Assembly (NCBI RefSeq): GCF_014696065.1
Contig: NZ_JACJPL010000027.1
Span: forward strand, 496,001-560,000
DNA: 64,000 bases
Reading direction: 5' to 3'
Origin: Leptolyngbya sp. FACHB-261
GTDB lineage: Bacteria > Cyanobacteriota > Cyanobacteriia > FACHB-261
Positions 1 through 64,000 of the stretch are shown in pieces. Numbering within the stretch: the stretch's first letter is position 1; every line of letters starts with the position of its first letter. The translations under genes and the position numbers were made by a program. The notes under the pieces were generated by a model that was not told the DNA's origin, did no database searches, and saw only the letters and a list, made by a program, of their open reading frames with translations.

Positions 1-81
1 CACTATGCTCAATAATGATCCCAACTGGGGGTTCAGCTTCAGCGAGATGAATGAAATCAGTAGATCAAGAGATTAGCAAAA

Positions 82-126
82 TTAAAAACCTCTCCCTGGT
101 TACTTCTCAGTACACAGGCGAGAGGT
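82..126 (-). terminator. Rho-independent terminator of the PEP-CTERM gene
   Basis: On the minus strand a 7-bp stem (ACCTCTC pairing with GAGAGGT, arms at 120-126 and 88-94) is followed directly by a T-rich run. It lies about 75 bases after the stop codon of the PEP-CTERM protein gene, so it should end that transcript. The rest of 1-201 shows nothing else I can name. Confidence 0.7.
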
Positions 127-201
127 CAGTTCTAGCTCTTCTTTTTGCCTAGAGAATTGAGATAACTGATTAGGTTAGGTTCATGGTTAAACCTTAGCCT
201 T

Positions 202-1314
202 TCAAGCAGCAACCTCAGCACGACGCTTCAGCCGTAACCCTGCACTAGCACCAATAGCTAACAAGCCAAAAACTGCAGTTGGTTCAGGCACCGATTTCGG
301 TTCTGGTTCAGGTTCTGGCTTCGATTGCGGGGGGATAACTGTATCTCTAGGCTGGGAGGGTTGTGGCAAGTTACCGTTGAAAAGCACATTATTGGATTGA
401 CCGGAGCCAGTCAGCGAAGCGGCAATCAGGTTTCCATCAATGTGAGCATTATTGAAGTTGATATTAGCGAAGGGAGCCAAAATACTCCCCTTCACTCCAA
501 TTCCCTGAACCAGCAAATCTGTCGCCTCAAAGAAATTGTAGAGGATACGGTAGCTAACTTTGCCATCACTACCATTATTAGAGGCCTCAACTTCATTATC
601 AGTGCAAGTGCCACTAGCAAAGAAACAACCATTCATGAAGAAGCCAAAGTTCTGCAACTGGTTGGCTTTGCCACTGATATTGACCAACACAGTAGAACCT
701 TGAGGCGCACTAAGGCTGAACTTGCGAGTGCTACTTAAAAGGTCGCCCGAAAGGTTGAAAACATTGAGGTTGGAATTATTGCCTGCCAAGGTGACTAAGG
801 TATCAAGGTGCGAGTCATGCTGATACTGCTCGATGTTTGTGATGCCATTTGCTTCAAGCCCAGCCCAGAATTTTGAAGATTGTTGCAGTTCTTGTGCAGC
901 TTTCCCAAAGTCAATTGGGTTACCAGCTTGATAGCTACCATTGACGTTGCTAGTATCGCCGCCAGTGTAAAAACCGACGTTCTGCAATTGGGCGGAGCCC
1001 CTACTGCGGGCATTACCGGTCTCTACACGACCATTACTAAATTCTAGGCTACCGCCCACAACCAAATCATCGCGAGTTCCGTGAGAGTTGGCTAGTTTTA
1101 GTCCTACTGAATAATTATCCAATTTGGCGTTGCCACCAGTGGCTAACCGTCCTTCAACATCTGAGTTGTATAGGTCAGCATCACCAAAGATAAAGGCGTT
1201 AAATTCGGACGCAGCTCCCAGAGTTCCGGCCTGGGCCGATGTCGTGATCAGCGTTGTTCCGGTGATGGCAAAGGCCGCAACAGTAACTTTGCCGCAGATA
1301 ACCTTAAACTTCAT
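202..1314 (-). CDS. Choice-of-anchor A family protein with PEP-CTERM sorting signal
   Basis: This is a secreted protein of 370 residues. A signal peptide covers about residues 1-29 (hydrophobic core then TSAQA-G). The body resembles the choice-of-anchor A domain (N-terminal FNAFIFGDADLYNSDVEG), a surface module found in front of several anchoring signals. A Pro/Glu-rich spacer at about 325-345 leads to the PEP-CTERM tripartite tail: VPEP, a short hydrophobic helix, and a basic end (RLKRRAE). Family knowledge: such tails are processed by an exosortase in the inner membrane and the protein reaches the envelope or exopolysaccharide. No exosortase is encoded in this window. A terminator follows the gene. 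The signal and tail are clear; the domain assignment is slightly less certain. Confidence 0.85.
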   Translation of the reverse strand: MKFKVICGKVTVAAFAITGTTLITTSAQAGTLGAASEFNAFIFGDADLYNSDVEGRLATGGNAKLDNYSVGLKLANSHGTRDDLVVGGSLEFSNGRVETGNARSRGSAQLQNVGFYTGGDTSNVNGSYQAGNPIDFGKAAQELQQSSKFWAGLEANGITNIEQYQHDSHLDTLVTLAGNNSNLNVFNLSGDLLSSTRKFSLSAPQGSTVLVNISGKANQLQNFGFFMNGCFFASGTCTDNEVEASNNGSDGKVSYRILYNFFEATDLLVQGIGVKGSILAPFANINFNNAHIDGNLIAASLTGSGQSNNVLFNGNLPQPSQPRDTVIPPQSKPEPEPEPKSVPEPTAVFGLLAIGASAGLRLKRRAEVAA

Positions 1315-1673
1315 GATTTGAATTTGCTCTGTGGGTGTATTTGGCCTGAAAGGGTTATCAACTAGCCCAAACTGAAACAGACAACTTCAGGCACGCCGAG
1401 CAGCAGCGCAGCAGAAGATTCCCCTTACGCCCATATCAAGCCGTGCCAAGGCTGCCCTAGCCAGTACTAGGGCAAGAGTTGTCGGTAGAAATCACCCAAA
1501 ATGCTGCCTGACTGAGACCAGCCCTAAGGCAGGAGCCTGGAGCAAGTTACTCCAGGGCTCAGTCATAGCCCTAGATACGGCCATGCTAAGCATGCCTCCG
1601 GTAGCGAGCAATACACAGCTGTTTTTTTTACAGGAATTTCACAGGAGGACCAGCCAGCGGACAGGCCAGCTCA
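1315..1673. other. Intergenic region upstream of the PEP-CTERM gene
   Basis: About 360 bases separate the PEP-CTERM gene (minus strand, starting at 1314) from the end of avtA at 1674. The stretch should hold the promoter of the PEP-CTERM gene. I see no convincing small gene, RNA or strong hairpin. A 62-codon open frame at 1583-1771 runs antisense into the avtA end and has no sign of being real. Confidence 0.5.
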
Positions 1674-2957
1674 TTAAACAGAGACTTGGGTCTGAGCGTA
1701 AATCTGCTCTACAATCCCCGCTAGTCTCGCCATACCAGTTGCGATCTCTTCAACTGGGGCAGTCAAACTAATGCGGACACATTCGCGCATGTGTTTCCAG
1801 TCTTCCCGCAAGCCTGGGAAGAAAGAGCTACCCGGCACCACAATCACGCCAGCGGCCTTCAGGGCTTGATAAAACTCCCAGTCGCTGATCGGCAGATCCC
1901 GCAGCCACAGCCAGGCAAAGATTGCCCCCTCGCCGCGATGTAGGAACCAGGGCAGATCTGTTGGCATTGCTTTGTCTAGAGCCGCTTCGAGCACCTCAAA
2001 CTTGTGCTGATAGTGGGGTCGAATGATTCGCTCAGCTATTTCGGCTAAGGCTCCAGACTTAATTGCTCGTGCGGCGATCGCTTGGCCATAGCGCGAGGCG
2101 TGGATACAGGCATTAGTTTGAAAGGCTTCAAGCGTTTCAATCACTGTTGGATGACCAATTGCTACTCCCAGCCGTTCACCTGGCAACCCTGCCTTAGAAA
2201 GACTGAGGCAGTGAACTAAGTTACCACCAAAACGTGGCGTTAGCTCGGTAAAGTTCAGGGCTGGGAAAGGAGGCCCATAGGCAGAGTCAACTAGGACCGG
2301 CACATCATGGGGGGCTGCCAGCGCAGCAATTTTGTCCACTTCTTCGTCACTGAGGACATTACCGGTGGGATTGCAGGGGCGCGAGAAAATGACACAACCG
2401 GTTGACTGATCAATGACCAAACGCGAGAAGTCAGGGCGGTACTTGAAGCGGTGAGTGCTCTCCTGAACCTCTAAGGTTGGACGATAGGAAACAACAGCCT
2501 CAGGATACAGACTGACGCCTCCATAGCCGGTGTAGTCCGGGCTGAGGGGCAGCACGATCTGCTTGAGAGAACCTTCGCGGGTGTAGCCACCAAAGGCGTT
2601 GGCCGCAAAGAAGTAGAGGGACTGGCTACCTGGCGTAATCAGGATATTGCGCTCGGTTAGGCTCAAGTTATAGCGTCGGTTGAAGTCATTGACCACCGCA
2701 TCAATAAAGGGGCGATAGCCCTGGCTAGAGCCGTAGCGGCAGACCACCTCGCCATATTCCGAGCTAGCCAACAGATCTTGGGTGCAGTCGCGCCAGAGTT
2801 GTTCGACCTCTGGCAAAATCACTGGGTTGCCCGCGCTCAAATCGATAAAAGAGCGACCTGCCCCAGCCCGTAGCGTTTCGATGATGTCCTTCATGATCGC
2901 GCGTACACCCGTGAGCTGGGACATCTGGGTACCAAAGCGGGTCAGGGCAGGCTCCAT
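1674..2957 (-). CDS. avtA: Valine--pyruvate transaminase
   Basis: A fold-type I, PLP-dependent aminotransferase of 427 residues, the usual size for AvtA. The family moves an amino group between valine and pyruvate (alanine) and links branched-chain amino acid and alanine pools in the cytosol. Visible motifs are the N-terminal LTGVRAIMKDI and SAGNP segments, the RPCNPTGN substrate/PLP loop, DSAYGPPFP, and SLSKAGLPGERLG containing the Schiff-base lysine. The ATG start at 2957 gives a full N-terminus. It stands alone on the minus strand with no operon partner. AvtA is well separated from other aminotransferases by the SLSKxGxPGxR context, so the call is fairly firm. Confidence 0.88.
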   Translation of the reverse strand: MEPALTRFGTQMSQLTGVRAIMKDIIETLRAGAGRSFIDLSAGNPVILPEVEQLWRDCTQDLLASSEYGEVVCRYGSSQGYRPFIDAVVNDFNRRYNLSLTERNILITPGSQSLYFFAANAFGGYTREGSLKQIVLPLSPDYTGYGGVSLYPEAVVSYRPTLEVQESTHRFKYRPDFSRLVIDQSTGCVIFSRPCNPTGNVLSDEEVDKIAALAAPHDVPVLVDSAYGPPFPALNFTELTPRFGGNLVHCLSLSKAGLPGERLGVAIGHPTVIETLEAFQTNACIHASRYGQAIAARAIKSGALAEIAERIIRPHYQHKFEVLEAALDKAMPTDLPWFLHRGEGAIFAWLWLRDLPISDWEFYQALKAAGVIVVPGSSFFPGLREDWKHMRECVRISLTAPVEEIATGMARLAGIVEQIYAQTQVSV

Positions 2958-3276
2958 GGCTCTTGTTCCTACAAATTCAATACAAAGGGTCTTTAAGCTG
3001 ATCCTAATGGGCGAACTGACCAGACACCAGGGACAAAAGTTCAGAGAGGGTGAAAGAAACTGGTCTACTGCGAAGGCTCCAGCCCACTGTGTCGAATACG
3101 CTCATTGAACGCCTTACACCAATAACCCCTTCGACCGCAGGCCAACTGAGCTACTGGAAAAGGCTCGGGGTAATTGGTCACGCTCAGCGTTGGCATCCGT
3201 CAGCAGATCATCAAAGCTCAGAGTGGGCTTTGTTTTAGCTTTGAAGGCTAGAGCTTGAAGGACAGAGAGAAGCAGC
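2958..3276. other. Intergenic region between avtA and a small hypothetical gene
   Basis: This 319-base stretch lies upstream of avtA and downstream of the 109-residue hypothetical gene, both on the minus strand. The overlapping open frames here look like chance. The minus strand around 3125-3160 contains a tRNA D-arm-like string (GTAGCTCAGTTGG), but no complete cloverleaf can be built around it. Confidence 0.4.
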
Positions 3277-3606
3277 TCAAGTAGAGACTTTGCGATAGAT
3301 AGCACACAAGCGGCTGGGCTTAAAAATCTTAGCTGTAAACATAAAATTGGGCGGCACATTAATGACTGTGTAATCACTTGATAAATAATAAGGTTCGTAC
3401 TCAGATGGCATACCCTTGGGTGTGGCCGTACTGTAAGGAACAGGTTGAAAGATCAGCTCAGTAAATTCAACTCGCTCACACTGCGCCTGAGCTGCAACTT
3501 GCTGCAAAAAAGTCTCACCCTTGAGAAGATTAAACAGTGTTTCTTTAAGCTGCGGATCAAGGCTAAAGTTGCTATCAAAATTCTCGATAATTCTAAGTTG
3601 AGCCAT
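3277..3606 (-). CDS. Small hypothetical protein (109 aa)
   Basis: I do not recognise this protein. It is soluble, with no signal peptide or membrane segment. It has an acidic, leucine-rich N-terminal half that could form a helix (LDPQLKETLFNLLKGETFLQQVAAQ) and a Tyr/Pro-rich C-terminal half (SEYEPYYLSSDYTVINVPPNFMF is disallowed in full here only by length; its core is PYYLSSDYTVINVPP). The normal composition argues for a real gene rather than a chance frame. The start at 3606 has no clear Shine-Dalgarno sequence, and the T-run of the thiC terminator ends about 11 bases upstream, so little read-through from thiC is expected. It might have its own promoter in or near the hairpin. Confidence 0.5.
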   Translation of the reverse strand: MAQLRIIENFDSNFSLDPQLKETLFNLLKGETFLQQVAAQAQCERVEFTELIFQPVPYSTATPKGMPSEYEPYYLSSDYTVINVPPNFMFTAKIFKPSRLCAIYRKVST

Positions 3607-3616
3607 GGTTATACAT

Positions 3617-3666
3617 AAAAACAGTCGCCCTTCATCCTAGCGCTCAAAGGAGATGAAAGGCGACTG
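3617..3666 (-). terminator. Rho-independent terminator of thiC
   Basis: On the minus strand, just after the thiC stop, a long stem (CAGTCGCC then TTCATC pairing with GATGAA then GGCGACTG, one bulge) is followed by TTTTT at 3617-3621. It is the strongest terminator in this part of the window and isolates thiC from the hypothetical gene downstream. Confidence 0.85.
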
Positions 3667-3673
3667 CTGTCGT

Positions 3674-5149
<1,476 letters not shown>

Positions 5150-5934
5150 TCGGTCATCCTACCACCCGACACCCAGCTCTATCGCAGCCTTTACAAAATA
5201 AAAAGGCTGTACCAGCCTGAGTTGGGACAAGGCTCAGCGACACCCACCGATGTAAGGTATCTAATCTCTCAGCGTAAAGGCTGAATTTTCTGTGCATCAA
5301 TGGAATATGGAGTTACAGTCTTTATCTGATAGCTTACAATCGTCTCACAGGCTATCAGGCTCCTGCGAAGCACCTACTGCGGTGTAAATAGTAAGACTGC
5401 AACCTTTCTCCGAATAATTGCTGTTTCCACTTCAAAGCTAAAAAGGTAAGAGTTTAGGAAGGCAAACAGTCAGTTAACTAAAATAAAAAACTTCTATGAG
5501 CTGTGTTGGGGGAATTTAAGGCAGTTGCATCTCAGGAGAAACTTGAATGGAGCAATATTGCAGCTTCAGACTATCGATTCATTAGCTACTGATCATGTAT
5601 TCAGACCCTAATAACTTCCTTATGGCTTAACTTCTGCGTACTATTCACAACCGCTTCTGGAGCGATCTCTAGCTCCGAATACTAGAAGTGATTGAGAATT
5701 CATGACTTTACTCGAAGATTTGACCTCCGTGAACTGCTTTGAGCAAGCACCAGTTCGAGACTAAAAGTTCCGTCACAGCTCAAGATTCACGCTCTACATT
5801 GATAAGGCTAGAAAAAGCTACTAGCTATAACCTATAGGTTTTCTCAATTCCAATTAGTTAGCTCAATGTTCAAGTAATGGCTACCAGAGGAAGACTAAAG
5901 CAAGGTAGCGGCTCTATTAGAAAAGGACAGGATT
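5150..5934. other. 785-base non-coding region upstream of the hetP-family gene
   Basis: This region carries the thiC promoter at its left end and the leader of the HetP-family gene at its right end. A small hairpin (AGGCTG/CAGCCT) lies at 5204-5218. A perfect 12-base palindrome, AACCTATAGGTT, lies at 5829-5840, about 95 bases before the hetP-family start, and could be an operator. No GTAN8TAC NtcA box was found. No open frame here looks real. The length suggests a long 5' leader or an unrecognised small RNA. Confidence 0.5.
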
Positions 5935-6168
5935 ATGACTTCTGAGCAACTCGATCAAGTGATTACCGCCGTCATGGCAGGCAAGTATTCCTGGGCCTGC
6001 GTTCTAATGCTCCGTTTCCATGGCTACGACCCTCTTCTGTATCTTCCTTATAGAACTTACAACCGATTAATCAAAGAGAATTGCCTGATAGGCAGGCGCA
6101 CGCCACAAAAAAGCAATCAGCCGCCTCAAGCGTTGCAAAGTGGTATCCCCACAAGCCGCACTAGCTAA
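5935..6168 (+). CDS. HetP-family protein
   Basis: A 77-residue protein whose first 50 residues match the HetP core: a QVITAVMAGKYSWACVLMLR segment followed by GYDPLLYLPYRTYNRLIKEN. In heterocyst-forming cyanobacteria HetP and its paralogues control commitment to heterocyst differentiation, under HetR. Related small proteins also occur in strains that make no heterocysts, where their role is unclear. The tail after residue 52 is short, basic and Ser/Pro-rich. The ATG follows AGGACAGGA at good spacing. No hetR or other heterocyst gene lies in the window. It is convergent with, and only 6 bases from, the cysteine-cluster gene. Confidence 0.8.
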   Translation: MTSEQLDQVITAVMAGKYSWACVLMLRFHGYDPLLYLPYRTYNRLIKENCLIGRRTPQKSNQPPQALQSGIPTSRTS

Positions 6169-6174
6169 TTCACC

Positions 6175-6753
6175 TCATGCTTGGGAGAACTGAACTCGTA
6201 GCGCTTCACGCTCTAGCGCAACTTTTAGAGCTTTATTGATAGGCAGACGCTCAGTTCCCCAGGTTGGGTCTAAGCTCTCAATCTTGGCAGCCTCTTCTGA
6301 CAAAATCGGCGTGTCCAGTCCTTGGCGGACGGATTGCTTGGCTGTTGTAACGACTTCTAATTGAATCTCAGTGTGATGGTAGCAAGCCGCTAGTTCGGCC
6401 TGTCCGTGCTTAGTTCGTACTGCGGCAAAACCAAACAATCGACAGACTGTGGGTCGCCAAGCATACAGACCACAGCGCCCGTTACCACTGACTGAGGGAT
6501 CTGTTTGGTAAAGTACGCAGACTGACGTTTCGGCTTGAGCCAAAGCCTCCAGCCTTTGCAAAAGCTCCCCCCGACGCACTATTTCTCGCGCCATTGGTTG
6601 CAGTTCTAAGGGCGTTGCTTCCACAGTTGGGCTTGTACAACAGCGCCCACAGCCGGCCGGACATCGAATGCCTGTGCTCTCAGCAAATGCTTGAGTTCGT
6701 TGGTCCATCTCCTGGAACCGCTCGATAATTTGCTGCTCAATTTCTGCGCTCAT
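6175..6753 (-). CDS. YkgJ-family cysteine cluster protein
   Basis: A 192-residue cytosolic protein of the YkgJ family (putative zinc- or iron-chelating domain). The N-terminal cluster CPAGCGRCC at about residues 30-38, the later GRCGLYAWRPTVCRLFGF and the downstream Cys-His pair (ACYHH) are the conserved metal ligands. The biochemical role of the family is not settled; metal binding is the only safe statement. About 210 bases separate it from the ArsA-type gene upstream on the same strand, so co-transcription is possible but not shown. Confidence 0.82.
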   Translation of the reverse strand: MSAEIEQQIIERFQEMDQRTQAFAESTGIRCPAGCGRCCTSPTVEATPLELQPMAREIVRRGELLQRLEALAQAETSVCVLYQTDPSVSGNGRCGLYAWRPTVCRLFGFAAVRTKHGQAELAACYHHTEIQLEVVTTAKQSVRQGLDTPILSEEAAKIESLDPTWGTERLPINKALKVALEREALRVQFSQA

Positions 6754-6966
6754 AAGTCAACACTAGTCAGCCAACTACCTGTCTCAAACGCTTGATTCGA
6801 ACGTTCTAATAGAAATGGTAAACAGAAATGGTGGCAGAAACCTTTTGCCCCCTCATTCCTATCAAAACCTTTGCGCAACTCAGACTAGAGTATTGCGCTG
6901 TAAGCCATCAAACTATGTCCTTGAACTGACCTAGCTTACAGTGAGACGCAGTTCCTAGAACAGTTC

Positions 6967-9111
6967 TTAGAATAGATGCTCGGCCATCGCTGCTAGCGTC
7001 GTTCGCTCCAAGAACGGGACAGAGATGATCTGCTGGCTAGAGTGCTGGCGTAGCTGCTCAGCCATTTTTTGATGACGCTCACTTAAAGCTTGCCCCAGTG
7101 GATCTGTGCAGTCCTCCCACAAGCGGTTGAGCACTAGAAAGCGATGACAAATCTTGAGGTGATCGAGTTCGATGAGCAGGCGCTGGGTTTCAGCTAACAC
7201 GGCTTGCTCTGGTGTCATGACACTGATGAACTCAGTGTCATTAGGAGACTGCAATTGCTGCTGCAACTGGCGCACTTGCTGCAGCAGACCACGAAGACGT
7301 TGGGCCAAGTCAGCTTGAGCAACGACCTCGCGATACTTCAACCACAGGCGCAAGGCCATTCTGATCCAACCTTCTAGAGCGTGGGGCATTTGCAGAAAGC
7401 GCAGGAGGTGACCGGTAGGGGCTGTATCGAGCACAACCAGGTCGTAGGAGTAGGCTGATGTTGGCTCAGAAGTTGCCTGGTTGACCTGCTTCAGGATCGA
7501 TAGCAAGGCCATTACTTCATCTAGACCTGGTGGCGGTAAGTCTAGAAGCTTTTGCCAGGCTTGGGGATCATATTGAAGAGAAACTCCGGCATCTGCCTCT
7601 TGTTCAGTTGCAATTTCGCCTGAGAGCATAGCCGCAATTGAGCGCAAGTAGTCCCGGCGAAATTCTTCTAGGATCTGCTCAGCCTCTACTTCCTGTGCCC
7701 AGAGATTGGGCAGAACTGGATAAGGCTCTTGGCCCAAAGCCTGATCTACAGATAGTAAGCCAGCCTCTTGAAAGGCATCGCCTAAAGAGTGGGCTGGGTC
7801 AATCGAGGCAACCAATACCCGTGCTTGTGGCAGAGACCGGGCTAAATGAAAAGCGATAGTAGCAGCGGTAGTTGTCTTACCAACTCCACCTTTGCCGCCC
7901 ACCACAATGAGACGCTTCCCTTCCTTTAAAAAGTTGGGCAACCTTGGTCCAGCAGTAATGCCAACTGTAGTTTCAGCAGTGATAGAGCTCAGTAGCAACG
8001 GGGCTTGGTTATGAACTTGATCCCGCCCATCCGGTTTATTTAGGGGTGGTAGGGGTGCAGTCGAGACGGCAGGTAGTTGTACTTTAAGAGGTTGGATTTG
8101 AGCAATTAGCGCATCCAAGGCAGCTTCTCTCAAGGGCTCAGCCGCTTGTAAGGGAACCTGCCAGACCGGGTAGCGGCTGAGCTCTGTGGCTAGAATCTGC
8201 AAAATTTCCTGTTGCCGCTTGTGACGGGCTTGAAGCAGGGAAGAGGAGTGAAAAGTTGAACGACCTGTCTGAATCACCTGGTTGACAATCAAGCCGCCTA
8301 TCGGCACTCGCCGTCCCTCTAAAGCGTTGCAAAAGCGGCGCGTCTCCATCAAGCTGAGTTGCTCAGGGGTTAGCACTAGCCAAACAGCACTCTTGTCTGA
8401 ATCACTTAAGCGATCGCGTCCGGAGCTTAGTTGAGACGTCATCTTCTCTAGAAAAGCATCCGCCTGGTCAGCGTGGTAGCTACCAGTAAGGGCCATGCTC
8501 AATTCTTGGTGCTTGCCTTGAAACAGAGCCAGTGAACCCAGCAAGTTGTCGAGGAAATCTGGCAGATCTAGAAGACGGAGTGTATGACCAGTAGGGGCAG
8601 TATCAAGAATGACGGTATCCGCTTCCCCTGCAGCCAAGAGCCGGTTGACCTCCAACACAGCCATTAGCTCATCCAAGCCAGGCCAGTCTAAGTCCCACAC
8701 AGGCAAAAGGTCCTCGCGGTCAAACCAACTGCCCCGCTCTGCAATTAGTTCAAGTGCCTCGCCATAGGTGGCTCGAAAGGTTTGCAGCAAAGCTTGTGCA
8801 TCTAAGGAACGCACTTGAAGATTAGGCAAATCTGCTAACGGTTGAGGCTGATCGGTGACACTAAGCCCTAAAACGTCTCCTAAAGAATGGGCGGGATCAG
8901 TAGAAATCAACAGATAACGCTGATTTGAATAGGTCGCTGCAAGTTGGCGAGCCAAACCACAGGCCAGCGTAGTTTTACCAACACCCCCTTTGCCACTAAA
9001 GAGCAACAAGGCACAGTCAGGGGATAGGGGAAGTTGAGGAGTTTTCAAGAGACTACGAATAGAGGGAAACGCAACCGAAAGCGACAATGACCCACTATTT
9101 AGGGTTCCCAT
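6967..9111 (-). CDS. Double-domain ArsA/Get3-family ATPase
   Basis: A 714-residue protein made of two tandem ArsA/Get3/TRC40 ATPase domains. Each has a deviant Walker A (SGKGGVGKTT near residue 41 and GGKGGVGKTTT near 405), a switch I region with DPAHSLGD, and the signature DTAPTGH followed by LRLLDLPDFL or LRFLQMPHAL. Duplicated domains are known in bacterial arsenite-efflux ArsA, whereas tail-anchored protein targeting uses single-domain dimers. No arsB, arsC, arsD or arsR gene is nearby, and I see no Cys-rich metal site, so an arsenic role is not supported. A role in membrane-protein handling or another transport-energising job is an inference. It is divergent from the sigma factor gene with a 178-base gap. 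Confidence 0.88.
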   Translation of the reverse strand: MGTLNSGSLSLSVAFPSIRSLLKTPQLPLSPDCALLLFSGKGGVGKTTLACGLARQLAATYSNQRYLLISTDPAHSLGDVLGLSVTDQPQPLADLPNLQVRSLDAQALLQTFRATYGEALELIAERGSWFDREDLLPVWDLDWPGLDELMAVLEVNRLLAAGEADTVILDTAPTGHTLRLLDLPDFLDNLLGSLALFQGKHQELSMALTGSYHADQADAFLEKMTSQLSSGRDRLSDSDKSAVWLVLTPEQLSLMETRRFCNALEGRRVPIGGLIVNQVIQTGRSTFHSSSLLQARHKRQQEILQILATELSRYPVWQVPLQAAEPLREAALDALIAQIQPLKVQLPAVSTAPLPPLNKPDGRDQVHNQAPLLLSSITAETTVGITAGPRLPNFLKEGKRLIVVGGKGGVGKTTTAATIAFHLARSLPQARVLVASIDPAHSLGDAFQEAGLLSVDQALGQEPYPVLPNLWAQEVEAEQILEEFRRDYLRSIAAMLSGEIATEQEADAGVSLQYDPQAWQKLLDLPPPGLDEVMALLSILKQVNQATSEPTSAYSYDLVVLDTAPTGHLLRFLQMPHALEGWIRMALRLWLKYREVVAQADLAQRLRGLLQQVRQLQQQLQSPNDTEFISVMTPEQAVLAETQRLLIELDHLKICHRFLVLNRLWEDCTDPLGQALSERHQKMAEQLRQHSSQQIISVPFLERTTLAAMAEHLF

Positions 9112-9289
9112 AACAGAGGCCGATTTAGCAGGCAGCGCAACGACTACAGCTATTTACAGAGGGCGATTTCCATCGCTCGGTAGAGAGCCTTCAAGAAGGA
9201 CTGTGAGACTTTGGTTACACGCCTTTTTACGAAACTCTTCTTACTCAAAAAGTCCCTTGAAAGCCTCGAACCAGGCTGGCTTGTTCAAT

Positions 9290-10516
9290 ATGCACATCTC
9301 CACGCCTACTTTCCCTGCCCCTCCAGACGAGCCTAGGTTTCCTGATGTTCTGGATGGTGCTCTTGACGACCTAGCCATCGTAGAGCCTTCGGACCTGGAA
9401 GTATCCGATGAAGAGCTTAGTGTGATCGAAGATACACTTAAGCTCGATGATGATGCCTCAGATTTGCCAGACACCTTCGCTGGCGGAGAGGATATCGATC
9501 TTGATGAAATTGATCCCCACGAAGATATTGCAGCGGCATTGCCTACGGGTTATCGCAAGAGCCCGTCTGATGACTCTGTTGGAGCCTTCTTTAAAGAGAT
9601 GGCTCGCTACCCTCTCCTAAAAGCGGAGGAAGAAGTTGAGTTGGCTCGGCGTGTTCGCTTCCTAGTCGAAGTTGAGGAGCAACAGGAACAGCTCAGCGTT
9701 GAGCTTGGCCGGACAGCCACGCGGGCTGAATTGGCCAAGAAGTTCGATATGACTGAGCGCAAACTCGAATACAACCTGTATCAAGGGCGGGTTGCTAAGC
9801 GCAAGATGATTCGCTCCAATCTGCGCTTGGTGGTTTCTATTGCTAAAAAGTACCTCAATCGTGGTGTGCCTTTTCTGGATTTGATCCAAGAAGGAGCACT
9901 AGGGCTTAATCGGGCCGCGGAGAAGTTTGATCCCGAAAAGGGTTATAAATTTTCGACTTATGCGTACTGGTGGATTCGGCAAGGAATTACCCGAGCCATT
10001 GCTAATGACTCGCGTACAATCCGGCTGCCGGTCCATATTGTTGAGAAGCTAAACAAACTCAAGAAGGCAAACCGTGACCTGCGGCGAGATTTGGGCCGCA
10101 ACCCGACAGAGGCAGAACTGGCCAAGGCGATTGAGGTTAGCCCCCGTAAACTGCGCATGTTGCAGCAGGTGCGTCGTCGAGCCTTGTCTCTGAATCACCG
10201 GGTGGGTAAAGAAGAAGAAACCGAGCTGATGGACCTCCTAGAAGATGATGTGTCCCAGTCTCCTGAGGAGCAGACCGCTGAGGTCATGATGCGCCAGGAG
10301 GTTTGGGATGTTCTAGGAGACGTGCTCACGAAGCGCGAACAGGACATCATCTCCCTACGCTACGGCCTCACGCACAGTGAGCCCTTCACGCTTGAGGAAG
10401 TCAGCGGCATCTTCAACCTTTCACGAGAGCGGGTGCGGCAGATTCAAGCGAAGGCAATTCGCAAGCTCCGTCGTCCGCAAATTGCCGAACGGCTTAAGGG
10501 TTGGTTGGTGCACTAA
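9290..10516 (+). CDS. Group 2 RNA polymerase sigma factor (RpoD/SigA-like)
   Basis: A primary-like sigma-70 family factor. From the ATG at 9290 it has 408 residues; an in-frame GTG at 9203 would give 437 but has poor ribosome-site spacing. A very acidic N-terminal stretch (residues about 15-85) precedes region 1.2 (DSVGAFFKEMARYPLL). Region 2 is clear (NLRLVVSIAKKYLNRGVPFLDLIQEG; STYAYWWIRQGITRAI). Regions 3 and 4 end with the helix-turn-helix TLEEVSGIFNLSRERVRQIQ. It differs from cyanobacterial SigA in region 2.3 and the C-terminus, so it is a group 2 factor. The acidic N-terminus suggests the SigC subgroup, but I am not sure enough to assign the symbol. Such factors redirect transcription under stress or nitrogen and carbon shifts. 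Confidence 0.88.
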   Translation: MHISTPTFPAPPDEPRFPDVLDGALDDLAIVEPSDLEVSDEELSVIEDTLKLDDDASDLPDTFAGGEDIDLDEIDPHEDIAAALPTGYRKSPSDDSVGAFFKEMARYPLLKAEEEVELARRVRFLVEVEEQQEQLSVELGRTATRAELAKKFDMTERKLEYNLYQGRVAKRKMIRSNLRLVVSIAKKYLNRGVPFLDLIQEGALGLNRAAEKFDPEKGYKFSTYAYWWIRQGITRAIANDSRTIRLPVHIVEKLNKLKKANRDLRRDLGRNPTEAELAKAIEVSPRKLRMLQQVRRRALSLNHRVGKEEETELMDLLEDDVSQSPEEQTAEVMMRQEVWDVLGDVLTKREQDIISLRYGLTHSEPFTLEEVSGIFNLSRERVRQIQAKAIRKLRRPQIAERLKGWLVH

Positions 10517-10536
10517 ACTCACGAGCTAGCCCAGTA

Positions 10537-10595
10537 ACAGCACAGCAATAGTGAGGCTGCCTAATCAAAGGGCATCCCTACTATTACTGTGCTAG
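10537..10595. terminator. Probable bidirectional terminator
   Basis: A long imperfect inverted repeat (AGCACAGCAATAGT at 10537-10550 and ACTATTACTGTGCT at 10578-10591, one mismatch) is followed by AGTTGTTTT on the plus strand. It sits between the convergent sigma factor and penicillin-binding protein genes and probably ends transcription from the sigma factor side. Confidence 0.65.
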
Positions 10596-10654
10596 TTGTT
10601 TTGAAATGCATTCGGAGTCGATTTTGCGTCTCTGTCTCTAGTCAGGAGAGCAAC

Positions 10655-12925
10655 TCAACGGCTGACCTGTCCCGTATATTCTCCCCAGAGCTGGGCAGCC
10701 TGACCGCTGCTACCTGAGGTGGGCGAGTTATCGTCGTTACCGAGCCACACCCCAGTCACCAATTCGCCACTAGGAATGAAACCGACAAACCATAGATCTC
10801 GGTTGTCATCGGTGGTTCCCGTCTTCCCAACCGCTCCCAAACCAGCTCGTCTGGCTGTTCCATAAGCTACCACCCCGCGCATTAGCTCGGTCATCGTGTT
10901 GACAATGCTGGGTTCGAGAACCTGTTGTTGGGCTCCAGCATCGGCTGCCCGGTCATAGATCACCCGACAAGTCTTGATATCTTGAGGGTTTTGACAATCA
11001 CTACTGTCAAGGATGCGGCTGATGCCAAAAGGGCGGCTGTGCACGCCATTATTGGCATAGGTGTCGAAAGCCCCGACCAGTTCCAGTAAGTTGACTTCTT
11101 TGACGCCTAAAGAGAGTAGGGGTGTTGCCTCCAGAGGGGATTCAATCCCCAGCCGTTTGGCAACATTCACGACGTTATCCAAACCTGCAGCTTGCGCAAT
11201 TCGGATCGCCACTACATTCTCTGAGTAGGCTAGGCCCTGATACATGTCTGTACTACCACCGCTGTGATGACAGCCCGCAACTCCAGCAGTGGGTGCACAG
11301 GAAAAGGTTGTGTTCGCAGAGATTCCTTGCTCCAAAGCGGCTGTGTAAGCAAAAACTTTAAAGGTTGAACCAGGCTGACGTTGGGCTTGGTTAGCTCGGT
11401 TAAACTGGCTGGCTTGATAGTCTACGCCACCGACTAGAGCTGCAATGGCACCAGTTTTCGCCTCTAAACTGACTAGGGCTCCTTGGGAGAAGCCAGAAGC
11501 AGATCCTTCATCGGCAACTGTATCGCGAACTATGGTTTCAGCTACTTTCTGCTTTTGGATGTCTACAGTAGTTTCAACAATAAAGTTGCCTTCCTGCGCC
11601 AGTTCGTCCCCCAGTAGAGTGGCTAGCTCGTCGAAGACATAGCTGTAAAAGTAGGGCGCCAACGTACCCTGAACTGCCTGCTTCGCTGCTGGGTTAATGT
11701 TCAGGCGCGAACGGCGAGCACGGTTGTACTCATCGGGAGTGATCATGCCCAGCCGTCGCATGCGCCAGAGGACACCATCGCGCAGTTCAAGGGCTTTATT
11801 GTAGTCATCCACTGGGTTGTAACTATTGGGCGCAGGTAAAATCCCTGCTAGAGTTGCAGCCTCTGAGATATCTAGCTGAGACGCAGGCTTATTGAAGTAG
11901 AAGCGAGCAGCATCCTCAAACCCATAGACACCATTGCCTAGATAGACTCGGTTCAGATAGAGCAGTAACAAATACTGCTTGCTGTAGACTGCCTCTAGCT
12001 TCAAGGCTACTAGCGCCTCGCGGAACTTGCGCCCTGCCGAATCTTCCTTACCAACATAGCTACCGAGCACGTTACGGGCTAACTGTTGCGTCAGAGTACT
12101 GCCACCCTCACGGATACCGCCACCTCGAATATTCGTCACCAGGGCTCTGGTCGTACCAATGGGATCCACGCCCAGATGCCAGTAGTAGCGGCTATCTTCT
12201 GAGGCGATCACAGCATCAGGAACTCTGCCAAAATCCTGGACTCGTTTGTTCTCAGCATGAACCTCTTGAATGCGCTGCCGCAAAGGAGTCTGTCCATCGC
12301 GAGCCACCACAATCACGGGTCCCTGTTTGCTAGCGGGCAAAGGATTGACTGAGAACCCCTGCCAGCCTACAAGCACACCCAACACTAGCAGCGCAAAGGC
12401 ACCGCCGCCCCCCATTAGGCCGTAGCGCAAAGCCTGAATGTACCAGGGCGGCGGGTCATTGTAGCGTAGAGTGACGGCATTCGCTAGCTCTGGCGGTCCC
12501 AACGAGAAGGTCGCGCCGTGATAGAGATCGACCTGGCTCAGGCGTTGCTTACCTTGGTACAGGCCGTTAGTAGAATTTTGATCCCGGGCTGCGAATCGGG
12601 CTCGTTTGCGACCTGGTTTACGCTCTAGGAGCAGGTGCGACTGACTCACGACCGGACTACGCACCACAATGTCGCAAGTCCGTGAGCTACGGCCCAACAG
12701 GTATCGCTCTCCCAGCAGAGGATAGACCTGAGGCGAGGGATCACCGGGTTGCTCAACCCACAATTCCGGCACACGAGCATTGGCTCGCAGTTGCAGCTTG
12801 GAGAAGTTGACCCTCGCCTTGTGCGCAACCTGAGTGATAGTGCCTAGCAAAGTTTGGCCCAAGTTACCCCGACCAGCAGGGGCTGGGCTAGGCTTAGGGG
12901 CGCGGTTAGGGGGAGTAGGAGACAT
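10655..12925 (-). CDS. Class A penicillin-binding protein with N-terminal FHA domain
   Basis: A bifunctional peptidoglycan synthase of 756 residues. Order of parts: a proline-rich N-terminus; a cytoplasmic FHA domain (about 67-155, with GRSS, SQSH and NSTNG); a transmembrane helix (about 172-190); a GT51 glycosyltransferase domain (EDSRYYWHLG, GGSTLTQQLARN, YLNRVYLGNGVYG); and a transpeptidase domain with PGSTFK (catalytic Ser near 519), SEN (near 567) and KTGTT (near 702). All catalytic motifs are intact. The FHA domain reads phosphothreonine. The gene lies 27 bases behind a Ser/Thr kinase on the same strand, so the pair is probably one operon in which phosphorylation tunes cell-wall synthesis; that link is inference. 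Confidence 0.95.
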   Translation of the reverse strand: MSPTPPNRAPKPSPAPAGRGNLGQTLLGTITQVAHKARVNFSKLQLRANARVPELWVEQPGDPSPQVYPLLGERYLLGRSSRTCDIVVRSPVVSQSHLLLERKPGRKRARFAARDQNSTNGLYQGKQRLSQVDLYHGATFSLGPPELANAVTLRYNDPPPWYIQALRYGLMGGGGAFALLVLGVLVGWQGFSVNPLPASKQGPVIVVARDGQTPLRQRIQEVHAENKRVQDFGRVPDAVIASEDSRYYWHLGVDPIGTTRALVTNIRGGGIREGGSTLTQQLARNVLGSYVGKEDSAGRKFREALVALKLEAVYSKQYLLLLYLNRVYLGNGVYGFEDAARFYFNKPASQLDISEAATLAGILPAPNSYNPVDDYNKALELRDGVLWRMRRLGMITPDEYNRARRSRLNINPAAKQAVQGTLAPYFYSYVFDELATLLGDELAQEGNFIVETTVDIQKQKVAETIVRDTVADEGSASGFSQGALVSLEAKTGAIAALVGGVDYQASQFNRANQAQRQPGSTFKVFAYTAALEQGISANTTFSCAPTAGVAGCHHSGGSTDMYQGLAYSENVVAIRIAQAAGLDNVVNVAKRLGIESPLEATPLLSLGVKEVNLLELVGAFDTYANNGVHSRPFGISRILDSSDCQNPQDIKTCRVIYDRAADAGAQQQVLEPSIVNTMTELMRGVVAYGTARRAGLGAVGKTGTTDDNRDLWFVGFIPSGELVTGVWLGNDDNSPTSGSSGQAAQLWGEYTGQVSR

Positions 12926-12952
12926 CAGACAGTCAGAAGGGGCAGCATCGAC

Positions 12953-15469
12953 CTAGAACTGGTCTAGCATCTCTAGCATTTCTGCGATCTTAGACGCCAG
13001 CACTCCCTCTTGCAGACTGAGAGATGTCTGGGCCTGTTCCAAATCAGAACGAGCTCCTGCAAAATCTTGCTGAGCTAGCTTCCCCTGAGCCCGTCCATAG
13101 TAAGCGGCAGCGGCTACATCACCGTCAGGACTCAGGGCCAAAGCCCGTTCTAAATCGGCCATAGCTAGGGGAAAATTCTGTTGGCGGAGATAGGTTAAGC
13201 CCCGATTCACTAAGAACACACTTTGTCGACTGTCACGTCCGATTGCTGCTGAATAGTCAGCGACGGCTCCGACCAAGTTGCCCTTTGCCACTTTGATATT
13301 GCCGCAAGTATTGTAGGCACTCGTCATCTGAGGCGCAAACTGAACAGCCTTCTGGCAATCTGCTAGAGCCTGGTCCACTAGACCCTGGCGTAGGAGAGCC
13401 AAAGCTCGGCCTTGGTAGGCCGGGCCATAGCCAGGTTTGAGCGCAATTACCTGGCTGAAATCAGCCTGTGCCTGCTGCCACTGCTCCAAAGAAGCCTGAG
13501 CCAGCCCTCGGTAGAGATAAGGAACAGGCTGGCGTGGATCGGTTGCGATCAGCGTACTGGCAGTTGTTTGTGCCTGCCCAGCATCACCAGAACGCCACTG
13601 TAGATAGCTCTGACAACTTTGAGCGGCCAGAATACCCGCCTTCACCGATGGGTTGACCGTTCCCCCCAGAGAGATCTGCATTTGGCAGGCTGTCGTGGCG
13701 CTAGCCAAATCATCCTGAGCCAATCGAGCCAGGATGTAAGGGGAGAGATTTTGCGATTGGGTTGGCAATGGTGGAGCCGCAGGAGTCGCTGGAGATTGAG
13801 CCAGGGCAGCAGGGCTAGGCTCCAATAAAGGCAAGAACAACGCAGCGTGAGCGGGTTGACTAGCTGGTTGGGTTGTCGTTGGCAGGGACGGGTTGAGGAT
13901 CAGAGGATCTGCGGCCAGCCGTTCGACCAGAGGTGTATTCGGGTTCAGAGCCCGACCGACAGCCAAAGCGACCAAACTCACTCCCACAACTACCGCACTA
14001 GGCACGGCCCGTAAGCGCACAGGCTCCGGTAATTGTTGCCAGAGATGCCAGAGACGGGGTCGAAGGTAAGTAACCTGACGCAGCCCCCAACGCAGTCCGT
14101 CCCGACCTTGATCGCTCAAGGTTTGAGCATACGGTGCTGGAGCTACGGAGTCATCAACCTGTGGCCTTCGAGGATAACTGCTCAGGCTCGGATGACTGAT
14201 CTCACTGATTAAAGTGGAGTCAGAATCACCCCTGGAGTGAGGCCTTGAGGAGAATGACGGCGAAGCTGAGCTGTCTTGGGCGTCGTACCGCTCACCCGTC
14301 ATCTGACTGAGCAGGGGAGTTGAGTGCAGGTTGCCAGGGAGTGAGTCTGAGCCGTCATCTATCTCTTCGTCTGCCTCACCCTGACGGACTGTGAACGGAT
14401 TGAGGCTTACTGTGCTTGGGGCAAAAGGTTGAGCTAGCCAGTCTGCTGAGTCTTCAGCAAGGTTGTCCGGTCGCCGATCGCGTTGGGTCTGCCAACCAGT
14501 TAACTGCCCGACCTCTTGCGGAGGAGTACAGAACCGCTCACAGTCGAGGAGAGCTTCATAGACCTCAGCAGCACTGCGCGGTCGATCTCCAGGAACCTTA
14601 GCCAAGCAGCGCATAACCAGGGCTTCTAGGGCTGCTGGAACCACTACTTTGTTCTTGAGACTGGCGAAACTGCGGGGAGGTTGCTGGCAGTGAGCACGGT
14701 ACCAGCCAGCAAAGGAGTGCGTCTTGACTCGAAAGGGCATTCGCCCAGACAGCATCGTGTAGAAGATCACGCCCAGGCTGTAGAGATCGGACTGCACTGA
14801 AAGCTCCTCGCTCTCCATCTGTTCAGGTGCAGAGTAAGCGAGGGTGCCAATATAGGACTGGGTCTGCAAGTTTGTGCTCTTATCAGTGAGAAACTTGGCA
14901 ATTCCAAAGTCTAGGATTTTAACCAGTTCTCCTAAGCCATCATTGCGAACCACCAGAATATTGCTGGGCTTTAAGTCTCGGTGGATGATCGGCTGCAACT
15001 GACCGTCGACTAGAATGCCTTCGTGCGCATGACTGAGCCCCAGGCAAATCTGGCGGGCCAGATTGAAGAATCGAGCTAATGGCAGCGGCTGGGCAGCGGT
15101 GAGGTCACGGAGGCTCTCTCCAGTCAGTAGCTCCATGACGTAGAACGGCACATCCTGGGCTGTGATGCCGTAGTCCATCACGCGGACAATATTCAAGCTG
15201 CGCTGGCTTAATTGCGCACAGGCCATTGCCTCCCGCTCAAAGCGGGCCCGTGAGACGTCATCAAGCGCTGCATGGGCTAGCAGTTTGACAGCAACAGGTA
15301 CATCGCCGAGCAAGCCATCCTCAGCCGCATAGACCCGTCCCATTGCCCCTCTACCAATGAGGTGCTTCAAACGATAGCGGTTGGCAAGAGAGCTACCCAG
15401 GTAGGGATCCTGACGGGGCGGCGAGGAAGATTTGGTCATCATACGGGGAACATCCGAGAGGGTCAACAC
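12953..15469 (-). CDS. Membrane-anchored Ser/Thr protein kinase with TPR repeats
   Basis: A Hanks-type kinase of 838 residues. The kinase domain covers about 32-300: glycine loop GRGAMGRVYAAED, VAVK lysine at 62, catalytic HRDLKPSN at 163-170, DFG at 187, APE near 215. A Ser/Pro-rich linker follows, then one transmembrane helix near residue 493 (VVVGVSLVALAVG), an Ala/Pro-rich stretch, and about six TPR-like repeats to the end (for example YLYRGLAQASLEQWQQAQAD). The kinase would be cytosolic and the TPRs periplasmic or lumenal. The frame opens with GTG at 15469; an ATG ten codons in (MMTKSS) is an alternative start. It is the first gene of a pair with the FHA-bearing PBP, a likely substrate or effector. 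Confidence 0.94.
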   Translation of the reverse strand: MLTLSDVPRMMTKSSSPPRQDPYLGSSLANRYRLKHLIGRGAMGRVYAAEDGLLGDVPVAVKLLAHAALDDVSRARFEREAMACAQLSQRSLNIVRVMDYGITAQDVPFYVMELLTGESLRDLTAAQPLPLARFFNLARQICLGLSHAHEGILVDGQLQPIIHRDLKPSNILVVRNDGLGELVKILDFGIAKFLTDKSTNLQTQSYIGTLAYSAPEQMESEELSVQSDLYSLGVIFYTMLSGRMPFRVKTHSFAGWYRAHCQQPPRSFASLKNKVVVPAALEALVMRCLAKVPGDRPRSAAEVYEALLDCERFCTPPQEVGQLTGWQTQRDRRPDNLAEDSADWLAQPFAPSTVSLNPFTVRQGEADEEIDDGSDSLPGNLHSTPLLSQMTGERYDAQDSSASPSFSSRPHSRGDSDSTLISEISHPSLSSYPRRPQVDDSVAPAPYAQTLSDQGRDGLRWGLRQVTYLRPRLWHLWQQLPEPVRLRAVPSAVVVGVSLVALAVGRALNPNTPLVERLAADPLILNPSLPTTTQPASQPAHAALFLPLLEPSPAALAQSPATPAAPPLPTQSQNLSPYILARLAQDDLASATTACQMQISLGGTVNPSVKAGILAAQSCQSYLQWRSGDAGQAQTTASTLIATDPRQPVPYLYRGLAQASLEQWQQAQADFSQVIALKPGYGPAYQGRALALLRQGLVDQALADCQKAVQFAPQMTSAYNTCGNIKVAKGNLVGAVADYSAAIGRDSRQSVFLVNRGLTYLRQQNFPLAMADLERALALSPDGDVAAAAYYGRAQGKLAQQDFAGARSDLEQAQTSLSLQEGVLASKIAEMLEMLDQF

Positions 15470-16058
15470 ACTCTGAAGCTGGCAGTCGTTACCGTCCTGG
15501 CTCAGGACTTCCTTCCTTCAAGGTCGACTTGTAGAAGTACGGCCTGAAGCAATAAGGACTGGGGGTTGGTTTATCTGAGTCAACACCAACCCGAACAGGC
15601 CCGGCAGAATTCGCTAGTTTGTGGTTGAACCGGTCCCTGAACATTAGGCTGGCTTGATTGTGTCGCAGTTCACCTTATGGAACAAGCAGGCATAAAAGAG
15701 CCGAGCATTGTCTTTACGTTTTCCACAGGATTGTAAAGCTATTTCGAACTGGACGGGTCAGACAGACCTGAATTAAGCACCAGAACCCTGACATTAGCGG
15801 CCTAAAGCTGGAGTTTTAACAGTTCAGAAAATCCTGACTGTTAATGCTTAAAGGAATTACTCAAAGGCATCCGGAATTGTCAACCATCCTGATGGGTAGA
15901 TTCTGGAATGTAGATACTGTCAGTTCATTGAGTCTATGCAAGCTACGCCTTAGTGTGGCGTGTTGATCAATACAAGGGGTGTGATTGTCTTAGCTAGGCA
16001 AACTGGGCAATCGAGATGAGTAGTTTGGCGACACGTGAGAAGGCAAGGAAGTCAGGTC
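15470..16058. other. Divergent intergenic region between the kinase and the NlpC-like gene
   Basis: This region holds the promoters of two divergent envelope genes. Two inverted repeats stand out: GGGTTGGT...ACCAACCC at 15563-15592, which would form a hairpin in the kinase leader, and TTAACAGTTCAG...CTGACTGTTAA at 15816-15844, which has the shape of a dimeric regulator site. I find no coding frame or known RNA. Confidence 0.5.
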
Positions 16059-17192
16059 ATGACCAAGTGGACACATCACCTGTGTCTAAGTGCGGGTTTG
16101 GGTACAGTTTTGATGCAGACGGGTCCGGTCTTTGCAGATGCAACCCTTAATAGTTTTACAGAGCCGACCCCGGCTGATCTACCCCCTGCCCTAGATCCGA
16201 TTATTTTAGCTCCCCCCGCAGAGACGGTTAATACACCCGAATCTCCAACGCGCATCCTAATTTCCAATTCAGAGCCGTCCGATCTTTCCACACGTACTGT
16301 TCCAGAGTCTCCAGTCCCTTCAGCAGTGGAGATAGCGAATGCACCGATATTTATTGCTCCTAAATCAGATCTAGTTGCACCGCTCCCCATCACACCAGCC
16401 CCTCCGCAACCAAGTGCAGCGGCAAGTGAGCAGATACCTTTAGGGCTAGCAGGTCCAGAATTGATCGCGGTTGAGCGCCAACGGCTAGGCCAAGCCCTAA
16501 AGCTTCTCATCGCACAAAAGCAGCCCTCCAAGGCAAGCGATACCCCTGCTGAATCGCTAGCAGTTACCACTCCAGAACGGTTGGTGGCCGAACAGCAACG
16601 GCTAACAGGGTTGCTCAACCGAGCTGTTAGCGGAGATAGCTCAGCCCAGCGTCAGGTCAGAACTCGGCACAACTTAGCGGCTCACCTAAACCGGGGAACA
16701 GTACCAGGTCTCGCCTCAACAGGTTCGGCCGAAATCTCGGTCCAAATCAAAAGGCCTCCTGTTCCGGTTACCCTGGCGATGAATAGTTCGGCCCGCGAGC
16801 TCAGCCCTCGCGTCTTAGAAGCAATTCAAAGCGTAGTCGGCCAACGCTTCAACCGATTCGGTTGTGTTGACTTAGTGCAGGAGGTCAGACGACGTATGGG
16901 CTTACCCACTCTGGCTTTCCAGGGGCAAAGCCCAACTCGCTATGTGCCGCACTTAGCCCACCTGCTGATGCAACAGGGAGCCCGCTCAATCCAAGCAACT
17001 GAGGCTCAAGCTGGAGACATTGTCATTGGTAGAGGGCATACAGGGATTGTGCTGAATGCCAACACGATCGTGCACAACTCCACGCGTCAAGGTTATCGGG
17101 GAGCCACGATGAGCATGAACCAATGGCAGCGCATTTGGCCTGGCAGTCGAATCTTCAGGCCAACAGACATCGCTCAAATTACAAGCCCCTAG
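16059..17192 (+). CDS. Secreted NlpC/P60- or CHAP-like protein
   Basis: A secreted protein of 377 residues from the ATG at 16059, which follows AAGGAAG at 8 bases. An earlier in-frame GTG at 16035 is less likely. A signal peptide covers about 1-28 (hydrophobic core ending PVFA-DA). Residues 30-240 are low-complexity, rich in Pro, Ala, Ser and Thr, typical of a periplasmic spacer. The C-terminal 120 residues look like a papain-fold peptidoglycan amidase or endopeptidase: candidate nucleophile Cys in RFGCVDLVQEV (about 268), His in GHTGIVLN (about 325) and a third residue in IVHNST. Substrate and exact family are uncertain. It is divergent from the wall-related kinase/PBP pair, which fits a role in wall turnover. 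Confidence 0.72.
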   Translation: MTKWTHHLCLSAGLGTVLMQTGPVFADATLNSFTEPTPADLPPALDPIILAPPAETVNTPESPTRILISNSEPSDLSTRTVPESPVPSAVEIANAPIFIAPKSDLVAPLPITPAPPQPSAAASEQIPLGLAGPELIAVERQRLGQALKLLIAQKQPSKASDTPAESLAVTTPERLVAEQQRLTGLLNRAVSGDSSAQRQVRTRHNLAAHLNRGTVPGLASTGSAEISVQIKRPPVPVTLAMNSSARELSPRVLEAIQSVVGQRFNRFGCVDLVQEVRRRMGLPTLAFQGQSPTRYVPHLAHLLMQQGARSIQATEAQAGDIVIGRGHTGIVLNANTIVHNSTRQGYRGATMSMNQWQRIWPGSRIFRPTDIAQITSP

Positions 17193-17218
17193 ACCCTAGC
17201 TCATAACCATAACAGACC

Positions 17219-17578
17219 CTAACTCTCACGCCGCAAGCGTTGAAGTTCAGCCTGTAGGTTCAAAACCTGATCCCGTAAGTCGCCAACATCGCTACCCTTG
17301 GGCTCAGGCTCATCTTCTAAAATCTCAATACGACGGGGGCCGGTTTGAGGATTAGGGTCAGAGTTTCGGGTGGGAGCGTCCTGCGCTTGCTGGATCAACT
17401 CGTCAATCAACTTCTGTGCTTGCTCGGTAGTAATCTCACCACGAGCAACGAGATCATCGGTCACCTTTTTCGCCTGGACGCGCAGGTCTGCTAGCTTCGT
17501 TGTTGCCGTCTCACTGGCGACTGAGGCTAAACCGACTCCCAGATAGAGGGCCTTCTGTAAAATGTCACCGAAACCCAT
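17219..17578 (-). CDS. Phasin-like small helical protein
   Basis: A 119-residue protein conserved in style with cyanobacterial phasin-family hypothetical proteins. The N-terminal half is a continuous amphipathic helix (GDILQKALYLGVGLASVASE, then VQAKKVTDDLVARGEITTEQAQKLIDELIQQAQ). A Pro/Asp-rich linker is followed by a short C-terminal coiled coil (VGDLRDQVLNLQAELQRLRRE). The REGEITxEQAQ-type segment is common in polyhydroxyalkanoate-associated and related proteins, but I see no granule gene nearby, so the cellular role is open. It is convergent with the NlpC-like gene and lies 132 bases downstream of the SRP RNA gene on the same strand. Confidence 0.65.
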   Translation of the reverse strand: MGFGDILQKALYLGVGLASVASETATTKLADLRVQAKKVTDDLVARGEITTEQAQKLIDELIQQAQDAPTRNSDPNPQTGPRRIEILEDEPEPKGSDVGDLRDQVLNLQAELQRLRRES

Positions 17579-17701
17579 AGCAGTTGGAGTTGAAGAGCTT
17601 TCTCCAGCATAAGCTTGGGCCGGAAAACCTGCACGCCTCTCAGGTTCTAGGAAGGTCCGGGCAGAGACCTACGGACCCCTCAGGAGACCTGACAACGCGG
17701 C

Positions 17702-17712
17702 TAAAAAAAGAG
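17702..17712 (-). terminator. T-run ending the SRP RNA
   Basis: Seven consecutive T on the minus strand follow the closing stem of the SRP RNA directly, so the RNA's own terminal stem plus this T-run act as the terminator. Confidence 0.6.
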
Positions 17713-17808
17713 TGACCCGGAGACCACGCCTATTCCAAGCATCCCGTAGTGCTGCTACCTTCCGGTCCTGACACGGTTTGGGCGTTGAAATCGCGTGGGT
17801 CCAGGTCT
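17713..17808 (-). ncRNA. ffs: Signal recognition particle RNA (bacterial small type)
   Basis: The minus strand contains the invariant SRP RNA tip, TGTCAGGACCGGAAGGTAGCAGCACT, here cited by its parts: GTCAGG, the GGAAG tetraloop block and AGCAGC (17745-17775). The flanks pair as a long hairpin: GACC, GGA and CCACGC on the 5' side with GCGTGG, TCC and GGTC on the 3' side. The length of about 95 nucleotides matches the 4.5S form. It works with Ffh to target nascent membrane proteins. The 60-codon frame that overlaps it is not a gene. Confidence 0.93.
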
Positions 17809-17947
17809 TCTTCAGCATAGCACTTGGCTGGGCCACACCTACACCCCTCACTTTTGTAGTTCTACTGTCATCGGGCTGGAAGTCCTCGACTGACAGGCTT
17901 AAGTTGCCTGTGCTATCTTACGGAGACGCGTCGGGCGGTGGCTCAGT

Positions 17948-18019
17948 GCGGGTGTAGTTCAGTGGTAGAACGTCAGCTTCCCAAGCTGAATGTCGTGGGT
18001 TCGAGTCCCATCACCCGCT
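17948..18019 (+). tRNA. tRNA-Gly (anticodon CCC)
   Basis: A 72-nucleotide cloverleaf: acceptor GCGGGTG pairs with CACCCGC, discriminator T, D-arm GTTCAGTGGTAGAAC, anticodon arm TCAGC-TTCCCAA-GCTGA, T-arm GTGGGTTCGAGTCCCAT. The 7-base loop puts CCC at positions 34-36, so it reads GGG glycine codons. The 3' CCA is not encoded. Confidence 0.95.
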
Positions 18020-18053
18020 TAATCGTCACCCAAACGCTGATGGTTCTGCTGAG

Positions 18054-18236
18054 ATGGACAAGCCACCAGAGTCTCTGAGAAGCATGATGGGCCGCTACGG
18101 ATTTGCCCGAAGTCGGAAGGGCTCAGTCTGGCGAGGCTGGCGCCTAAGCATATCGGACCAAACAGTTCAGGAGCTCTACCAACGAGAGGCATTGGAGGTT
18201 TACCTGCGCAACTTATTGGGGCGGTTTCATTACTAA
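18054..18236 (+). CDS. Possible small basic protein (60 aa)
   Basis: An ATG-started frame of 60 residues just after the tRNA. The product is basic and aromatic-rich in its first half (YGFARSRKGSVWRGWRLSISD) and then forms a probable helix (QTVQELYQREALEVYLRNLL). The composition looks protein-like rather than random, and the ISDQTVQ-helix pattern could be a compact domain, but I do not recognise a family. There is no strong Shine-Dalgarno sequence. A 100-codon antisense frame covers the same ground but looks like a shadow. Confidence 0.4.
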   Translation: MDKPPESLRSMMGRYGFARSRKGSVWRGWRLSISDQTVQELYQREALEVYLRNLLGRFHY

Positions 18237-18494
18237 GAACTATGAAGAAAAGCAAGGCTGTAGCGGGTCCTCGGCTTCGCTCCGATGGCAATATTAAGAC
18301 AGAATTGGCTCCAATAAACAAGGGATAGCAAAGGGTGTCAGCTGCACCCAGCCAGTTGGGAACTCTAAGAATAGAATGCCAGGGGGAACCTACCGGGCCA
18401 GATCTGGTAGAAGATAGATTAACTTAGTTGAAGATGAAGTTAACTGAAATCCCTGTCGCAAGGTCCACTTCACTAACTCTGGACGAGAGTCAAC

Positions 18495-19091
18495 GTGGTT
18501 GCTAACCCTGCTGCTGAACTAAGCCCTGTCACGCCCTCCCGATTTTTCAATTGCAGTACCGGCTCCATGAAGCTGCGCTCGGACCCGAGAACGGTGGCCT
18601 CCTATCTGAGTGCCCACGGTGACTGGTTCCAGCGTTGTGCTAAGCCGCTCGCTACCGAGCGGATGAGTGCAAACGCCTACTGTGTCAGCATTGGGCGGAT
18701 CGGAGCTCTTGGCTACGAGTTAGAGCCGAAGGTAGGTTTGGAGCTGTTGCCTGAAGTTAATGGTCTCTACCGAATCCTCTCGGTCCCTTTAACTGGCTGT
18801 CACCATACGGGTTGCGAGAGCGGTGAACTCGTTGATCAGGGTTACGAAGTCGATTTCAAGTCTTGCTTTCAAATCCAGCCCGACAGTACAGACTGCCTCA
18901 CCTGCATTGAGTGGCAGCTTGACCTAGGGGTGACGGTCCAGTTGCCGCGCTTCGTCCAAGCTATGCCGGGCAACTTGATTGAGCGCACCGGCAATCAGGT
19001 GCTCTATCAAGTGGTCAAGCGCATCTCCCGCCGCTTAACCCAGAAGATCCAGGAGGACTTTCACAGCACCATTGGATCAGCCCAAGCGTAG
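18495..19091 (+). CDS. DUF1997-family protein
   Basis: A 198-residue protein of the DUF1997 family, common in cyanobacteria and plastid-bearing eukaryotes and structurally related to SRPBCC lipid- or ligand-binding folds. After a variable 20-residue start the conserved core begins (FNCSTGSMKLRSDPRTVASYL). It ends with a helix containing NLIERTGNQVLYQVVKRISRRL, the long C-terminal helix expected for that fold. It begins with GTG. Several paired cysteines (CHHTGCESG, DCLTCIEW) are unusual and could bind metal or form disulphides. The function is not established. Confidence 0.85.
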   Translation: MVANPAAELSPVTPSRFFNCSTGSMKLRSDPRTVASYLSAHGDWFQRCAKPLATERMSANAYCVSIGRIGALGYELEPKVGLELLPEVNGLYRILSVPLTGCHHTGCESGELVDQGYEVDFKSCFQIQPDSTDCLTCIEWQLDLGVTVQLPRFVQAMPGNLIERTGNQVLYQVVKRISRRLTQKIQEDFHSTIGSAQA

Positions 19092-19215
19092 GGCTAACCC
19101 AATTTCTAGCTGTACTTCTAGCTGTTTTAATGCTTCCTGTATTCCTCAGGTCGGCATTAGCTATGCCACCGAGTTAACCCAGCCAGGTTAAGCAGCCCGA
19201 ACTATTCGGGCCAAA

Positions 19216-20529
19216 TTAATCAGCTGAGGCTTTAGACGAGGCCGGGAGCATCAGCTTTGACAGAATAAAGTAGAGCACCACCGCAGCAACAATACCGTTG
19301 ATCGGTTTGATGCCAGGTGCATAATAAGCGATGGCCGAGGCGACAATGTAGGCAATGATTCCTGCCCAGTTGAAGGCAGGTTGCGGCTCATCAAGGGCGG
19401 GAAATTGTCCTTTGTGCCGTAGCCAGTAGTCGGCCATAATCACGCCACCAATAGGTGGAATAAAGGTGCCGAGCAGGATGAGATAGGGCACCAGAAGCTT
19501 GTAAATGCCCCCCCAAGCCAGCACTAAAGCCATAGTTGCGCCGCCCAACACGAAAGCCGTGCGCTTGTTGGTACGGAACATGTGAGCACCGGCAACCGAG
19601 AAGGCATAGATGGTGTTGTCCTGAGTCGTCCACATGTTCAAAAACAGTAGAACCAAACCCCAGAAGAGGAGACCTTGGTAGGCCATTACCTGCACAATAT
19701 CTGAGCTGTCTGCAACTTCTGATACTCCCGAGTAGACGAGAGCGCAAAAGGCACCAGTAAAGATCAAAAAGCCATTAGCAAAAAAGAAGGCGCTGAGAGT
19801 GCTGACCGCCGCCGTGCGACCCGAATTGGCGAAGCGGCTCCAGTTGGTCGCCTGAGTTCCTCCCGAGATAAAGGTGCCGACAATGATTGTCAGGGCTGCA
19901 CCGGTCCCCATTTCGCCCTTGGGAATAATGGCCTGCAATCCCTCAAAGCCACCGACTTCTGCAGAGGCAATTGATAGGCTCCAAATCATCAGGATCAACA
20001 TTGCAGGCACAGCAATGCGGCTGAGCCAATCCATGGCTCGATAGCCAATGTAAGCCGTTGAGCAAAAGAAATAAGTAAAAAACAGAATGGTTAGCCAATT
20101 GAACGAAGTGGGTACTCCCGCCAGCTTGTTGAGCAAATCAGCAATCAAGGCAGAACCCCAGGCGTACCAACCAATCTGGGTAAAGCCTAAGAGGAAATCG
20201 ACCCAGCGCGAACCATAGCTGCCAAAACTAAAGCGAGCCATTAACACCGTGCTCAACCCTGTCCGGGCGGCAATGTAGCCCAGGGCTGAGGAGTAGCCAC
20301 CCAGGATCAGATTTCCAATGACAATTAAGCTGATGAGATCGGGCCAAAATCGAAACTCGGGTCCGACTAGGCCACCGGCAAAAAGCGTACCTGAGTAAAG
20401 AGTGAACCCCATCAGTAAGGGTGCGAGAGACCAGATTGATTTTCGAGCTTCTGGAGGTACCGCACTCAAGGGATAATCTTCGCCAGCCAAGGAGTGCTCG
20501 GCTGGCTGTTGTTCTGAGGTCGTCGCCAT
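19216..20529 (-). CDS. NCS1-family cytosine/purine permease (CodB-like)
   Basis: An integral membrane transporter of 437 residues with about twelve hydrophobic segments, the size and layout of the NCS1 nucleobase:cation symporter family. CodB-like features include the N-terminal SAVPPEARKSIWSLAPLLMG, the repeated helix-break glycine pairs and a DYWLRHKG loop near the end. NCS1 members import cytosine, allantoin, hydantoins, hydroxymethylpyrimidine or purines, so the substrate cannot be fixed. It is the last gene of an operon with an ABC permease, an isochorismatase-type hydrolase and a cupin, under an NtcA-type promoter, so a nitrogen-rich small molecule is the likely cargo. Confidence 0.88.
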   Translation of the reverse strand: MATTSEQQPAEHSLAGEDYPLSAVPPEARKSIWSLAPLLMGFTLYSGTLFAGGLVGPEFRFWPDLISLIVIGNLILGGYSSALGYIAARTGLSTVLMARFSFGSYGSRWVDFLLGFTQIGWYAWGSALIADLLNKLAGVPTSFNWLTILFFTYFFCSTAYIGYRAMDWLSRIAVPAMLILMIWSLSIASAEVGGFEGLQAIIPKGEMGTGAALTIIVGTFISGGTQATNWSRFANSGRTAAVSTLSAFFFANGFLIFTGAFCALVYSGVSEVADSSDIVQVMAYQGLLFWGLVLLFLNMWTTQDNTIYAFSVAGAHMFRTNKRTAFVLGGATMALVLAWGGIYKLLVPYLILLGTFIPPIGGVIMADYWLRHKGQFPALDEPQPAFNWAGIIAYIVASAIAYYAPGIKPINGIVAAVVLYFILSKLMLPASSKASAD

Positions 20530-20634
20530 ACACCTGATAAGTCAAGATTTGGATGCAGGATAAGCTGGGTTGCTTGGGGGCATGGTATTGCAAGCAACAC
20601 TCAGGAGACTATTAAACCTGTTAGGCCAGTGAGC

Positions 20635-21066
20635 TTATCGTCTCAGAACCAATAGATCTTCTTCATCCAGTTCCACCGGTGTGCCACCCCGAATCAGCTC
20701 TGCAAAATCCTCGTTGGGAACCATTGTGCAGAGCGCATACAAACGATCTGAGCCAGTATTTTCAATAATGTGAGTGCCAGTTGGGGGCACAAGCACACTA
20801 TCGCCAGCGCGAATCGGCATCACTTTGCCATCACACATCGCTAGCCCTTCACCTTTAAGGATGAAGAACATTTCAACGGCATACTGGTGTCGATTAGGAG
20901 GTGTTCGGCCACCAATATCGTAAATCTCGACGCAGCAGGTAAACGACACATTATCGGTCATGGGATCAAAGACGATCGCCAGACGATTGGTATCGTGTGG
21001 ACTGATTCGAAAGGCTTGATAAGACTCAGGAGACTTTACAGTTGGAATGACACATTGAGGAACCAT
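20635..21066 (-). CDS. Cupin-domain protein
   Basis: A 143-residue single-domain cupin. The metal-binding motif is seen as NRHQYAVEMFFILKGEG, with a second half around PTGTHIIENTGS. Small cupins act as isomerases, dioxygenases, hydrolases or ligand sensors, so no reaction is assigned. Its ATG overlaps the stop codon of the hydrolase (TAATG), which implies translational coupling and a shared job. The NCS1 permease follows after 105 bases. Confidence 0.85.
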   Translation of the reverse strand: MVPQCVIPTVKSPESYQAFRISPHDTNRLAIVFDPMTDNVSFTCCVEIYDIGGRTPPNRHQYAVEMFFILKGEGLAMCDGKVMPIRAGDSVLVPPTGTHIIENTGSDRLYALCTMVPNEDFAELIRGGTPVELDEEDLLVLRR

Positions 21067-21851
21067 TAGGATTTGCCTTCCACAGAGGTAAGTGCAGCCA
21101 GAATCTCGCAGGAGTCAGTCACAAAACCGAAGCACTGCTTCACGTTATAGAGCGTTGCTTGCATACAGAACTCTGGCGAAGTTGTTGCTGTGCAATCGCT
21201 AAGTAGCAAGCAGTCGTAGCCAAGAAAATTAGCATCTTGCAGAGTTGCCATTACGCACTGGTCAGCGTTAACTCCTGCAAAAAACAGCGTAGTCCGGCCT
21301 AGGTTACGCAGAATACTATCAAGAGGCGTATCCCAGAAGCCGCTCATCCGATATTTGTCCACGCGAATATCGCTGGGATCAGGTGCTAGTTCGTCCACTA
21401 CCGCTGCCGCCCAACTACCGACGGTTAGAACCGGAGAATTATTGCTAGGCAATGGATCGCCTAAACCAACCCCTTCGCCGGTTGGCTTATAGACATGACG
21501 CAGCCCAGCACTGATATTTAGCAGATCAGGTCGGTTGCCCCAGTTAACCCAGATAATCGGAACTTGAGCCGTTCGCAATACAGGCAGCAGAGTTTTCAGC
21601 GGACCGATAGGCTCACGGGCCGGAGTCACATCAACGCCAATGTGGTCAAGCCAGCCACCTAGAGTGCAGAAGTCGTTCTGCATATCAATGACGAGAATCG
21701 CCGCTTTAGCTAGGTCTAAACGGACTGTTTTAGTGGCAGTCGCTAGCGTGAGCGGTCGTGGTTCGAGAGCGGGCCTAGTGAGATCAGCACTGAGCGCATC
21801 CACAGACCAGGCATTAGGAGGAACACCAAGCGTACGCAGAGATGAGTCCAT
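21066..21851 (-). CDS. Isochorismatase-family cysteine hydrolase
   Basis: From the ATG at 21851 the protein has 261 residues. A longer frame reaching 21935 would overlap the permease and adds a non-conserved start, so I trim it. The catalytic triad of the family is visible: Asp in VIDMQNDF, Lys in VDKYRMSGF and Cys in GVNADQCVMATL. The family includes RutB-type ureidoacrylate amidohydrolases, biuret and N-carbamoyl amidases and nicotinamidases, which release ammonia or carbamate. With two transporters and a cupin under NtcA control, hydrolysis of an imported nitrogen compound is the best reading; the exact substrate is unknown. Confidence 0.88.
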   Translation of the reverse strand: MDSSLRTLGVPPNAWSVDALSADLTRPALEPRPLTLATATKTVRLDLAKAAILVIDMQNDFCTLGGWLDHIGVDVTPAREPIGPLKTLLPVLRTAQVPIIWVNWGNRPDLLNISAGLRHVYKPTGEGVGLGDPLPSNNSPVLTVGSWAAAVVDELAPDPSDIRVDKYRMSGFWDTPLDSILRNLGRTTLFFAGVNADQCVMATLQDANFLGYDCLLLSDCTATTSPEFCMQATLYNVKQCFGFVTDSCEILAALTSVEGKS

Positions 21852-21864
21852 TGGATTCGAACAC

Positions 21865-22731
21865 CTAATTTTCTTGTTTAACTGCGCTTTCATGCCAGTT
21901 TCGAAGCGCAAAGTCTGAAACGAGCGAGAGCACAATAAAAATCAGAACTCCTAGCCCTGTGGTCAGCACTAAGGCCGCAAACATGCGGGGGATTTGCAAG
22001 TTGTAGCTGGCTTGAAGAATTTGGTACGCGATCCCTGCCTTCGAGCCTCCCGTACCTGCAACAAATTCGGCCACAACTGCGCCGATCAGGGCCAGTCCGC
22101 CGCTGATGCGTAAGCCGCCTAGGAAGTAGGGCATGGCACTCGGCAAGCGTAACCGCAGTAGAGTTTGCCAGCGGGACGCTCGATAGAGTTGAAACAAATT
22201 GCGCAGATTATGATCGGTGCTGTTAAGGCCTAAAGTTGTATTTGCAACAATTGGAAATAAAGCAACTAGCCAGGCACAGGTGACTAAAGCAGCTTCGGTA
22301 TTATCACGAAACCAAATCACAATCAGTGGGGCAATGGCAACAATGGGTGTGGTCTGAAGGATGACCGCGTAGGGGAATAAGCTGCGCTCGATCCATTTAT
22401 TTTGAGTAAATAGAATTGCAATTAGAACCCCTGAGACAACAGCCGCAATAAAGGCAAATACTGTGATCCTAAAGGTAATTAGCAAAGAAGAGAAAAGTAC
22501 ATTCCAATCGCTGATTAAAGCTCTAATAACCGCTAAAGGCCCTGGCAAAATGTAAGGCGGAACCTGGCTGAAGCGCACACCGATGTCCCATAACAGCAGC
22601 GCAACTATCCCTACACCTACTGGTGCCAGTACATCAATAATTTGGGATGAGCTTAGCCCACGACTGCCCATGTTCTTTGCTGGAGTTTTTCTAAGCTCTG
22701 ACACTGACGTTGCAACTCTCGGCTCAGGCAT
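21865..22731 (-). CDS. ABC transporter permease (NitT/TauT/SsuC type)
   Basis: A 288-residue inner-membrane permease with six predicted helices and a conserved coupling loop (EAALVTCAWLVALFPIVANT; then LFQLYRASRWQTLLRLRLPSAMPYFLGGLR, an EAA motif, given here in two parts). It belongs to the group that serves nitrate, taurine, sulphonate, riboflavin or thiamine-precursor importers. No ATPase or substrate-binding protein is encoded next to it, so it must borrow partners from elsewhere. It is the first gene of the operon, with the hydrolase starting 14 bases after its stop. The promoter is at 22767-22810. Confidence 0.92.
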   Translation of the reverse strand: MPEPRVATSVSELRKTPAKNMGSRGLSSSQIIDVLAPVGVGIVALLLWDIGVRFSQVPPYILPGPLAVIRALISDWNVLFSSLLITFRITVFAFIAAVVSGVLIAILFTQNKWIERSLFPYAVILQTTPIVAIAPLIVIWFRDNTEAALVTCAWLVALFPIVANTTLGLNSTDHNLRNLFQLYRASRWQTLLRLRLPSAMPYFLGGLRISGGLALIGAVVAEFVAGTGGSKAGIAYQILQASYNLQIPRMFAALVLTTGLGVLIFIVLSLVSDFALRNWHESAVKQEN

Positions 22732-22766
22732 GGTAGAACTCTGCTTTGAAGGTTGCTGGCACCTAC

Positions 22767-22810
22767 AAACTTACGAAGAGGCTTTAACCTAGTTTGTAGC
22801 TGAAGTTACA
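22767..22810 (-). promoter_or_regulatory. NtcA-activated promoter of the permease-hydrolase-cupin-NCS1 operon
   Basis: On the minus strand a perfect TGTAN8TACA box (22795-22810) is followed, 22 bases after GTAN8TAC, by TAAGTT at 22768-22773, a TAN3T -10 element. This GTAN8TAC-N22-TAN3T arrangement is the textbook NtcA class II promoter. The start point would be near 22761, about 30 bases before the permease ATG. NtcA activates under nitrogen limitation when 2-oxoglutarate is high. The same box ends 10 bases before the ATG of the divergent oxygenase and may also affect that gene. Confidence 0.85.
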
Positions 22811-22819
22811 TTTTTGCAC

Positions 22820-23779
22820 ATGCCAAACACTGCTAACTTGATCCCCCTGATTGATTTCAGACTATTTACAAACGGCAATACTACCGAGCGGCAGGCTATT
22901 GTGGCTGAGTTTTATCGAGCCTGTCATGACATTGGTTTTATCTATCTTAAGAACCACAGTGTACCAAAGCCTTTAATCGAGGAGTTATTTGCCCAAGCTA
23001 AATATTTTTTTGACTTGGAAACCTCAGCCAAACAGCAGATTGCTTGGTCAAGCGAGGTAGGCAATCGGGGCTATGTTGGCTTTGGCCGAGAGCAGTTAGA
23101 TCCGGGCGGTTCTACTGATTTGAAGGAAGCATTTAATGTTGGTATAGAGCTCGATTCTGCCCAGATTGCTGAGCATTCTCAGGCACTCATCACTAATCAA
23201 TGGCCCTCGGAATTACCCGATTTTCGTGAGACAGTTCTGGAGTTTTATCAAACTTGTACGCAGGCGTCATTGGAGATCCTAAGAGCCTTTGCCACTGCAC
23301 TGGATTTGCCGGAAACCTTCTTCGACGATAAACACAATCCAGGCGATAACACGCTGCGCTTACTGCACTATCCTGCATCAGCAGTGGCAGCAGATACAGA
23401 GCAAATTCGGGCTGGAGTTCACTCTGACTACGGCAGCATTACCCTTCTGTTTCAAGATGAAGTTGGCGGGCTAGAAGTGTGCACAACTTGGGGAGAATGG
23501 ATACGGGCGCCATACATCCCCGACACCATCGTTGTAAACACAGGCGATTTGATGCAACGCTGGACCAACGATGTCTTTGTCTCGACCAAGCATCGAGTGG
23601 TTAGCCCTGCTGGTCCTAGCGCCTTGCGCTCCCGCTACTCGGTAGCCTTTTTTTGTCATCCCAACACCGACACGGTAGTTACTTGTCTGCCCAGTTGCCA
23701 AAATTCAGACCGCCCAGCTCTACATCCCCCGATTCAAGCTGGGGAGTACTTGTCGAGCCGTTTGCAAGCAACTTACTAG
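22820..23779 (+). CDS. 2-oxoglutarate/Fe(II)-dependent oxygenase (isopenicillin N synthase family)
   Basis: From the ATG at 22820 the protein has 319 residues; a TTG two codons earlier is possible. The N-terminal DIOX_N segment (PLIDFRLF, DIGFIYLKNHSV) precedes the jelly-roll core. The iron ligands are His and Asp in GVHSDYG and His in STKHRVV, and the 2-oxoglutarate ligand is Arg in SRYSVAFF, so the enzyme should be active. Family members hydroxylate or desaturate small molecules, including amino acids and nucleobase-related compounds. It is divergent from the NtcA operon and probably acts on the same compound or its product; that is inference. Confidence 0.88.
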   Translation: MPNTANLIPLIDFRLFTNGNTTERQAIVAEFYRACHDIGFIYLKNHSVPKPLIEELFAQAKYFFDLETSAKQQIAWSSEVGNRGYVGFGREQLDPGGSTDLKEAFNVGIELDSAQIAEHSQALITNQWPSELPDFRETVLEFYQTCTQASLEILRAFATALDLPETFFDDKHNPGDNTLRLLHYPASAVAADTEQIRAGVHSDYGSITLLFQDEVGGLEVCTTWGEWIRAPYIPDTIVVNTGDLMQRWTNDVFVSTKHRVVSPAGPSALRSRYSVAFFCHPNTDTVVTCLPSCQNSDRPALHPPIQAGEYLSSRLQATY

Positions 23780-23838
23780 CCTAACGACGGTCAGCCCAAC
23801 TTCTCAATATAAATAGTCAGGGCTTCATGACTCTTAAT

Positions 23839-23867
23839 TTGACCTAGGAAGGGCCAAACCGTAAAAT
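23839..23867 (+). promoter_or_regulatory. Promoter of the gifB-like gene
   Basis: TTGACC at 23839-23844 and TAAAAT at 23862-23867 are separated by 17 bases, a good sigma-70-type promoter. Transcription would begin near 23874, a few bases before the riboswitch aptamer. Confidence 0.65.
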
Positions 23868-23874
23868 AGGATAC
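23861..23874 (+). promoter_or_regulatory. NtcA box over the -10 element (repressing position)
   Basis: GTAAAATAGGATAC is an exact GTAN8TAC. It lies on top of the -10 hexamer, so bound NtcA would block RNA polymerase. This is the logic known for gifA and gifB in Synechocystis, which NtcA represses under nitrogen starvation. Confidence 0.75.
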
Positions 23875-23879
23875 AGAAA

Positions 23880-23965
23880 CGAATTCGTTCATCCCCTCCA
23901 GTGCTCTGACTGGGTGCTTCAGGGAGACGGAAGTAGGGAGATATCCCGAAGGAACGCGCCTCACA
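23880..23965 (+). promoter_or_regulatory. Glutamine riboswitch (glnA RNA motif)
   Basis: The leader has the conserved blocks of the glutamine aptamer in order: CGTTCATC, GACGGAAGTAGGGAGA, then CCCGAAGGAACGC. CGTTC (23886-23890) pairs with GAACG (23952-23956) to close P1. Glutamine riboswitches of this type are known to turn on gifB-like genes in cyanobacteria when glutamine is plentiful. The gene start is about 30 bases downstream, so control is probably at translation. Confidence 0.92.
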
Positions 23966-23995
23966 TCACTACAACGTTTTCAAGAGGCGAAGACC

Positions 23996-24493
23996 ATGAA
24001 ATTAACGTATCGCGGTGTCAGTCACGACTACACTCCTCCTGCTGTAGAGCCCATGGGTGAAGGGACTCAGGGTAAGTACCGAGGTTTAGACTGGCGGTTC
24101 CGCAACCTGAGACATCCCTTTGTGCAACAAGCCACCCTAGACCTGAAGTATCGCGGTGTTGCTTATCGCACAGGTCCAGTAACACCTTTGGCACCTGAAG
24201 TTGTGGCTCCCGTTGCGCCTGTAGCACGTCAGGTTGCTCCCCAGGCTGAACCCACTCCGGCACTGTCCATGTCTGTCCCTGCCATGGCTGTCCGTTCCGC
24301 TCATGAAGAAGCGCGCTTATTGATGATGGGCCACCATCGATCGATCAAGAATCGCGAACAATCCTTGCTGAGTCGCTCGGCAGCGGAAGTCGGTTTAGCA
24401 GCTGATGTGACCCAATTCTGGAACCACATCCAAGGTAAAGTTCACCCCAGCTTCCGAGCAACCTACGACCGTAGCCATGCGGCTATGAGCTAA
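23996..24493 (+). CDS. gifB: Glutamine synthetase inactivating factor, GifB (IF17)-like, with DUF4278 N-terminus
   Basis: A 165-residue protein with two parts. Residues 1-60 are a DUF4278 domain with two copies of a KYRGxxYR-type motif (MKLTYRGVSHDY and LDLKYRGVAYRTG). A Pro/Ala/Val-rich linker (62-95) leads to residues 100-165, which match the inactivating factors IF7/IF17: EARLLMMGHHRSIKNREQS, then AAEVG and SFRATYDRSHA. These basic factors bind and inhibit glutamine synthetase type I. The ATG follows GAGG at good spacing. Upstream lie an NtcA box in repressing position and a glutamine riboswitch; downstream is a strong terminator. The gene therefore reads both 2-oxoglutarate and glutamine. 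The function rests on remembered similarity and on this regulatory context. Confidence 0.87.
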   Translation: MKLTYRGVSHDYTPPAVEPMGEGTQGKYRGLDWRFRNLRHPFVQQATLDLKYRGVAYRTGPVTPLAPEVVAPVAPVARQVAPQAEPTPALSMSVPAMAVRSAHEEARLLMMGHHRSIKNREQSLLSRSAAEVGLAADVTQFWNHIQGKVHPSFRATYDRSHAAMS

Positions 24494-24537
24494 GCCAAAT
24501 AAGGCTTCTGAGTTTGCTTCTCCATCTGACGTGGTAG

Positions 24538-24560
24538 ACACCCCTTCGGGGGTGTTTTTT
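24538..24560 (+). terminator. Rho-independent terminator of the gifB-like gene
   Basis: A perfect 7-bp stem ACACCCC/GGGGTGT with a TTCG tetraloop is followed by TTTTTT. It ends the gifB-like transcript 45 bases after the stop codon. Confidence 0.95.
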
Positions 24561-24592
24561 AATGCGTTCCGAGCATTTTTCAGGCTTCAACT

Positions 24593-25186
24593 TCACGACC
24601 AGAAGTCGGTGATGTCATAGCCTAGGTCAGCAAACATCTGGCGCAGCAGGGGCAGGCTGAGGCCGATCACGTTAGTGTGGCAACCTTCTAATTTTTCGAC
24701 AAATAGGCCACCTTTGCCTTCGAGGGCAAAGCAGCCCGCACAGTTGAGCGGCTCCCCAGTGGCCACATAAGCCTGAATTTGGGCATCGGTGACCTGAGCA
24801 AAATGAACCCGGGTTACTTGACAGCGGACCAGAGTTTTGAGCTGTGCCGTGTCGATCAGAGCATGGCCCGTGTAGAGATCACCAACCGCTCCGCGCATCT
24901 GCTGCCAACGGGCAACAGCTTCTGCGGGATCAGCGGGCTTACCGTGGATTTCGTCGTTAATGGCTAGAACCGAATCACAGCCTAGAACCAGGGCATTGCT
25001 AAATTGGGGCGCAACCGTTTCTGCCTTGCGCTGAGCCAACGTTTGTACCAATTGCGCCGGATCGCTGATTTGCACTTGCGATTCATCAAAGTCGCTCTGG
25101 CGAACGGTGGGATCCAAACCAGCACTTTGCAAAAGACGGCGACGAGCAGGGGAGGCAGAAGCGAGAACAAGAGACGGCAGGGGCAT
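24593..25186 (-). CDS. maf: Maf-family nucleotide pyrophosphatase
   Basis: A house-cleaning nucleoside triphosphate pyrophosphatase, 197 residues from the ATG at 25186 (a TTG five codons earlier is less likely). Hallmarks are [14 protein letters not shown] at the N-terminus, [16 protein letters not shown] with the catalytic Asp, and the C-terminal [18 protein letters not shown]. Family members hydrolyse modified or non-canonical dTTP, UTP or CTP to the monophosphate. It lies just downstream of the haemagglutinin-like gene on the same strand; the 100-base gap contains a TAGCGC/GCGCTA inverted repeat (25220-25255) that may separate the two. Confidence 0.93.
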
Positions 25187-25287
25187 GGTCTTCCCAAGCA
25201 AGCACTAAATGGACGGAGCTAGCGCACTCACCTAATGTTGAGTGATCAGGCGCTAATTTGACAGCCGCTTAGAGTGTCAGTCTTCCC

Positions 25288-28200
25288 TCATTCGCTGCAG
25301 GCTCGGCTCAGCATAATCCGGCCATCAGCCAAACGGTAGGCTCCATCGGGTTCCTCTAAAGGATCTCCTGACTGCCAAGATTGATTCAACCCAGCAACAT
25401 CCTCCTCAACAACAGCCTCTGGAATTGAGCGCACAGTTCCTGTTGGGAAGGGAGAAGCGTTGGGATTCTTGGGACCAGCCGGTAAACCTCCTGCCCCTGT
25501 GACCAGAAAGCTACCCCCTTCCTGCTGACGACGGGCAATGCAGCTACTTGAGATCAAAGCGCTAGTGTCCAGTAGATTGGCAGGCAGCAGCGTCAAGCTA
25601 TTTTGCAAAAGTGTGACATCGGGTACTTGCACACTGCCATTGCTAAGCTGACCGCTGGCATTGATATCTACTCGACCGTTGCCATCAAGGCTGGCGCCCG
25701 AGGAGTTGATAGTGCGAGGTTGATAGCGAAAGCCGAAGAAGACGGGTGTATCCAGAGTGATATCGCCGCCCTTACCTTGCGCTGCTGAGGCAATAATGTC
25801 ACTGTCAGCAAAGGCAAAGATGGTATCAGCCCTCAAGAAAATATTGCCGCCATTACCGATTCCCCTGGCAACACGAGTGGTGATGTCACTGTTGCCTTCT
25901 AAGCGAATAGTGCGAGCGTTGATCGCAATGCTGCCTCCCGTAGCCTGATTTGCAGCGGTGCTGATACTACTATTGTTTGATTGCAAAGCCCCACTGGCGT
26001 TGATTGTGATGTTGCCGGCGTTACTGCCTGGTCGCTCGCTACGTGCAGAAATTTCAGCGCTACTATCCAGCCGCAGTGAACCGGTGCGCAGATTAATAGC
26101 TCCACCTTGTGTGCCCTCATTTAACTGAGAGGAGGGGGCTCCCGCCCTAGCCTTTACAGCTGTGGTGATCAAGCTACCTTGGCTCAGGGCAATGAGACGA
26201 GCCCCTCGCACAGAAATACTGCCTGCCCTACCGCTGCCTGAAGTTTCGGCAGATAGTTGAGCATTGCCAGTTAGCGAGAGCGATCGAGTCTGAAGGTTGA
26301 TGTTGCCACCTTGACCAGCAGCCCCGGCTCGCACAGCCGTAGAAATAGAACCGTTATTGAGGACAACGGAGTTTGCACCCCGCACGGAGATGTTACCGGC
26401 CTTACCTGGACCAGAAGTTGCGGCGGATAGCTGCGCCCTATCCCTCAAGGAGAGTGAGGGGGTTTGCAGAGTGATGTTACCGCCTTGCCCTGCTCCTAAG
26501 GCTTGTGCCAAGACACCGCTCGCATCGCCCTGATTGAAGAAAGCCTGATCGATGGATGGTAAAAGCCTTTGGTTCACTAAAGACTGAGCATTGCCACGAC
26601 GAGTTCTGTATGTAGGGTCGCGACCGGCTAGGGCAATGGCCTGAGCGATGTTGAGTGTGACATTACCTGCACTCCCACCGCTTAAAGCGGTAGCCAGTAA
26701 CTGACCGCCCCGAACCACAGCTAAAGTGTCGGCATCAACGCGAATGTCGCCTGCTTCTCCTGAACCCTGACTTTGGGTAGTGAGGATAGCCCCGTCTCGG
26801 ACCACTAATTGGCCAGCATGGATGGTTAAGTCACCGCCTGCTCCTGTGCCTTGAGCCCGAGCGAGTAGGCCACTGGTTGAACCATCACTAAAAATCAGAT
26901 CGCGAATCAGTCTTCTGTTTGGGCGTCCTGAGCCTTCTTCCCCAATCGCCCTAGCAAGCCGATTGAAGTAAGTTGAATCACTGCCGGAGAGAGTCGCTTG
27001 GCCAGCAACCTCGACACTGATATTGCCCGCAGCGCCACTACTAAACGCTGTCGTCAGGATTTGCCCGCCATTTGTAATTTCCAGATTATTCGCATTAACA
27101 GCAATACTGCCACCACTAAAGCGACTTCGGCTTTGAGCATTCACAACGGCTCCATTAGCCAAGCGTAAGCGTCCGGTTGTGATGCGAATATCAGCTCCAC
27201 GACTATCAGAAGTTACTGTTTCATCTGAAGTTTGAGTGCCCGCAAAAATTCGACTAGTTTCTAGATCAAGGATATTTTCTGAATTCAAAACTCCGTCTAG
27301 ATTAACGAAATCTCTGGCCCGGATTTTGATGTCGCCAGCTCGCCCTGCTGAGGCCGTTGAGGCTTCTATAAAACCACCCTCCGACAGGGATAGAGATTGT
27401 GCTTCGATTACGATGTTGCCACCATTGCCAGTCGCTCCTCTAGAAATATCGCTGATGATTCTGCCACCTCTAACCAAGTTGATTGGGCCATTAACACGCA
27501 CCACAATCTCACCAGCATCGCCTCGACTTCGGGTTCTGCTTGTCAGGCGACCGACATCACTGATCGAGAGGACTCCTGTGTCAATTTCAATCCTGCCTGC
27601 ACTTCCAGTAGACCTTGCTTCCAGCTCAGTATTGATTTGCGCCCCACCCGTAACCGAAATTGAGCCTGCCTGAATTTGAATATTGCCACCTTTGCCATTA
27701 CCACCGTCCCGTTGCACTCTGCTGCTGATTCTGCTGGTACGGTTGGCGAGGGTTAGCGCCCCGTCAACTTGAATAAAGAGATTGCCAGCATTGCCGATTC
27801 CTTGAGTGTTGGCTGTCAGTTGAGCGTTGTTGGTCAAGGACAGCGAATTAGCCTGGATATAAACATTACCAGCATTGCCTCTAGCATTAGCAAAGACATT
27901 GTTATTGATACCCAGATCATCATTACGATCTAGTATGCCGACCAGAGTTACCGCTCCCGTCGCATCAATCACAATATCGCCAGATGGACGGCCTCTACTG
28001 TCTTGACCTCGGCTAATTCCTGCAAGTAAACGAGTGCCGAGGGAAATATCAAGGTTGCGGGTGTAAATCGTGATGCTGCCACCAACCGTTCCAGTGACGT
28101 CAACAGCAGTTCGACTACTAGAATTGTCTTGGCTCAGCAGGATATTCCCGCGGGCTAGATCATCTGAAAAACTCAGTCTGAGATTGTTTTGATCACTAGC

Positions 28201-28917
28201 GTCAAGGTTAACAGCTCCCTCACCTGCAACTGTTCCCAATTCCACACGCCCTTCTGGAGCCACTAAAGTTGCTCGCCGTATATCTAAGTCGCCACCAACG
28301 AAGACAAGACTACGGCCAGTAGGAACAGCAAGCTGAGTTCCACCGCCTAACACCTGAATCGGTCTAGCTGGAACTTGATTAAACAGAAAAGCAGAAGGAT
28401 TGACGTTAAGGACGTTATTCGGCAGAGGGGTTGTTAGATTGGTGCCGAGAATATCACCATTGTTCAACTGAATTGCATTGGCCGTGGTCGCGACAAAAGA
28501 ACCTTTCACATCTAGGCTGGCACCTGCCCCAAAGACGATGCCATTAGGATTAATCAAGAATAAGTTTGCGTTTCCCAAGACGCCTAATGTGCCCTGGATA
28601 CTAGAGGCACTACTGCCAGTAACCCGGCTCACAATGTTAGTAATATCGGCAGGATTGCTAAAGTAAGCTCTCTCACTTCGCCCAAGATTGAACTGATCAA
28701 AACTGTGCAAAAGATTGCCGCCGCGAATGGTGCCCCCATCGATGCGAGTGCCAGCACGACCATTGATCACAGTATTGGCATTGACGACGGTGCCCGCAGA
28801 TTGATCAGCAGCAATTTGGGCCAGAGCTGGATTACCCCAAAGCAAACCCAACCCCAGCACAAGCGAGCCTGTCAACTCTAAACACCCTGTTCCAGGCCAC
28901 TTGTGCAAGGTCATCAT
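25288..28917 (-). CDS. Filamentous haemagglutinin-type exoprotein (TPS-like)
   Basis: A secreted protein of 1209 residues. A signal peptide spans about 1-34 (ending NPALAQ). It is followed by a two-partner-secretion domain with SFDQFNLGRSERAYF, and the diagnostic NLFLINPNGIVFG near residue 116. From about 230 to 1120 there are many imperfect repeats around 40-60 residues long, each with SLSLT.NAQLTA or GNISV-type strands and frequent GxAGxI motifs, which predicts a long beta-helix. The C-terminal region has a single Cys pair (SSCIARRQ, RACSE). Such proteins are exported by a TpsB/FhaC-like barrel and used in adhesion or as contact factors. No TpsB gene is in the window and no toxin domain is visible at the C-terminus. 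Confidence 0.9.
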   Translation of the reverse strand: MMTLHKWPGTGCLELTGSLVLGLGLLWGNPALAQIAADQSAGTVVNANTVINGRAGTRIDGGTIRGGNLLHSFDQFNLGRSERAYFSNPADITNIVSRVTGSSASSIQGTLGVLGNANLFLINPNGIVFGAGASLDVKGSFVATTANAIQLNNGDILGTNLTTPLPNNVLNVNPSAFLFNQVPARPIQVLGGGTQLAVPTGRSLVFVGGDLDIRRATLVAPEGRVELGTVAGEGAVNLDASDQNNLRLSFSDDLARGNILLSQDNSSSRTAVDVTGTVGGSITIYTRNLDISLGTRLLAGISRGQDSRGRPSGDIVIDATGAVTLVGILDRNDDLGINNNVFANARGNAGNVYIQANSLSLTNNAQLTANTQGIGNAGNLFIQVDGALTLANRTSRISSRVQRDGGNGKGGNIQIQAGSISVTGGAQINTELEARSTGSAGRIEIDTGVLSISDVGRLTSRTRSRGDAGEIVVRVNGPINLVRGGRIISDISRGATGNGGNIVIEAQSLSLSEGGFIEASTASAGRAGDIKIRARDFVNLDGVLNSENILDLETSRIFAGTQTSDETVTSDSRGADIRITTGRLRLANGAVVNAQSRSRFSGGSIAVNANNLEITNGGQILTTAFSSGAAGNISVEVAGQATLSGSDSTYFNRLARAIGEEGSGRPNRRLIRDLIFSDGSTSGLLARAQGTGAGGDLTIHAGQLVVRDGAILTTQSQGSGEAGDIRVDADTLAVVRGGQLLATALSGGSAGNVTLNIAQAIALAGRDPTYRTRRGNAQSLVNQRLLPSIDQAFFNQGDASGVLAQALGAGQGGNITLQTPSLSLRDRAQLSAATSGPGKAGNISVRGANSVVLNNGSISTAVRAGAAGQGGNINLQTRSLSLTGNAQLSAETSGSGRAGSISVRGARLIALSQGSLITTAVKARAGAPSSQLNEGTQGGAINLRTGSLRLDSSAEISARSERPGSNAGNITINASGALQSNNSSISTAANQATGGSIAINARTIRLEGNSDITTRVARGIGNGGNIFLRADTIFAFADSDIIASAAQGKGGDITLDTPVFFGFRYQPRTINSSGASLDGNGRVDINASGQLSNGSVQVPDVTLLQNSLTLLPANLLDTSALISSSCIARRQQEGGSFLVTGAGGLPAGPKNPNASPFPTGTVRSIPEAVVEEDVAGLNQSWQSGDPLEEPDGAYRLADGRIMLSRACSE

Positions 28918-29005
28918 TAAGCCCTCTTGGATGAAGCGTCAGTCTCGTCATGAACATACTGACCCGAGCTTCATTTTTTTCGAGCACCATTGCACAAATA
29001 TTCAA

Positions 29006-30067
29006 CTAAAACCGATCGAGCCATTCCAGGGCTCGGTTCCAGGCCCACCAGGGGTCAGGATCGCCACAAGCAGTCATGCCCCGCCGACTGCTGAGGTAAC
29101 CAACATGGCCACCGTAGGGGGTAAGCACCAAATCTAAGGCAGGATTCTGAGCAGAAGCAGCTTTTAGTTCCGGTACCAGGGTGGGATCAAACATCGGATC
29201 GTCACTGGCATAAAGAATGAGAGCGGGTAAGTCTAAACTCGGCAACAAATAGAGCGGGCTGGTGGCCTTGTAATAGTCCTCTACAGTCGAAAAGCCCAAG
29301 CGAGAAATCACCAGCTCTCGGTCAAAGCCACGAATTGTGTTAGCCCGCTCGATCGCCCGCGCATCAAACTTGCCCGGATGCAAAGCGTGCAGGTGCCAAG
29401 CTAAACGCTTCAGTTCTGCGGCAATTGCCTGTTCCAAGTAGCGGCCCAGAGGCGACCGCTCCAGATACACCAGCGAACGGTTCGACTCCAAACTCGGGCA
29501 AATCACTACAGCTCCAGCAATCTCAGCGTTGCCACTAGCCTGAGCCGCTTTCAGTCCCCACAGCGCTAACTGGCCCCCCAAAGAGAAACCTGCTAGGAAA
29601 AACGGGGCAGGACAACCAAGTTGCTTGGCTCGCCGCGCTAGACAGACGAAATCCTCGCCTTCATTCAACCCATCGGAAGTCAGAGTGGCTGAGAGTTCAG
29701 CCGTTTTGCCGTGAGCCCGCCAGTCAAACAGCACTACTGCATAACCCTGAGCTATCGCCTTGCGCCTTAGCACTTGCAACAACCAGGCGTCTTCCAGGCT
29801 GCCAGTAATGCCGTAAGTAGCAATGATTGTGCCCTTGATACCCTTGGTGCCCTTAGACGTAGCAGGGGTGGCAAGCTGAGCAGCCAACGGAACCCCACCG
29901 GCCCCTTCAACGACCAGCGGCCGAAAATCAGGTTCAGGCAAGCTGACTGTCTGCTGCCAATGTTTGGGTCCCCAGGTTGCTGTGTAGACCGTCATCGCCA
30001 AACCCTCGCGCAGCATTAGAGGGGGCTCAAAAGGGGGCGGACAATAAGGAGTTTGCAAGGGAGACAC
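29006..30067 (-). CDS. YheT-like alpha/beta hydrolase
   Basis: A 353-residue cytosolic esterase-type hydrolase of the YheT group. The nucleophile elbow GFSLGGQ carries the Ser, the acid is in YASDDPMFDP, and the His in YGGHVGYL, so the triad is complete. The N-terminal PPLMLREG and the long cap around LKRLAWHLHALHPGKFDARAIERAN with HYD-like motifs fit the family; the cap is cited by position (about residues 225-265). The physiological substrate is unknown. Divergent from psbI with a 187-base gap. Confidence 0.87.
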   Translation of the reverse strand: MSPLQTPYCPPPFEPPLMLREGLAMTVYTATWGPKHWQQTVSLPEPDFRPLVVEGAGGVPLAAQLATPATSKGTKGIKGTIIATYGITGSLEDAWLLQVLRRKAIAQGYAVVLFDWRAHGKTAELSATLTSDGLNEGEDFVCLARRAKQLGCPAPFFLAGFSLGGQLALWGLKAAQASGNAEIAGAVVICPSLESNRSLVYLERSPLGRYLEQAIAAELKRLAWHLHALHPGKFDARAIERANTIRGFDRELVISRLGFSTVEDYYKATSPLYLLPSLDLPALILYASDDPMFDPTLVPELKAASAQNPALDLVLTPYGGHVGYLSSRRGMTACGDPDPWWAWNRALEWLDRF

Positions 30068-30254
30068 ACCTGAACAGGCCAGCTTCTATGGTACGAATGC
30101 AGTTCAGGCTGCTGTCTTCAGGGAATTGGATCGTTTTCCGATAAGATGTTAAGGACTTTGTACCGGGTCTCATTTAGGGCAGCTGGGCAAAGCGCTCCCT
30201 CTGCTCTACAGGCGCCTGGCACGCACATCCTGCTATTCTTTCGGAGAATAATCC

Positions 30255-30371
30255 ATGCTGACCCTCAAAATCGTTGTATATGCAGTTGTTATCTTCTTCG
30301 CGTCCCTGTTTGTCTTCGGCTTCCTGTCTAACGACCCTGCCCGTAATCCCAAGCGCCGCGACCTGGAATAG
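30255..30371 (+). CDS. psbI: Photosystem II reaction centre protein I
   Basis: A 38-residue protein, the standard PsbI length. One transmembrane helix ([19 protein letters not shown]) is followed by the conserved stromal tail [13 protein letters not shown]. PsbI binds next to CP43 and D1 and helps photosystem II assembly and stability. The ATG follows GGAGA at 8 bases. That site lies beside a small hairpin (ATTCT/AGAAT, 30235-30249) that partly covers it, so translation could be modulated. The LptD-like gene starts 81 bases downstream on the same strand. Confidence 0.96.
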
Positions 30372-30452
30372 AGCTGCTGAAGGAACATCACGATTGGGGG
30401 GAAGTCAGGACAGGGTGATGGGGCGCGTCCAACAGCTCGGATAGTTTTCTCC

Positions 30453-32828
30453 ATGCCACCTCTGGTCCTACCACCTGCTCCCCCTCCTATCGTTCAGCAA
30501 GTGCCGCTGCCTAGTGCCGGTCAAGCTAGTCCAGGCTTTGCATTTGAGCCTGCTCCAGCAAGTCAAGAGCCTCAGGCAGCTGCAACCGCCTTTTCCCGCT
30601 CGCCTGCTCCACTACCGACCAGCCCTTCTGGGCTTTCTGCTAATCGGTCCTCTGTTCTGCCTTCTAATCCAGCAGGTCGGGCAACTTCACCGCCACAACC
30701 GATCCGACCATCAGTTCTCGGGCCAACAGTTCCTAGCACGAGCGCGGCACCCTTACTGGGTCAAATCGAGCCGGTCTCTCCTCAGCCTGAAGCGCTTGAG
30801 CCAGGATATGAAACAGGACCTGAAACCTATCAGCCGAGACCTGCGACAGGAACAGCTCAACCTGGTGCGCCGGCTCCGTCACAGTCTCTCCCATCGCAGC
30901 CATCACAGCTGTCACCACAGCCATTAACCCCTGAATCGCCGCTGCCCACGCCCGCACCAGCTGCACGGCCAGCCTCAGACTTGGAACCTAGAGAGTCTCC
31001 TACTGTGCTGCCTCTGGGCGGACCTGGGGCTGGTTCCAGAGTCGAGCTGAGGTCAGACCGTCAGGAATACGACGACCAACGCCGCATTTTCACAGCCACA
31101 GGCAATGTGGAGATGCGCTATCAAGACTCGGTTCTAACAGCAGACCGTCTGCGGGTTAACCTACTGACTCGGGTTGGTGTGGCAGAAGGCAATGTCAAAC
31201 TGACGCGAGGCAATCAAATCAGCTCTGGCGAACGGCTGGAGTATAACTTCGCATTGGAGCAAGGGGTTTTTCTAGACGCCCGGGGCGAGATCAATCCAGG
31301 CAATGCCAATCAGCCTTTCTCACCGCCCCTAGCCTCAGATGTGCGGCCAGGCACACCGGGTTCAGGGGTTCCAATCAGCGGTGGCCCTGAGCAGTTGCAG
31401 GTGCAGTCCGCAGGCGGCATAGAGACGCAGTTGGGTATTGGCTCCCAGCCTTTTCGGCGGCAGGGCTCGGTTCGTCGCCTGCGCTACGAGGCCGAACGCA
31501 TCGAGTTCAACCGCGATGGCTGGGTTGCTCGCAACATACGCATCACCAATGACCCCTACTCCCCACCCGAACTCGAACTGCGGGCTGAGAGTGCTCAATC
31601 AACCCGCCTAGCTACTGGCGAAGAGGAAATTACCACCACCCGCAGTACTCTGGTGCTAGACCAGAGGACAGTGGTGCCGCTACCAGAGACGCGGCGACGC
31701 ATCAGCCGACGCCAGCAGCGGGATGAAACGCCCATCGGGATCGCCTTTGACGGGGATGACCGAGGCGGTTTGTATCTCGAACGCAATCTTGACTTGGTCA
31801 ACACACCCACCACCAATGTCACGATCACGCCGCAGTTAACTCTTCAGCGTGCCGTGGAGAATGGCTTTTCACCGGATAGCCTATTTGCGTTGGAAACTGG
31901 ACTGAATGTGGCTTTGGGTCCGGGCCAGGTTTTAGAGGGTTCGGCGGCATTAACTGGTCTTGACTTAGGCGATCTCGAAGACCAAGTGCGCGCGAATCTG
32001 CGCTATCGCAGGCTGGTTGGCACCCATACGCTCTCGGTGCAGTATGCCTATCGCAACCGTTTATTTAACGGCTCGTTAGGCCGCCAGACAGTACGCAATA
32101 GCTTTGGCGGTGTCTTGACCTCGCCAGTGATTCAGTTCGGGAATGGCTACCAACTCACCTACCAGGGCAGCGCCCAGCTGATTGAAGCCGAAAGCGACCG
32201 CAACGAAGACGAGAACCTGACTCTAGGGCGCTATCAGGTGGCCTCAGCTCTCAGCCGCTACTTCCCCCTCTGGCAGGGGACCCCTCTGCCCGCACAGCGT
32301 AATGCAGGCTTGCGCTACACAGCGGAACCTGTAGTGCCCTTTTTAGGGATCTTTGCTGGCATTTCTGGTCAATATTCGCTCTACAGCAATGGGGATGACC
32401 AAGGCTTGCTCTCGGGCACGATTGGGGTAGTAGGAGCTGTAGGGCGCTTCTCCAGACGGTTCTTTGACTACACCAGCTTCAACCTGTCCTATAGCCAAGG
32501 TTTAAGAACGGGTCGGTCCCCCTTCCGATTTGACCGTATCGAAGATGTTCAGGTGCTCTCGGCAGGATTTCTCCAGCAGATTTATGGTCCTTTCCGTATT
32601 GGAGTCCAAGGCAGCATCAACCTTGACACAGGTGAGATCGTCGACGCAAACTTTGTGCTGCGCTACGACCGCCGAACCTACGGTATTGTGCTGCAGTACA
32701 ACCCCGAGCGGGCGATTGGCTCGTTGGGTCTGCGGATTAGTGACTTTAATTGGACCGGACCGACAGAACGCTTCTCAGCAACTGGCGTCACTCCAGTCAG
32801 CGGTGGCGTGGAGCGGGAGGCTCCTTAA
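30453..32828 (+). CDS. Cyanobacterial LptD-like outer-membrane protein (OstA + DUF3769)
   Basis: A protein of 791 residues. The first 190 residues are Pro/Ser/Gln-rich. An LptA/OstA-like domain follows at about 195-280 (SDRQEYDDQRRIFTATGNVE; VAEGNVKLTRGNQISSGERL). From about 300 onward is the DUF3769 region, whose alternating strands suggest an outer-membrane beta-barrel, with many YR/YQL strand ends. By analogy with LptD it should insert lipopolysaccharide into the outer leaflet. No standard signal peptide is visible from this start; the real start may lie further upstream, where the frame stays open for some distance, or related proteins may simply begin this way. The next gene starts 4 bases after the stop. 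Confidence 0.85.
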   Translation: MPPLVLPPAPPPIVQQVPLPSAGQASPGFAFEPAPASQEPQAAATAFSRSPAPLPTSPSGLSANRSSVLPSNPAGRATSPPQPIRPSVLGPTVPSTSAAPLLGQIEPVSPQPEALEPGYETGPETYQPRPATGTAQPGAPAPSQSLPSQPSQLSPQPLTPESPLPTPAPAARPASDLEPRESPTVLPLGGPGAGSRVELRSDRQEYDDQRRIFTATGNVEMRYQDSVLTADRLRVNLLTRVGVAEGNVKLTRGNQISSGERLEYNFALEQGVFLDARGEINPGNANQPFSPPLASDVRPGTPGSGVPISGGPEQLQVQSAGGIETQLGIGSQPFRRQGSVRRLRYEAERIEFNRDGWVARNIRITNDPYSPPELELRAESAQSTRLATGEEEITTTRSTLVLDQRTVVPLPETRRRISRRQQRDETPIGIAFDGDDRGGLYLERNLDLVNTPTTNVTITPQLTLQRAVENGFSPDSLFALETGLNVALGPGQVLEGSAALTGLDLGDLEDQVRANLRYRRLVGTHTLSVQYAYRNRLFNGSLGRQTVRNSFGGVLTSPVIQFGNGYQLTYQGSAQLIEAESDRNEDENLTLGRYQVASALSRYFPLWQGTPLPAQRNAGLRYTAEPVVPFLGIFAGISGQYSLYSNGDDQGLLSGTIGVVGAVGRFSRRFFDYTSFNLSYSQGLRTGRSPFRFDRIEDVQVLSAGFLQQIYGPFRIGVQGSINLDTGEIVDANFVLRYDRRTYGIVLQYNPERAIGSLGLRISDFNWTGPTERFSATGVTPVSGGVEREAP

Positions 32829-32832
32829 GTGA

Positions 32833-33423
32833 ATGGAAACGGCGATTGCCCTGCTCGAGCACTACAGCTTTGACTTGGGAGGCCGCCGGTGCACTGACCT
32901 AGTTGAGGAGTGGGCCGTAGCGTTCCCCCAGAATTGGCTGCGTCTGGCGGTAATTGAAGCGCTTTATCGAGGGCGCTACAAGGCATTGTCGGTGGAGCTT
33001 ATCCTGGAAGTTTGGCAACGTCGCGGCCAGCCTCGGACCCACTTCAGCCATGAGTTTGACCGCTTGGTTTGTGAAGGGCTCACCCAACTCCAGCGCCCCG
33101 CAGACAGATTAAGCCAGGAGAGCTTGAGCCCAGAGCACCTAAACCCGGAGCACTTAAACTCACAGCAATTGAACCTAGAGCACTTAAACTCAGAGAGCCT
33201 GAGCCCAGAGAGCTTGAACGGGGCTGAGACCTCAAGCACTGCTTTGCTGCTGAAGCACGAGAACCAAACGCCTGGGTTAGCGTCAACTGAGTTAGCTGCA
33301 ACCGAACCTGGGTCTATGCCCGAAACCCCTCTAGAGCTAACGGATGCCCTGCCTCCCCTGGAAGATTCCGCATTTTGTAGCAAGCTGCGGGCTCTGATGG
33401 AGTCAGACTCAGCCAATCATTGA
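32833..33423 (+). CDS. Hypothetical protein with 5-residue leucine repeats
   Basis: A 196-residue soluble protein. The first 90 residues form a compact helical domain (LLEHYSFDLGGRRCTDLVEEW; WLRLAVIEALYRGRYKALSVE) that looks like a conserved cyanobacterial unknown. Residues about 92-135 are a run of roughly eight 5-residue units of the form E-x-L-N/S-x (for example EHLNP EHLNS QQLNL EHLNS ESLSP), encoded by a 15-base DNA repeat. These resemble pentapeptide repeats but with Glu instead of Ala at the first position. The C-terminus is acidic. It lies 4 bases after the LptD-like gene, so it is probably in the same operon. No function is assigned. Confidence 0.7.
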   Translation: METAIALLEHYSFDLGGRRCTDLVEEWAVAFPQNWLRLAVIEALYRGRYKALSVELILEVWQRRGQPRTHFSHEFDRLVCEGLTQLQRPADRLSQESLSPEHLNPEHLNSQQLNLEHLNSESLSPESLNGAETSSTALLLKHENQTPGLASTELAATEPGSMPETPLELTDALPPLEDSAFCSKLRALMESDSANH

Positions 33424-33576
33424 GATACAACCTGGCCCCTACGCGCCAACTTGGCAGAACTGCTAAATGCCTCCCCGTCTGAAATTGGACTGGCTACCTT
33501 TGACGCTTAGGTGTAGGCAGTGGTCGCAACCCTACAATGAAGGCAGCCAATCCAGGCAGCACCAAGCCAGGGCGTC

Positions 33577-34554
<978 letters not shown>

Positions 34555-34630
34555 CAATTGAGCAGCCAGAAGGTTCCAGGAGAGCTGGGACACACCTAAG
34601 CGCTGGATTCTGAGCACTAGATACGGAAAC

Positions 34631-34680
34631 AGCCCCTTCAACTCTGCTCTTGAAAGTCATCAAGACTGAGGGAAGGGGCT
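34631..34680. repeat. Cruciform-like inverted repeat after moaA
   Basis: AGCCCCTTC (34631-34639) pairs with GAAGGGGCT (34672-34680), and inside it CTTGA pairs with TCAAG. There is no T-run on either side, so it is a weak terminator candidate. Just downstream (34700-34770) are short direct repeats of the type GACTGGCAAGCGTA. The element lies between convergent genes. Confidence 0.5.
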
Positions 34681-34781
34681 GATGGCCGAGGTTTAGACAA
34701 TGAATGTCAAGCGATGACTGGCAAGCGTATAACCGGGTAAGCGTACAGCTGGCAAGCTAAACGTACGACTGGAAAACGGTT

Positions 34782-35507
34782 CTACTCTGAGATTGGCACA
34801 GCCTTGAAGGCTCCGGTTTGCGGCACAAACAGGTCAATCTGGCTTACCCCTTCGGGGATTCTTAGCCAAACGTAGGCGTCCGCCGATGCACCCTGACGCA
34901 TGCTAAATAAACTGACGGGCCCAGTTGAGCGTTTGAGAAAGTCAACAGGGTCGTAGGTTTCGCTGGTCCCAGGGTTAACGGCTTTGGTGCTACCTACGTT
35001 CAGCATGTCACTGCCAACAACGTCTTCTGCCTCGCGGCGAATGCGCATCTGCACATTCACCACATCCCGATTTCCGCTTGCTGGATCCTTAATGCGCTTG
35101 GCCGAAAGCAGTTCTACCCTTGCCTTAGTGCCAAATGCCGATTGCACAAATTGCCCTGGCTGGATTGCTGTGCTAGCTGCGCCTGGGGTCGCTGTCCCCT
35201 CTGCACTGGACTGGTCTGTCGCAGGATCACTACTGGCAGTTGAGTTAGTGGGCTCGCTGCTGACAGTGGTTGGGCTGACCGCAACTGGGGCAGGAGCTAC
35301 AGCAGCGCGACTCACAGAATCTTCAAGGCTGTCGATGGACTGACGCAGATCAAAAACTTGATAGAGCGTAAAGCCACTGCCCATTAACGCCAGAATGGAC
35401 AGAATCATCGAGGCACCAGAAAAGAAGGTATTCATAAAGCCGTTCTGACTCCGTGCTGGTGTAGACGTTGCTGGCCTATTTAAGTTTCGAGGTTGCTGAC
35501 CTTCCAT
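34782..35507 (-). CDS. Membrane-anchored protein with DUF4352-like C-terminal domain
   Basis: A 241-residue protein. A cytosolic N-terminus of about 28 residues is followed by one transmembrane helix (SMILSILALMGSGFTLYQVF, about 33-52), a short coiled segment, and an Ala/Ser/Thr-rich linker (70-110). The C-terminal 120 residues look like a beta-sandwich with charged-residue pattern similar to DUF4352-type extracytoplasmic domains (VNVQMRIRREAEDVVG; AYVWLRIPEGVSQIDLFVP). The family match is by appearance only. It faces the periplasm. Divergent from the glutamine synthetase-like gene. Confidence 0.6.
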   Translation of the reverse strand: MEGQQPRNLNRPATSTPARSQNGFMNTFFSGASMILSILALMGSGFTLYQVFDLRQSIDSLEDSVSRAAVAPAPVAVSPTTVSSEPTNSTASSDPATDQSSAEGTATPGAASTAIQPGQFVQSAFGTKARVELLSAKRIKDPASGNRDVVNVQMRIRREAEDVVGSDMLNVGSTKAVNPGTSETYDPVDFLKRSTGPVSLFSMRQGASADAYVWLRIPEGVSQIDLFVPQTGAFKAVPISE

Positions 35508-35579
35508 TCACCGATCCCTAGCGACGACAAGAGACATCGAACCTTCGAGCCAGGCGCAGAAAGAGGACCACAGCTTATT

Positions 35580-35620
35580 AAAATCCCCAAAAGCAAAACC
35601 TCTCCCAGCAGGGGGATTTT
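35580..35620. repeat. Inverted repeat in the divergent intergenic region
   Basis: AAAATCCCC at 35580-35588 pairs with GGGGATTTT at 35612-35620, followed by T on the plus strand. A terminator is not expected between divergent genes, so this may be an attenuator in the leader of the glutamine synthetase-like gene or a regulator site. Confidence 0.5.
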
Positions 35621-35790
35621 TGAGCAGCAAGTCAGCAAAAACGGTAAATAGACCAGGTAGATACAGTTATCTAGGGCTAAAGACCGTAGGATCGGCGCGC
35701 CGGTTCAAACAACAGCTCAAACAGCCGCTTGAACCCACAACAACAGCACAAACCGGGCAATTTTCTGAGAGATTGCCAGTTGGAGAAGGC

Positions 35791-37125
35791 ATGGTCAGCG
35801 ACGTCCTGGAAGCTTTGGGTAAGGCCAATACGCGGTTTATCCGGGTGCTTTGGTGCGACAACGCCAATATTATTCGCGCTAAGGCAATTCACATCGGCGC
35901 TTTGTCACGTCATCCAGACGGAGTCAGTATTTCAGTCGCTCAGCAAGCGCTGCCTGCTCTTTACGATGCAGTGGTATCAGGCAGTGGCTTGGGACCAGTC
36001 GGTGAGGTGCAGCTGGTGCCCGACTGGGAGACCCTTATGCCCTTGCCTTACGCCCCTAGCCATGCTCGTGTCTTTGGTGACATGGTCAAGGATCAGCGGC
36101 CCTGGTCGCTGTGCCCCCGCCACTTTCTCAAACGCATGATAGCTGAGGCAGAGCAGCAGGGCGGCTTTCAGGTGATGGCGGCGTTTGAGAACGAGTTTTA
36201 TCTGCTGAAATCCAATTCAGACGGGCCGCTGCCAGCTGACGAGACAGTGTTTGCTTCCACATTGGCAATGGACCTGCATCAGCCAGTGATTGACGACATT
36301 ACTGAAGCTCTCCTGGCACAGGGTATGCAGGTGGAGCAGTATTATCCGGAGTCTGGACCGGGTCAGCAGGAGATTTCAATCCTCTACAGCCACGCCCTGC
36401 AAGCTGCCGACCAGCAGATAGCTTTCCGCGAGACAGTACGGGCGGTTGCGCTGCGCCATAACCTCAGAGCTTCGTTTTTACCTAAGATCTTTGCCGACAA
36501 AGCCGGGAGTGGTTGTCACTTGCATCTGAGTTTGTGGCGGAACGGGCAGAACTTGTTGCCGAGCCCAGGCAGTGTAGGCGGTTTATCGGCAGTTGCGCGG
36601 GCCTTTATCGCAGGTATTTTGCAGCACTTGCCAGCCCTGATGGCCCTGACAACGCCCAGCCCAAATTCCTATCGCCGCATTCGACCGCATTTCTGGAGCG
36701 GCGCTTTTTGTTGCTGGGGCTTAGACAATCGGGAGGCAGCAGTGCGGGTTCCCGGTGGTCCAGGCGGTTCTGGCTCGACCCACTTTGAACTCAAAACCGC
36801 AGATGCTACTGCTAATCCATACCTGGCCTTGGGAGCAGTAATCGCAGCAGGCTTAGATGGCATTCGTCGCAACTTAAACCCTGGTGAGCCAGTCACCGTT
36901 GATCCAGGCCATCTATCGCCAGAACAGCGTCAGGCCCAGCAGATTGCTCCTCTACCAACCAATTTGGGAGAAGCCATTGAGCATCTGCGCCAGGACGAAG
37001 TGTTGCAGGGTGCCCTGGAGCCCGGCTTGGCTCAAGCTTATCTAGCGGTGCGTCAAGCGGAGTGGCAAGCTCTCAAAGGACTGGAACTTCCTGAAGAGGT
37101 CAAGCTGCTACTAGAGCGCTACTAA
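35791..37125 (+). CDS. Glutamine synthetase-family (gamma-glutamyl ligase) protein
   Basis: From the ATG at 35791, which has GGAGA upstream, the protein has 444 residues, the normal length for GlnA-like ligases. The frame stays open to a TTG at 35620, but that 57-residue extension is basic and unlike the family. Active-site motifs are FENEFYLL (metal-binding Glu), ESGPGQQEIS, GSGCHLHLSL (ATP and metal), PNSYRRIRPHFWSG and NREAAVRVPG. It is not the classic GlnA (no typical MFDGSSI start or adenylylation tail), so it may ligate glutamate to a polyamine, ethanolamine or other amine. An AraC regulator begins 17 bases downstream, probably in the same operon. Confidence 0.88.
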   Translation: MVSDVLEALGKANTRFIRVLWCDNANIIRAKAIHIGALSRHPDGVSISVAQQALPALYDAVVSGSGLGPVGEVQLVPDWETLMPLPYAPSHARVFGDMVKDQRPWSLCPRHFLKRMIAEAEQQGGFQVMAAFENEFYLLKSNSDGPLPADETVFASTLAMDLHQPVIDDITEALLAQGMQVEQYYPESGPGQQEISILYSHALQAADQQIAFRETVRAVALRHNLRASFLPKIFADKAGSGCHLHLSLWRNGQNLLPSPGSVGGLSAVARAFIAGILQHLPALMALTTPSPNSYRRIRPHFWSGAFCCWGLDNREAAVRVPGGPGGSGSTHFELKTADATANPYLALGAVIAAGLDGIRRNLNPGEPVTVDPGHLSPEQRQAQQIAPLPTNLGEAIEHLRQDEVLQGALEPGLAQAYLAVRQAEWQALKGLELPEEVKLLLERY

Positions 37126-37142
37126 GGAGAATAGAGCAGGCA

Positions 37143-38021
37143 TTGGCGGGGACAACGGGGAATTGTGTGTCGCTAGCACCAGAGAAAAAACAACACACGA
37201 TCAAAGTGTGGTCCTTCCAGGATGTTCTGCTGGAGCTATACCGCTACGCGCCAGGTCCAGCAGAGTCGCTACCCAAGCACTCTCATGCGGAGTATCAGTT
37301 TTGCCTCAGCCTTGATTTCCCAGGTGAATACTACTACCGCGGCACTTATTATGCAGTGCCAGTAAGTAGCCTCAGCATCATTCACCCAGGAGAAGTACAT
37401 TCCGCCCGTGATGTTGAAGATCGGCAAAATTGTGCCACATTTCGTACGTTGTATGCGAGTGTTGCTTTACTAGAAACGATTGCGGCAGAAATTGCCGGAC
37501 ATCAAACAAGTCTGCCTTTTTTCGCAAACCCAATCATTCTTGACCGATCACTTGCCAGGCTTTTTCTAGACTTTCATCTAGCGGTTGAGACTTCTACTTC
37601 TAAGCTAGAGCAGGAATCTCTGCTTCTGCACGTACTCACGCAGTTAACTACGCAATATGCAGATGCGAAAGCCTCAGAAAGAAGTGTGGGACGAGAGCAG
37701 AATTGCGTACGACAAGCTCGTGAATATCTAGAAGATAACCTGGCCCAAAATGTCAGTCTTGAGCAATTAGCTCAGGTAGTTAACCTCAGCCCTTATCATT
37801 TGCATCGTGTGTTTTGTAGCGAGATAGGGCTACCTCCCCATCAATATCAAACTCAGGTTCGCATTGCCCGTGCCAAGAGGTTGCTTTCTCAGGGATTGTC
37901 GATTCGTCAGGTCTCAATTGAAACGGGATTCGCAGATCAAAGCCACTTCACGCGGCATTTCAAGCGACTGATGCAGGTGACGCCAGGGCGCTACCGTTCT
38001 CAGAACGGCAAGTCAGAATAG
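37143..38021 (+). CDS. AraC-family transcriptional regulator
   Basis: A 292-residue regulator (from a TTG start; a GTG at about 37167 is an alternative). The N-terminal cupin-like sensor holds the usual H-x-H and proline pattern (LPKHSHAEYQFCLSLD; SIIHPGEVHSARD). The C-terminal double helix-turn-helix is complete (VSLEQLAQVVNLSPYHLHRVF; RQVSIETGFADQSHFTRHFKR; TPGRYR). It lies behind the glutamine synthetase-like gene and about 330 bases before the SDR cluster, so it may control either. It resembles the two AraC regulators further right (LEQESLLL near residue 160). Confidence 0.92.
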   Translation: MAGTTGNCVSLAPEKKQHTIKVWSFQDVLLELYRYAPGPAESLPKHSHAEYQFCLSLDFPGEYYYRGTYYAVPVSSLSIIHPGEVHSARDVEDRQNCATFRTLYASVALLETIAAEIAGHQTSLPFFANPIILDRSLARLFLDFHLAVETSTSKLEQESLLLHVLTQLTTQYADAKASERSVGREQNCVRQAREYLEDNLAQNVSLEQLAQVVNLSPYHLHRVFCSEIGLPPHQYQTQVRIARAKRLLSQGLSIRQVSIETGFADQSHFTRHFKRLMQVTPGRYRSQNGKSE

Positions 38022-38353
38022 CAAGAACGTTCAAGACAAAGCAAGCTAAGTCCTGTAGAAAGTAGTGGCGCTGGCCTATTTACTGCTGAGCATCTCATGA
38101 AGAAATGGCAAGATTTCTTTCAGTTTAGGATTGACAAAACTCGCTCAATTTGAGATTTCAACTATTCAAGAAGGAGACTCTATGGTCCTGGCTTCTAAAC
38201 TTGATCGGGAGCATTGCAGTTTTCAAAAGCTACAGATATGGGGTTACAGAGACAAATCACTGTAGTTGCTGCGAAACTCAGGCAGAATTACCAGCCGAAT
38301 TGACGCAGTGCAAGATTTAAACCATAGTTTCTTGAGGCAAGTTTGAAATAACC
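38022..38353. other. Intergenic region with a 27-codon ORF
   Basis: This 332-base gap precedes the SDR cluster. It holds one short frame, 38182-38265, with an excellent ribosome site (AAGGAG, 6 bases before ATG) encoding 27 residues beginning MVLASKLDREHC. It could be a leader peptide or the start of a decayed gene. The rest should contain the promoter of the SDR cluster, possibly an AraC site. Confidence 0.4.
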
Positions 38354-39304
38354 ATGAGCAACACCAACGACAACGACCAACAGGCTACAAACAGCAGTCG
38401 AAAGCCCAGCCAAAGACTTTCTCGTCGTCGAATTCTATTGACCAGTGGTTTAGGAATAGCTGGACTTGCCACAGGAATCGTGGCCGAGACCGTACAAGCA
38501 AACACCCAAAAGCCTGTCACTCCTGAGGTGGGCAGAGCGAATCCCAATGGTAAGTTTGCTGGCAAAGTTGTACTGATTACCGGCGCAACCTCAGGGATTG
38601 GTGAAGCGACTGCCCGAGCTTTTGCCAAAGAAGGAGCTAGCGTTCACTTTTGCGGTCGTCGGGAGGCGCTGGGAGAACAGATCGCTCGCAGTATTCGAGA
38701 AACAGGCGGCAAAGCCACTTACCAGCGAGCTGATGTTCGGGTTGAAAACGATGTCAAAGCCTTCGTGGATAATTGCGTTCAGCGATACGGACGGCTCGAT
38801 ATTGCTTTCAACAATGCAGGCATTTTTATGACCCCTGCCGAACTGCAAGATATCCCACTCGATAATTTTTTGGACATTATAAGAACTAACACGGTCGGCG
38901 AATTTCTCTCAATGAAATATGAAATCCCATACATGCGTCGTCAAGGAGGCGGTGCCATTATCAACATGGCTTCCGTCTCTGGCCATGCTGGTTTTCCCAG
39001 AATGACTCACTATGCTGCCAGCAAGCACGGCATTGTGGGCATGACTAAGATTGCAGCAATCGAGAATGCAGATCACAATATCCGCGTCAATTCAATTTCA
39101 CCTCTGGCGGTTGATACGCCACAGTTACGGGAGTCTGTTTCTTTCTTCAGAAGCAATTACGAAGAGGCAGTCAAGACAATGGTAACGAAGCGAATTATGA
39201 CAACGGAAGAAATGGCACGGGCTGTGATGTTTCTCGCCTCCGATGAAGCCACCTCTATGACAGGCATGGATCTAGATGTGACGGGTGGCCACCTCGCTCG
39301 CTAA
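38354..39304 (+). CDS. SDR-family oxidoreductase with Tat-type signal
   Basis: A 316-residue short-chain dehydrogenase. An unusual N-terminus of about 60 residues carries a twin-arginine-like signal (SRRRILLTSGLGIAGLATG), which is rare for this family. The Rossmann domain follows: TGATSGIG cofactor loop, NNAG near residue 155, catalytic Ser in MASVSG, and YAASK (Tyr-x-x-x-Lys). The C-terminus has LASDEATSMTGMDLDVTGG. Substrate unknown. NTF2, SDR and aldo-keto reductase genes follow on the same strand, suggesting a small redox pathway, perhaps detoxification. Confidence 0.9.
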   Translation: MSNTNDNDQQATNSSRKPSQRLSRRRILLTSGLGIAGLATGIVAETVQANTQKPVTPEVGRANPNGKFAGKVVLITGATSGIGEATARAFAKEGASVHFCGRREALGEQIARSIRETGGKATYQRADVRVENDVKAFVDNCVQRYGRLDIAFNNAGIFMTPAELQDIPLDNFLDIIRTNTVGEFLSMKYEIPYMRRQGGGAIINMASVSGHAGFPRMTHYAASKHGIVGMTKIAAIENADHNIRVNSISPLAVDTPQLRESVSFFRSNYEEAVKTMVTKRIMTTEEMARAVMFLASDEATSMTGMDLDVTGGHLAR

Positions 39305-39352
39305 TTCTTGTTCGCTGACTCTTGCCCGCTGACTACGGATGTGAAGACTGTC

Positions 39353-39925
39353 ATGAAGAAAACTCTATCCAGCCAATCCACTCGAAAAGACTTTTTGAAT
39401 TTAGGAGCGGTTGCGGGCTTCTCATTTCTTTTAGGCAGCCAAGATTTACTAGGGCAAAAAGCTTTAGCCCAGACCAGTTCCTCAGATCACCCCAATGTTG
39501 CCACTATCAAGCGTTACTATGCAGCCTACGGCAGGGGTGACTTGGCAACCGTGCGTCAAATTTTCGCACCTAACATTGTTTGGCACATACCAGGACATCA
39601 TCCACTAGCTGGTTCCAAGCGAGGACCCAACGAAGTATTCGCCTTCTTTGAGCAACTGGATAAAGCCAATTTCAAGGCCGACCTCATCTATCTGGGTGGC
39701 AATGACAATTATGTGATTGATTGCCATCGGGGCTATGGCGCTATGGGCGAGGCTAAGCTCGACATCCCCTTTTGCCTACTGTTTCGCATGCAGGGTGGTC
39801 GCATTGTTGAGGCGACCAACTTCGTGGGCGACCAACACGCCGCTGACGCTTTTTTCTGGTCTGTTTACCCATTAAAGCCGATTCCTGGGCGCTTAGCACA
39901 TGCGGAGGCTCAAGCTTTTGGCTGA
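39353..39925 (+). CDS. SnoaL/NTF2-like protein with Tat-type signal
   Basis: From the ATG at 39353 the protein has 190 residues; an upstream TTG at 39308 is unlikely. The N-terminus has a twin-arginine-like or ordinary export signal (STRKDFLNLGAVAGFSFLLG, ending KALAQ). The rest is a cone-shaped SnoaL/NTF2 domain (IKRYYAAYGRGDLATVRQIFA; VWHIPGHHPLAG; GGRIVEATNF). Members are isomerases, cyclases or simple binders. It sits 48 bases after an SDR with a similar export signal, so both may act in the periplasm. Confidence 0.85.
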   Translation: MKKTLSSQSTRKDFLNLGAVAGFSFLLGSQDLLGQKALAQTSSSDHPNVATIKRYYAAYGRGDLATVRQIFAPNIVWHIPGHHPLAGSKRGPNEVFAFFEQLDKANFKADLIYLGGNDNYVIDCHRGYGAMGEAKLDIPFCLLFRMQGGRIVEATNFVGDQHAADAFFWSVYPLKPIPGRLAHAEAQAFG

Positions 39926-39998
39926 GTAGCTTACACACCTAATCAATCAATACTCGAGTCAAATTTGTGTCTACAAGAGATGCAACAGGGAGATTCTC

Positions 39999-40757
39999 AT
40001 GGCCTTATTTGATGGCAAAGTTGCACTTGTTACTGGCAGCAGTTCTGGTATTGGTCGCTCGACCGCAGTGGCCTTTGCCCGTGAGGGAGCCAAAGTGGTA
40101 GTGGCCAGCCGTCGAACCGATGAAGGGCAAGAAACAGTCCAACTGGTTCAAGCGGCAGGTAGTCAGGGGTTGTTTATCAAAACTGACGTAACCCAGGAAG
40201 CAGAAGTGAAGGCCCTAGTTGAGCAGACCATTCAAACTTTTGGCCGCCTCGATTGTGCCTTTAACAATGCAGGCATTGAACAAACACCCAAACCGCTCAC
40301 TGAGCAAAGCGAAGAGGAATTCGCTCAAATCATGGATATCAATGTCAAGGGTGTCTGGTTAAGCATGAAGTATCAAATTCCTCGAATGCTTGAGCGCGGT
40401 GGCGCCATCGTCAATACATCTTCGATTAGCGGTGTTGTCGGTTTCGCCACCATTCCCATTTACAGCGCCAGCAAACATGCCGTTTTGGGATTAACCAAAT
40501 GCATTGCCTTGGAGTATGCTAAATCGGGTATTCGGGTAAATGCAGTCTGCCCAGGCGCGATTGGTGGTACCGGCACTCTAGACCGCAGCTTTGGTGGTAG
40601 CCAAGAAGCGATGGCAACACTCAATGCCATGCACCCAATGGGACGAGTTGGCACGCCAGAAGAAGTGGCTGGAACGGTTATTTACCTTTGTTCTGATGCG
40701 GCTGCCTGGGTTACAGGCCAGTCAATCACAATTGATGGCGGCTATGCTGCGGGTTGA
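39999..40757 (+). CDS. SDR-family oxidoreductase (glucose 1-dehydrogenase-like)
   Basis: A 252-residue cytosolic short-chain dehydrogenase with all classic motifs: TGSSSGIG cofactor loop at 11-18, NNAG, catalytic Ser in NTSSISG, YSASK, and the C-terminal GQSITIDGGYAAG. ATG start with GGGAGA upstream. In contrast to the first SDR it has no export signal. Substrate cannot be deduced; the family covers alcohols, sugars and acyl reductions. Third gene of the redox cluster. Confidence 0.92.
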   Translation: MALFDGKVALVTGSSSGIGRSTAVAFAREGAKVVVASRRTDEGQETVQLVQAAGSQGLFIKTDVTQEAEVKALVEQTIQTFGRLDCAFNNAGIEQTPKPLTEQSEEEFAQIMDINVKGVWLSMKYQIPRMLERGGAIVNTSSISGVVGFATIPIYSASKHAVLGLTKCIALEYAKSGIRVNAVCPGAIGGTGTLDRSFGGSQEAMATLNAMHPMGRVGTPEEVAGTVIYLCSDAAAWVTGQSITIDGGYAAG

Positions 40758-40815
40758 TTGATCTAATGTTGATTGGATCACTTCAGTAAATCCTTCAATC
40801 CATTTGGAGAACAGC

Positions 40816-41868
40816 ATGCGTTACAAACTATTGGGCAAAAGCGGCTTACGCATTTCTGAAATCTGCCTGGGTACTATGACCTTTGGCGAAGAAGTTGACT
40901 GGGGAGCATCCCGCGAAGAAAGTCGAAAAATCTTCGATGCCTTTATAGAAGCGGGAGGCAATTTCATTGATACAGCTAATGAGATTTACACGGGCGGTAG
41001 CAGCGAGAAATATCTGGGCGAATTCATTGCTGCGGATCGAGAGCGCGTGGTACTCGCTACCAAATACACCGATAGCCCACCTACAAAAGATCCCAATCGC
41101 GCTGGCAACCATCGCAAGAGCATGGTGCAATCGGTCGAGCGTAGCCTGAAGCGATTGAACACCGACTATATTGATTTGCTGTGGCTACATGCGTGGGATT
41201 TCACCACCCCTGTAGAAGAAGTCATGCGAGCCTTTGACGATTTGGTCCGTGCTGGCAAGGTTTTATATATCGGTGTCTCAGATGCACCGGCTTGGATCAT
41301 TTCGCAGGCCAATATGCTGGCACAATTGCGAGGCTGGACATCGTTCATTGGCTTACAAATTGAGTACAACTTGATTGAAAGAACCTCAGAGCGAGAATTG
41401 CTGCCAATGGCCCGTGCGCTCGGCCTCGGTGTCACTGCTTGGTCACCTTTAGCCAGTGGCCTGCTAACCGGTAAGTACAACCAGAATGCATCAACACAGA
41501 ATGCATCAACAGGTAGTTCCTCAGAATCAAAGCGATTGGAGCAAGCTCAGTTCACTGAGCTAAGCGAAAGAAACTTGGGTATTGCCGCCGCTGTACAACA
41601 AGTAGCGCAAGAGATTGGCAAAAGCCCTGCTCAAGTAGCCCTCAATTGGGTGAGGCAAAAAAAGATCATTCCAATCATTGGTGGCCGAAAGTTGTCGCAA
41701 GTCAAGGACAACTTAGCCTGTCTCGATTTTGAATTAGCAGACGCACATCTCAAGAGCTTAGATGAAGCGAGTCAGATTCAATTGGGCTTCCCCCACGACT
41801 TTCTTGCCAGAACCCGAGGAGCAACCTTTGGTGGAATGTTTGAGGCCATTGACAATCATCACCTCTAA
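40816..41868 (+). CDS. Aldo/keto reductase
   Basis: A TIM-barrel NADPH-dependent reductase of 350 residues from the ATG at 40816, which follows GGAG; a TTG four codons earlier is rejected. The family signature is clear: MRYKLLGKSGLRISEICLGTM, catalytic Asp in FIDTANEIY with Tyr, Lys in VLATKY and His in LLWLHAWD, and the cofactor segment IIPIIGGRKLSQVKDNL. It lies behind two SDR genes and probably works on a related aldehyde or ketone. Confidence 0.93.
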   Translation: MRYKLLGKSGLRISEICLGTMTFGEEVDWGASREESRKIFDAFIEAGGNFIDTANEIYTGGSSEKYLGEFIAADRERVVLATKYTDSPPTKDPNRAGNHRKSMVQSVERSLKRLNTDYIDLLWLHAWDFTTPVEEVMRAFDDLVRAGKVLYIGVSDAPAWIISQANMLAQLRGWTSFIGLQIEYNLIERTSERELLPMARALGLGVTAWSPLASGLLTGKYNQNASTQNASTGSSSESKRLEQAQFTELSERNLGIAAAVQQVAQEIGKSPAQVALNWVRQKKIIPIIGGRKLSQVKDNLACLDFELADAHLKSLDEASQIQLGFPHDFLARTRGATFGGMFEAIDNHHL

Positions 41869-41990
41869 ATCAACTTCTAAATCAACTTATTGTTAGAGTT
41901 TGTGGGAGAGGGAATAGCAGTAGCATCAAGGAGTCAAATTGAAGCCACATTGAGCTTGACTGGGATTCCTTTGGGCCTCGTTTAGGTGTC

Positions 41991-43469
41991 ATGATGCTCC
42001 ACCTCGATACGTTACGTCAGGTGTCACTGCTTGCTGCTCTCCCACAGGAGCAACTGCATTGGCTGGCCGAACAGGGAACTGAGCTTTGGTTGCAACCTGG
42101 CGAAGTTTTGCGAGCAGAAGGTGAGCCTGCTGAACACGTCTTTTTGCTGCTTTCAGGACAGTTTCAAATTATACAAACGATTGAGCAACAAGAAATTCTT
42201 CTAACTACGCACTCCACGCCCACGCTCTTTGGGGAACTGCCGATTTTAATGGGCATGTCTCATTTTTGGGCCAGTGGGCGTGCTGTTACCCCCTGCCACA
42301 TTCTCGAATTAGAAAACGAGGTTTTTTGGCGTTTGCTGATGACTGCCCCGACTGTCACGGTTGCCATTCTACGCACGATGGCGAAGCGTTGGCAGGAGGT
42401 GCAATCTTTGTCTCTACAACGTGAAAAACTGGTTGCTCTTGGCACTCTAGCCGCGGGTCTCGCTCACGAGCTGAATAACCCTGCTTCAGCCGGTCAACGA
42501 GCTGCTAGACAGTTGCAGGAGACCTTAGAAACATTGCACCCCCTTACGCTCAGATTAGGTCAACGGCCAATGCTGCCTGCCCAGCAGGCTTTCTTAGCAG
42601 ACTCACAGCAGACCTTGCTCCATCCAACCCAAGCGCGAGTGGAGCTTGACCCTCTAACCCAGAGCGATCTAGAAGATAAACTGACAGACTGGCTAGAGGC
42701 ACGCGGAGTTGTTGCGGGTTGGCAACTGGCCCCGAATTTAGTCCGAGCTGGATTGGATGTAGTTTGGCTGGAGAGGCTCAAAGAACAGGTTGCCCCCGAA
42801 TTGCTAAGCGACGTGTTGACCTGGCTAGAGGCAACTTTAGCCCAAGCCGAGTTATTAGCTGAGGTTCAGCACAGCACTGAGCGCATTTCTAAGCTCGTGC
42901 AAGCCGTCAAGGACTACTCCTATTTAGACCAAGCCCCCTTGCAAGAAGTGGACTTGCATGAAGGGCTGGAGAGTACACTCACGATCTTGAAGCACAAGTT
43001 GAAAGGTGTGTTAGTTACCCGTGATTATGACCGCAGTTTACCGCCCATTCGAGCTTATGCAAGTGAACTAAATCAGGTGTGGACCAATCTCATCGACAAC
43101 GCTATTGATGCGGTCAATGACCCTAGAAAAGATACACACACAGATCAGACAAGCGCCAAAAATATCAATACAAACGCGAACACAAGCCAAGAAGAACAGG
43201 GACAAATTTCGATTCGAACTTGCTGCGAGAACGACTGTGCAGTCATAACCATCACCGATAACGGCCCAGGCGTTCCACCAAACTTGCAATCGCGTATCTT
43301 TGACCTATTCTTCACGACTAAGGGCGTTGGCAGTGGTACGGGATTGGGCCTCAATATTGCCTATCGGGTTGTGGTGGAAAAGCACCAGGGAGATATTCGC
43401 CTTAGCTCACGGCCAGGAGAAACCTGCTTTGAAGTGCGTCTCCCGATAGACAGCTCCCAAAGGCTCTGA
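41991..43469 (+). CDS. Soluble histidine kinase with cyclic-nucleotide-binding sensor domain
   Basis: A 492-residue kinase with no transmembrane helix. Residues about 8-130 form a CRP/CNMP-binding-like beta-barrel ([25 protein letters not shown], cited in part; FGELPILMG). The H-box is [13 protein letters not shown] near 165. A long helical linker follows, then the ATPase domain with N-box ([13 protein letters not shown]), G1 (DNGPGVPP), F-box ([19 protein letters not shown]) and G2. The sensor may bind cAMP, another ligand or none; the usual phosphate-cassette Arg is not obvious. No response regulator is nearby. Confidence 0.92.
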
Positions 43470-43527
43470 CCCTGCAGTCGCCAGCAACTCGCAGTTAAAT
43501 AGAAAATAGAGCATAGGAGCACTAAGC

Positions 43528-43872
43528 ATGGTCCGTTCTTCCTGGCGATATTTACTGGCATTTGGGCTGCTGGTCATGGCCTCTGCGCTGCCAGCGCAGG
43601 CCCAGACCCAACCCGAACCGGCTCCAGTTATGCGTGAAGGACAACCGACAGCAGCACCCGTTGAGCCAGCCCAGCCTCTCCAGGCCACGCAGATTCGCCG
43701 TAGCCAAGCCCCATTACCACTGGCAACGGTTTACCAAACTCCGATTTCGCAATTTGAGCCGCCCTTTACTGACGTGCCCACTGGTCACTGGGCTTATGAG
43801 GCCGTCACACGCCTGTTCTACAGCGGCATTCTGCGGGGTCAATCGGGTCCGAGCGGACCTGCTCGTTCATGA
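43528..43872 (+). CDS. Exported protein with a truncated SLH domain
   Basis: A 114-residue protein. Signal peptide 1-25 (LLAFGLLVMASALPAQAQ), then a Pro/Gln-rich linker, and at the end an incomplete S-layer homology repeat (FTDVPTGHWAYEAVTRLFYSGILRG). The normal SLH repeat continues with a PDGTF-type strand that is absent here, so either the gene lost its 3' end or this short form is natural. Its stop overlaps the ATG of the M28 peptidase (ATGA), indicating coupled translation. Confidence 0.72.
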   Translation: MVRSSWRYLLAFGLLVMASALPAQAQTQPEPAPVMREGQPTAAPVEPAQPLQATQIRRSQAPLPLATVYQTPISQFEPPFTDVPTGHWAYEAVTRLFYSGILRGQSGPSGPARS

Positions 43873-44762
43873 CCGGGAACAGCTTAAGCCATTCAAACGA
43901 GCTGGGCGAACTGGACGACCTCAAAGCGCGGTTGCAAGCTCATTTGCAAGAAGTGGTACGCGAACGCGATCCCTACCTGGCAACTGCCGGTCATTTCTAC
44001 GTGCAGCAGTATATTCGCCAGCAATTTGAGCGATGGGGAGCGGTAGAGGTTCATGAGTTTGAAGTTCGCGGCAAGCGCCACCAAAATCTAATTCTGAATC
44101 TGCCTTCCTCGTCTGGACAAACTGCAGCTCAAAAACCGCCAATTCTGATTGGTGCTCATTACGATGCTGTGCCCGGCTCACCGGGTGCCGATGACAATGC
44201 GACAGGCGTTGCAGCCCTGCTAGAACTGGCTCGTTTGCTGAGTGCTGAGCCAACCAAACATCCGCTGCGTCTGGTTGCTTTCGACCTGGAAGAATATGGC
44301 CTGTTGGGTAGCCAAGGCTATGCCGATTTCCTCCGAGAACAGCAGCAATCATTGCGCTTGATGCTGTCTTTGGAAATGTTGGGCTACTGCACTACGGCCC
44401 CTGGATCGCAGCGCTATCCAACGGGGTTGCAGTATTTTTATCCCAACTGTGGCAACTTTATTGCACTAGTTGGCAATTTGCCCACTCTACCTGATCTCAT
44501 TGGTCTCAGCCGTCGAATTCGCCAGGTTGGCGTGCCTTGCCAATGGTTGCCTGCAGGTCAAAAAGGACAGCTTGTGCCGGCAACCCGTGCCAGCGATCAC
44601 GCGCCTTTTTGGGATCGAGGCTATCGAGCGTTGATGGTCACGGATACGGCTTATCTGCGCAATCCCCACTACCATAAAGCGAGTGACCGCCTGGAAACAC
44701 TTGACTTGGATTTTTTAACCGGGGTTTGTCGAGGTTTGGCTCAAGGAATTCGCTACTTATGA
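43869..44762 (+). CDS. M28-family zinc peptidase
   Basis: A 297-residue metallopeptidase of the M28 aminopeptidase type. Zinc-site motifs: GAHYDAVPGSPGADDNATG (His, Asp), catalytic DLEEYGLLGS (Glu-Glu), MLSLEMLGY (Asp replaced by Glu/Met context) and the late His in HYHKASD. No signal peptide is visible on this start, although its start overlaps the stop of an exported SLH fragment, raising the possibility that the two were once one exported protein. Typical substrates are N-terminal residues of peptides. Confidence 0.88.
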   Translation: MTGNSLSHSNELGELDDLKARLQAHLQEVVRERDPYLATAGHFYVQQYIRQQFERWGAVEVHEFEVRGKRHQNLILNLPSSSGQTAAQKPPILIGAHYDAVPGSPGADDNATGVAALLELARLLSAEPTKHPLRLVAFDLEEYGLLGSQGYADFLREQQQSLRLMLSLEMLGYCTTAPGSQRYPTGLQYFYPNCGNFIALVGNLPTLPDLIGLSRRIRQVGVPCQWLPAGQKGQLVPATRASDHAPFWDRGYRALMVTDTAYLRNPHYHKASDRLETLDLDFLTGVCRGLAQGIRYL

Positions 44763-44778
44763 GGGTCCGAATGCTCAT

Positions 44779-45732
44779 TTAAGAGCGATTGGTCAGTGAA
44801 ACACCGATCAGAACTAATAGCCCACCCAAAAGCAACACTGGGGTTAAAGGTTCATTTAGCAGGAGCGCGGCCAAAGTCACAGCAACTACGGGCACAAGAT
44901 TGATAAAAATTGCAGCTTTCGTGGGACCAATTGCTTTCAAACCTTCGTAGTACCAGCAGAAAGCAACCACGGTTCCCAGAACAGCAAGGTAAAGAATGCC
45001 AAGCCAAACCGAAAGCGAAAACGTCTGCCACTCCTGCAAAAGCCCTTCTTGAATCGCAGGAATTAGAAAAAGCGGCGTACCCACTAAACAGGCATAGGTC
45101 GTAGCGGCAAACGGTGATAAAGTCACCATCAATCGCTTACCAACTAGGGTGTAAACTGTCCAACTGGCAACACATCCCAGCAGAAACAGATCCCCAGAAC
45201 TAATCCCTTGCGCTAAAAGGGCTTGAGGATTGCCTCGGGTAATCACAAGGGCAGCGCCAAGCAGGGCGGTGAGGATACCTGCCCACTTAGAACGAGTCAA
45301 CTTATCCCTGAAAACCAGAGCGGCACTGAGGGCAATCACGGTTGGGTTGGTTGTGACAATCAGAGAAGCCCTGCTGGCCTCAACCGTTTGCAGTCCTAAG
45401 AAAAAGAAAGCATTGTAAGCAAAAATACCGCTCAAACCCAGCGCTATTACCGGCAAAAGCTGTTGCCGTTTCAGTCGGGGCAATCCCCCCTCCAACTTAA
45501 TCGTAAGAAACAGTAAAAGCAGCGTGGCAATTGCGTATCGACAAAAGGCAGCTGAGAAGGGACCAATCGTTTGAACGACCGCCCGTCCCGCAATAAAAGA
45601 TCCTCCCCAAATGAGCGTCATTACGGCTAGTTTGAGGTAAGCCTGCGTGAGTGGTTGTTGGATAGAAAGGAGCAATTTTGGTCGTTTTTTGCCTTCGGTT
45701 TTTCTGCTAGTTTTTTTGCCAGGTTGGACCAT
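44779..45732 (-). CDS. DMT-family (EamA) exporter
   Basis: An integral membrane protein of 317 residues with ten predicted helices arranged as two EamA repeats (LAVMTLIWGGSFIAGRAVVQ at the start of the first; CVASWTVYTLVGKRLM at the start of the second). Members export amino acids, nucleosides and other metabolites. A basic cytosolic N-terminus (KKTSRKTEGKKRPK) precedes the first helix. An AraC regulator lies 79 bases upstream on the same strand, a pairing often seen when the regulator controls the exporter. Confidence 0.92.
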   Translation of the reverse strand: MVQPGKKTSRKTEGKKRPKLLLSIQQPLTQAYLKLAVMTLIWGGSFIAGRAVVQTIGPFSAAFCRYAIATLLLLFLTIKLEGGLPRLKRQQLLPVIALGLSGIFAYNAFFFLGLQTVEASRASLIVTTNPTVIALSAALVFRDKLTRSKWAGILTALLGAALVITRGNPQALLAQGISSGDLFLLGCVASWTVYTLVGKRLMVTLSPFAATTYACLVGTPLFLIPAIQEGLLQEWQTFSLSVWLGILYLAVLGTVVAFCWYYEGLKAIGPTKAAIFINLVPVVAVTLAALLLNEPLTPVLLLGGLLVLIGVSLTNRS

Positions 45733-45810
45733 GAAAACCCCCTGATATTGTAGCTTTTACTACTGTGGGGGCATTCAAGCCAGGCATCTTGTACATTCTT
45801 GGGGTAGGGC

Positions 45811-46635
45811 CTAAGAACGTTTGAATAACTGTCCAGGAGTAAAGCCGAGTACCTGCTTAAAACGACGAGTCAAATGGCTTTGATCGACAAAACCTGTGGC
45901 TTGGGCTGCCTGCGCAATCGGCTCACCAGCCACAATCAAGGTTCTGGCACGCGCCACTCGCACTTGATTGAGATAGGCATGGGGCGGCAGTCCCACGGTT
46001 TTGCGAAAAACTTGCGCCAGATGAAAGGGGTTCAACTGAGCAAGTGCAGCCAGTTTTTGGAGTGACAAGTTTTCTGCATAGCAAACATCAATGTATTCCC
46101 GCACCTGGGTAACCGCACGATGTTCTGGGCCTCTTCGTTGCAAGCTAGGGGGACGTTCTGCATGGCGGAGCAGAAGTTGAGACAGGGCAACCAGCAAAGC
46201 CGACTCCCGTTCCAGGGTAGAACTCGGCTCAATCAACAGCCGATGAAGCGTCCGTATTGATTGAGCCACGCGTCGATCTTGAACAACCGGTTCTGGAAAC
46301 CAGCAGCCATTCCAAGGCCGCTCAGCAATGTCTTGGGCAACTCGCAGCAGCAACCCTGGATCGACGTAAAGTGCCCGATACGTCCAGCCAATGTTGCCGA
46401 GAACATGTCCAGTGTGGGGTTCATCTGGATTCAATAGCCCAAGGCTTCCTGCCGAGGAATGGCGCAGGCTCCCTCGATACCAAAACGCACCCTCACCTTG
46501 CTCAATCAAACTGATTACAAAGGCATTGTGAGTATGTCGGCTGAAGGATTGCGTAACGTAATGGGCGTGGAGAATTTCAACACCATCAAGTTCGGGATCC
46601 TGCCAAAACGTTGCCTCGTCCTGAATTCGCTTCAT
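45811..46635 (-). CDS. AraC-family regulator next to EamA exporter
   Basis: A 274-residue regulator with an N-terminal cupin-like sensor (HYVTQSFSRHTHNAFVISLIE, cited in part; LLNPDEPHTGH) and a C-terminal AraC helix-turn-helix pair (LSLQKLAALAQLNPFHLAQVF; AQAAQATGFVDQSHLTRRFKQ; TPGQLF). It is clearly related to the AraC gene at 47357 and more distantly to that at 37143. It probably senses a metabolite that the exporter removes. ATG at 46635. Confidence 0.92.
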   Translation of the reverse strand: MKRIQDEATFWQDPELDGVEILHAHYVTQSFSRHTHNAFVISLIEQGEGAFWYRGSLRHSSAGSLGLLNPDEPHTGHVLGNIGWTYRALYVDPGLLLRVAQDIAERPWNGCWFPEPVVQDRRVAQSIRTLHRLLIEPSSTLERESALLVALSQLLLRHAERPPSLQRRGPEHRAVTQVREYIDVCYAENLSLQKLAALAQLNPFHLAQVFRKTVGLPPHAYLNQVRVARARTLIVAGEPIAQAAQATGFVDQSHLTRRFKQVLGFTPGQLFKRS

Positions 46636-46794
46636 AATTCAAGAGAAAAGGATGCTCTTGTTTTCGACCTTAGATCTGGCTATTGCTCTAGCCCCGGCTC
46701 TGGCTCTTAATCCAGAGTACAGCGACTAAGAAAGAAGCTCATGTTTTCAGAAATGTTACCAGTTAAAAGTCAGCATAAGGCAAATTAGACCAAC

Positions 46795-47131
46795 TTACTC
46801 TTGCGCATTGAAGTCCACTTTATCGTAGATTTCAGCGAGCAAGATTTGGAATGGAATAGAGGATAGGGTTAAGTTTCTTGGGGATCCAGAGACGTTGGTC
46901 AGTTACAAAAACTCGATAGGGTTGTCGCTTTAAGGCAAAATTTAGAGCTGCATAGAGGTTGCCAGCAATTTGATTATGGTTCGGCGTACCACCTGTCATC
47001 CGAGCAATTTCACCATCAATATACTCATGACGTTCTTCTGAATCAACCTCTAGCTCTAAGTATTCTTCAGGGGAATAGCGATTTTTTCCTGCGCTTGCAT
47101 AACCATTTAATTTTAAACTCCGATACCTCAA
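46795..47131 (-). pseudogene. Decayed Uma2-family gene
   Basis: A Uma2 (putative PD-(D/E)xK nuclease) gene with two lesions. The natural ATG at 47106 opens MVMQAQEK, but the frame is lost at a run of six A and stops after 16 codons; the family sequence (NRYSPEEYLELE, EYIDGEIARMTGGTPNHNQIA) continues in another frame. After FVTDQRLWIPKK the middle of the protein, with the catalytic PD and ExK residues, is missing, and sequence resumes in another frame with LLAEIYDKVDFNAQE, the normal family C-terminus. So there is a one-base deletion near the start and an internal deletion of roughly 90 codons. Confidence 0.8.
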
Positions 47132-47356
47132 GCTTCTGGTTTATTCAAGCAGTCCTATACTTTCATGTATTTCAACTATCACCTCTCATCATAACCATTC
47201 CTGAATCCAGTTCGATTACGCAGGGTGGGGATTTGATTTTTGTACATTAGGCTGTCGATAGATTCCAAGGTCATGACTTTTCTAGGCTGAAAGCCTAGCT
47301 CACTGCAATTCGGCCTACTATGTTGGGTACAGATTCCCTTATCTCTGGTCGCCCCG

Positions 47357-48193
47357 ATGGAGCCAACCAAAGAGTTCGTTAAATTATGGGTACCCGCTGA
47401 CACCTGCGGCATTGAACTCTTTAGTGCAAGGCTGCTGAAGCATACTTATGCTAAGCACATGCACGAAAGCTATACCATCGGCATCAATGATGGGGGACAG
47501 GGAGCATACGCCTACCGAGGCGAAACCCACACCGTTTATCCAGGTAGTCTCAATCTGCTCAATCCTGGCGAAGTTCACACGGGGGGTGCCGTCACAGACG
47601 CTGGTTGGGCCTATCGCAACCTTTATGTTGATGTACTGCTTTTGCAAAAAGTGATTGGGCAAACCGAGTGGCGGGGTAAAGGGCTGCCCTATTTTCCTAA
47701 AACAGCCGTGTGGGACGAAGGAGTCAGGAAGCTAGTTCAGCGGTTGTTCACGGCTTTCGAACATCCCACCTCCAAACTTGAGCGCGATTCGCTGCTGCTA
47801 TGCACCCTCTCTAAGCTCATATCCAACCATGCGGATGAACACTGCGAACTGCGACCCGTGGGCAAAGAGCTAACGGCGGTAGAAAAGGTACGCAACTACC
47901 TCGAAGCTCATTATGCTGCTGATGTGTCTATCGATGAACTGGCGCAATTGGCAAATCTCAGCCCCTATTACTTAATCCGCACCTTTCATCACAGTGTCGG
48001 TATACCTCCCCATGCCTATCAACGTCAGATTCGAGTTTTAAGAGCTAAGCAGGCATTGCGGACAAGCCGACAATCGATTAGTGAGGTGGCGTTAACTAAC
48101 GGCTTCTTCGACCAAAGCCACTTCAATCGCCTGTTCAAACGGACATTTGGCATAACCCCAGGCCAGTACCGGCACAGTTTGCTCAGTGGCTGA
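47357..48193 (+). CDS. AraC-family transcriptional regulator
   Basis: A 278-residue regulator. Sensor half: KHMHESYTIGINDGGQGAYAY and LNLLNPGEVHTGG. DNA-binding half: VSIDELAQLANLSPYYLIRTF, ISEVALTNGFFDQSHFNRLFK and TPGQYRH, both helix-turn-helix units complete. A short inverted repeat (CTAGGCT/AGCCTAG, 47282-47298) lies upstream and might be its own operator. No co-directional target lies within 160 bases; leuA follows. Similarity to the AraC gene at 45811 suggests a local duplication. Confidence 0.92.
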   Translation: MEPTKEFVKLWVPADTCGIELFSARLLKHTYAKHMHESYTIGINDGGQGAYAYRGETHTVYPGSLNLLNPGEVHTGGAVTDAGWAYRNLYVDVLLLQKVIGQTEWRGKGLPYFPKTAVWDEGVRKLVQRLFTAFEHPTSKLERDSLLLCTLSKLISNHADEHCELRPVGKELTAVEKVRNYLEAHYAADVSIDELAQLANLSPYYLIRTFHHSVGIPPHAYQRQIRVLRAKQALRTSRQSISEVALTNGFFDQSHFNRLFKRTFGITPGQYRHSLLSG

Positions 48194-48357
48194 TCCTTGC
48201 AGAGAACTGAGTATTGCCCGGCAATGGTGGGGCACTTGGCACGCCTCCAGAACTCCTCCCCGAGAGAGCGCAGTTCCGTCCAAGACCTCAACCAACCGAT
48301 AGGCTTAAGGTCTCTATATGAGGTTGCGTAATTTCTCGCGACTAGGAGCCTGAATCC

Positions 48358-50031
48358 ATGCATAAGCTGCCCTTCTATAAGTACCGACCCTTTACCGCCA
48401 TCACCTTGCCAGACCGGCAGTGGCCCTCCAGAGTGATTGAGCAAGCCCCACTCTGGTGCTCAGTCGATCTACGCGATGGTAATCAAGCCCTGGTGGTGCC
48501 GATGACACTGGCCCAGAAGCTTGAGCTGTTTAACCTGCTGGTGAAGGTCGGGTTCAAACAAATAGAAGTCGGATTCCCCTCAGCCGCAGAGGTCGAGTTC
48601 AATTTTCTACGGACTTTGGTCGAAGAGAACCGAATCCCGGAGGATGTCACGATTCAGGTCCTGACCCAAGCGCGTGAGCATTTGATCCGCAGGACGTTTG
48701 AATCGGTGCGCGGGGCCAAGCAAGCGATCATTCACCTCTACAATCCAACTTCAGAATTGCAACGGCGCGTTGTTTTCAAAAAGAGCAAGCCAGAGATTAT
48801 TGAGATCGCAGCCCAAGCGACTCAATTAATTAAAGAATTGGCAAGCACGATGCCCGAAACCAAGATTACTTTGGAGTATTCTCCAGAGAGCTTTTCTGGT
48901 ACAGAAGTTGACTTCGCCGTCGAAATCTGTGAGGCCGTGATTGATGTTTGGAAGCCTACACCAGACAACAAAATTATCTTGAACTTGCCAGAGACCGTGC
49001 AACTCTGCACCCCGAATACCTACGCTGATCAAATCGAGTGGTTCTGCCGACGCCTCAAGCAGCGTGACCTAGCAATTGTTAGCCTGCACACGCACAACGA
49101 TCGGGGCACAGGCGTGGCCAGTACCGAATTGGGTATGATGGCTGGCGCTGAACGCGTTGAAGGAACCCTGTTAGGCAATGGCGAACGAACCGGCAACGTT
49201 GATTTGGTCACGGTAGCGCTCAACCTGTACACACAGGGCATTGATCCGAACTTGGATTTGAGCAATATTGACGAAATTGTTGATGTGGTTGAGCGCTGCA
49301 CCAATATCACGACTCATATCCGGCATCCCTACGTTGGAGAATTGGTATTTACCGCCTTTTCCGGTTCTCACCAGGATGCAATTAGCAAAGGCATGGCTCA
49401 CTACACCCAGAGCCAAAGCGAGATTTGGGAGGTTCCCTATCTACCGATGGACCCGACCGATATTGGCCGCACCTATGAGTCGATCATTCGCGTCAATAGC
49501 CAATCGGGTAAGGGGGGGATTGCTTATCTATTGGATCAGGAATTCGGCTTCCAATTGCCCAAACCCATGCAGCCTGAGTTTGGTCAAATCATTCAACGCA
49601 TCGCTGATCACACTGGCAAAGAACTGAAACCCGCTGAGATTTGGCATGCCTTTTTCAATGAGTACATTGATGCGATCTCGCCCCTGAAACTCCAAAAATT
49701 CCGAATTTCAGAAAGCAGCGAGGATGAACAGGTCACTTGCGACGCTGAAATCAGCATTGACGGCAATTGCAGAGAGATCACAGGCAGAGGCAATGGACCC
49801 ATCGATGCTTTGGCCAAAGCATTACAAAATGAGCTAGGCATTGCTTTTGAACTCACAGCTTACTACGAGCACGCTTTAAGTCGGAGTACTGATGCCAAAG
49901 CAGCTGCCTATATTCAAGTGCGACATAAAGGGACATTCGCCTTCGGTGTGGGCGTCGATCCCAACATTAGCCTTGCTTCTGGCAAAGCTTTACTGAGTGC
50001 GCTGAATCGCTCATTACGGCAAGATCATTAG
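48358..50031 (+). CDS. leuA: 2-isopropylmalate synthase, long (type 2) form
   Basis: A 557-residue enzyme that condenses acetyl-CoA with 2-ketoisovalerate, the first step of leucine synthesis. The N-terminal LPFYKYRPF and WCSVDLRDGNQAL, the metal motif SLHTHNDRGTG, the GNGERTGN loop, and the C-terminal leucine-sensing domain with the ISIDGNCREITGRGNGPIDAL segment (cited in parts) mark the type seen in actinobacteria and many proteobacteria. It is distinct from the shorter-linker form that cyanobacteria normally carry. AGGAG precedes the ATG. Convergent with a LysR gene. The unusual type suggests either a second copy or horizontal gain. Confidence 0.95.
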   Translation: MHKLPFYKYRPFTAITLPDRQWPSRVIEQAPLWCSVDLRDGNQALVVPMTLAQKLELFNLLVKVGFKQIEVGFPSAAEVEFNFLRTLVEENRIPEDVTIQVLTQAREHLIRRTFESVRGAKQAIIHLYNPTSELQRRVVFKKSKPEIIEIAAQATQLIKELASTMPETKITLEYSPESFSGTEVDFAVEICEAVIDVWKPTPDNKIILNLPETVQLCTPNTYADQIEWFCRRLKQRDLAIVSLHTHNDRGTGVASTELGMMAGAERVEGTLLGNGERTGNVDLVTVALNLYTQGIDPNLDLSNIDEIVDVVERCTNITTHIRHPYVGELVFTAFSGSHQDAISKGMAHYTQSQSEIWEVPYLPMDPTDIGRTYESIIRVNSQSGKGGIAYLLDQEFGFQLPKPMQPEFGQIIQRIADHTGKELKPAEIWHAFFNEYIDAISPLKLQKFRISESSEDEQVTCDAEISIDGNCREITGRGNGPIDALAKALQNELGIAFELTAYYEHALSRSTDAKAAAYIQVRHKGTFAFGVGVDPNISLASGKALLSALNRSLRQDH

Positions 50032-50090
50032 GCCGAGATCATTAGGCCAAGGTCATTATGCATCGGGACTTGCTTGAAGTGATGAAATCA

Positions 50091-50142
50091 AAGTGATGAG
50101 GTAGCCTCGCTAAACAGTTTTGGCTAAGACACCTCATCACTT
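50091..50142. terminator. Candidate terminator between leuA and LysR
   Basis: AAGTGATGAGGT at 50091-50102 pairs perfectly with ACCTCATCACTT at 50131-50142 across a 28-base loop that has its own GCC/GGC pair. The T-content beyond it is modest (TTTATATTTT at 50150-50159). It separates convergent leuA and LysR. Confidence 0.6.
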
Positions 50143-50150
50143 CGAACGCT

Positions 50151-51059
50151 TTATATTTTGGTTAGCTTGCCTGTATTTCTCAGCAGATCCAAAAACGCGA
50201 AGACGCCTGGGGGCAGAAGAGCACCAGCCAGAGTAGCTACCCTAATAATTCTAAAGAAGGGAACGGGCAAGCTGTATACCTGGACATTATCTGGAATCGG
50301 GTTCGCTGCCAGGCGGGGAATAATCGTTGCACCCAAGCCTTGAGCAACCATACTCACGATCGTGGAATCGGCTTTGAATTGATAAGCAACCTGTAAAGAT
50401 TTGCCCAGAGCTGCACAATGGGCATAAACCTGTTGGTCACAGCTATCGCCATCCGGTCCCATAATCAGGGGATAATTGCACAACTGCTCCCAACTGAGTT
50501 CTGAGCCGATGAGTTTAAAGTTAGGCGGGAACAGCACTAAACACTCATCCCGCAACAGTTCCCAAGTCTCAAATTCGTCACTCATTGAGTAATCAGCAAA
50601 ACCAATTTCAGCACGCCCCTTACGCAAATCTTCTTCAACACTAGGCGAGTCAAATCGCTCAATAATACTGAGGGTAATATCAGGAAAGCGTTGACGAAAC
50701 TGAGCCATTACCTCTGGCAAAATATGCGTTGAAACAGTGCGAAAAGCTGAAATTCGAACCTGTCCGCCCTGCAAGCTTCTTGCTAGATTCGCATCTTTAA
50801 AGATCTCCTCTTGCAGTTGCATCATCTGCTGGGCATGGCTAATGACCCGCTCACCAATTGGTGTAAGATGAGCGCCGTAGCGACCGCGCGAGAATAAGAC
50901 CACCCCTAAATCTGCCTCTAGCACAGCAATAGCATTGCTAACTGCCGATTGCGACATCCCTAGCTGTAGAGCCGCCTCGCTAAAGCTGCTGTACTCTGCC
51001 GCTGCAATCAGAATACGCAATTGAGATAGCTTCAACTGATTGGAACGATTGTGCTTCAT
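50151..51059 (-). CDS. LysR-family transcriptional regulator
   Basis: A 302-residue LysR regulator. The winged helix-turn-helix lies at about 9-65 (LSQLRILIAAAEYSSFSEAALQLGMSQSAVSNAI, given by position) and is followed by the linker helix and a periplasmic-binding-like effector domain (RISAFRTVSTHILPEVMAQF; EIGFADYSMSDEF). It is divergent from a small gene and LysE exporter; LysR regulators often control adjacent LysE-type exporters, so that pair is the likely target. Confidence 0.93.
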   Translation of the reverse strand: MKHNRSNQLKLSQLRILIAAAEYSSFSEAALQLGMSQSAVSNAIAVLEADLGVVLFSRGRYGAHLTPIGERVISHAQQMMQLQEEIFKDANLARSLQGGQVRISAFRTVSTHILPEVMAQFRQRFPDITLSIIERFDSPSVEEDLRKGRAEIGFADYSMSDEFETWELLRDECLVLFPPNFKLIGSELSWEQLCNYPLIMGPDGDSCDQQVYAHCAALGKSLQVAYQFKADSTIVSMVAQGLGATIIPRLAANPIPDNVQVYSLPVPFFRIIRVATLAGALLPPGVFAFLDLLRNTGKLTKI

Positions 51060-51212
51060 GCGCAGGGCCTAGATCAGCCATATCCTTGAACTCTGGAGAA
51101 TACTAACACTGATCCATCGATTTTAGTGATGGATGAGATATAGACAGTGTTTTGATTAATGGCGGCACAGTTCTTAAAGTGAACCTATTAGCAATTACCA
51201 GAGGGTTTTGAC

Positions 51213-51485
51213 ATGAGTGCTCGCCTAGGTATTGGCCTGGAACCATCTTCATTACTTCAAGTTCTTAACCAGAAGTTAGGGGAGCTCAGGCAGCTTTTTA
51301 TTAAGACCTTGAGCAGAGAATGTGAGCTACGCGTCTGGTGTGTTGATGACTACACTGGCAATACTTGGTGGAGTGCCTATGATCCAACGACAGAACAAGC
51401 CATTTACCAAGTCTCCGAGACGCAGATACGGGTTTGGATTGAGCAACGTCACCACTTGGCAACTAGAAACTCAGCAAGTTGTTAG
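51213..51485 (+). CDS. Small cyanobacterial-type hypothetical protein
   Basis: A 90-residue protein with an N-terminal helix (SSLLQVLNQKLGELRQLFIK) and a Trp-rich C-terminal domain (LRVWCVDDYTGNTWWSAYDP; YQVSETQIRVWIEQR). The pattern W-x-AYDP...S-E-x-x-x-R-x-WIEQ occurs in small unknown proteins of cyanobacteria. No function. Located between divergent LysR and LysE, upstream of the latter by about 100 bases. Confidence 0.6.
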   Translation: MSARLGIGLEPSSLLQVLNQKLGELRQLFIKTLSRECELRVWCVDDYTGNTWWSAYDPTTEQAIYQVSETQIRVWIEQRHHLATRNSASC

Positions 51486-51583
51486 GTGCCAGCCATTACA
51501 TAACAGGGCGCAGTTTCATCCAAGCCAAGTAGAACTCAGACATTATAAGCTCGCCTCATACAGGTTGAGGGAGCACTACTTCA

Positions 51584-52213
51584 ATGCAACCACCGGGTTT
51601 TCTTCTGTTTTTGACGACTGCTACACTGTTGATTATCACACCAGGGCCTGACATGCTTTATGTGATAACCCGTGGAGTTGCGCAGGGACGCAGAACTGCG
51701 CTACTTTCCACTCTAGGCATCTGTTCAGGCTATGTTATCCATACGTTTTTTGCTGTGCTTGGGCTCTCTGCCCTCCTACAATCGTCAGCAGCGGCGTTTG
51801 AGATTATTCGTTATGCAGGCGCAGCTTATCTGTTGTATCTAGGTATCCAAACCTTACTGAGCAAACAGCGTCTGACCATTGCTTCAGCAGGAGCCAATTC
51901 TAATAAGCTCAACCGTGTTGTCTGGCAGGGCATCATTACCAGCGTTTTGAACCCCAAGGGTATTTTGTTCTTCATAGCGTTTCTGCCACAATTTGTGGAT
52001 CCGAACCCGAGCCGAGTAGGGATACAGTTGTTTGCCCTCGGATTGACTTTTACAACACTGTGCTTCTTGATCTATGGAACACTGGGCTATGTTGCTGGAA
52101 CTCTGAGAGATCGATTAGCAGGACAAGTAATATTGGTCGAGATGCTTAGGTATCTAGCTGGCACTGTGTTAGTGGGCCTAGGTATACGGCTTGCCCTATC
52201 AGAGCAAAAGTGA
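51584..52213 (+). CDS. LysE-family amino-acid exporter
   Basis: An inner-membrane protein of 209 residues with six predicted helices and the LysE/RhtB hallmark TPGPDMLYVITRGVAQGRR in the first loop. GIITSVLNPKGILFFIAFLPQF is the second conserved block. Members export lysine, threonine, homoserine and similar compounds. ATG at 51584. Two consecutive hairpins (AAGTGATGCT/AGCATCACTT at 52208-52236, overlapping the stop, and CGAGCG/CGCTCG just after) follow and likely terminate transcription. Confidence 0.92.
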   Translation: MQPPGFLLFLTTATLLIITPGPDMLYVITRGVAQGRRTALLSTLGICSGYVIHTFFAVLGLSALLQSSAAAFEIIRYAGAAYLLYLGIQTLLSKQRLTIASAGANSNKLNRVVWQGIITSVLNPKGILFFIAFLPQFVDPNPSRVGIQLFALGLTFTTLCFLIYGTLGYVAGTLRDRLAGQVILVEMLRYLAGTVLVGLGIRLALSEQK

Positions 52214-52262
52214 TGCTGCAAGAGGTAGCATCACTTATCGAGCGCGAAAATCGCTCGCTAGA
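52208..52262. terminator. Twin hairpins between LysE and NHL-thioredoxin genes
   Basis: A perfect 10-bp stem with a 9-base loop (52208-52236) overlaps the LysE stop codon. It is followed by a 6-bp CGAGCG/CGCTCG hairpin. Neither has a strong T-run, so termination is likely but not certain. The flanking genes are convergent. Confidence 0.5.
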
Positions 52263-52291
52263 GCACTAGCTACGAGATCTAGAAAGAGCAC

Positions 52292-53830
52292 TTACTCTTC
52301 AGGATTGAGGTCTTCTGGAAAGCAAAGATCAGGCGCGCACAAGCTCCTAATCTTGAAAGTCATGACCTTACCAGTTGTCAACTCCAGACAACGAATCGCA
52401 TGGTTGTTGGTATCGGCGATATAAAGCTTGCCATTTGCAAAACTGAGACCAGAAGGCTCTCTAAATTGAGCCAATTGTCGTTCACCATTGGCCAATCCAG
52501 CCGAGGAACCAGCCACCGTTTGACACTCACCAGTAGCTGGATCGACCCGCTTAATTTTGTGGTTATAGGTATCTGCGACCCAAAGCGATCCCTGAGCATA
52601 TTCCACGCCCAAACAGTGTTGTAAGCGCACTTCACTGCCGATGCCGTCACGGTCATCAAAGCCAAATAAATCACCACTGCCGCACACAGTCCGCACCTGG
52701 GGATTAGCCCCCAATTCCACAGCCCGGATGGTACTAGTTTCGCTATCAGCAACAAACAACTCTTTGCCGTTGCTAGTGATGCCACTCGGTTGAGCAAAGG
52801 CGGCATCTGTGAGCGGACCATCGACGCAAGCTTCAGCCCCTGTACCGGCATAGGTGCTTACCAATTCACGCTCAAGATCCATCTGCCAGATCTGGTGAGG
52901 GCCAGCCATCGCAATAAACAGCCGTCCCTCGACTAGTTCCAAATCCCAGGGAGAATTCAGTGCTGTTGAGAGCGCAGGACCCGCGTGGGGCTGGATCTGA
53001 TGGCTCTGCTCCGCAGTTCCGGCAATCGTGGTCACGATCTGGGCCTGCAAATCTACGCGACGCAGCAGATGATTGTCGGTATCAGCAACATAGAGCCACT
53101 GGCGCTCAACATCTAGAACCATGCCCTGCGGCGCAGAGAATTGAGTTTCTTCATAGCTGCCGTCCGCATGGCCTCGGCTACCAGTGCCAATGACCGCTAG
53201 AACCTCACCGGCAAGACTGGTGACGACCAGGCGGTGGTGGCCTGAGTCTGCGATGAATAACCTCTCGCCGATCGCATCAGCTAGAACCTTGCCGGGGAAA
53301 GCTAGGGGAGTGGTAAGCGGTCGGCTTTGTTTCTCCAGTTTGAGCTGCAACTCCTGGAAGTTGAGCTTGCCCCGCTCCTGGCTGGCGGCGATCAGCTGAG
53401 CAATAGCAGCATCGAGGGCGTCACGGTTGCCCTCGCCAGAAGCGTGAGCAACATAGTAGCCCTCGGGGTCGATCAGCACCAGCGTGGGCCAAGCCCGAAC
53501 TGCATACTCCTGCCACACGCGAAATTCGTTATCCACCAACACCGGATGTTCAATGTCGTAGCGCAGAATGCTGGCACGAATGTTTTCGATTTCCTGCTCG
53601 TTTTGAAACTTAGCCGAATGGACCCCAATCACGGTGAGCGCATCTCGATATTTCTGCTCCAAAAATTTGAGATCGGGCAGAACATGCAAACAGTTGATGC
53701 AGCAATAGGTCCAGAAATCTAAAAGCACAACCCGCCCCCGCAATTGCGACAGCGATAAGGGCTGCTCAGTGTTGAGCCAGGGTTGATTTCGGGGCAGTTC
53801 TGGGGCTCTGACGCGGGGCGTAGCAATCAT
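52292..53830 (-). CDS. Thioredoxin-like/NHL-repeat protein (NHLRC2-like)
   Basis: A 512-residue cytosolic protein. The N-terminal thioredoxin-like fold (about 1-160) has the motif FWTYCCINCLHVLPDL with the CCINC active site in place of CxxC, as in NHLRC2. From about 180 on it forms a six-bladed NHL beta-propeller with repeats such as LFIADSGHHRLVV, LYVADTDNHLLRRV and LYIADTNNHAIRCLE. The role in bacteria is not known; redox-linked protein interaction is plausible. It is divergent from the YgjP-like gene. Confidence 0.92.
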   Translation of the reverse strand: MIATPRVRAPELPRNQPWLNTEQPLSLSQLRGRVVLLDFWTYCCINCLHVLPDLKFLEQKYRDALTVIGVHSAKFQNEQEIENIRASILRYDIEHPVLVDNEFRVWQEYAVRAWPTLVLIDPEGYYVAHASGEGNRDALDAAIAQLIAASQERGKLNFQELQLKLEKQSRPLTTPLAFPGKVLADAIGERLFIADSGHHRLVVTSLAGEVLAVIGTGSRGHADGSYEETQFSAPQGMVLDVERQWLYVADTDNHLLRRVDLQAQIVTTIAGTAEQSHQIQPHAGPALSTALNSPWDLELVEGRLFIAMAGPHQIWQMDLERELVSTYAGTGAEACVDGPLTDAAFAQPSGITSNGKELFVADSETSTIRAVELGANPQVRTVCGSGDLFGFDDRDGIGSEVRLQHCLGVEYAQGSLWVADTYNHKIKRVDPATGECQTVAGSSAGLANGERQLAQFREPSGLSFANGKLYIADTNNHAIRCLELTTGKVMTFKIRSLCAPDLCFPEDLNPEE

Positions 53831-53973
53831 GCTGGCGGCTCCCTTACTCCGTGATATGACAACCTAACGAGGTGACGACCTGATGTAACAGCCTAGCTGT
53901 AATCTGGCAGGAGATGCTTGCTGAAGCCAGTCTCGCAAACTGCTACATTCTGCTTAGCCTCAGCCAAAATTCC

Positions 53974-54744
53974 ATGCCAGCCTCTCGCCAAAATCCCCAA
54001 CAGCAAATAACTGCAGCACCGAACTACAGCATTCGCGAAAGCTCCAGAGCCAAACATGCTCGCTTGAGAATTTCAGCTCGGAGCGGCTTAGAAGTAATTG
54101 TGCCGGTAGGCTTTGATCACAGGCGAATTCCAGAACTGATCCAACAGAAGCAGACCTGGATTCAATCCGCCTTCAAGCGGTTAGAAGCGCAGTGTCAAGT
54201 TCTAGCCAGCGAACCGCCTGCCCAACTCCCTGAAACCATAGAATTGCGCGCGATTGGTGAAACTTGGACAGTTGAGTATCAACCCAGCTCTAACCCTGTT
54301 CTTAAAATCACTGAACAGAAGATTGCAGAACAGGACGCAAGGCGGTTGGTGGTTAGTGGGGCAGTCACTTCAGTTGCTGGATGCCACCGAGCCTTACGGG
54401 ATTGGTTGACTTACAAAGCTCAAACTCATCTGCTGCCCTGGCTCCGACAACTCAGCCAAGAGCAGAATTTACCTTTCAGCACAGCTTCAGTGAGAGGCCA
54501 GAAAACTCGGTGGGGCAGTTGCTCAGATCGCAAAACAATTAGTGTCAACTACAAGCTGCTATTTCTGCCTGTTCCGCTAGTGCGCTACGTTTTTGTCCAC
54601 GAGTTGTGCCACACTATCCACCTTAATCATTCTGCTGCCTTCTGGAGGCTCGTCCACCAACGAGAACCTGACTGTGAAGCGATCAAGCAGGAGTTGCGTC
54701 AGAGTTGGCGCTATGTGCCCAGTTGGGCAGACACTCGAGCTTGA
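53974..54744 (+). CDS. YgjP/SprT-like zinc metallopeptidase
   Basis: From the ATG at 53974 it has 256 residues; an ATG at 53914 with a close GGAG is an alternative. The YgjP/DUF45 core is clear: RGQKTRWGSCSDRKTISVNY, then VFVHELCHTIHLNHSAAFW containing the HELCH zinc site, with a later acidic ligand. The family is linked to M48-like peptidases but substrates are not known. Confidence 0.9.
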   Translation: MPASRQNPQQQITAAPNYSIRESSRAKHARLRISARSGLEVIVPVGFDHRRIPELIQQKQTWIQSAFKRLEAQCQVLASEPPAQLPETIELRAIGETWTVEYQPSSNPVLKITEQKIAEQDARRLVVSGAVTSVAGCHRALRDWLTYKAQTHLLPWLRQLSQEQNLPFSTASVRGQKTRWGSCSDRKTISVNYKLLFLPVPLVRYVFVHELCHTIHLNHSAAFWRLVHQREPDCEAIKQELRQSWRYVPSWADTRA

Positions 54745-54811
54745 GACTCACTCAGCAAGACTTCACCTGAATCACCCGAAGCTTGGCTCAAATCTGGCCC
54801 GAGAACTTGGC

Positions 54812-55369
54812 TCAAGAGAGACTGGGGCTCAGGAAGGTAAAGCGCAGCCGAGCGCCCTTGAGATCAGCCCCTTCTAACCGGACCCCTCGCAGAGCCGAAA
54901 ACCAGAGTGAAGCGTAGCGAAGGTCAGCATTGCTGAGATCGGCATTGCTAAGGTTAGCACCCGAGAGATCCGTAGTAATCAGATCGGCTGCAACCAGACT
55001 GGCATAGTCAAGGCGGGCAAAGCGCAGATCGGCACCGCTCAACAGAGCCCGGTTCAGGCAGGCGTTGCTGAGGCGGGCAAAGCGTAAACAGGCTCCGCGC
55101 AAAATCGCGCCGCCCAGGTCAGCACCACTAAGGTTAGCCCCAGTCAGATTGGCCTTGATTAAGCGAGCATCCTGCAAGTTCACCCCCTGCAAATTCATAC
55201 CCGACAAATCCGCCAGGTTGAGATTAATGCCTTGAAAATCACGTTCTCCGGCTTCGTACCGGCTTAGCAAAGCCTCAACTGAATAAGGAACCATGCTGGG
55301 GATAGGACGAGCGGCGGGGGGAGCGTTGAAACTAGGTCCAGAGCAGGGAGCAGACGGTAGGTCGATCAT
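54812..55369 (-). CDS. Pentapeptide-repeat protein
   Basis: A 185-residue protein. After about 45 residues it has some 25 tandem A(D/N)LXX repeats (for example NLADLSGMNLQGVNLQDARL), forming a right-handed quadrilateral beta-helix. Such proteins may mimic DNA or act as structural or lumenal proteins. A second ATG at about 55294 (MVPYSVEALLSRYEAGERDF) is a more typical beginning for cyanobacterial members, so the first 25 residues may be untranslated. No signal peptide. Confidence 0.9.
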   Translation of the reverse strand: MIDLPSAPCSGPSFNAPPAARPIPSMVPYSVEALLSRYEAGERDFQGINLNLADLSGMNLQGVNLQDARLIKANLTGANLSGADLGGAILRGACLRFARLSNACLNRALLSGADLRFARLDYASLVAADLITTDLSGANLSNADLSNADLRYASLWFSALRGVRLEGADLKGARLRFTFLSPSLS

Positions 55370-55483
55370 GGTGGGTATCGAGGAGTAACCTGCTGAGGCG
55401 GTGCCACTACCCTAGAGTGCAAGCTACCTAAAGGCCAGCGTCTCCGAAACCGCAATTACCCTATTCAGAGTGCACACTTTAGA

Positions 55484-56146
55484 ATGCAGACGCGACTGAT
55501 CCTGATTCGTCATGCAGAGGCAGAAGGCAATCCAGAGGGCCGGATGCTGGGCTGCGTCGAGACTGAACTGACGCCCTATGGCTTTCACCAAGCCCGCCTA
55601 CTGCAACAGCAGCTCCAAGATCAGGCTCTGCAACCCGCTTGCCTGTATACCAGTCCACAAAAACGCGCCCTCCAGACTGCTCAATGGGTGGCACCGGCAG
55701 TGCCCTCCCAAATCTGTCCAGAGTTGAGGGAGTTAGATCAGGGCATTTTTACCGGTCTAACCTGGGCTGAAGCTAGCCAGCGTTACCCGGAGTTGTGCGC
55801 ACGCTTAGAGCAGAATGTCGATTGGCTGCCGATCGAGGGGGCAGAGACACCGCAGTCAGCCCGCAAGCGTGCAGAACAGTTTGTGCAGAAAATTTTGCAG
55901 GTTCCTTTGCCGAGTCCGGTGCTCATCGTGACACACGGCGGCCTACTGTCTCATCTATTGTCAGCCTTGCTGGGTTCGACCCGTACCTGGGGCTTTAACG
56001 TAGCGACTACGGCTCGGTTCGACTTAACGCTGGACTGGGAACGCTGGCTAAACGCTGAAGCAACGTCCCGTTTTAACAGTACGCTGTGGCGAATAGAACG
56101 CTTTAACGATACGTCTCATTTAAAACTCACTCTAGCTAAGGCTTAA
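55484..56146 (+). CDS. Histidine phosphatase-family protein
   Basis: A 220-residue phosphatase of the phosphoglycerate mutase superfamily. The N-terminal RHAEAEGNPEGR motif has the phospho-histidine, with the second His in VTHGGLLSHLL and the Glu in RELDQGIFTG. It may act on sugar phosphates, phosphoserine or others. Not a true mutase by length. ATG at 55484, standing alone. Confidence 0.9.
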   Translation: MQTRLILIRHAEAEGNPEGRMLGCVETELTPYGFHQARLLQQQLQDQALQPACLYTSPQKRALQTAQWVAPAVPSQICPELRELDQGIFTGLTWAEASQRYPELCARLEQNVDWLPIEGAETPQSARKRAEQFVQKILQVPLPSPVLIVTHGGLLSHLLSALLGSTRTWGFNVATTARFDLTLDWERWLNAEATSRFNSTLWRIERFNDTSHLKLTLAKA

Positions 56147-56374
56147 GGCATCCGCTTGAAATTCGTGACAAAGAGATTCAATGAGTAAGATAGAAGAGAC
56201 TCCTGTGGACAGGAGCCTCTAAGTATAGTTACAACAGAATCTCTTAGCCATAAATACACCAATGACCCAGTTGGTGGAGGTTGCGCCGTTGGATCCGGAG
56301 TTAAATGAGAGTTTCCAAACTGAGCAGAGTTTTTCCGTCCCCTGTTGCAAATTCTTGATTTCTGGAGCGCTCCG

Positions 56375-56644
56375 ATGACCAACTCAGCCCAGTCCACACC
56401 CATGAGTTCCATGCCACCCGAGTTGGCCGAACATCTTGCTGACCTGCGGCAAAAAGATCAGGTTCTCCATGACATCCTGGCGGTTGATGTTTGGGCATTA
56501 GCGAAAACCATGGATGAATTTCAGCCCGGTTTTTGGGCTGCGTTCATGAAAAACCGGGCCGAGGCGACCCGTCGCTTTATCGAAGCTCGTAATCAGCAAA
56601 CCCGTCACGGCACAGGGATTCGTCATCCCTTCTTTGACCTATAG
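56375..56644 (+). CDS. Small hypothetical protein
   Basis: An 89-residue protein from ATG 56375, with GGAG 7 bases upstream (a TTG at 56345 would add ten residues). It is mostly helical, with two helices around PPELAEHLADLRQKDQVLHD and FQPGFWAAFMKNRAEATRRF and a conserved-looking end GTGIRHPFFDL. I do not recognise the family; the absence of signal or membrane parts suggests a small cytosolic protein. Confidence 0.6.
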   Translation: MTNSAQSTPMSSMPPELAEHLADLRQKDQVLHDILAVDVWALAKTMDEFQPGFWAAFMKNRAEATRRFIEARNQQTRHGTGIRHPFFDL

Positions 56645-56716
56645 CTTGACGAGTCGCTCGACTTGTCATTTGGTGCTTAGCTACTTAGCTCCACACTGCT
56701 AGGCCTTAGCTGGATC

Positions 56717-56986
56717 TCACAAAGCTTGAATCCACTCGTGGATCTCATACTCAGTCCAGATGCCGTTCTGCCAATAGGGATCAGCTTCCACCCATGCCTT
56801 AACAGTTTCGGTGTCTTTCGCTTCGTAGATGCCAAACACCTTGCGCAAGTCTTGGGTTGGACCGATGGTGACGAGGTAACCTGCCTCCTTCAGTTTCTGA
56901 AGATTGTCTAGATGAGCTTGACGGTAAGGGGCTCGCTTTTCCACGACATTGTCGCAATACGAACCCCAGAGAACGTACTTGGGCAC
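56717..56986 (-). CDS. YciI-like protein
   Basis: An 89-residue ferredoxin-fold protein of the YciI family (YVLWGSYCDN; RQAHLDNLQKLKEAGYLVTIGP with the conserved His; WVEADPYWQNGIWTEYEIHEW). Members may act as small lyases or dehalogenase-like enzymes, but most are uncharacterised. It starts 5 bases after the end of pheT and is co-transcribed with it. Confidence 0.9.
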   Translation of the reverse strand: MPKYVLWGSYCDNVVEKRAPYRQAHLDNLQKLKEAGYLVTIGPTQDLRKVFGIYEAKDTETVKAWVEADPYWQNGIWTEYEIHEWIQAL

Positions 56987-56990
56987 CAGC

Positions 56991-59441
56991 TTAACTCCGC
57001 AGACTGATATTGAACTTGTCGACTAGGGCCTCGCGCACATTCTGGTGTACCGGCTCAACTTCCTGATCGGTCAGAGTACGCTCGCTAGAACGGTAAACCA
57101 GGCGGAAGGCCAGACTGCGCCTCCCGGTTGGGACGCCCTCACCTCGGTACTCGTCAAAGACCGATACCGATTCCAGCAGGGGACCAGCCGCGTTGCTAAT
57201 CGTGCGTTGTAACTCTGACACCGATAGATCCAACGGCGCGAACAGGGCAAGATCCCGGTCAGAAGCTGGATAGGTCGAGTAAGGCTTGAAAATTGCCACA
57301 GGTCTGCGGTCCATCGCAGACATCAGGACATACAGATCCAGCTCAAAGGCATACACCTCATCGGGCAAGCCGCGCTCTTGACGGAACTGAGGATGGAGTT
57401 GTCCAAAGCTACCCAGACGCTCGCCTGAGATCCAGAGCGAAGCCGTACGTCCAGGATGCAGGCGGGGATCACGACGATCGGGTTGATATTCGACGCTAAG
57501 CCCTAGCCGTTCAAAGGCCGATTCCAAAAGACCTTTAGCGCTGTACCAATCCAGAGGCCGATTCTGGTGCTGCCAGGTTCCCACGGTGTTGTCACCGCCA
57601 AGAATGCCTGCCAGGTGCTCGGCTTCGCTGTTGCCCTCCTCGCTGCGAGAGAAAACCCGCCCAACTTCAAAGCCGTTGAGCGGACCATTGCCCTGGTCAA
57701 GGTTGTAGCTGAAGGCTCCAACCAGGCCATCCAACAGCTCGTATCGAAGCGCTGAATACTCTGCCAGCAGAGGATTGCTCAGTTGGACCTGCACCGACTG
57801 CTCGCTCTCATTGGGCGATACCAGTGAGTAGTGGATCAGCTCAGTCAGGCCAATCGCCCGGAAGGCCTCACGAATTCGCCGCAGTAAAGCCTGCTCGACC
57901 GAGAGGTAACCTAGCTCACTCTTAGCGGGTAAGGTATCGCTGAAGTTGTCGTAGCCGTAGAGCCGCGCGATCTCTTCGATCAGGTCGATCTCGCGCTCCA
58001 TGTCTCGATAGCGATAGGGCGGCACACCCACTGTCCAGACCCGCTCCTCAGTGCGCTGCACGCTAAAGCCTAGTGAGGTCAAAATGCGCTCGATCTGCTC
58101 AGGCGGGATTTCTCCTTCGAACTCGTCTTCCTCAGAAGCATTGGCGTTCTCGCCATCGGTGGGTTCGACAGGACCCAAAACCTGAGCCACGCGGTCCAGA
58201 CGCAGCTCAATCGTGCGGGGCAGAATTTGACGCGCATCCGCAATGCTCTGGGCTGTCGCCTGGCCCCCAGCCAACTCGGTAATCAAAGCAATGGCACGGG
58301 CACAGGCCATTTCCAATTCTGCAAAGTTGACGCCGCGTTCATAACGGGTTGAGGCCTCGCTGCGTAAGCCCTGGGCCCGCGCTGAGCGCCGTACCGCCAC
58401 CGGGTCAAACAGAGCTGCTTCCAGAACCAGATTGACCGTCTGTTCAGACACTTCGGACTCTTCACCGCCCATCACACCAGCTAGGGCAATAGGCTTGTCA
58501 CCATCGGTAATCACTAAGTTGGCAGCTTGCAAGTCACGTTTCTGACTGTCTAGCGTCGTTAATGTCTCACCCGACTTGGCAAAACGCACACCTACAGTAA
58601 TTGGGTCCTGCCGCCGCAACTGGTCGGCATCAAAGGCGTGCAAGGGCTGACCCCACTCCAACAGAACGTAGTTGGTTACATCTACAACATTGCTAATGGG
58701 GCGAATACCAGCAGCTTGAAGGCGACGCTGCAACCACTCTGGCGAAGGGCCAATCTTCACGCCCTCGATCAAGGTGCCAATGTAGGCAGGACAAGCCTGG
58801 GGTTCTTCAACCTGCAACCGCAGTGAGCTGGCTGCGTCTGTAGGAATCTCCAGTTTGGGGGTGATGGGCAGTTTGAGCTGGCCGTTGGTTAGAGCAGCCA
58901 CCTCACGGGCAATACCCACCATGCTTAGAGCATCGGCACGGTTAGCAGTGGACGAGAGATCCAGGACAACGTCATCCAGTCCCAAGAGGGGCCGCACGTC
59001 AGAGCCCAGCTTGAGATCTGGCTGGTTGAAGCTGTGGATGCCCTCAGATTTAGTCGACAATCCTAACTCGGCTAGCGAGCAGATCATGCCCTCAGAAGTC
59101 ACGCCCCGCAGCTTAGAGGGACGAATTTTGAGGCTGATTTTCGGTAGCTCAGTGCCCACGGTTGCCACGGGCACGAATAGCCCAGCAGCGACATTAGCGG
59201 CACCGCAGACAATGTTCAGTGGTTTCTCAGCTCCGATATCTACCTGGCAAACGCTGAGCTTATCGGCATTGGGATGTTGTTCGCGGCTGAGCACATGCCC
59301 AACCACGACCCCCTTGGCCCAAGTGCGACGGTCTTCGATTTCCTCGACTTCAAACCCGGCCATAGTCAGGGCATGGGCCAACGCCTCAGGCGATAGGTCG
59401 AAGGTCACCAGTTCGCGCAACCAGTTGAGGGAAATTTTCAT
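56991..59441 (-). CDS. pheT: Phenylalanine--tRNA ligase beta subunit
   Basis: The 816-residue beta chain of PheRS, usual length. Domains in order: B1 with the start [12 protein letters not shown], a tRNA-binding OB-fold ([25 protein letters not shown], about 42-150), B3/B4 editing region, B5 with [22 protein letters not shown]-type conservation earlier, and the C-terminal FDX-ACB domain ending in a ferredoxin-like fold ([34 protein letters not shown]). It needs PheS, which is not in the window. A YciI gene follows 5 bases later. Confidence 0.97.
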
Positions 59442-59547
59442 ATTCGTCTATGCTGTGAAGTCCGCCCAGCCCTGATCGTACCAGTTAGGCTTGATTGGAT
59501 AGTCGGCCTGATAAAGTGAAGGCTGCGTATATCTCGGGGAGAGAGCC

Positions 59548-59973
59548 ATGACTCGCGCCATTATGGAAACAGACAAAGGCACCATTCATCTGGAGCTTTT
59601 TGATCAAGACGCCCCCGGCACCGTTAAGAACTTCGTGGACCTCGCGAACAAAGGCTTCTACAACGGCCTAAATTTCCACCGAGTGATCCCAAATTTCATG
59701 ATTCAGGGCGGTTGCCCACAGGGTACGGGCACGGCGGGTCCGGGCTACACCATTAAGTGTGAAACCAAGGGCAATCCCAATAAGCATTTGGCGGGTACGC
59801 TGTCGATGGCCCATGCCGGCAAAGACACGGGTGGTAGCCAGTTTTTTATCTGCCATTCGCCCCAATCACATTTGGATGGTGTCCACACCGCTTTCGGCAA
59901 AACCGAAGATATGGATGTGGTCAATGCCATTCGCCAAGGCGACAAAATCAAGTCGGTCACGATTGAGGCTTAG
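59548..59973 (+). CDS. Cyclophilin-type peptidyl-prolyl isomerase
   Basis: A 141-residue cytosolic cyclophilin. Active-site motifs [51 protein letters not shown] (cited in parts) are complete. It accelerates cis-trans isomerisation of prolyl bonds. It starts with a strong GGGGAGAGAG ribosome site. No export signal. Divergent from pheT. Confidence 0.95.
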
Positions 59974-60045
59974 GATTGGGGCCTGGTTGGTTGGGGCCTA
60001 GTTAATTGAGGCTCTAAAACTCGGGCCAGATTGATTCCAGTTGAT

Positions 60046-60094
60046 CACAGCCAGTTGATTGCAGTTGGTTGATTGCAGTTGGTTGATTGCAGTT
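60046..60094 (+). repeat. Short tandem repeat before the hydrolase gene
   Basis: Three imperfect copies of a GTTGATTGCAGTTG-type unit, about 14 bases each, lie in the leader of the dienelactone hydrolase gene. They could be a recent slippage product; no protein is encoded. Confidence 0.7.
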
Positions 60095-60107
60095 TAGAGA
60101 AAAGACT

Positions 60108-60770
60108 ATGGGCACGGACATCGCAAACATTGGCTATCTGGCAGTCCCGGAATCGGGATCAGGGCCAGGGCTGCTCGTGCTCCAGGAATGGTGGGGGCTG
60201 GTGCCGCACATTAAAGATGTTGCTGACCGTTTTGCGGCGGCTGGCTATGTGGCACTGGCTCCCGATTTGTTCCACGGGGTGCAGACTAGTTCGCCGGATG
60301 AAGCAGGGCGCTTGTTGATGGCGCTCAACATCGAGCAGACCGCGCAGGATTTGCAAACCGCAGCAGACTTTTTGCTAAACCACGAAGCCGTGACCAGCCA
60401 AAAACTGGGAGTTGTGGGCTTCTGCATGGGGGGTCAATTGGCCTTGCTGGCAGCGACGGTGAGCCAGAGTATTGGCGCAGTCGTGGATTTTTACGGCATT
60501 CATCCCCATGTCAAGCCTGACTTCAGCAAACTCAAAGCGCCTGTGCTAGGGCTATTTGCCGAGCACGATAGCTCTGTGACGGCGGAGGCAGTTTACGAAT
60601 TACAGACCGCGATTCGTAAGGCGGGCGGTTCAATCCAGGCCAGAATTTATCCAGACGTGGATCACGCCTTTTTCAACGACACCCGACCTGAGGTTTACAA
60701 TGAGCCCGTGGCTCAGGATGCCTGGGAACGGACGCTCGATTTCTTCCAGCAAAATCTAATTGCAGCTTGA
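60108..60770 (+). CDS. Dienelactone hydrolase-family protein
   Basis: From ATG 60108 it has 220 residues. The nucleophile is the Cys of GFCMGGQLAL, characteristic of dienelactone hydrolases; Asp in EHDSSV and His in DVDHAFFND complete the triad, and Glu in VLQEWWGL is the conserved activator. Natural substrates in cyanobacteria are not known; the fold also hydrolyses other esters and lactones. It is followed 4 bases later by TerB. Confidence 0.92.
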   Translation: MGTDIANIGYLAVPESGSGPGLLVLQEWWGLVPHIKDVADRFAAAGYVALAPDLFHGVQTSSPDEAGRLLMALNIEQTAQDLQTAADFLLNHEAVTSQKLGVVGFCMGGQLALLAATVSQSIGAVVDFYGIHPHVKPDFSKLKAPVLGLFAEHDSSVTAEAVYELQTAIRKAGGSIQARIYPDVDHAFFNDTRPEVYNEPVAQDAWERTLDFFQQNLIAA

Positions 60771-60773
60771 GCG

Positions 60774-61199
60774 ATGGAGCCTGACCCTCAGCAACGTTTA
60801 CTGCTCAAAATCGTTCTGGGGTCTGCCTGGATCGATGGGGCACTTCAGCCTGCGGAATTGACCTATTTGCAAACGCTGCTCCAGCGCTACGGCGAGTCCT
60901 ACAATCGGGAACTCAAAGAGCTGACCCAGCAGCGTGTATCACGCACTGAAACTGAAGCCTGGATCGTGGAATATCTCAACGATACCGGCGAAGAGGGCCG
61001 CCGTAAACTGCTGGCTGAAATCGCCAATACGCTGTTTGCTGATGAGCGTATTTCGGACCTGGAGCGCGAGTTGCTGGATGAATATCACACGATGATGAGT
61101 CTCATCCCCAACCAGGAACAGGAGCATCACTTCGCTCAGAATATTCTGGAGCCGATTGGCCGTTTCTTGAAAAAAGTCATCGGTCTGAACCCTTCCTGA
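60774..61199 (+). CDS. TerB-family protein
   Basis: A 141-residue all-helical protein of the TerB/DjlA-N type (LLKIVLGSAWIDGALQPAEL with the acidic WIDG loop; NTLFADERISDLERELLDEY as the second copy). The family binds metals and is associated with tellurite resistance or phage defence, but the role of stand-alone members is unclear. It lies 4 bases after the hydrolase and its stop overlaps the Dam start (TGATG). Confidence 0.85.
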   Translation: MEPDPQQRLLLKIVLGSAWIDGALQPAELTYLQTLLQRYGESYNRELKELTQQRVSRTETEAWIVEYLNDTGEEGRRKLLAEIANTLFADERISDLERELLDEYHTMMSLIPNQEQEHHFAQNILEPIGRFLKKVIGLNPS

Positions 61200-62014
61200 T
61201 GCCACTACAGGCGAAACCTTTTCTGAAATGGGCAGGTGGCAAAGGGCGATTGTTAGCTCAGTATCAGCCCTATTTGCCAAGTGAATTCAAAACTTATTTT
61301 GAGCCCTTCTTAGGCGGGGCTGCTGTATTTTTTCATCTGGCCCCGGCGCGAGCGGTACTGACCGATATTAACCCAGAGCTGATTAACCTTTACACCTGTG
61401 TTCGCGATCAGGTCGAAGCAGTAATCCAGCTCTTGGCTCAACACAAAGCCCAGCACTGTGATGCTTATTACTATCAGATTCGAGCTCTGCCTAAGCAGCA
61501 AACTCTGAACTCAGTCGAGCGAGCAGCTCGCATTCTTTATCTCAATAAAACCTGCTTCAACGGCTTATATCGAGAGAATGCGTTGGGACATTTTAATGTC
61601 CCAATGGGGCGTTATCGCAATCCTCAAATTTACGATCCGAATCTACTGCGACAAACCTCAGATATGCTCCGGGTTGCTGAGATTGCAGTGCAGCCCTTTC
61701 AGGCGGTTTTAGAGACTGCAACTCCGGCTGATTTCGTTTACTTTGACCCACCTTATCAGCCAATTTCAGCAACCAGTAGTTTCACGGCCTACAGTCGCTT
61801 TAGCTTCTGTGAGGCGGATCAAATTGCCCTGCGCGATGTTTTTGCTCAGCTGCAAATGCGGGGCGTCCGTACTATGCTTTCGAATTCCGATTGTCCCTTT
61901 ATTCGCGACTTGTATGCCGACTTTCGGGTGATCTCGATTGAGGCCAGTCGAGCGATTAATTCTCGACCTGACCGGCGTGGCAAAGTTTCCGAAGTGCTGG
62001 TGCTGAGCTGGTAG
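61199..62014 (+). CDS. DNA adenine methylase (Dam family)
   Basis: A 271-residue N6-adenine methyltransferase of the D12/Dam class. AdoMet-binding FLKWAGGKGRLL at 9-20 and FEPFLGGAAVFF, then the catalytic DPPY in VYFDPPYQP, are intact, and the C-terminus has the family's SNSD block. No restriction gene is adjacent, so it is an orphan, probably GATC-specific. Its ATG overlaps the TerB stop. Confidence 0.93.
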   Translation: MPLQAKPFLKWAGGKGRLLAQYQPYLPSEFKTYFEPFLGGAAVFFHLAPARAVLTDINPELINLYTCVRDQVEAVIQLLAQHKAQHCDAYYYQIRALPKQQTLNSVERAARILYLNKTCFNGLYRENALGHFNVPMGRYRNPQIYDPNLLRQTSDMLRVAEIAVQPFQAVLETATPADFVYFDPPYQPISATSSFTAYSRFSFCEADQIALRDVFAQLQMRGVRTMLSNSDCPFIRDLYADFRVISIEASRAINSRPDRRGKVSEVLVLSW

Positions 62015-62048
62015 ACAGAGTTCTCTTCCTTACAGCCCTATCCTTACA

Positions 62049-62831
62049 ATGGAAGCCAAGAGCAGCTCATACAAACCTGAAGTGACTGTAAGGCAGGATG
62101 CGATGGCTTATAGCGCTCAAGACGTTGAAGCACAGATGCCCGATACCAGCCAGCTCTTAAGCGATGAACCAGAGATGGAAAGCTCTCTGCACTACCTACA
62201 ATTGCTGATTTTGGTCACCTGTCTGGAGTGGCTCTGGCGCGGGCGCGAAGACTTTTTCATTGGGGCTAACCTCACCATCTACTTCAGCCGCCAACAACTA
62301 CGCAACCGCGACTTCCGAGGCCCAGACTTCTTCCTAGTCAAAGACACCGAAAAGCGGCCCCGCAAATCCTGGGTGGTATGGGAAGAAGATGGCCGCTACC
62401 CCGATTTGATTATTGAACTACTGTCTAGCTCCACGGCTGATACTGACCGTAATCTCAAGAAGACCCTTTACCAGGACCGCTTCCGGACACCTGAGTATTT
62501 CTGGTTTTCGCCTGAGACTTTAGAATTCGCTGGCTTTCGGCTTCATGGCAGGCAGTATGAGGCAATCACCCCTATTGCACAGGGTTGGCTTTGGAGCCAA
62601 GAGCTAGAGCTGTATTTGGGTGTTGATGCAGGTCAGTTGCGCTACTTCACAGCAGAGGGCGAGAGAGTTCCCACACCTGAGGAAGCAGCACAACAACAAC
62701 AGCAACGGGCCGAACAAGAACAACTACGCGCTGAGCAAGCAGAACTTGCCTTGCAACAAGCTCAAACTAGAGCCGAACAGTTGCAAGAACAGCTACGAGC
62801 GCTTGGAATTGACCCAGAGGCATCAAGCTGA
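62049..62831 (+). CDS. Uma2-family protein (putative nuclease)
   Basis: A 260-residue member of the Uma2 family with an intact PD-(D/E)xK-type core: RGPDFFLVKD, then PDLIIELLSSSTADTDRNLKK and the YWFSP segment. The C-terminal 50 residues are a coiled coil rich in Gln/Glu/Ala (QQQQQRAEQEQLRAEQ). Despite the name, activity is mostly untested. Intact here in contrast to the decayed copy at 46795. ATG at 62049; a later ATG at 62103 is possible. Confidence 0.9.
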   Translation: MEAKSSSYKPEVTVRQDAMAYSAQDVEAQMPDTSQLLSDEPEMESSLHYLQLLILVTCLEWLWRGREDFFIGANLTIYFSRQQLRNRDFRGPDFFLVKDTEKRPRKSWVVWEEDGRYPDLIIELLSSSTADTDRNLKKTLYQDRFRTPEYFWFSPETLEFAGFRLHGRQYEAITPIAQGWLWSQELELYLGVDAGQLRYFTAEGERVPTPEEAAQQQQQRAEQEQLRAEQAELALQQAQTRAEQLQEQLRALGIDPEASS

Positions 62832-62851
62832 GCCTGAACTTGCCACAGTGA

Positions 62852-64000
62852 TCACGAACCTTGAGCTTGAGCCCAGGATTGCCGGCGCTGTAGCCACAAC
62901 CCCATAACCAAGCCCAGAAGCACGATGCTGGTGAAATATCCCAAGGCAATCAGCCGAACCAATAGCGGTGGGGCTACGCCTTCAGCCTCAATTTCTTGTA
63001 CAACTTTAAAAGGCTTAAATTGGCGTCCGGCAGTTGACTGCGGTAAAACAGTCACTTCAAGCCGATGCGGTGCCCCATCAAAAAATTGTTGTCGCCAAGC
63101 AAGTTGCCCAGCCGGATCTGGAGTGCCGGTATAAGCGAAAGCCAACCAATTTTCTTCGAGTTGCCTGGTCTGAATCTGAAAAGCTAGATCAGTCGCAGGC
63201 TGGCCTGTTTGTTGATCAATTGCCTGAATTTGCAACTGTGCTAGTTGTCCAACAGTTGCTTGAGTATCGCCGATTATTCGAACCTCTAACCCCTGCGATT
63301 GGGCAATTCCTTGAGGGATTTGAGCGGACGAAACTTCTGAATGCTCATGGTGATGCGCGTGGGATTCTGCCAGCTCAGCACTGATATTGACAACCAGTAA
63401 AGCCACAATTGCCACAAGCACAACAGCACTCAGCAATAGTCGAATCGATTGGGGAGCAATCTCACCCGGTTGGATGACTTGAGGTTTGCCAATCAGCCAA
63501 CCCCCACCTAAACCCACCAGCCAAAGCATCACCGCCAGAATTGCAAAGTTGCGATATTTGTTGCTGTGTTCGCTCACCCGCAATGTGAGTGTTTGGGCAA
63601 TGGGCGCAAAGGCATCGGTATCAACGGGTAAAACCTCCACGGCCAGTCGATAGTTGCCCCGAATCGGTAGCATCTGCTGGAGCTGCAATTCGCCGCGTTC
63701 AGTTTCAGCCGTCAGCTCTAGTAATTGAGTTCCTTCAACTACTGGAAAATCAGTCGAGAACCACGGATTGTGAGACGGTGCAAACAGTTGCAGGTGCACT
63801 TTAGCTTTCGGCAAAGGCTGTCCTGCTGCATCTCGGAGTTGCAAGGTCAAAATGGGTGCAGATTGAGCAGTTTCCCCCGTGGCATCGAAGGGCACCAACT
63901 GGTCAAGCGGCGGTTGGGTAATGAGTTGCAAGCTAGCTTGCGGCAGACGCGCTGAGGCCACAACAGCCAGGCTCAACAGCCCAATTAGGCTGAGGAGCGT
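62852..64000 (-). CDS. Membrane protein of unknown function, N-terminus cut by window edge
   Basis: The frame runs open through the right edge, so the start lies beyond 64000. The visible part has a hydrophobic signal end (LLSLIGLLSLAVVASA), an extracytoplasmic beta-rich domain (about 120 residues), two central helices (FAILAVMLWLVGLGGGWLIG; LLLSAVVLVAIVALLVVNI), a His-rich loop (HAHHHEHSE), a second beta-rich domain and a final helix (LIALGYFTSIVLLGLVMGLWL). The His cluster suggests metal binding, perhaps copper or nickel, but no family is recognised. Confidence 0.75.
   Translation of the reverse strand, partial: TLLSLIGLLSLAVVASARLPQASLQLITQPPLDQLVPFDATGETAQSAPILTLQLRDAAGQPLPKAKVHLQLFAPSHNPWFSTDFPVVEGTQLLELTAETERGELQLQQMLPIRGNYRLAVEVLPVDTDAFAPIAQTLTLRVSEHSNKYRNFAILAVMLWLVGLGGGWLIGKPQVIQPGEIAPQSIRLLLSAVVLVAIVALLVVNISAELAESHAHHHEHSEVSSAQIPQGIAQSQGLEVRIIGDTQATVGQLAQLQIQAIDQQTGQPATDLAFQIQTRQLEENWLAFAYTGTPDPAGQLAWRQQFFDGAPHRLEVTVLPQSTAGRQFKPFKVVQEIEAEGVAPPLLVRLIALGYFTSIVLLGLVMGLWLQRRQSWAQAQGS

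Follow-up and report, generated by a model that had tools for sequence, protein, structure and literature searches.

A predicted NtcA class II promoter before a permease, hydrolase, cupin and NCS1 gene row with a probable role in nucleobase use in Leptolyngbya sp. FACHB-261

The window analysed here, i.e. the whole 64-kb stretch of DNA, carries on its minus strand a row of four genes. The first one encodes an ABC importer permease (21865-22731), recognised by its BPD_transp_1 domain and by orthologs in clusters of a binding protein (SBP), ATPase, permease and cytosine deaminase. It is followed by an isochorismatase-fold cysteine hydrolase resembling RutB and BiuH (21066-21851), by a small single-domain cupin (20635-21066) whose gene overlaps the hydrolase stop, and by an NCS1 transporter (19216-20529). 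The longest open reading frame of the hydrolase spans 21066-21935; because homology begins only at residue 28-29 of this frame, the likely start is the ATG at 21851, 13 bases past the permease stop. A gap of 105 bases precedes the NCS1 gene, and as a scan of this gap gave no terminator match, co-transcription of NCS1 with the permease, hydrolase and cupin genes is plausible. No riboswitch of the TPP or guanidine type was found that could control the operon. Elsewhere in the window, a TPP riboswitch lies at 5055-5153 on the minus strand, and a small SRP RNA (17711-17807) and a tRNA (17948-18019) are located near the downstream side of the operon.

Upstream of the permease gene, an intergenic region of 88 bp separates it from a divergent 2OG-Fe(II) oxygenase gene (22820-23779, plus strand). 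This region contains the putative NtcA box TGTAACTTCAGCTACA (22795-22810, minus strand; core GTAN8TAC at 22796-22809). NtcA-activated promoters of cyanobacteria typically consist of GTAN8TAC, 20-24 bases and TAN3T, and in class II promoters the NtcA-dependent start lies about 41.5 bases from the box centre. On the minus strand, TGTAN8TACA is followed 22 bases after the TAC by the -10 element TAAGTT (22773-22768), and a further 36 bases lead to the permease ATG at 22731. From the class II geometry, transcription would be predicted to start at 22759-22763; with a start near 22761, the leader would measure about 30 bases. These elements had been named in the original prediction, and both coordinates and spacing proved exact to the base. 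The genome encodes one clear NtcA (391 bits against a cut-off of 245).

To what the operon might contribute was approached through its gene families. In the case of the hydrolase, the scores against the RutB model (148.6 bits, cut-off 377.95) and the BiuH model (128.6 bits, cut-off 370) fall far under both family cut-offs, which rules out an assignment as either enzyme. The aspartate, lysine and cysteine of IDMQND, DKYRMSGF and NADQC, respectively, align with RutB and are presumably the catalytic triad. The cupin is its conserved partner: of 80 named cyanobacterial loci, 76 have the two genes side by side, and two of the four exceptions end at a contig edge. Usual neighbours of the pair are an 8-oxoguanine-deaminase-like amidohydrolase, often divergent, and sometimes RidA. 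A permease, NCS1, oxygenase or gif gene stood beside the pair in none of the 80 loci, so the arrangement in the window is, as far as tested among these loci, specific to its own lineage. Two other BiuH-like paralogs are encoded in the genome (335 and 245 bits); at C31:493-496 kb (L334 8013-11060) a BiuH-like paralog lies beside genes for a nucleoside-type ABC ATPase and a binding protein, and two GTAN8TAC boxes are found in the vicinity. The NCS1 protein scores above the cut-off of the CodB cytosine permease model PRK11017 (464.9 bits, cut-off 326), and we therefore describe it as a predicted CodB-like cytosine permease.

Important insight could be gained from the permease orthologs (64-77% identity): in many cyanobacteria, genes for a binding protein and an ATPase precede them, and a cytosine deaminase (PRK07583, 671 bits, cut-off 403) and an FAD oxidase often come next. 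Exactly one permease of this type occurs in the genome, the next best reaching 32%. The only close binding protein (69%), of the NMT1/THI5-like family, and an adjacent ATPase come from another part of the same contig, at a distance of 277 kb (C27:795-798 kb; L179 7413-9632), where no permease stands beside them. The permease had previously been taken for an orphan; this was mistaken in a functional sense, since its matching binding protein and ATPase are present in the genome and would supply the parts of a complete importer. A further GTAN8TAC box, GTAGCACCAGCTAC, lies 90 bp before the start of the distant binding protein gene, with no exact TAN3T at class II distance. The most economical explanation is a transporter split in two, both halves of which may be under NtcA.

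Only 7 of the 292 genomes used for this family have an NCS1 ortholog (the other co-occurrence sets comprised 386 genomes), and the surroundings of these genes are informative. In one relative (L193 2260-7582), the gene row reads URC1, URC4, UPRT, a ureidoglycolate-lyase-like gene and NCS1, which suggests a complete uracil catabolic cluster. In this row, URC1 consists of GTP_CH_N plus GTP cyclohydrolase II and URC4 of DUF1688, and we take the names URC1, URC4 and UPRT to be those of the yeast URC pathway. A second relative has a uracil phosphoribosyltransferase and a ureidoglycolate-lyase-like gene close to NCS1. Genes of the ureidoglycolate-lyase family were seen repeatedly, either near NCS1 (L191, L193) or between the hydrolase and the cupin (L038 10907-11398). 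The genome studied here has its own URC1-URC4-UPRT operon on a different contig and also encodes a cytosine deaminase of the CodA type (569 bits, cut-off 483); no exact NtcA box was found within 400 bp upstream of either. In counts that ignore phylogeny, all 7 genomes with NCS1 also have URC1; the corresponding counts are 13 of 13 for the 2OG oxygenase and the hydrolase, and 25 of 31 (4.9 expected) for URC1 and the hydrolase. All three associations hold at the genus level. Altogether, the operon genes point most likely to pyrimidine-type nucleobases as the imported substrate. The earlier proposal that the operon takes in and breaks down a nitrogen compound is thus supported by the gene families and can be narrowed to this class.

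An NtcA-activated operon could also serve a non-pyrimidine substrate, e.g. biuret, another ureido or amide compound, a purine breakdown product or the pyrimidine precursor of thiamine. Such a substrate would agree with a hydrolase about equally near BiuH and RutB, with the frequent divergent orientation of its orthologs and the 8-oxoguanine-deaminase-like amidohydrolase, and with the NMT1/THI5-like binding protein, but NCS1 fits CodB far better than CytX (465 versus 75 bits), the permease orthologs adjoin cytosine deaminase, neither the operon nor the SBP locus is preceded by a TPP riboswitch, and two other BiuH-like paralogs are encoded elsewhere in the genome. We consider a non-pyrimidine substrate unlikely, though a serious contender, and retain pyrimidine-type nucleobases as the preferred substrate.

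The promoter region has a second side, because the palindrome ends 9 bp before the ATG of the divergent oxygenase gene. The best solved match of this oxygenase is the Neurospora thymine 7-hydroxylase (E 8e-62, 213 bits, 38% identity over 313 aligned columns). When residue roles described for that enzyme were used for comparison (PMC4787775), the iron ligands H214/D216/H271 were found to be kept, and so were R190, R286 and N87, the 2OG ligands included, and the two residues that stack on the substrate, Y217 and F292. The residues with water-mediated substrate contacts were changed (E122 to Q, N294 to H). Overall, the predicted protein resembles a thymine 7-hydroxylase. An ethylene-forming or guanidine-producing 2OG enzyme was considered and rejected, as the best chain labelled ethylene-forming reached 155 bits against 213 for thymine 7-hydroxylase.

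Read on the plus strand, the palindrome is also class II-like, GTAGCTGAAGTTAC-N24-TAACTT. As this -10 element and the predicted start fall within the oxygenase coding region, the palindrome cannot activate the oxygenase in class II fashion. The regulation foreseen in the original prediction seems largely right for the operon, and what it missed is the divergent oxygenase sharing the 88-bp intergenic region. Promoters repressed by NtcA, with a GTAN8TAC box downstream of the -35 element, have been described (PMC3898017). It is accordingly conceivable that the site serves mainly to repress the oxygenase, whether or not it also activates the operon: at 9 bp from the ATG, bound NtcA would overlap any oxygenase promoter or start, and class II activation on this side is excluded. 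Against this, the minus-strand geometry is that of a full activating promoter and a scan of the 88-bp region recognised no oxygenase promoter, for which reason repression is put forward as a hypothesis only. We regard it as rather improbable as the main role, and activation of the permease operon is kept as the leading interpretation of the site. The idea that one palindromic NtcA site works as a two-way switch, turning nucleobase uptake and hydrolysis up under nitrogen limitation and, through a block of the divergent promoter, turning down an oxygenase that would itself consume the NtcA effector 2-oxoglutarate, is likewise speculative and rather doubtful. If it were true, together with the split importer, the other half of which also stands behind a putative NtcA box, and the URC operon, it would describe an NtcA-run pyrimidine-scavenging regulon in cyanobacteria, and this regulon would include a route from thymine to uracil that is mostly known from fungi.

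Next along the plus strand lies a locus with a bearing on nitrogen control. A promoter-like site, TTGACC-N17-TAAAAT, is overlapped at its -10 element by a GTAN8TAC box (23861-23874; site and box together 23839-23874), a geometry of repression. It is followed by a glutamine riboswitch (23884-23960; RF01739, 49.1 bits) and by a gene (23996-24493) with domain matches to an N-terminal DUF4278 and the glutamine synthetase inactivating factor IF7A (gif gene). Thus, the stretch 23839-24493 looks like an NtcA-repressed gif locus with a complete gif control region, and the oxygenase and the operon would consequently adjoin an established kind of nitrogen-control gene.

Motif statistics were calculated for the window and the genome (6.95 Mb in 36 contigs). 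The window has a single TGTAN8TACA (about 0.8 expected) and six GTAN8TAC (5.0 +/- 2.4 in shuffles). Genome-wide, there are 719 GTAN8TAC sites and, on both strands, 107 matches to the full class II pattern, i.e. about one per 65 kb. With about one match per window, the class II motif by itself is at chance level and is weak evidence. Placement is more telling. The chance of a class II site with 8-60 bases from its -10 element to a gene start is about 4e-4 per gene, or about 0.02 over the roughly 50 genes of the window. A positional test was carried out on the stretches around 97 of the 107 matches, leaving out the two of the window itself. Of these 97 sites, 17 are intergenic and have a gene start 8-60 bases downstream, with about 5 expected; the corresponding rate was 4.0% for random positions (p=3.5e-7) and 5.4% for the stricter control of TAN3T-anchored positions (p=1.6e-5). 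Because only about 5 of the 17 are expected by chance, roughly two thirds of the class II sites so placed should be functional.

The genes behind class II sites include, at short distance, a type III glutamine synthetase, a PreA-like dihydropyrimidine dehydrogenase and a class III aminotransferase, and, at longer distance to the start of the longest open reading frame, glnA, a beta-aspartyl peptidase and an MSMEG_0569 flavoprotein; labelling such genes as nitrogen-related is partly our own judgement. Among them, glnA is a known NtcA target (PMC3898017). The PreA-like gene (C1:28585; L246/L326) has a full class II match with 34 bases from the -10 element to the start. The type III glutamine synthetase behind a class II match belongs to a gene row at C26:222-234 kb (L330 1883-12001), where it comes after glutamine amidotransferase/glutamate-synthase-like genes and before an amino acid permease and an Amt-like gene; the row resembles an N-methylglutamate synthase cluster. 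Upstream of hydrolase orthologs, GTAN8TAC is not enriched (6 of 79, 4.9 in shuffles), and before SBP, NCS1 and 2OG oxygenase orthologs only scattered GTAN8TAC were seen, exact boxes being rare in front of the SBP and NCS1 orthologs.

The palindrome might still match by chance, or be a weak NtcA site that does not activate, with another promoter driving the operon, as would be compatible with the 107 matches genome-wide, about 5 of 97 of them placed 8-60 bp before a gene by chance, and with the missing conservation of the box at hydrolase orthologs; in view of the exact 22-base spacing, the TGTA/TACA flanks, the 30-base leader, the mere 0.02 such placements expected in the window, the genome-wide positional enrichment, the nitrogen-related genes behind other sites and the second box before the partner SBP, we hold this to be the least likely of the readings considered. 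Since sites of this kind are enriched before gene starts and NtcA is present, activation of the permease operon by NtcA from the site at 22795-22810 is quite probable. A canonical NtcA class II promoter, as originally predicted, is thereby well supported in silico by the exact geometry, the encoded NtcA and the positional enrichment.

Combining these observations, we propose that an NtcA class II promoter drives the permease, hydrolase and cupin genes, and probably NCS1, and that their products serve nucleobase import and nitrogen release. For this reading as a whole, which is drawn from sequence comparison, we estimate a probability of about 0.55. 2-Oxoglutarate is the effector of NtcA; under nitrogen limitation, its level would rise, NtcA would bind at 22795-22810 and RNA polymerase would be recruited to TAAGTT. 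The permease, hydrolase, cupin and perhaps NCS1 would then be made. The permease may assemble with the distant binding protein and ATPase, the partners being present in the genome, and NCS1 could act as a second, cation-driven importer. Both importers would bring in cytosine- or uracil-type nucleobases, which the cytosine deaminase and the products of URC1-URC4-UPRT, all encoded in the genome, might process. Finally, the RutB/BiuH-like hydrolase and the cupin would free nitrogen from a ureido-type intermediate.

There is little documentation of cyanobacteria that use dissolved nucleobases as a nitrogen source. In the open-access literature searched, NtcA was not linked to cytosine deaminase in any paper, none was evidently on uracil catabolism in cyanobacteria, and we found no description of this operon composition as an NtcA target. 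The locus joins five gene families that are kept apart in relatives, which makes for a testable pathway, and it gives a candidate function for the hydrolase-cupin pair, which is widespread in cyanobacteria.

Several known systems can be compared with the locus. Like the NtcA class II promoters of glnA, nirA and urtA, the site has GTAN8TAC, 20-24 bases, TAN3T and a short leader, here as predicted elements. With the Rut pathway (RutB ureidoacrylate amidohydrolase, RutG permease) it shares a RutB-like cysteine hydrolase and a predicted nucleobase transporter, and RidA stands beside some hydrolase orthologs; the differences are a hydrolase under the RutB cut-off, NCS1 in the place of RutG, and no RutA or RutF recognised in the locus. 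In the case of URC uracil catabolism (URC1, URC4, UPRT), the operon lies in the same genome outside the window, and NCS1 orthologs adjoin URC genes in a relative. Compared to the cyanobacterial SBP-ATPase-permease-cytosine deaminase clusters, orthologs of permease, SBP and ATPase are all present, but here the permease gene has parted from the other two and stands with hydrolase, cupin and NCS1; a deaminase of the PRK07583 type is absent, and a CodA-type enzyme is encoded elsewhere in the genome. The oxygenase keeps the ligands and stacking residues of the fungal thymine 7-hydroxylase (NcT7H, PDB 5c3p), from which it differs by Q at E122, H at N294 and its bacterial context. As a whole, the promoter type is well known, whereas the combination of known nucleobase genes behind a predicted NtcA class II promoter, together with the link to importer parts from a locus at a distance of 277 kb, seems to be new.
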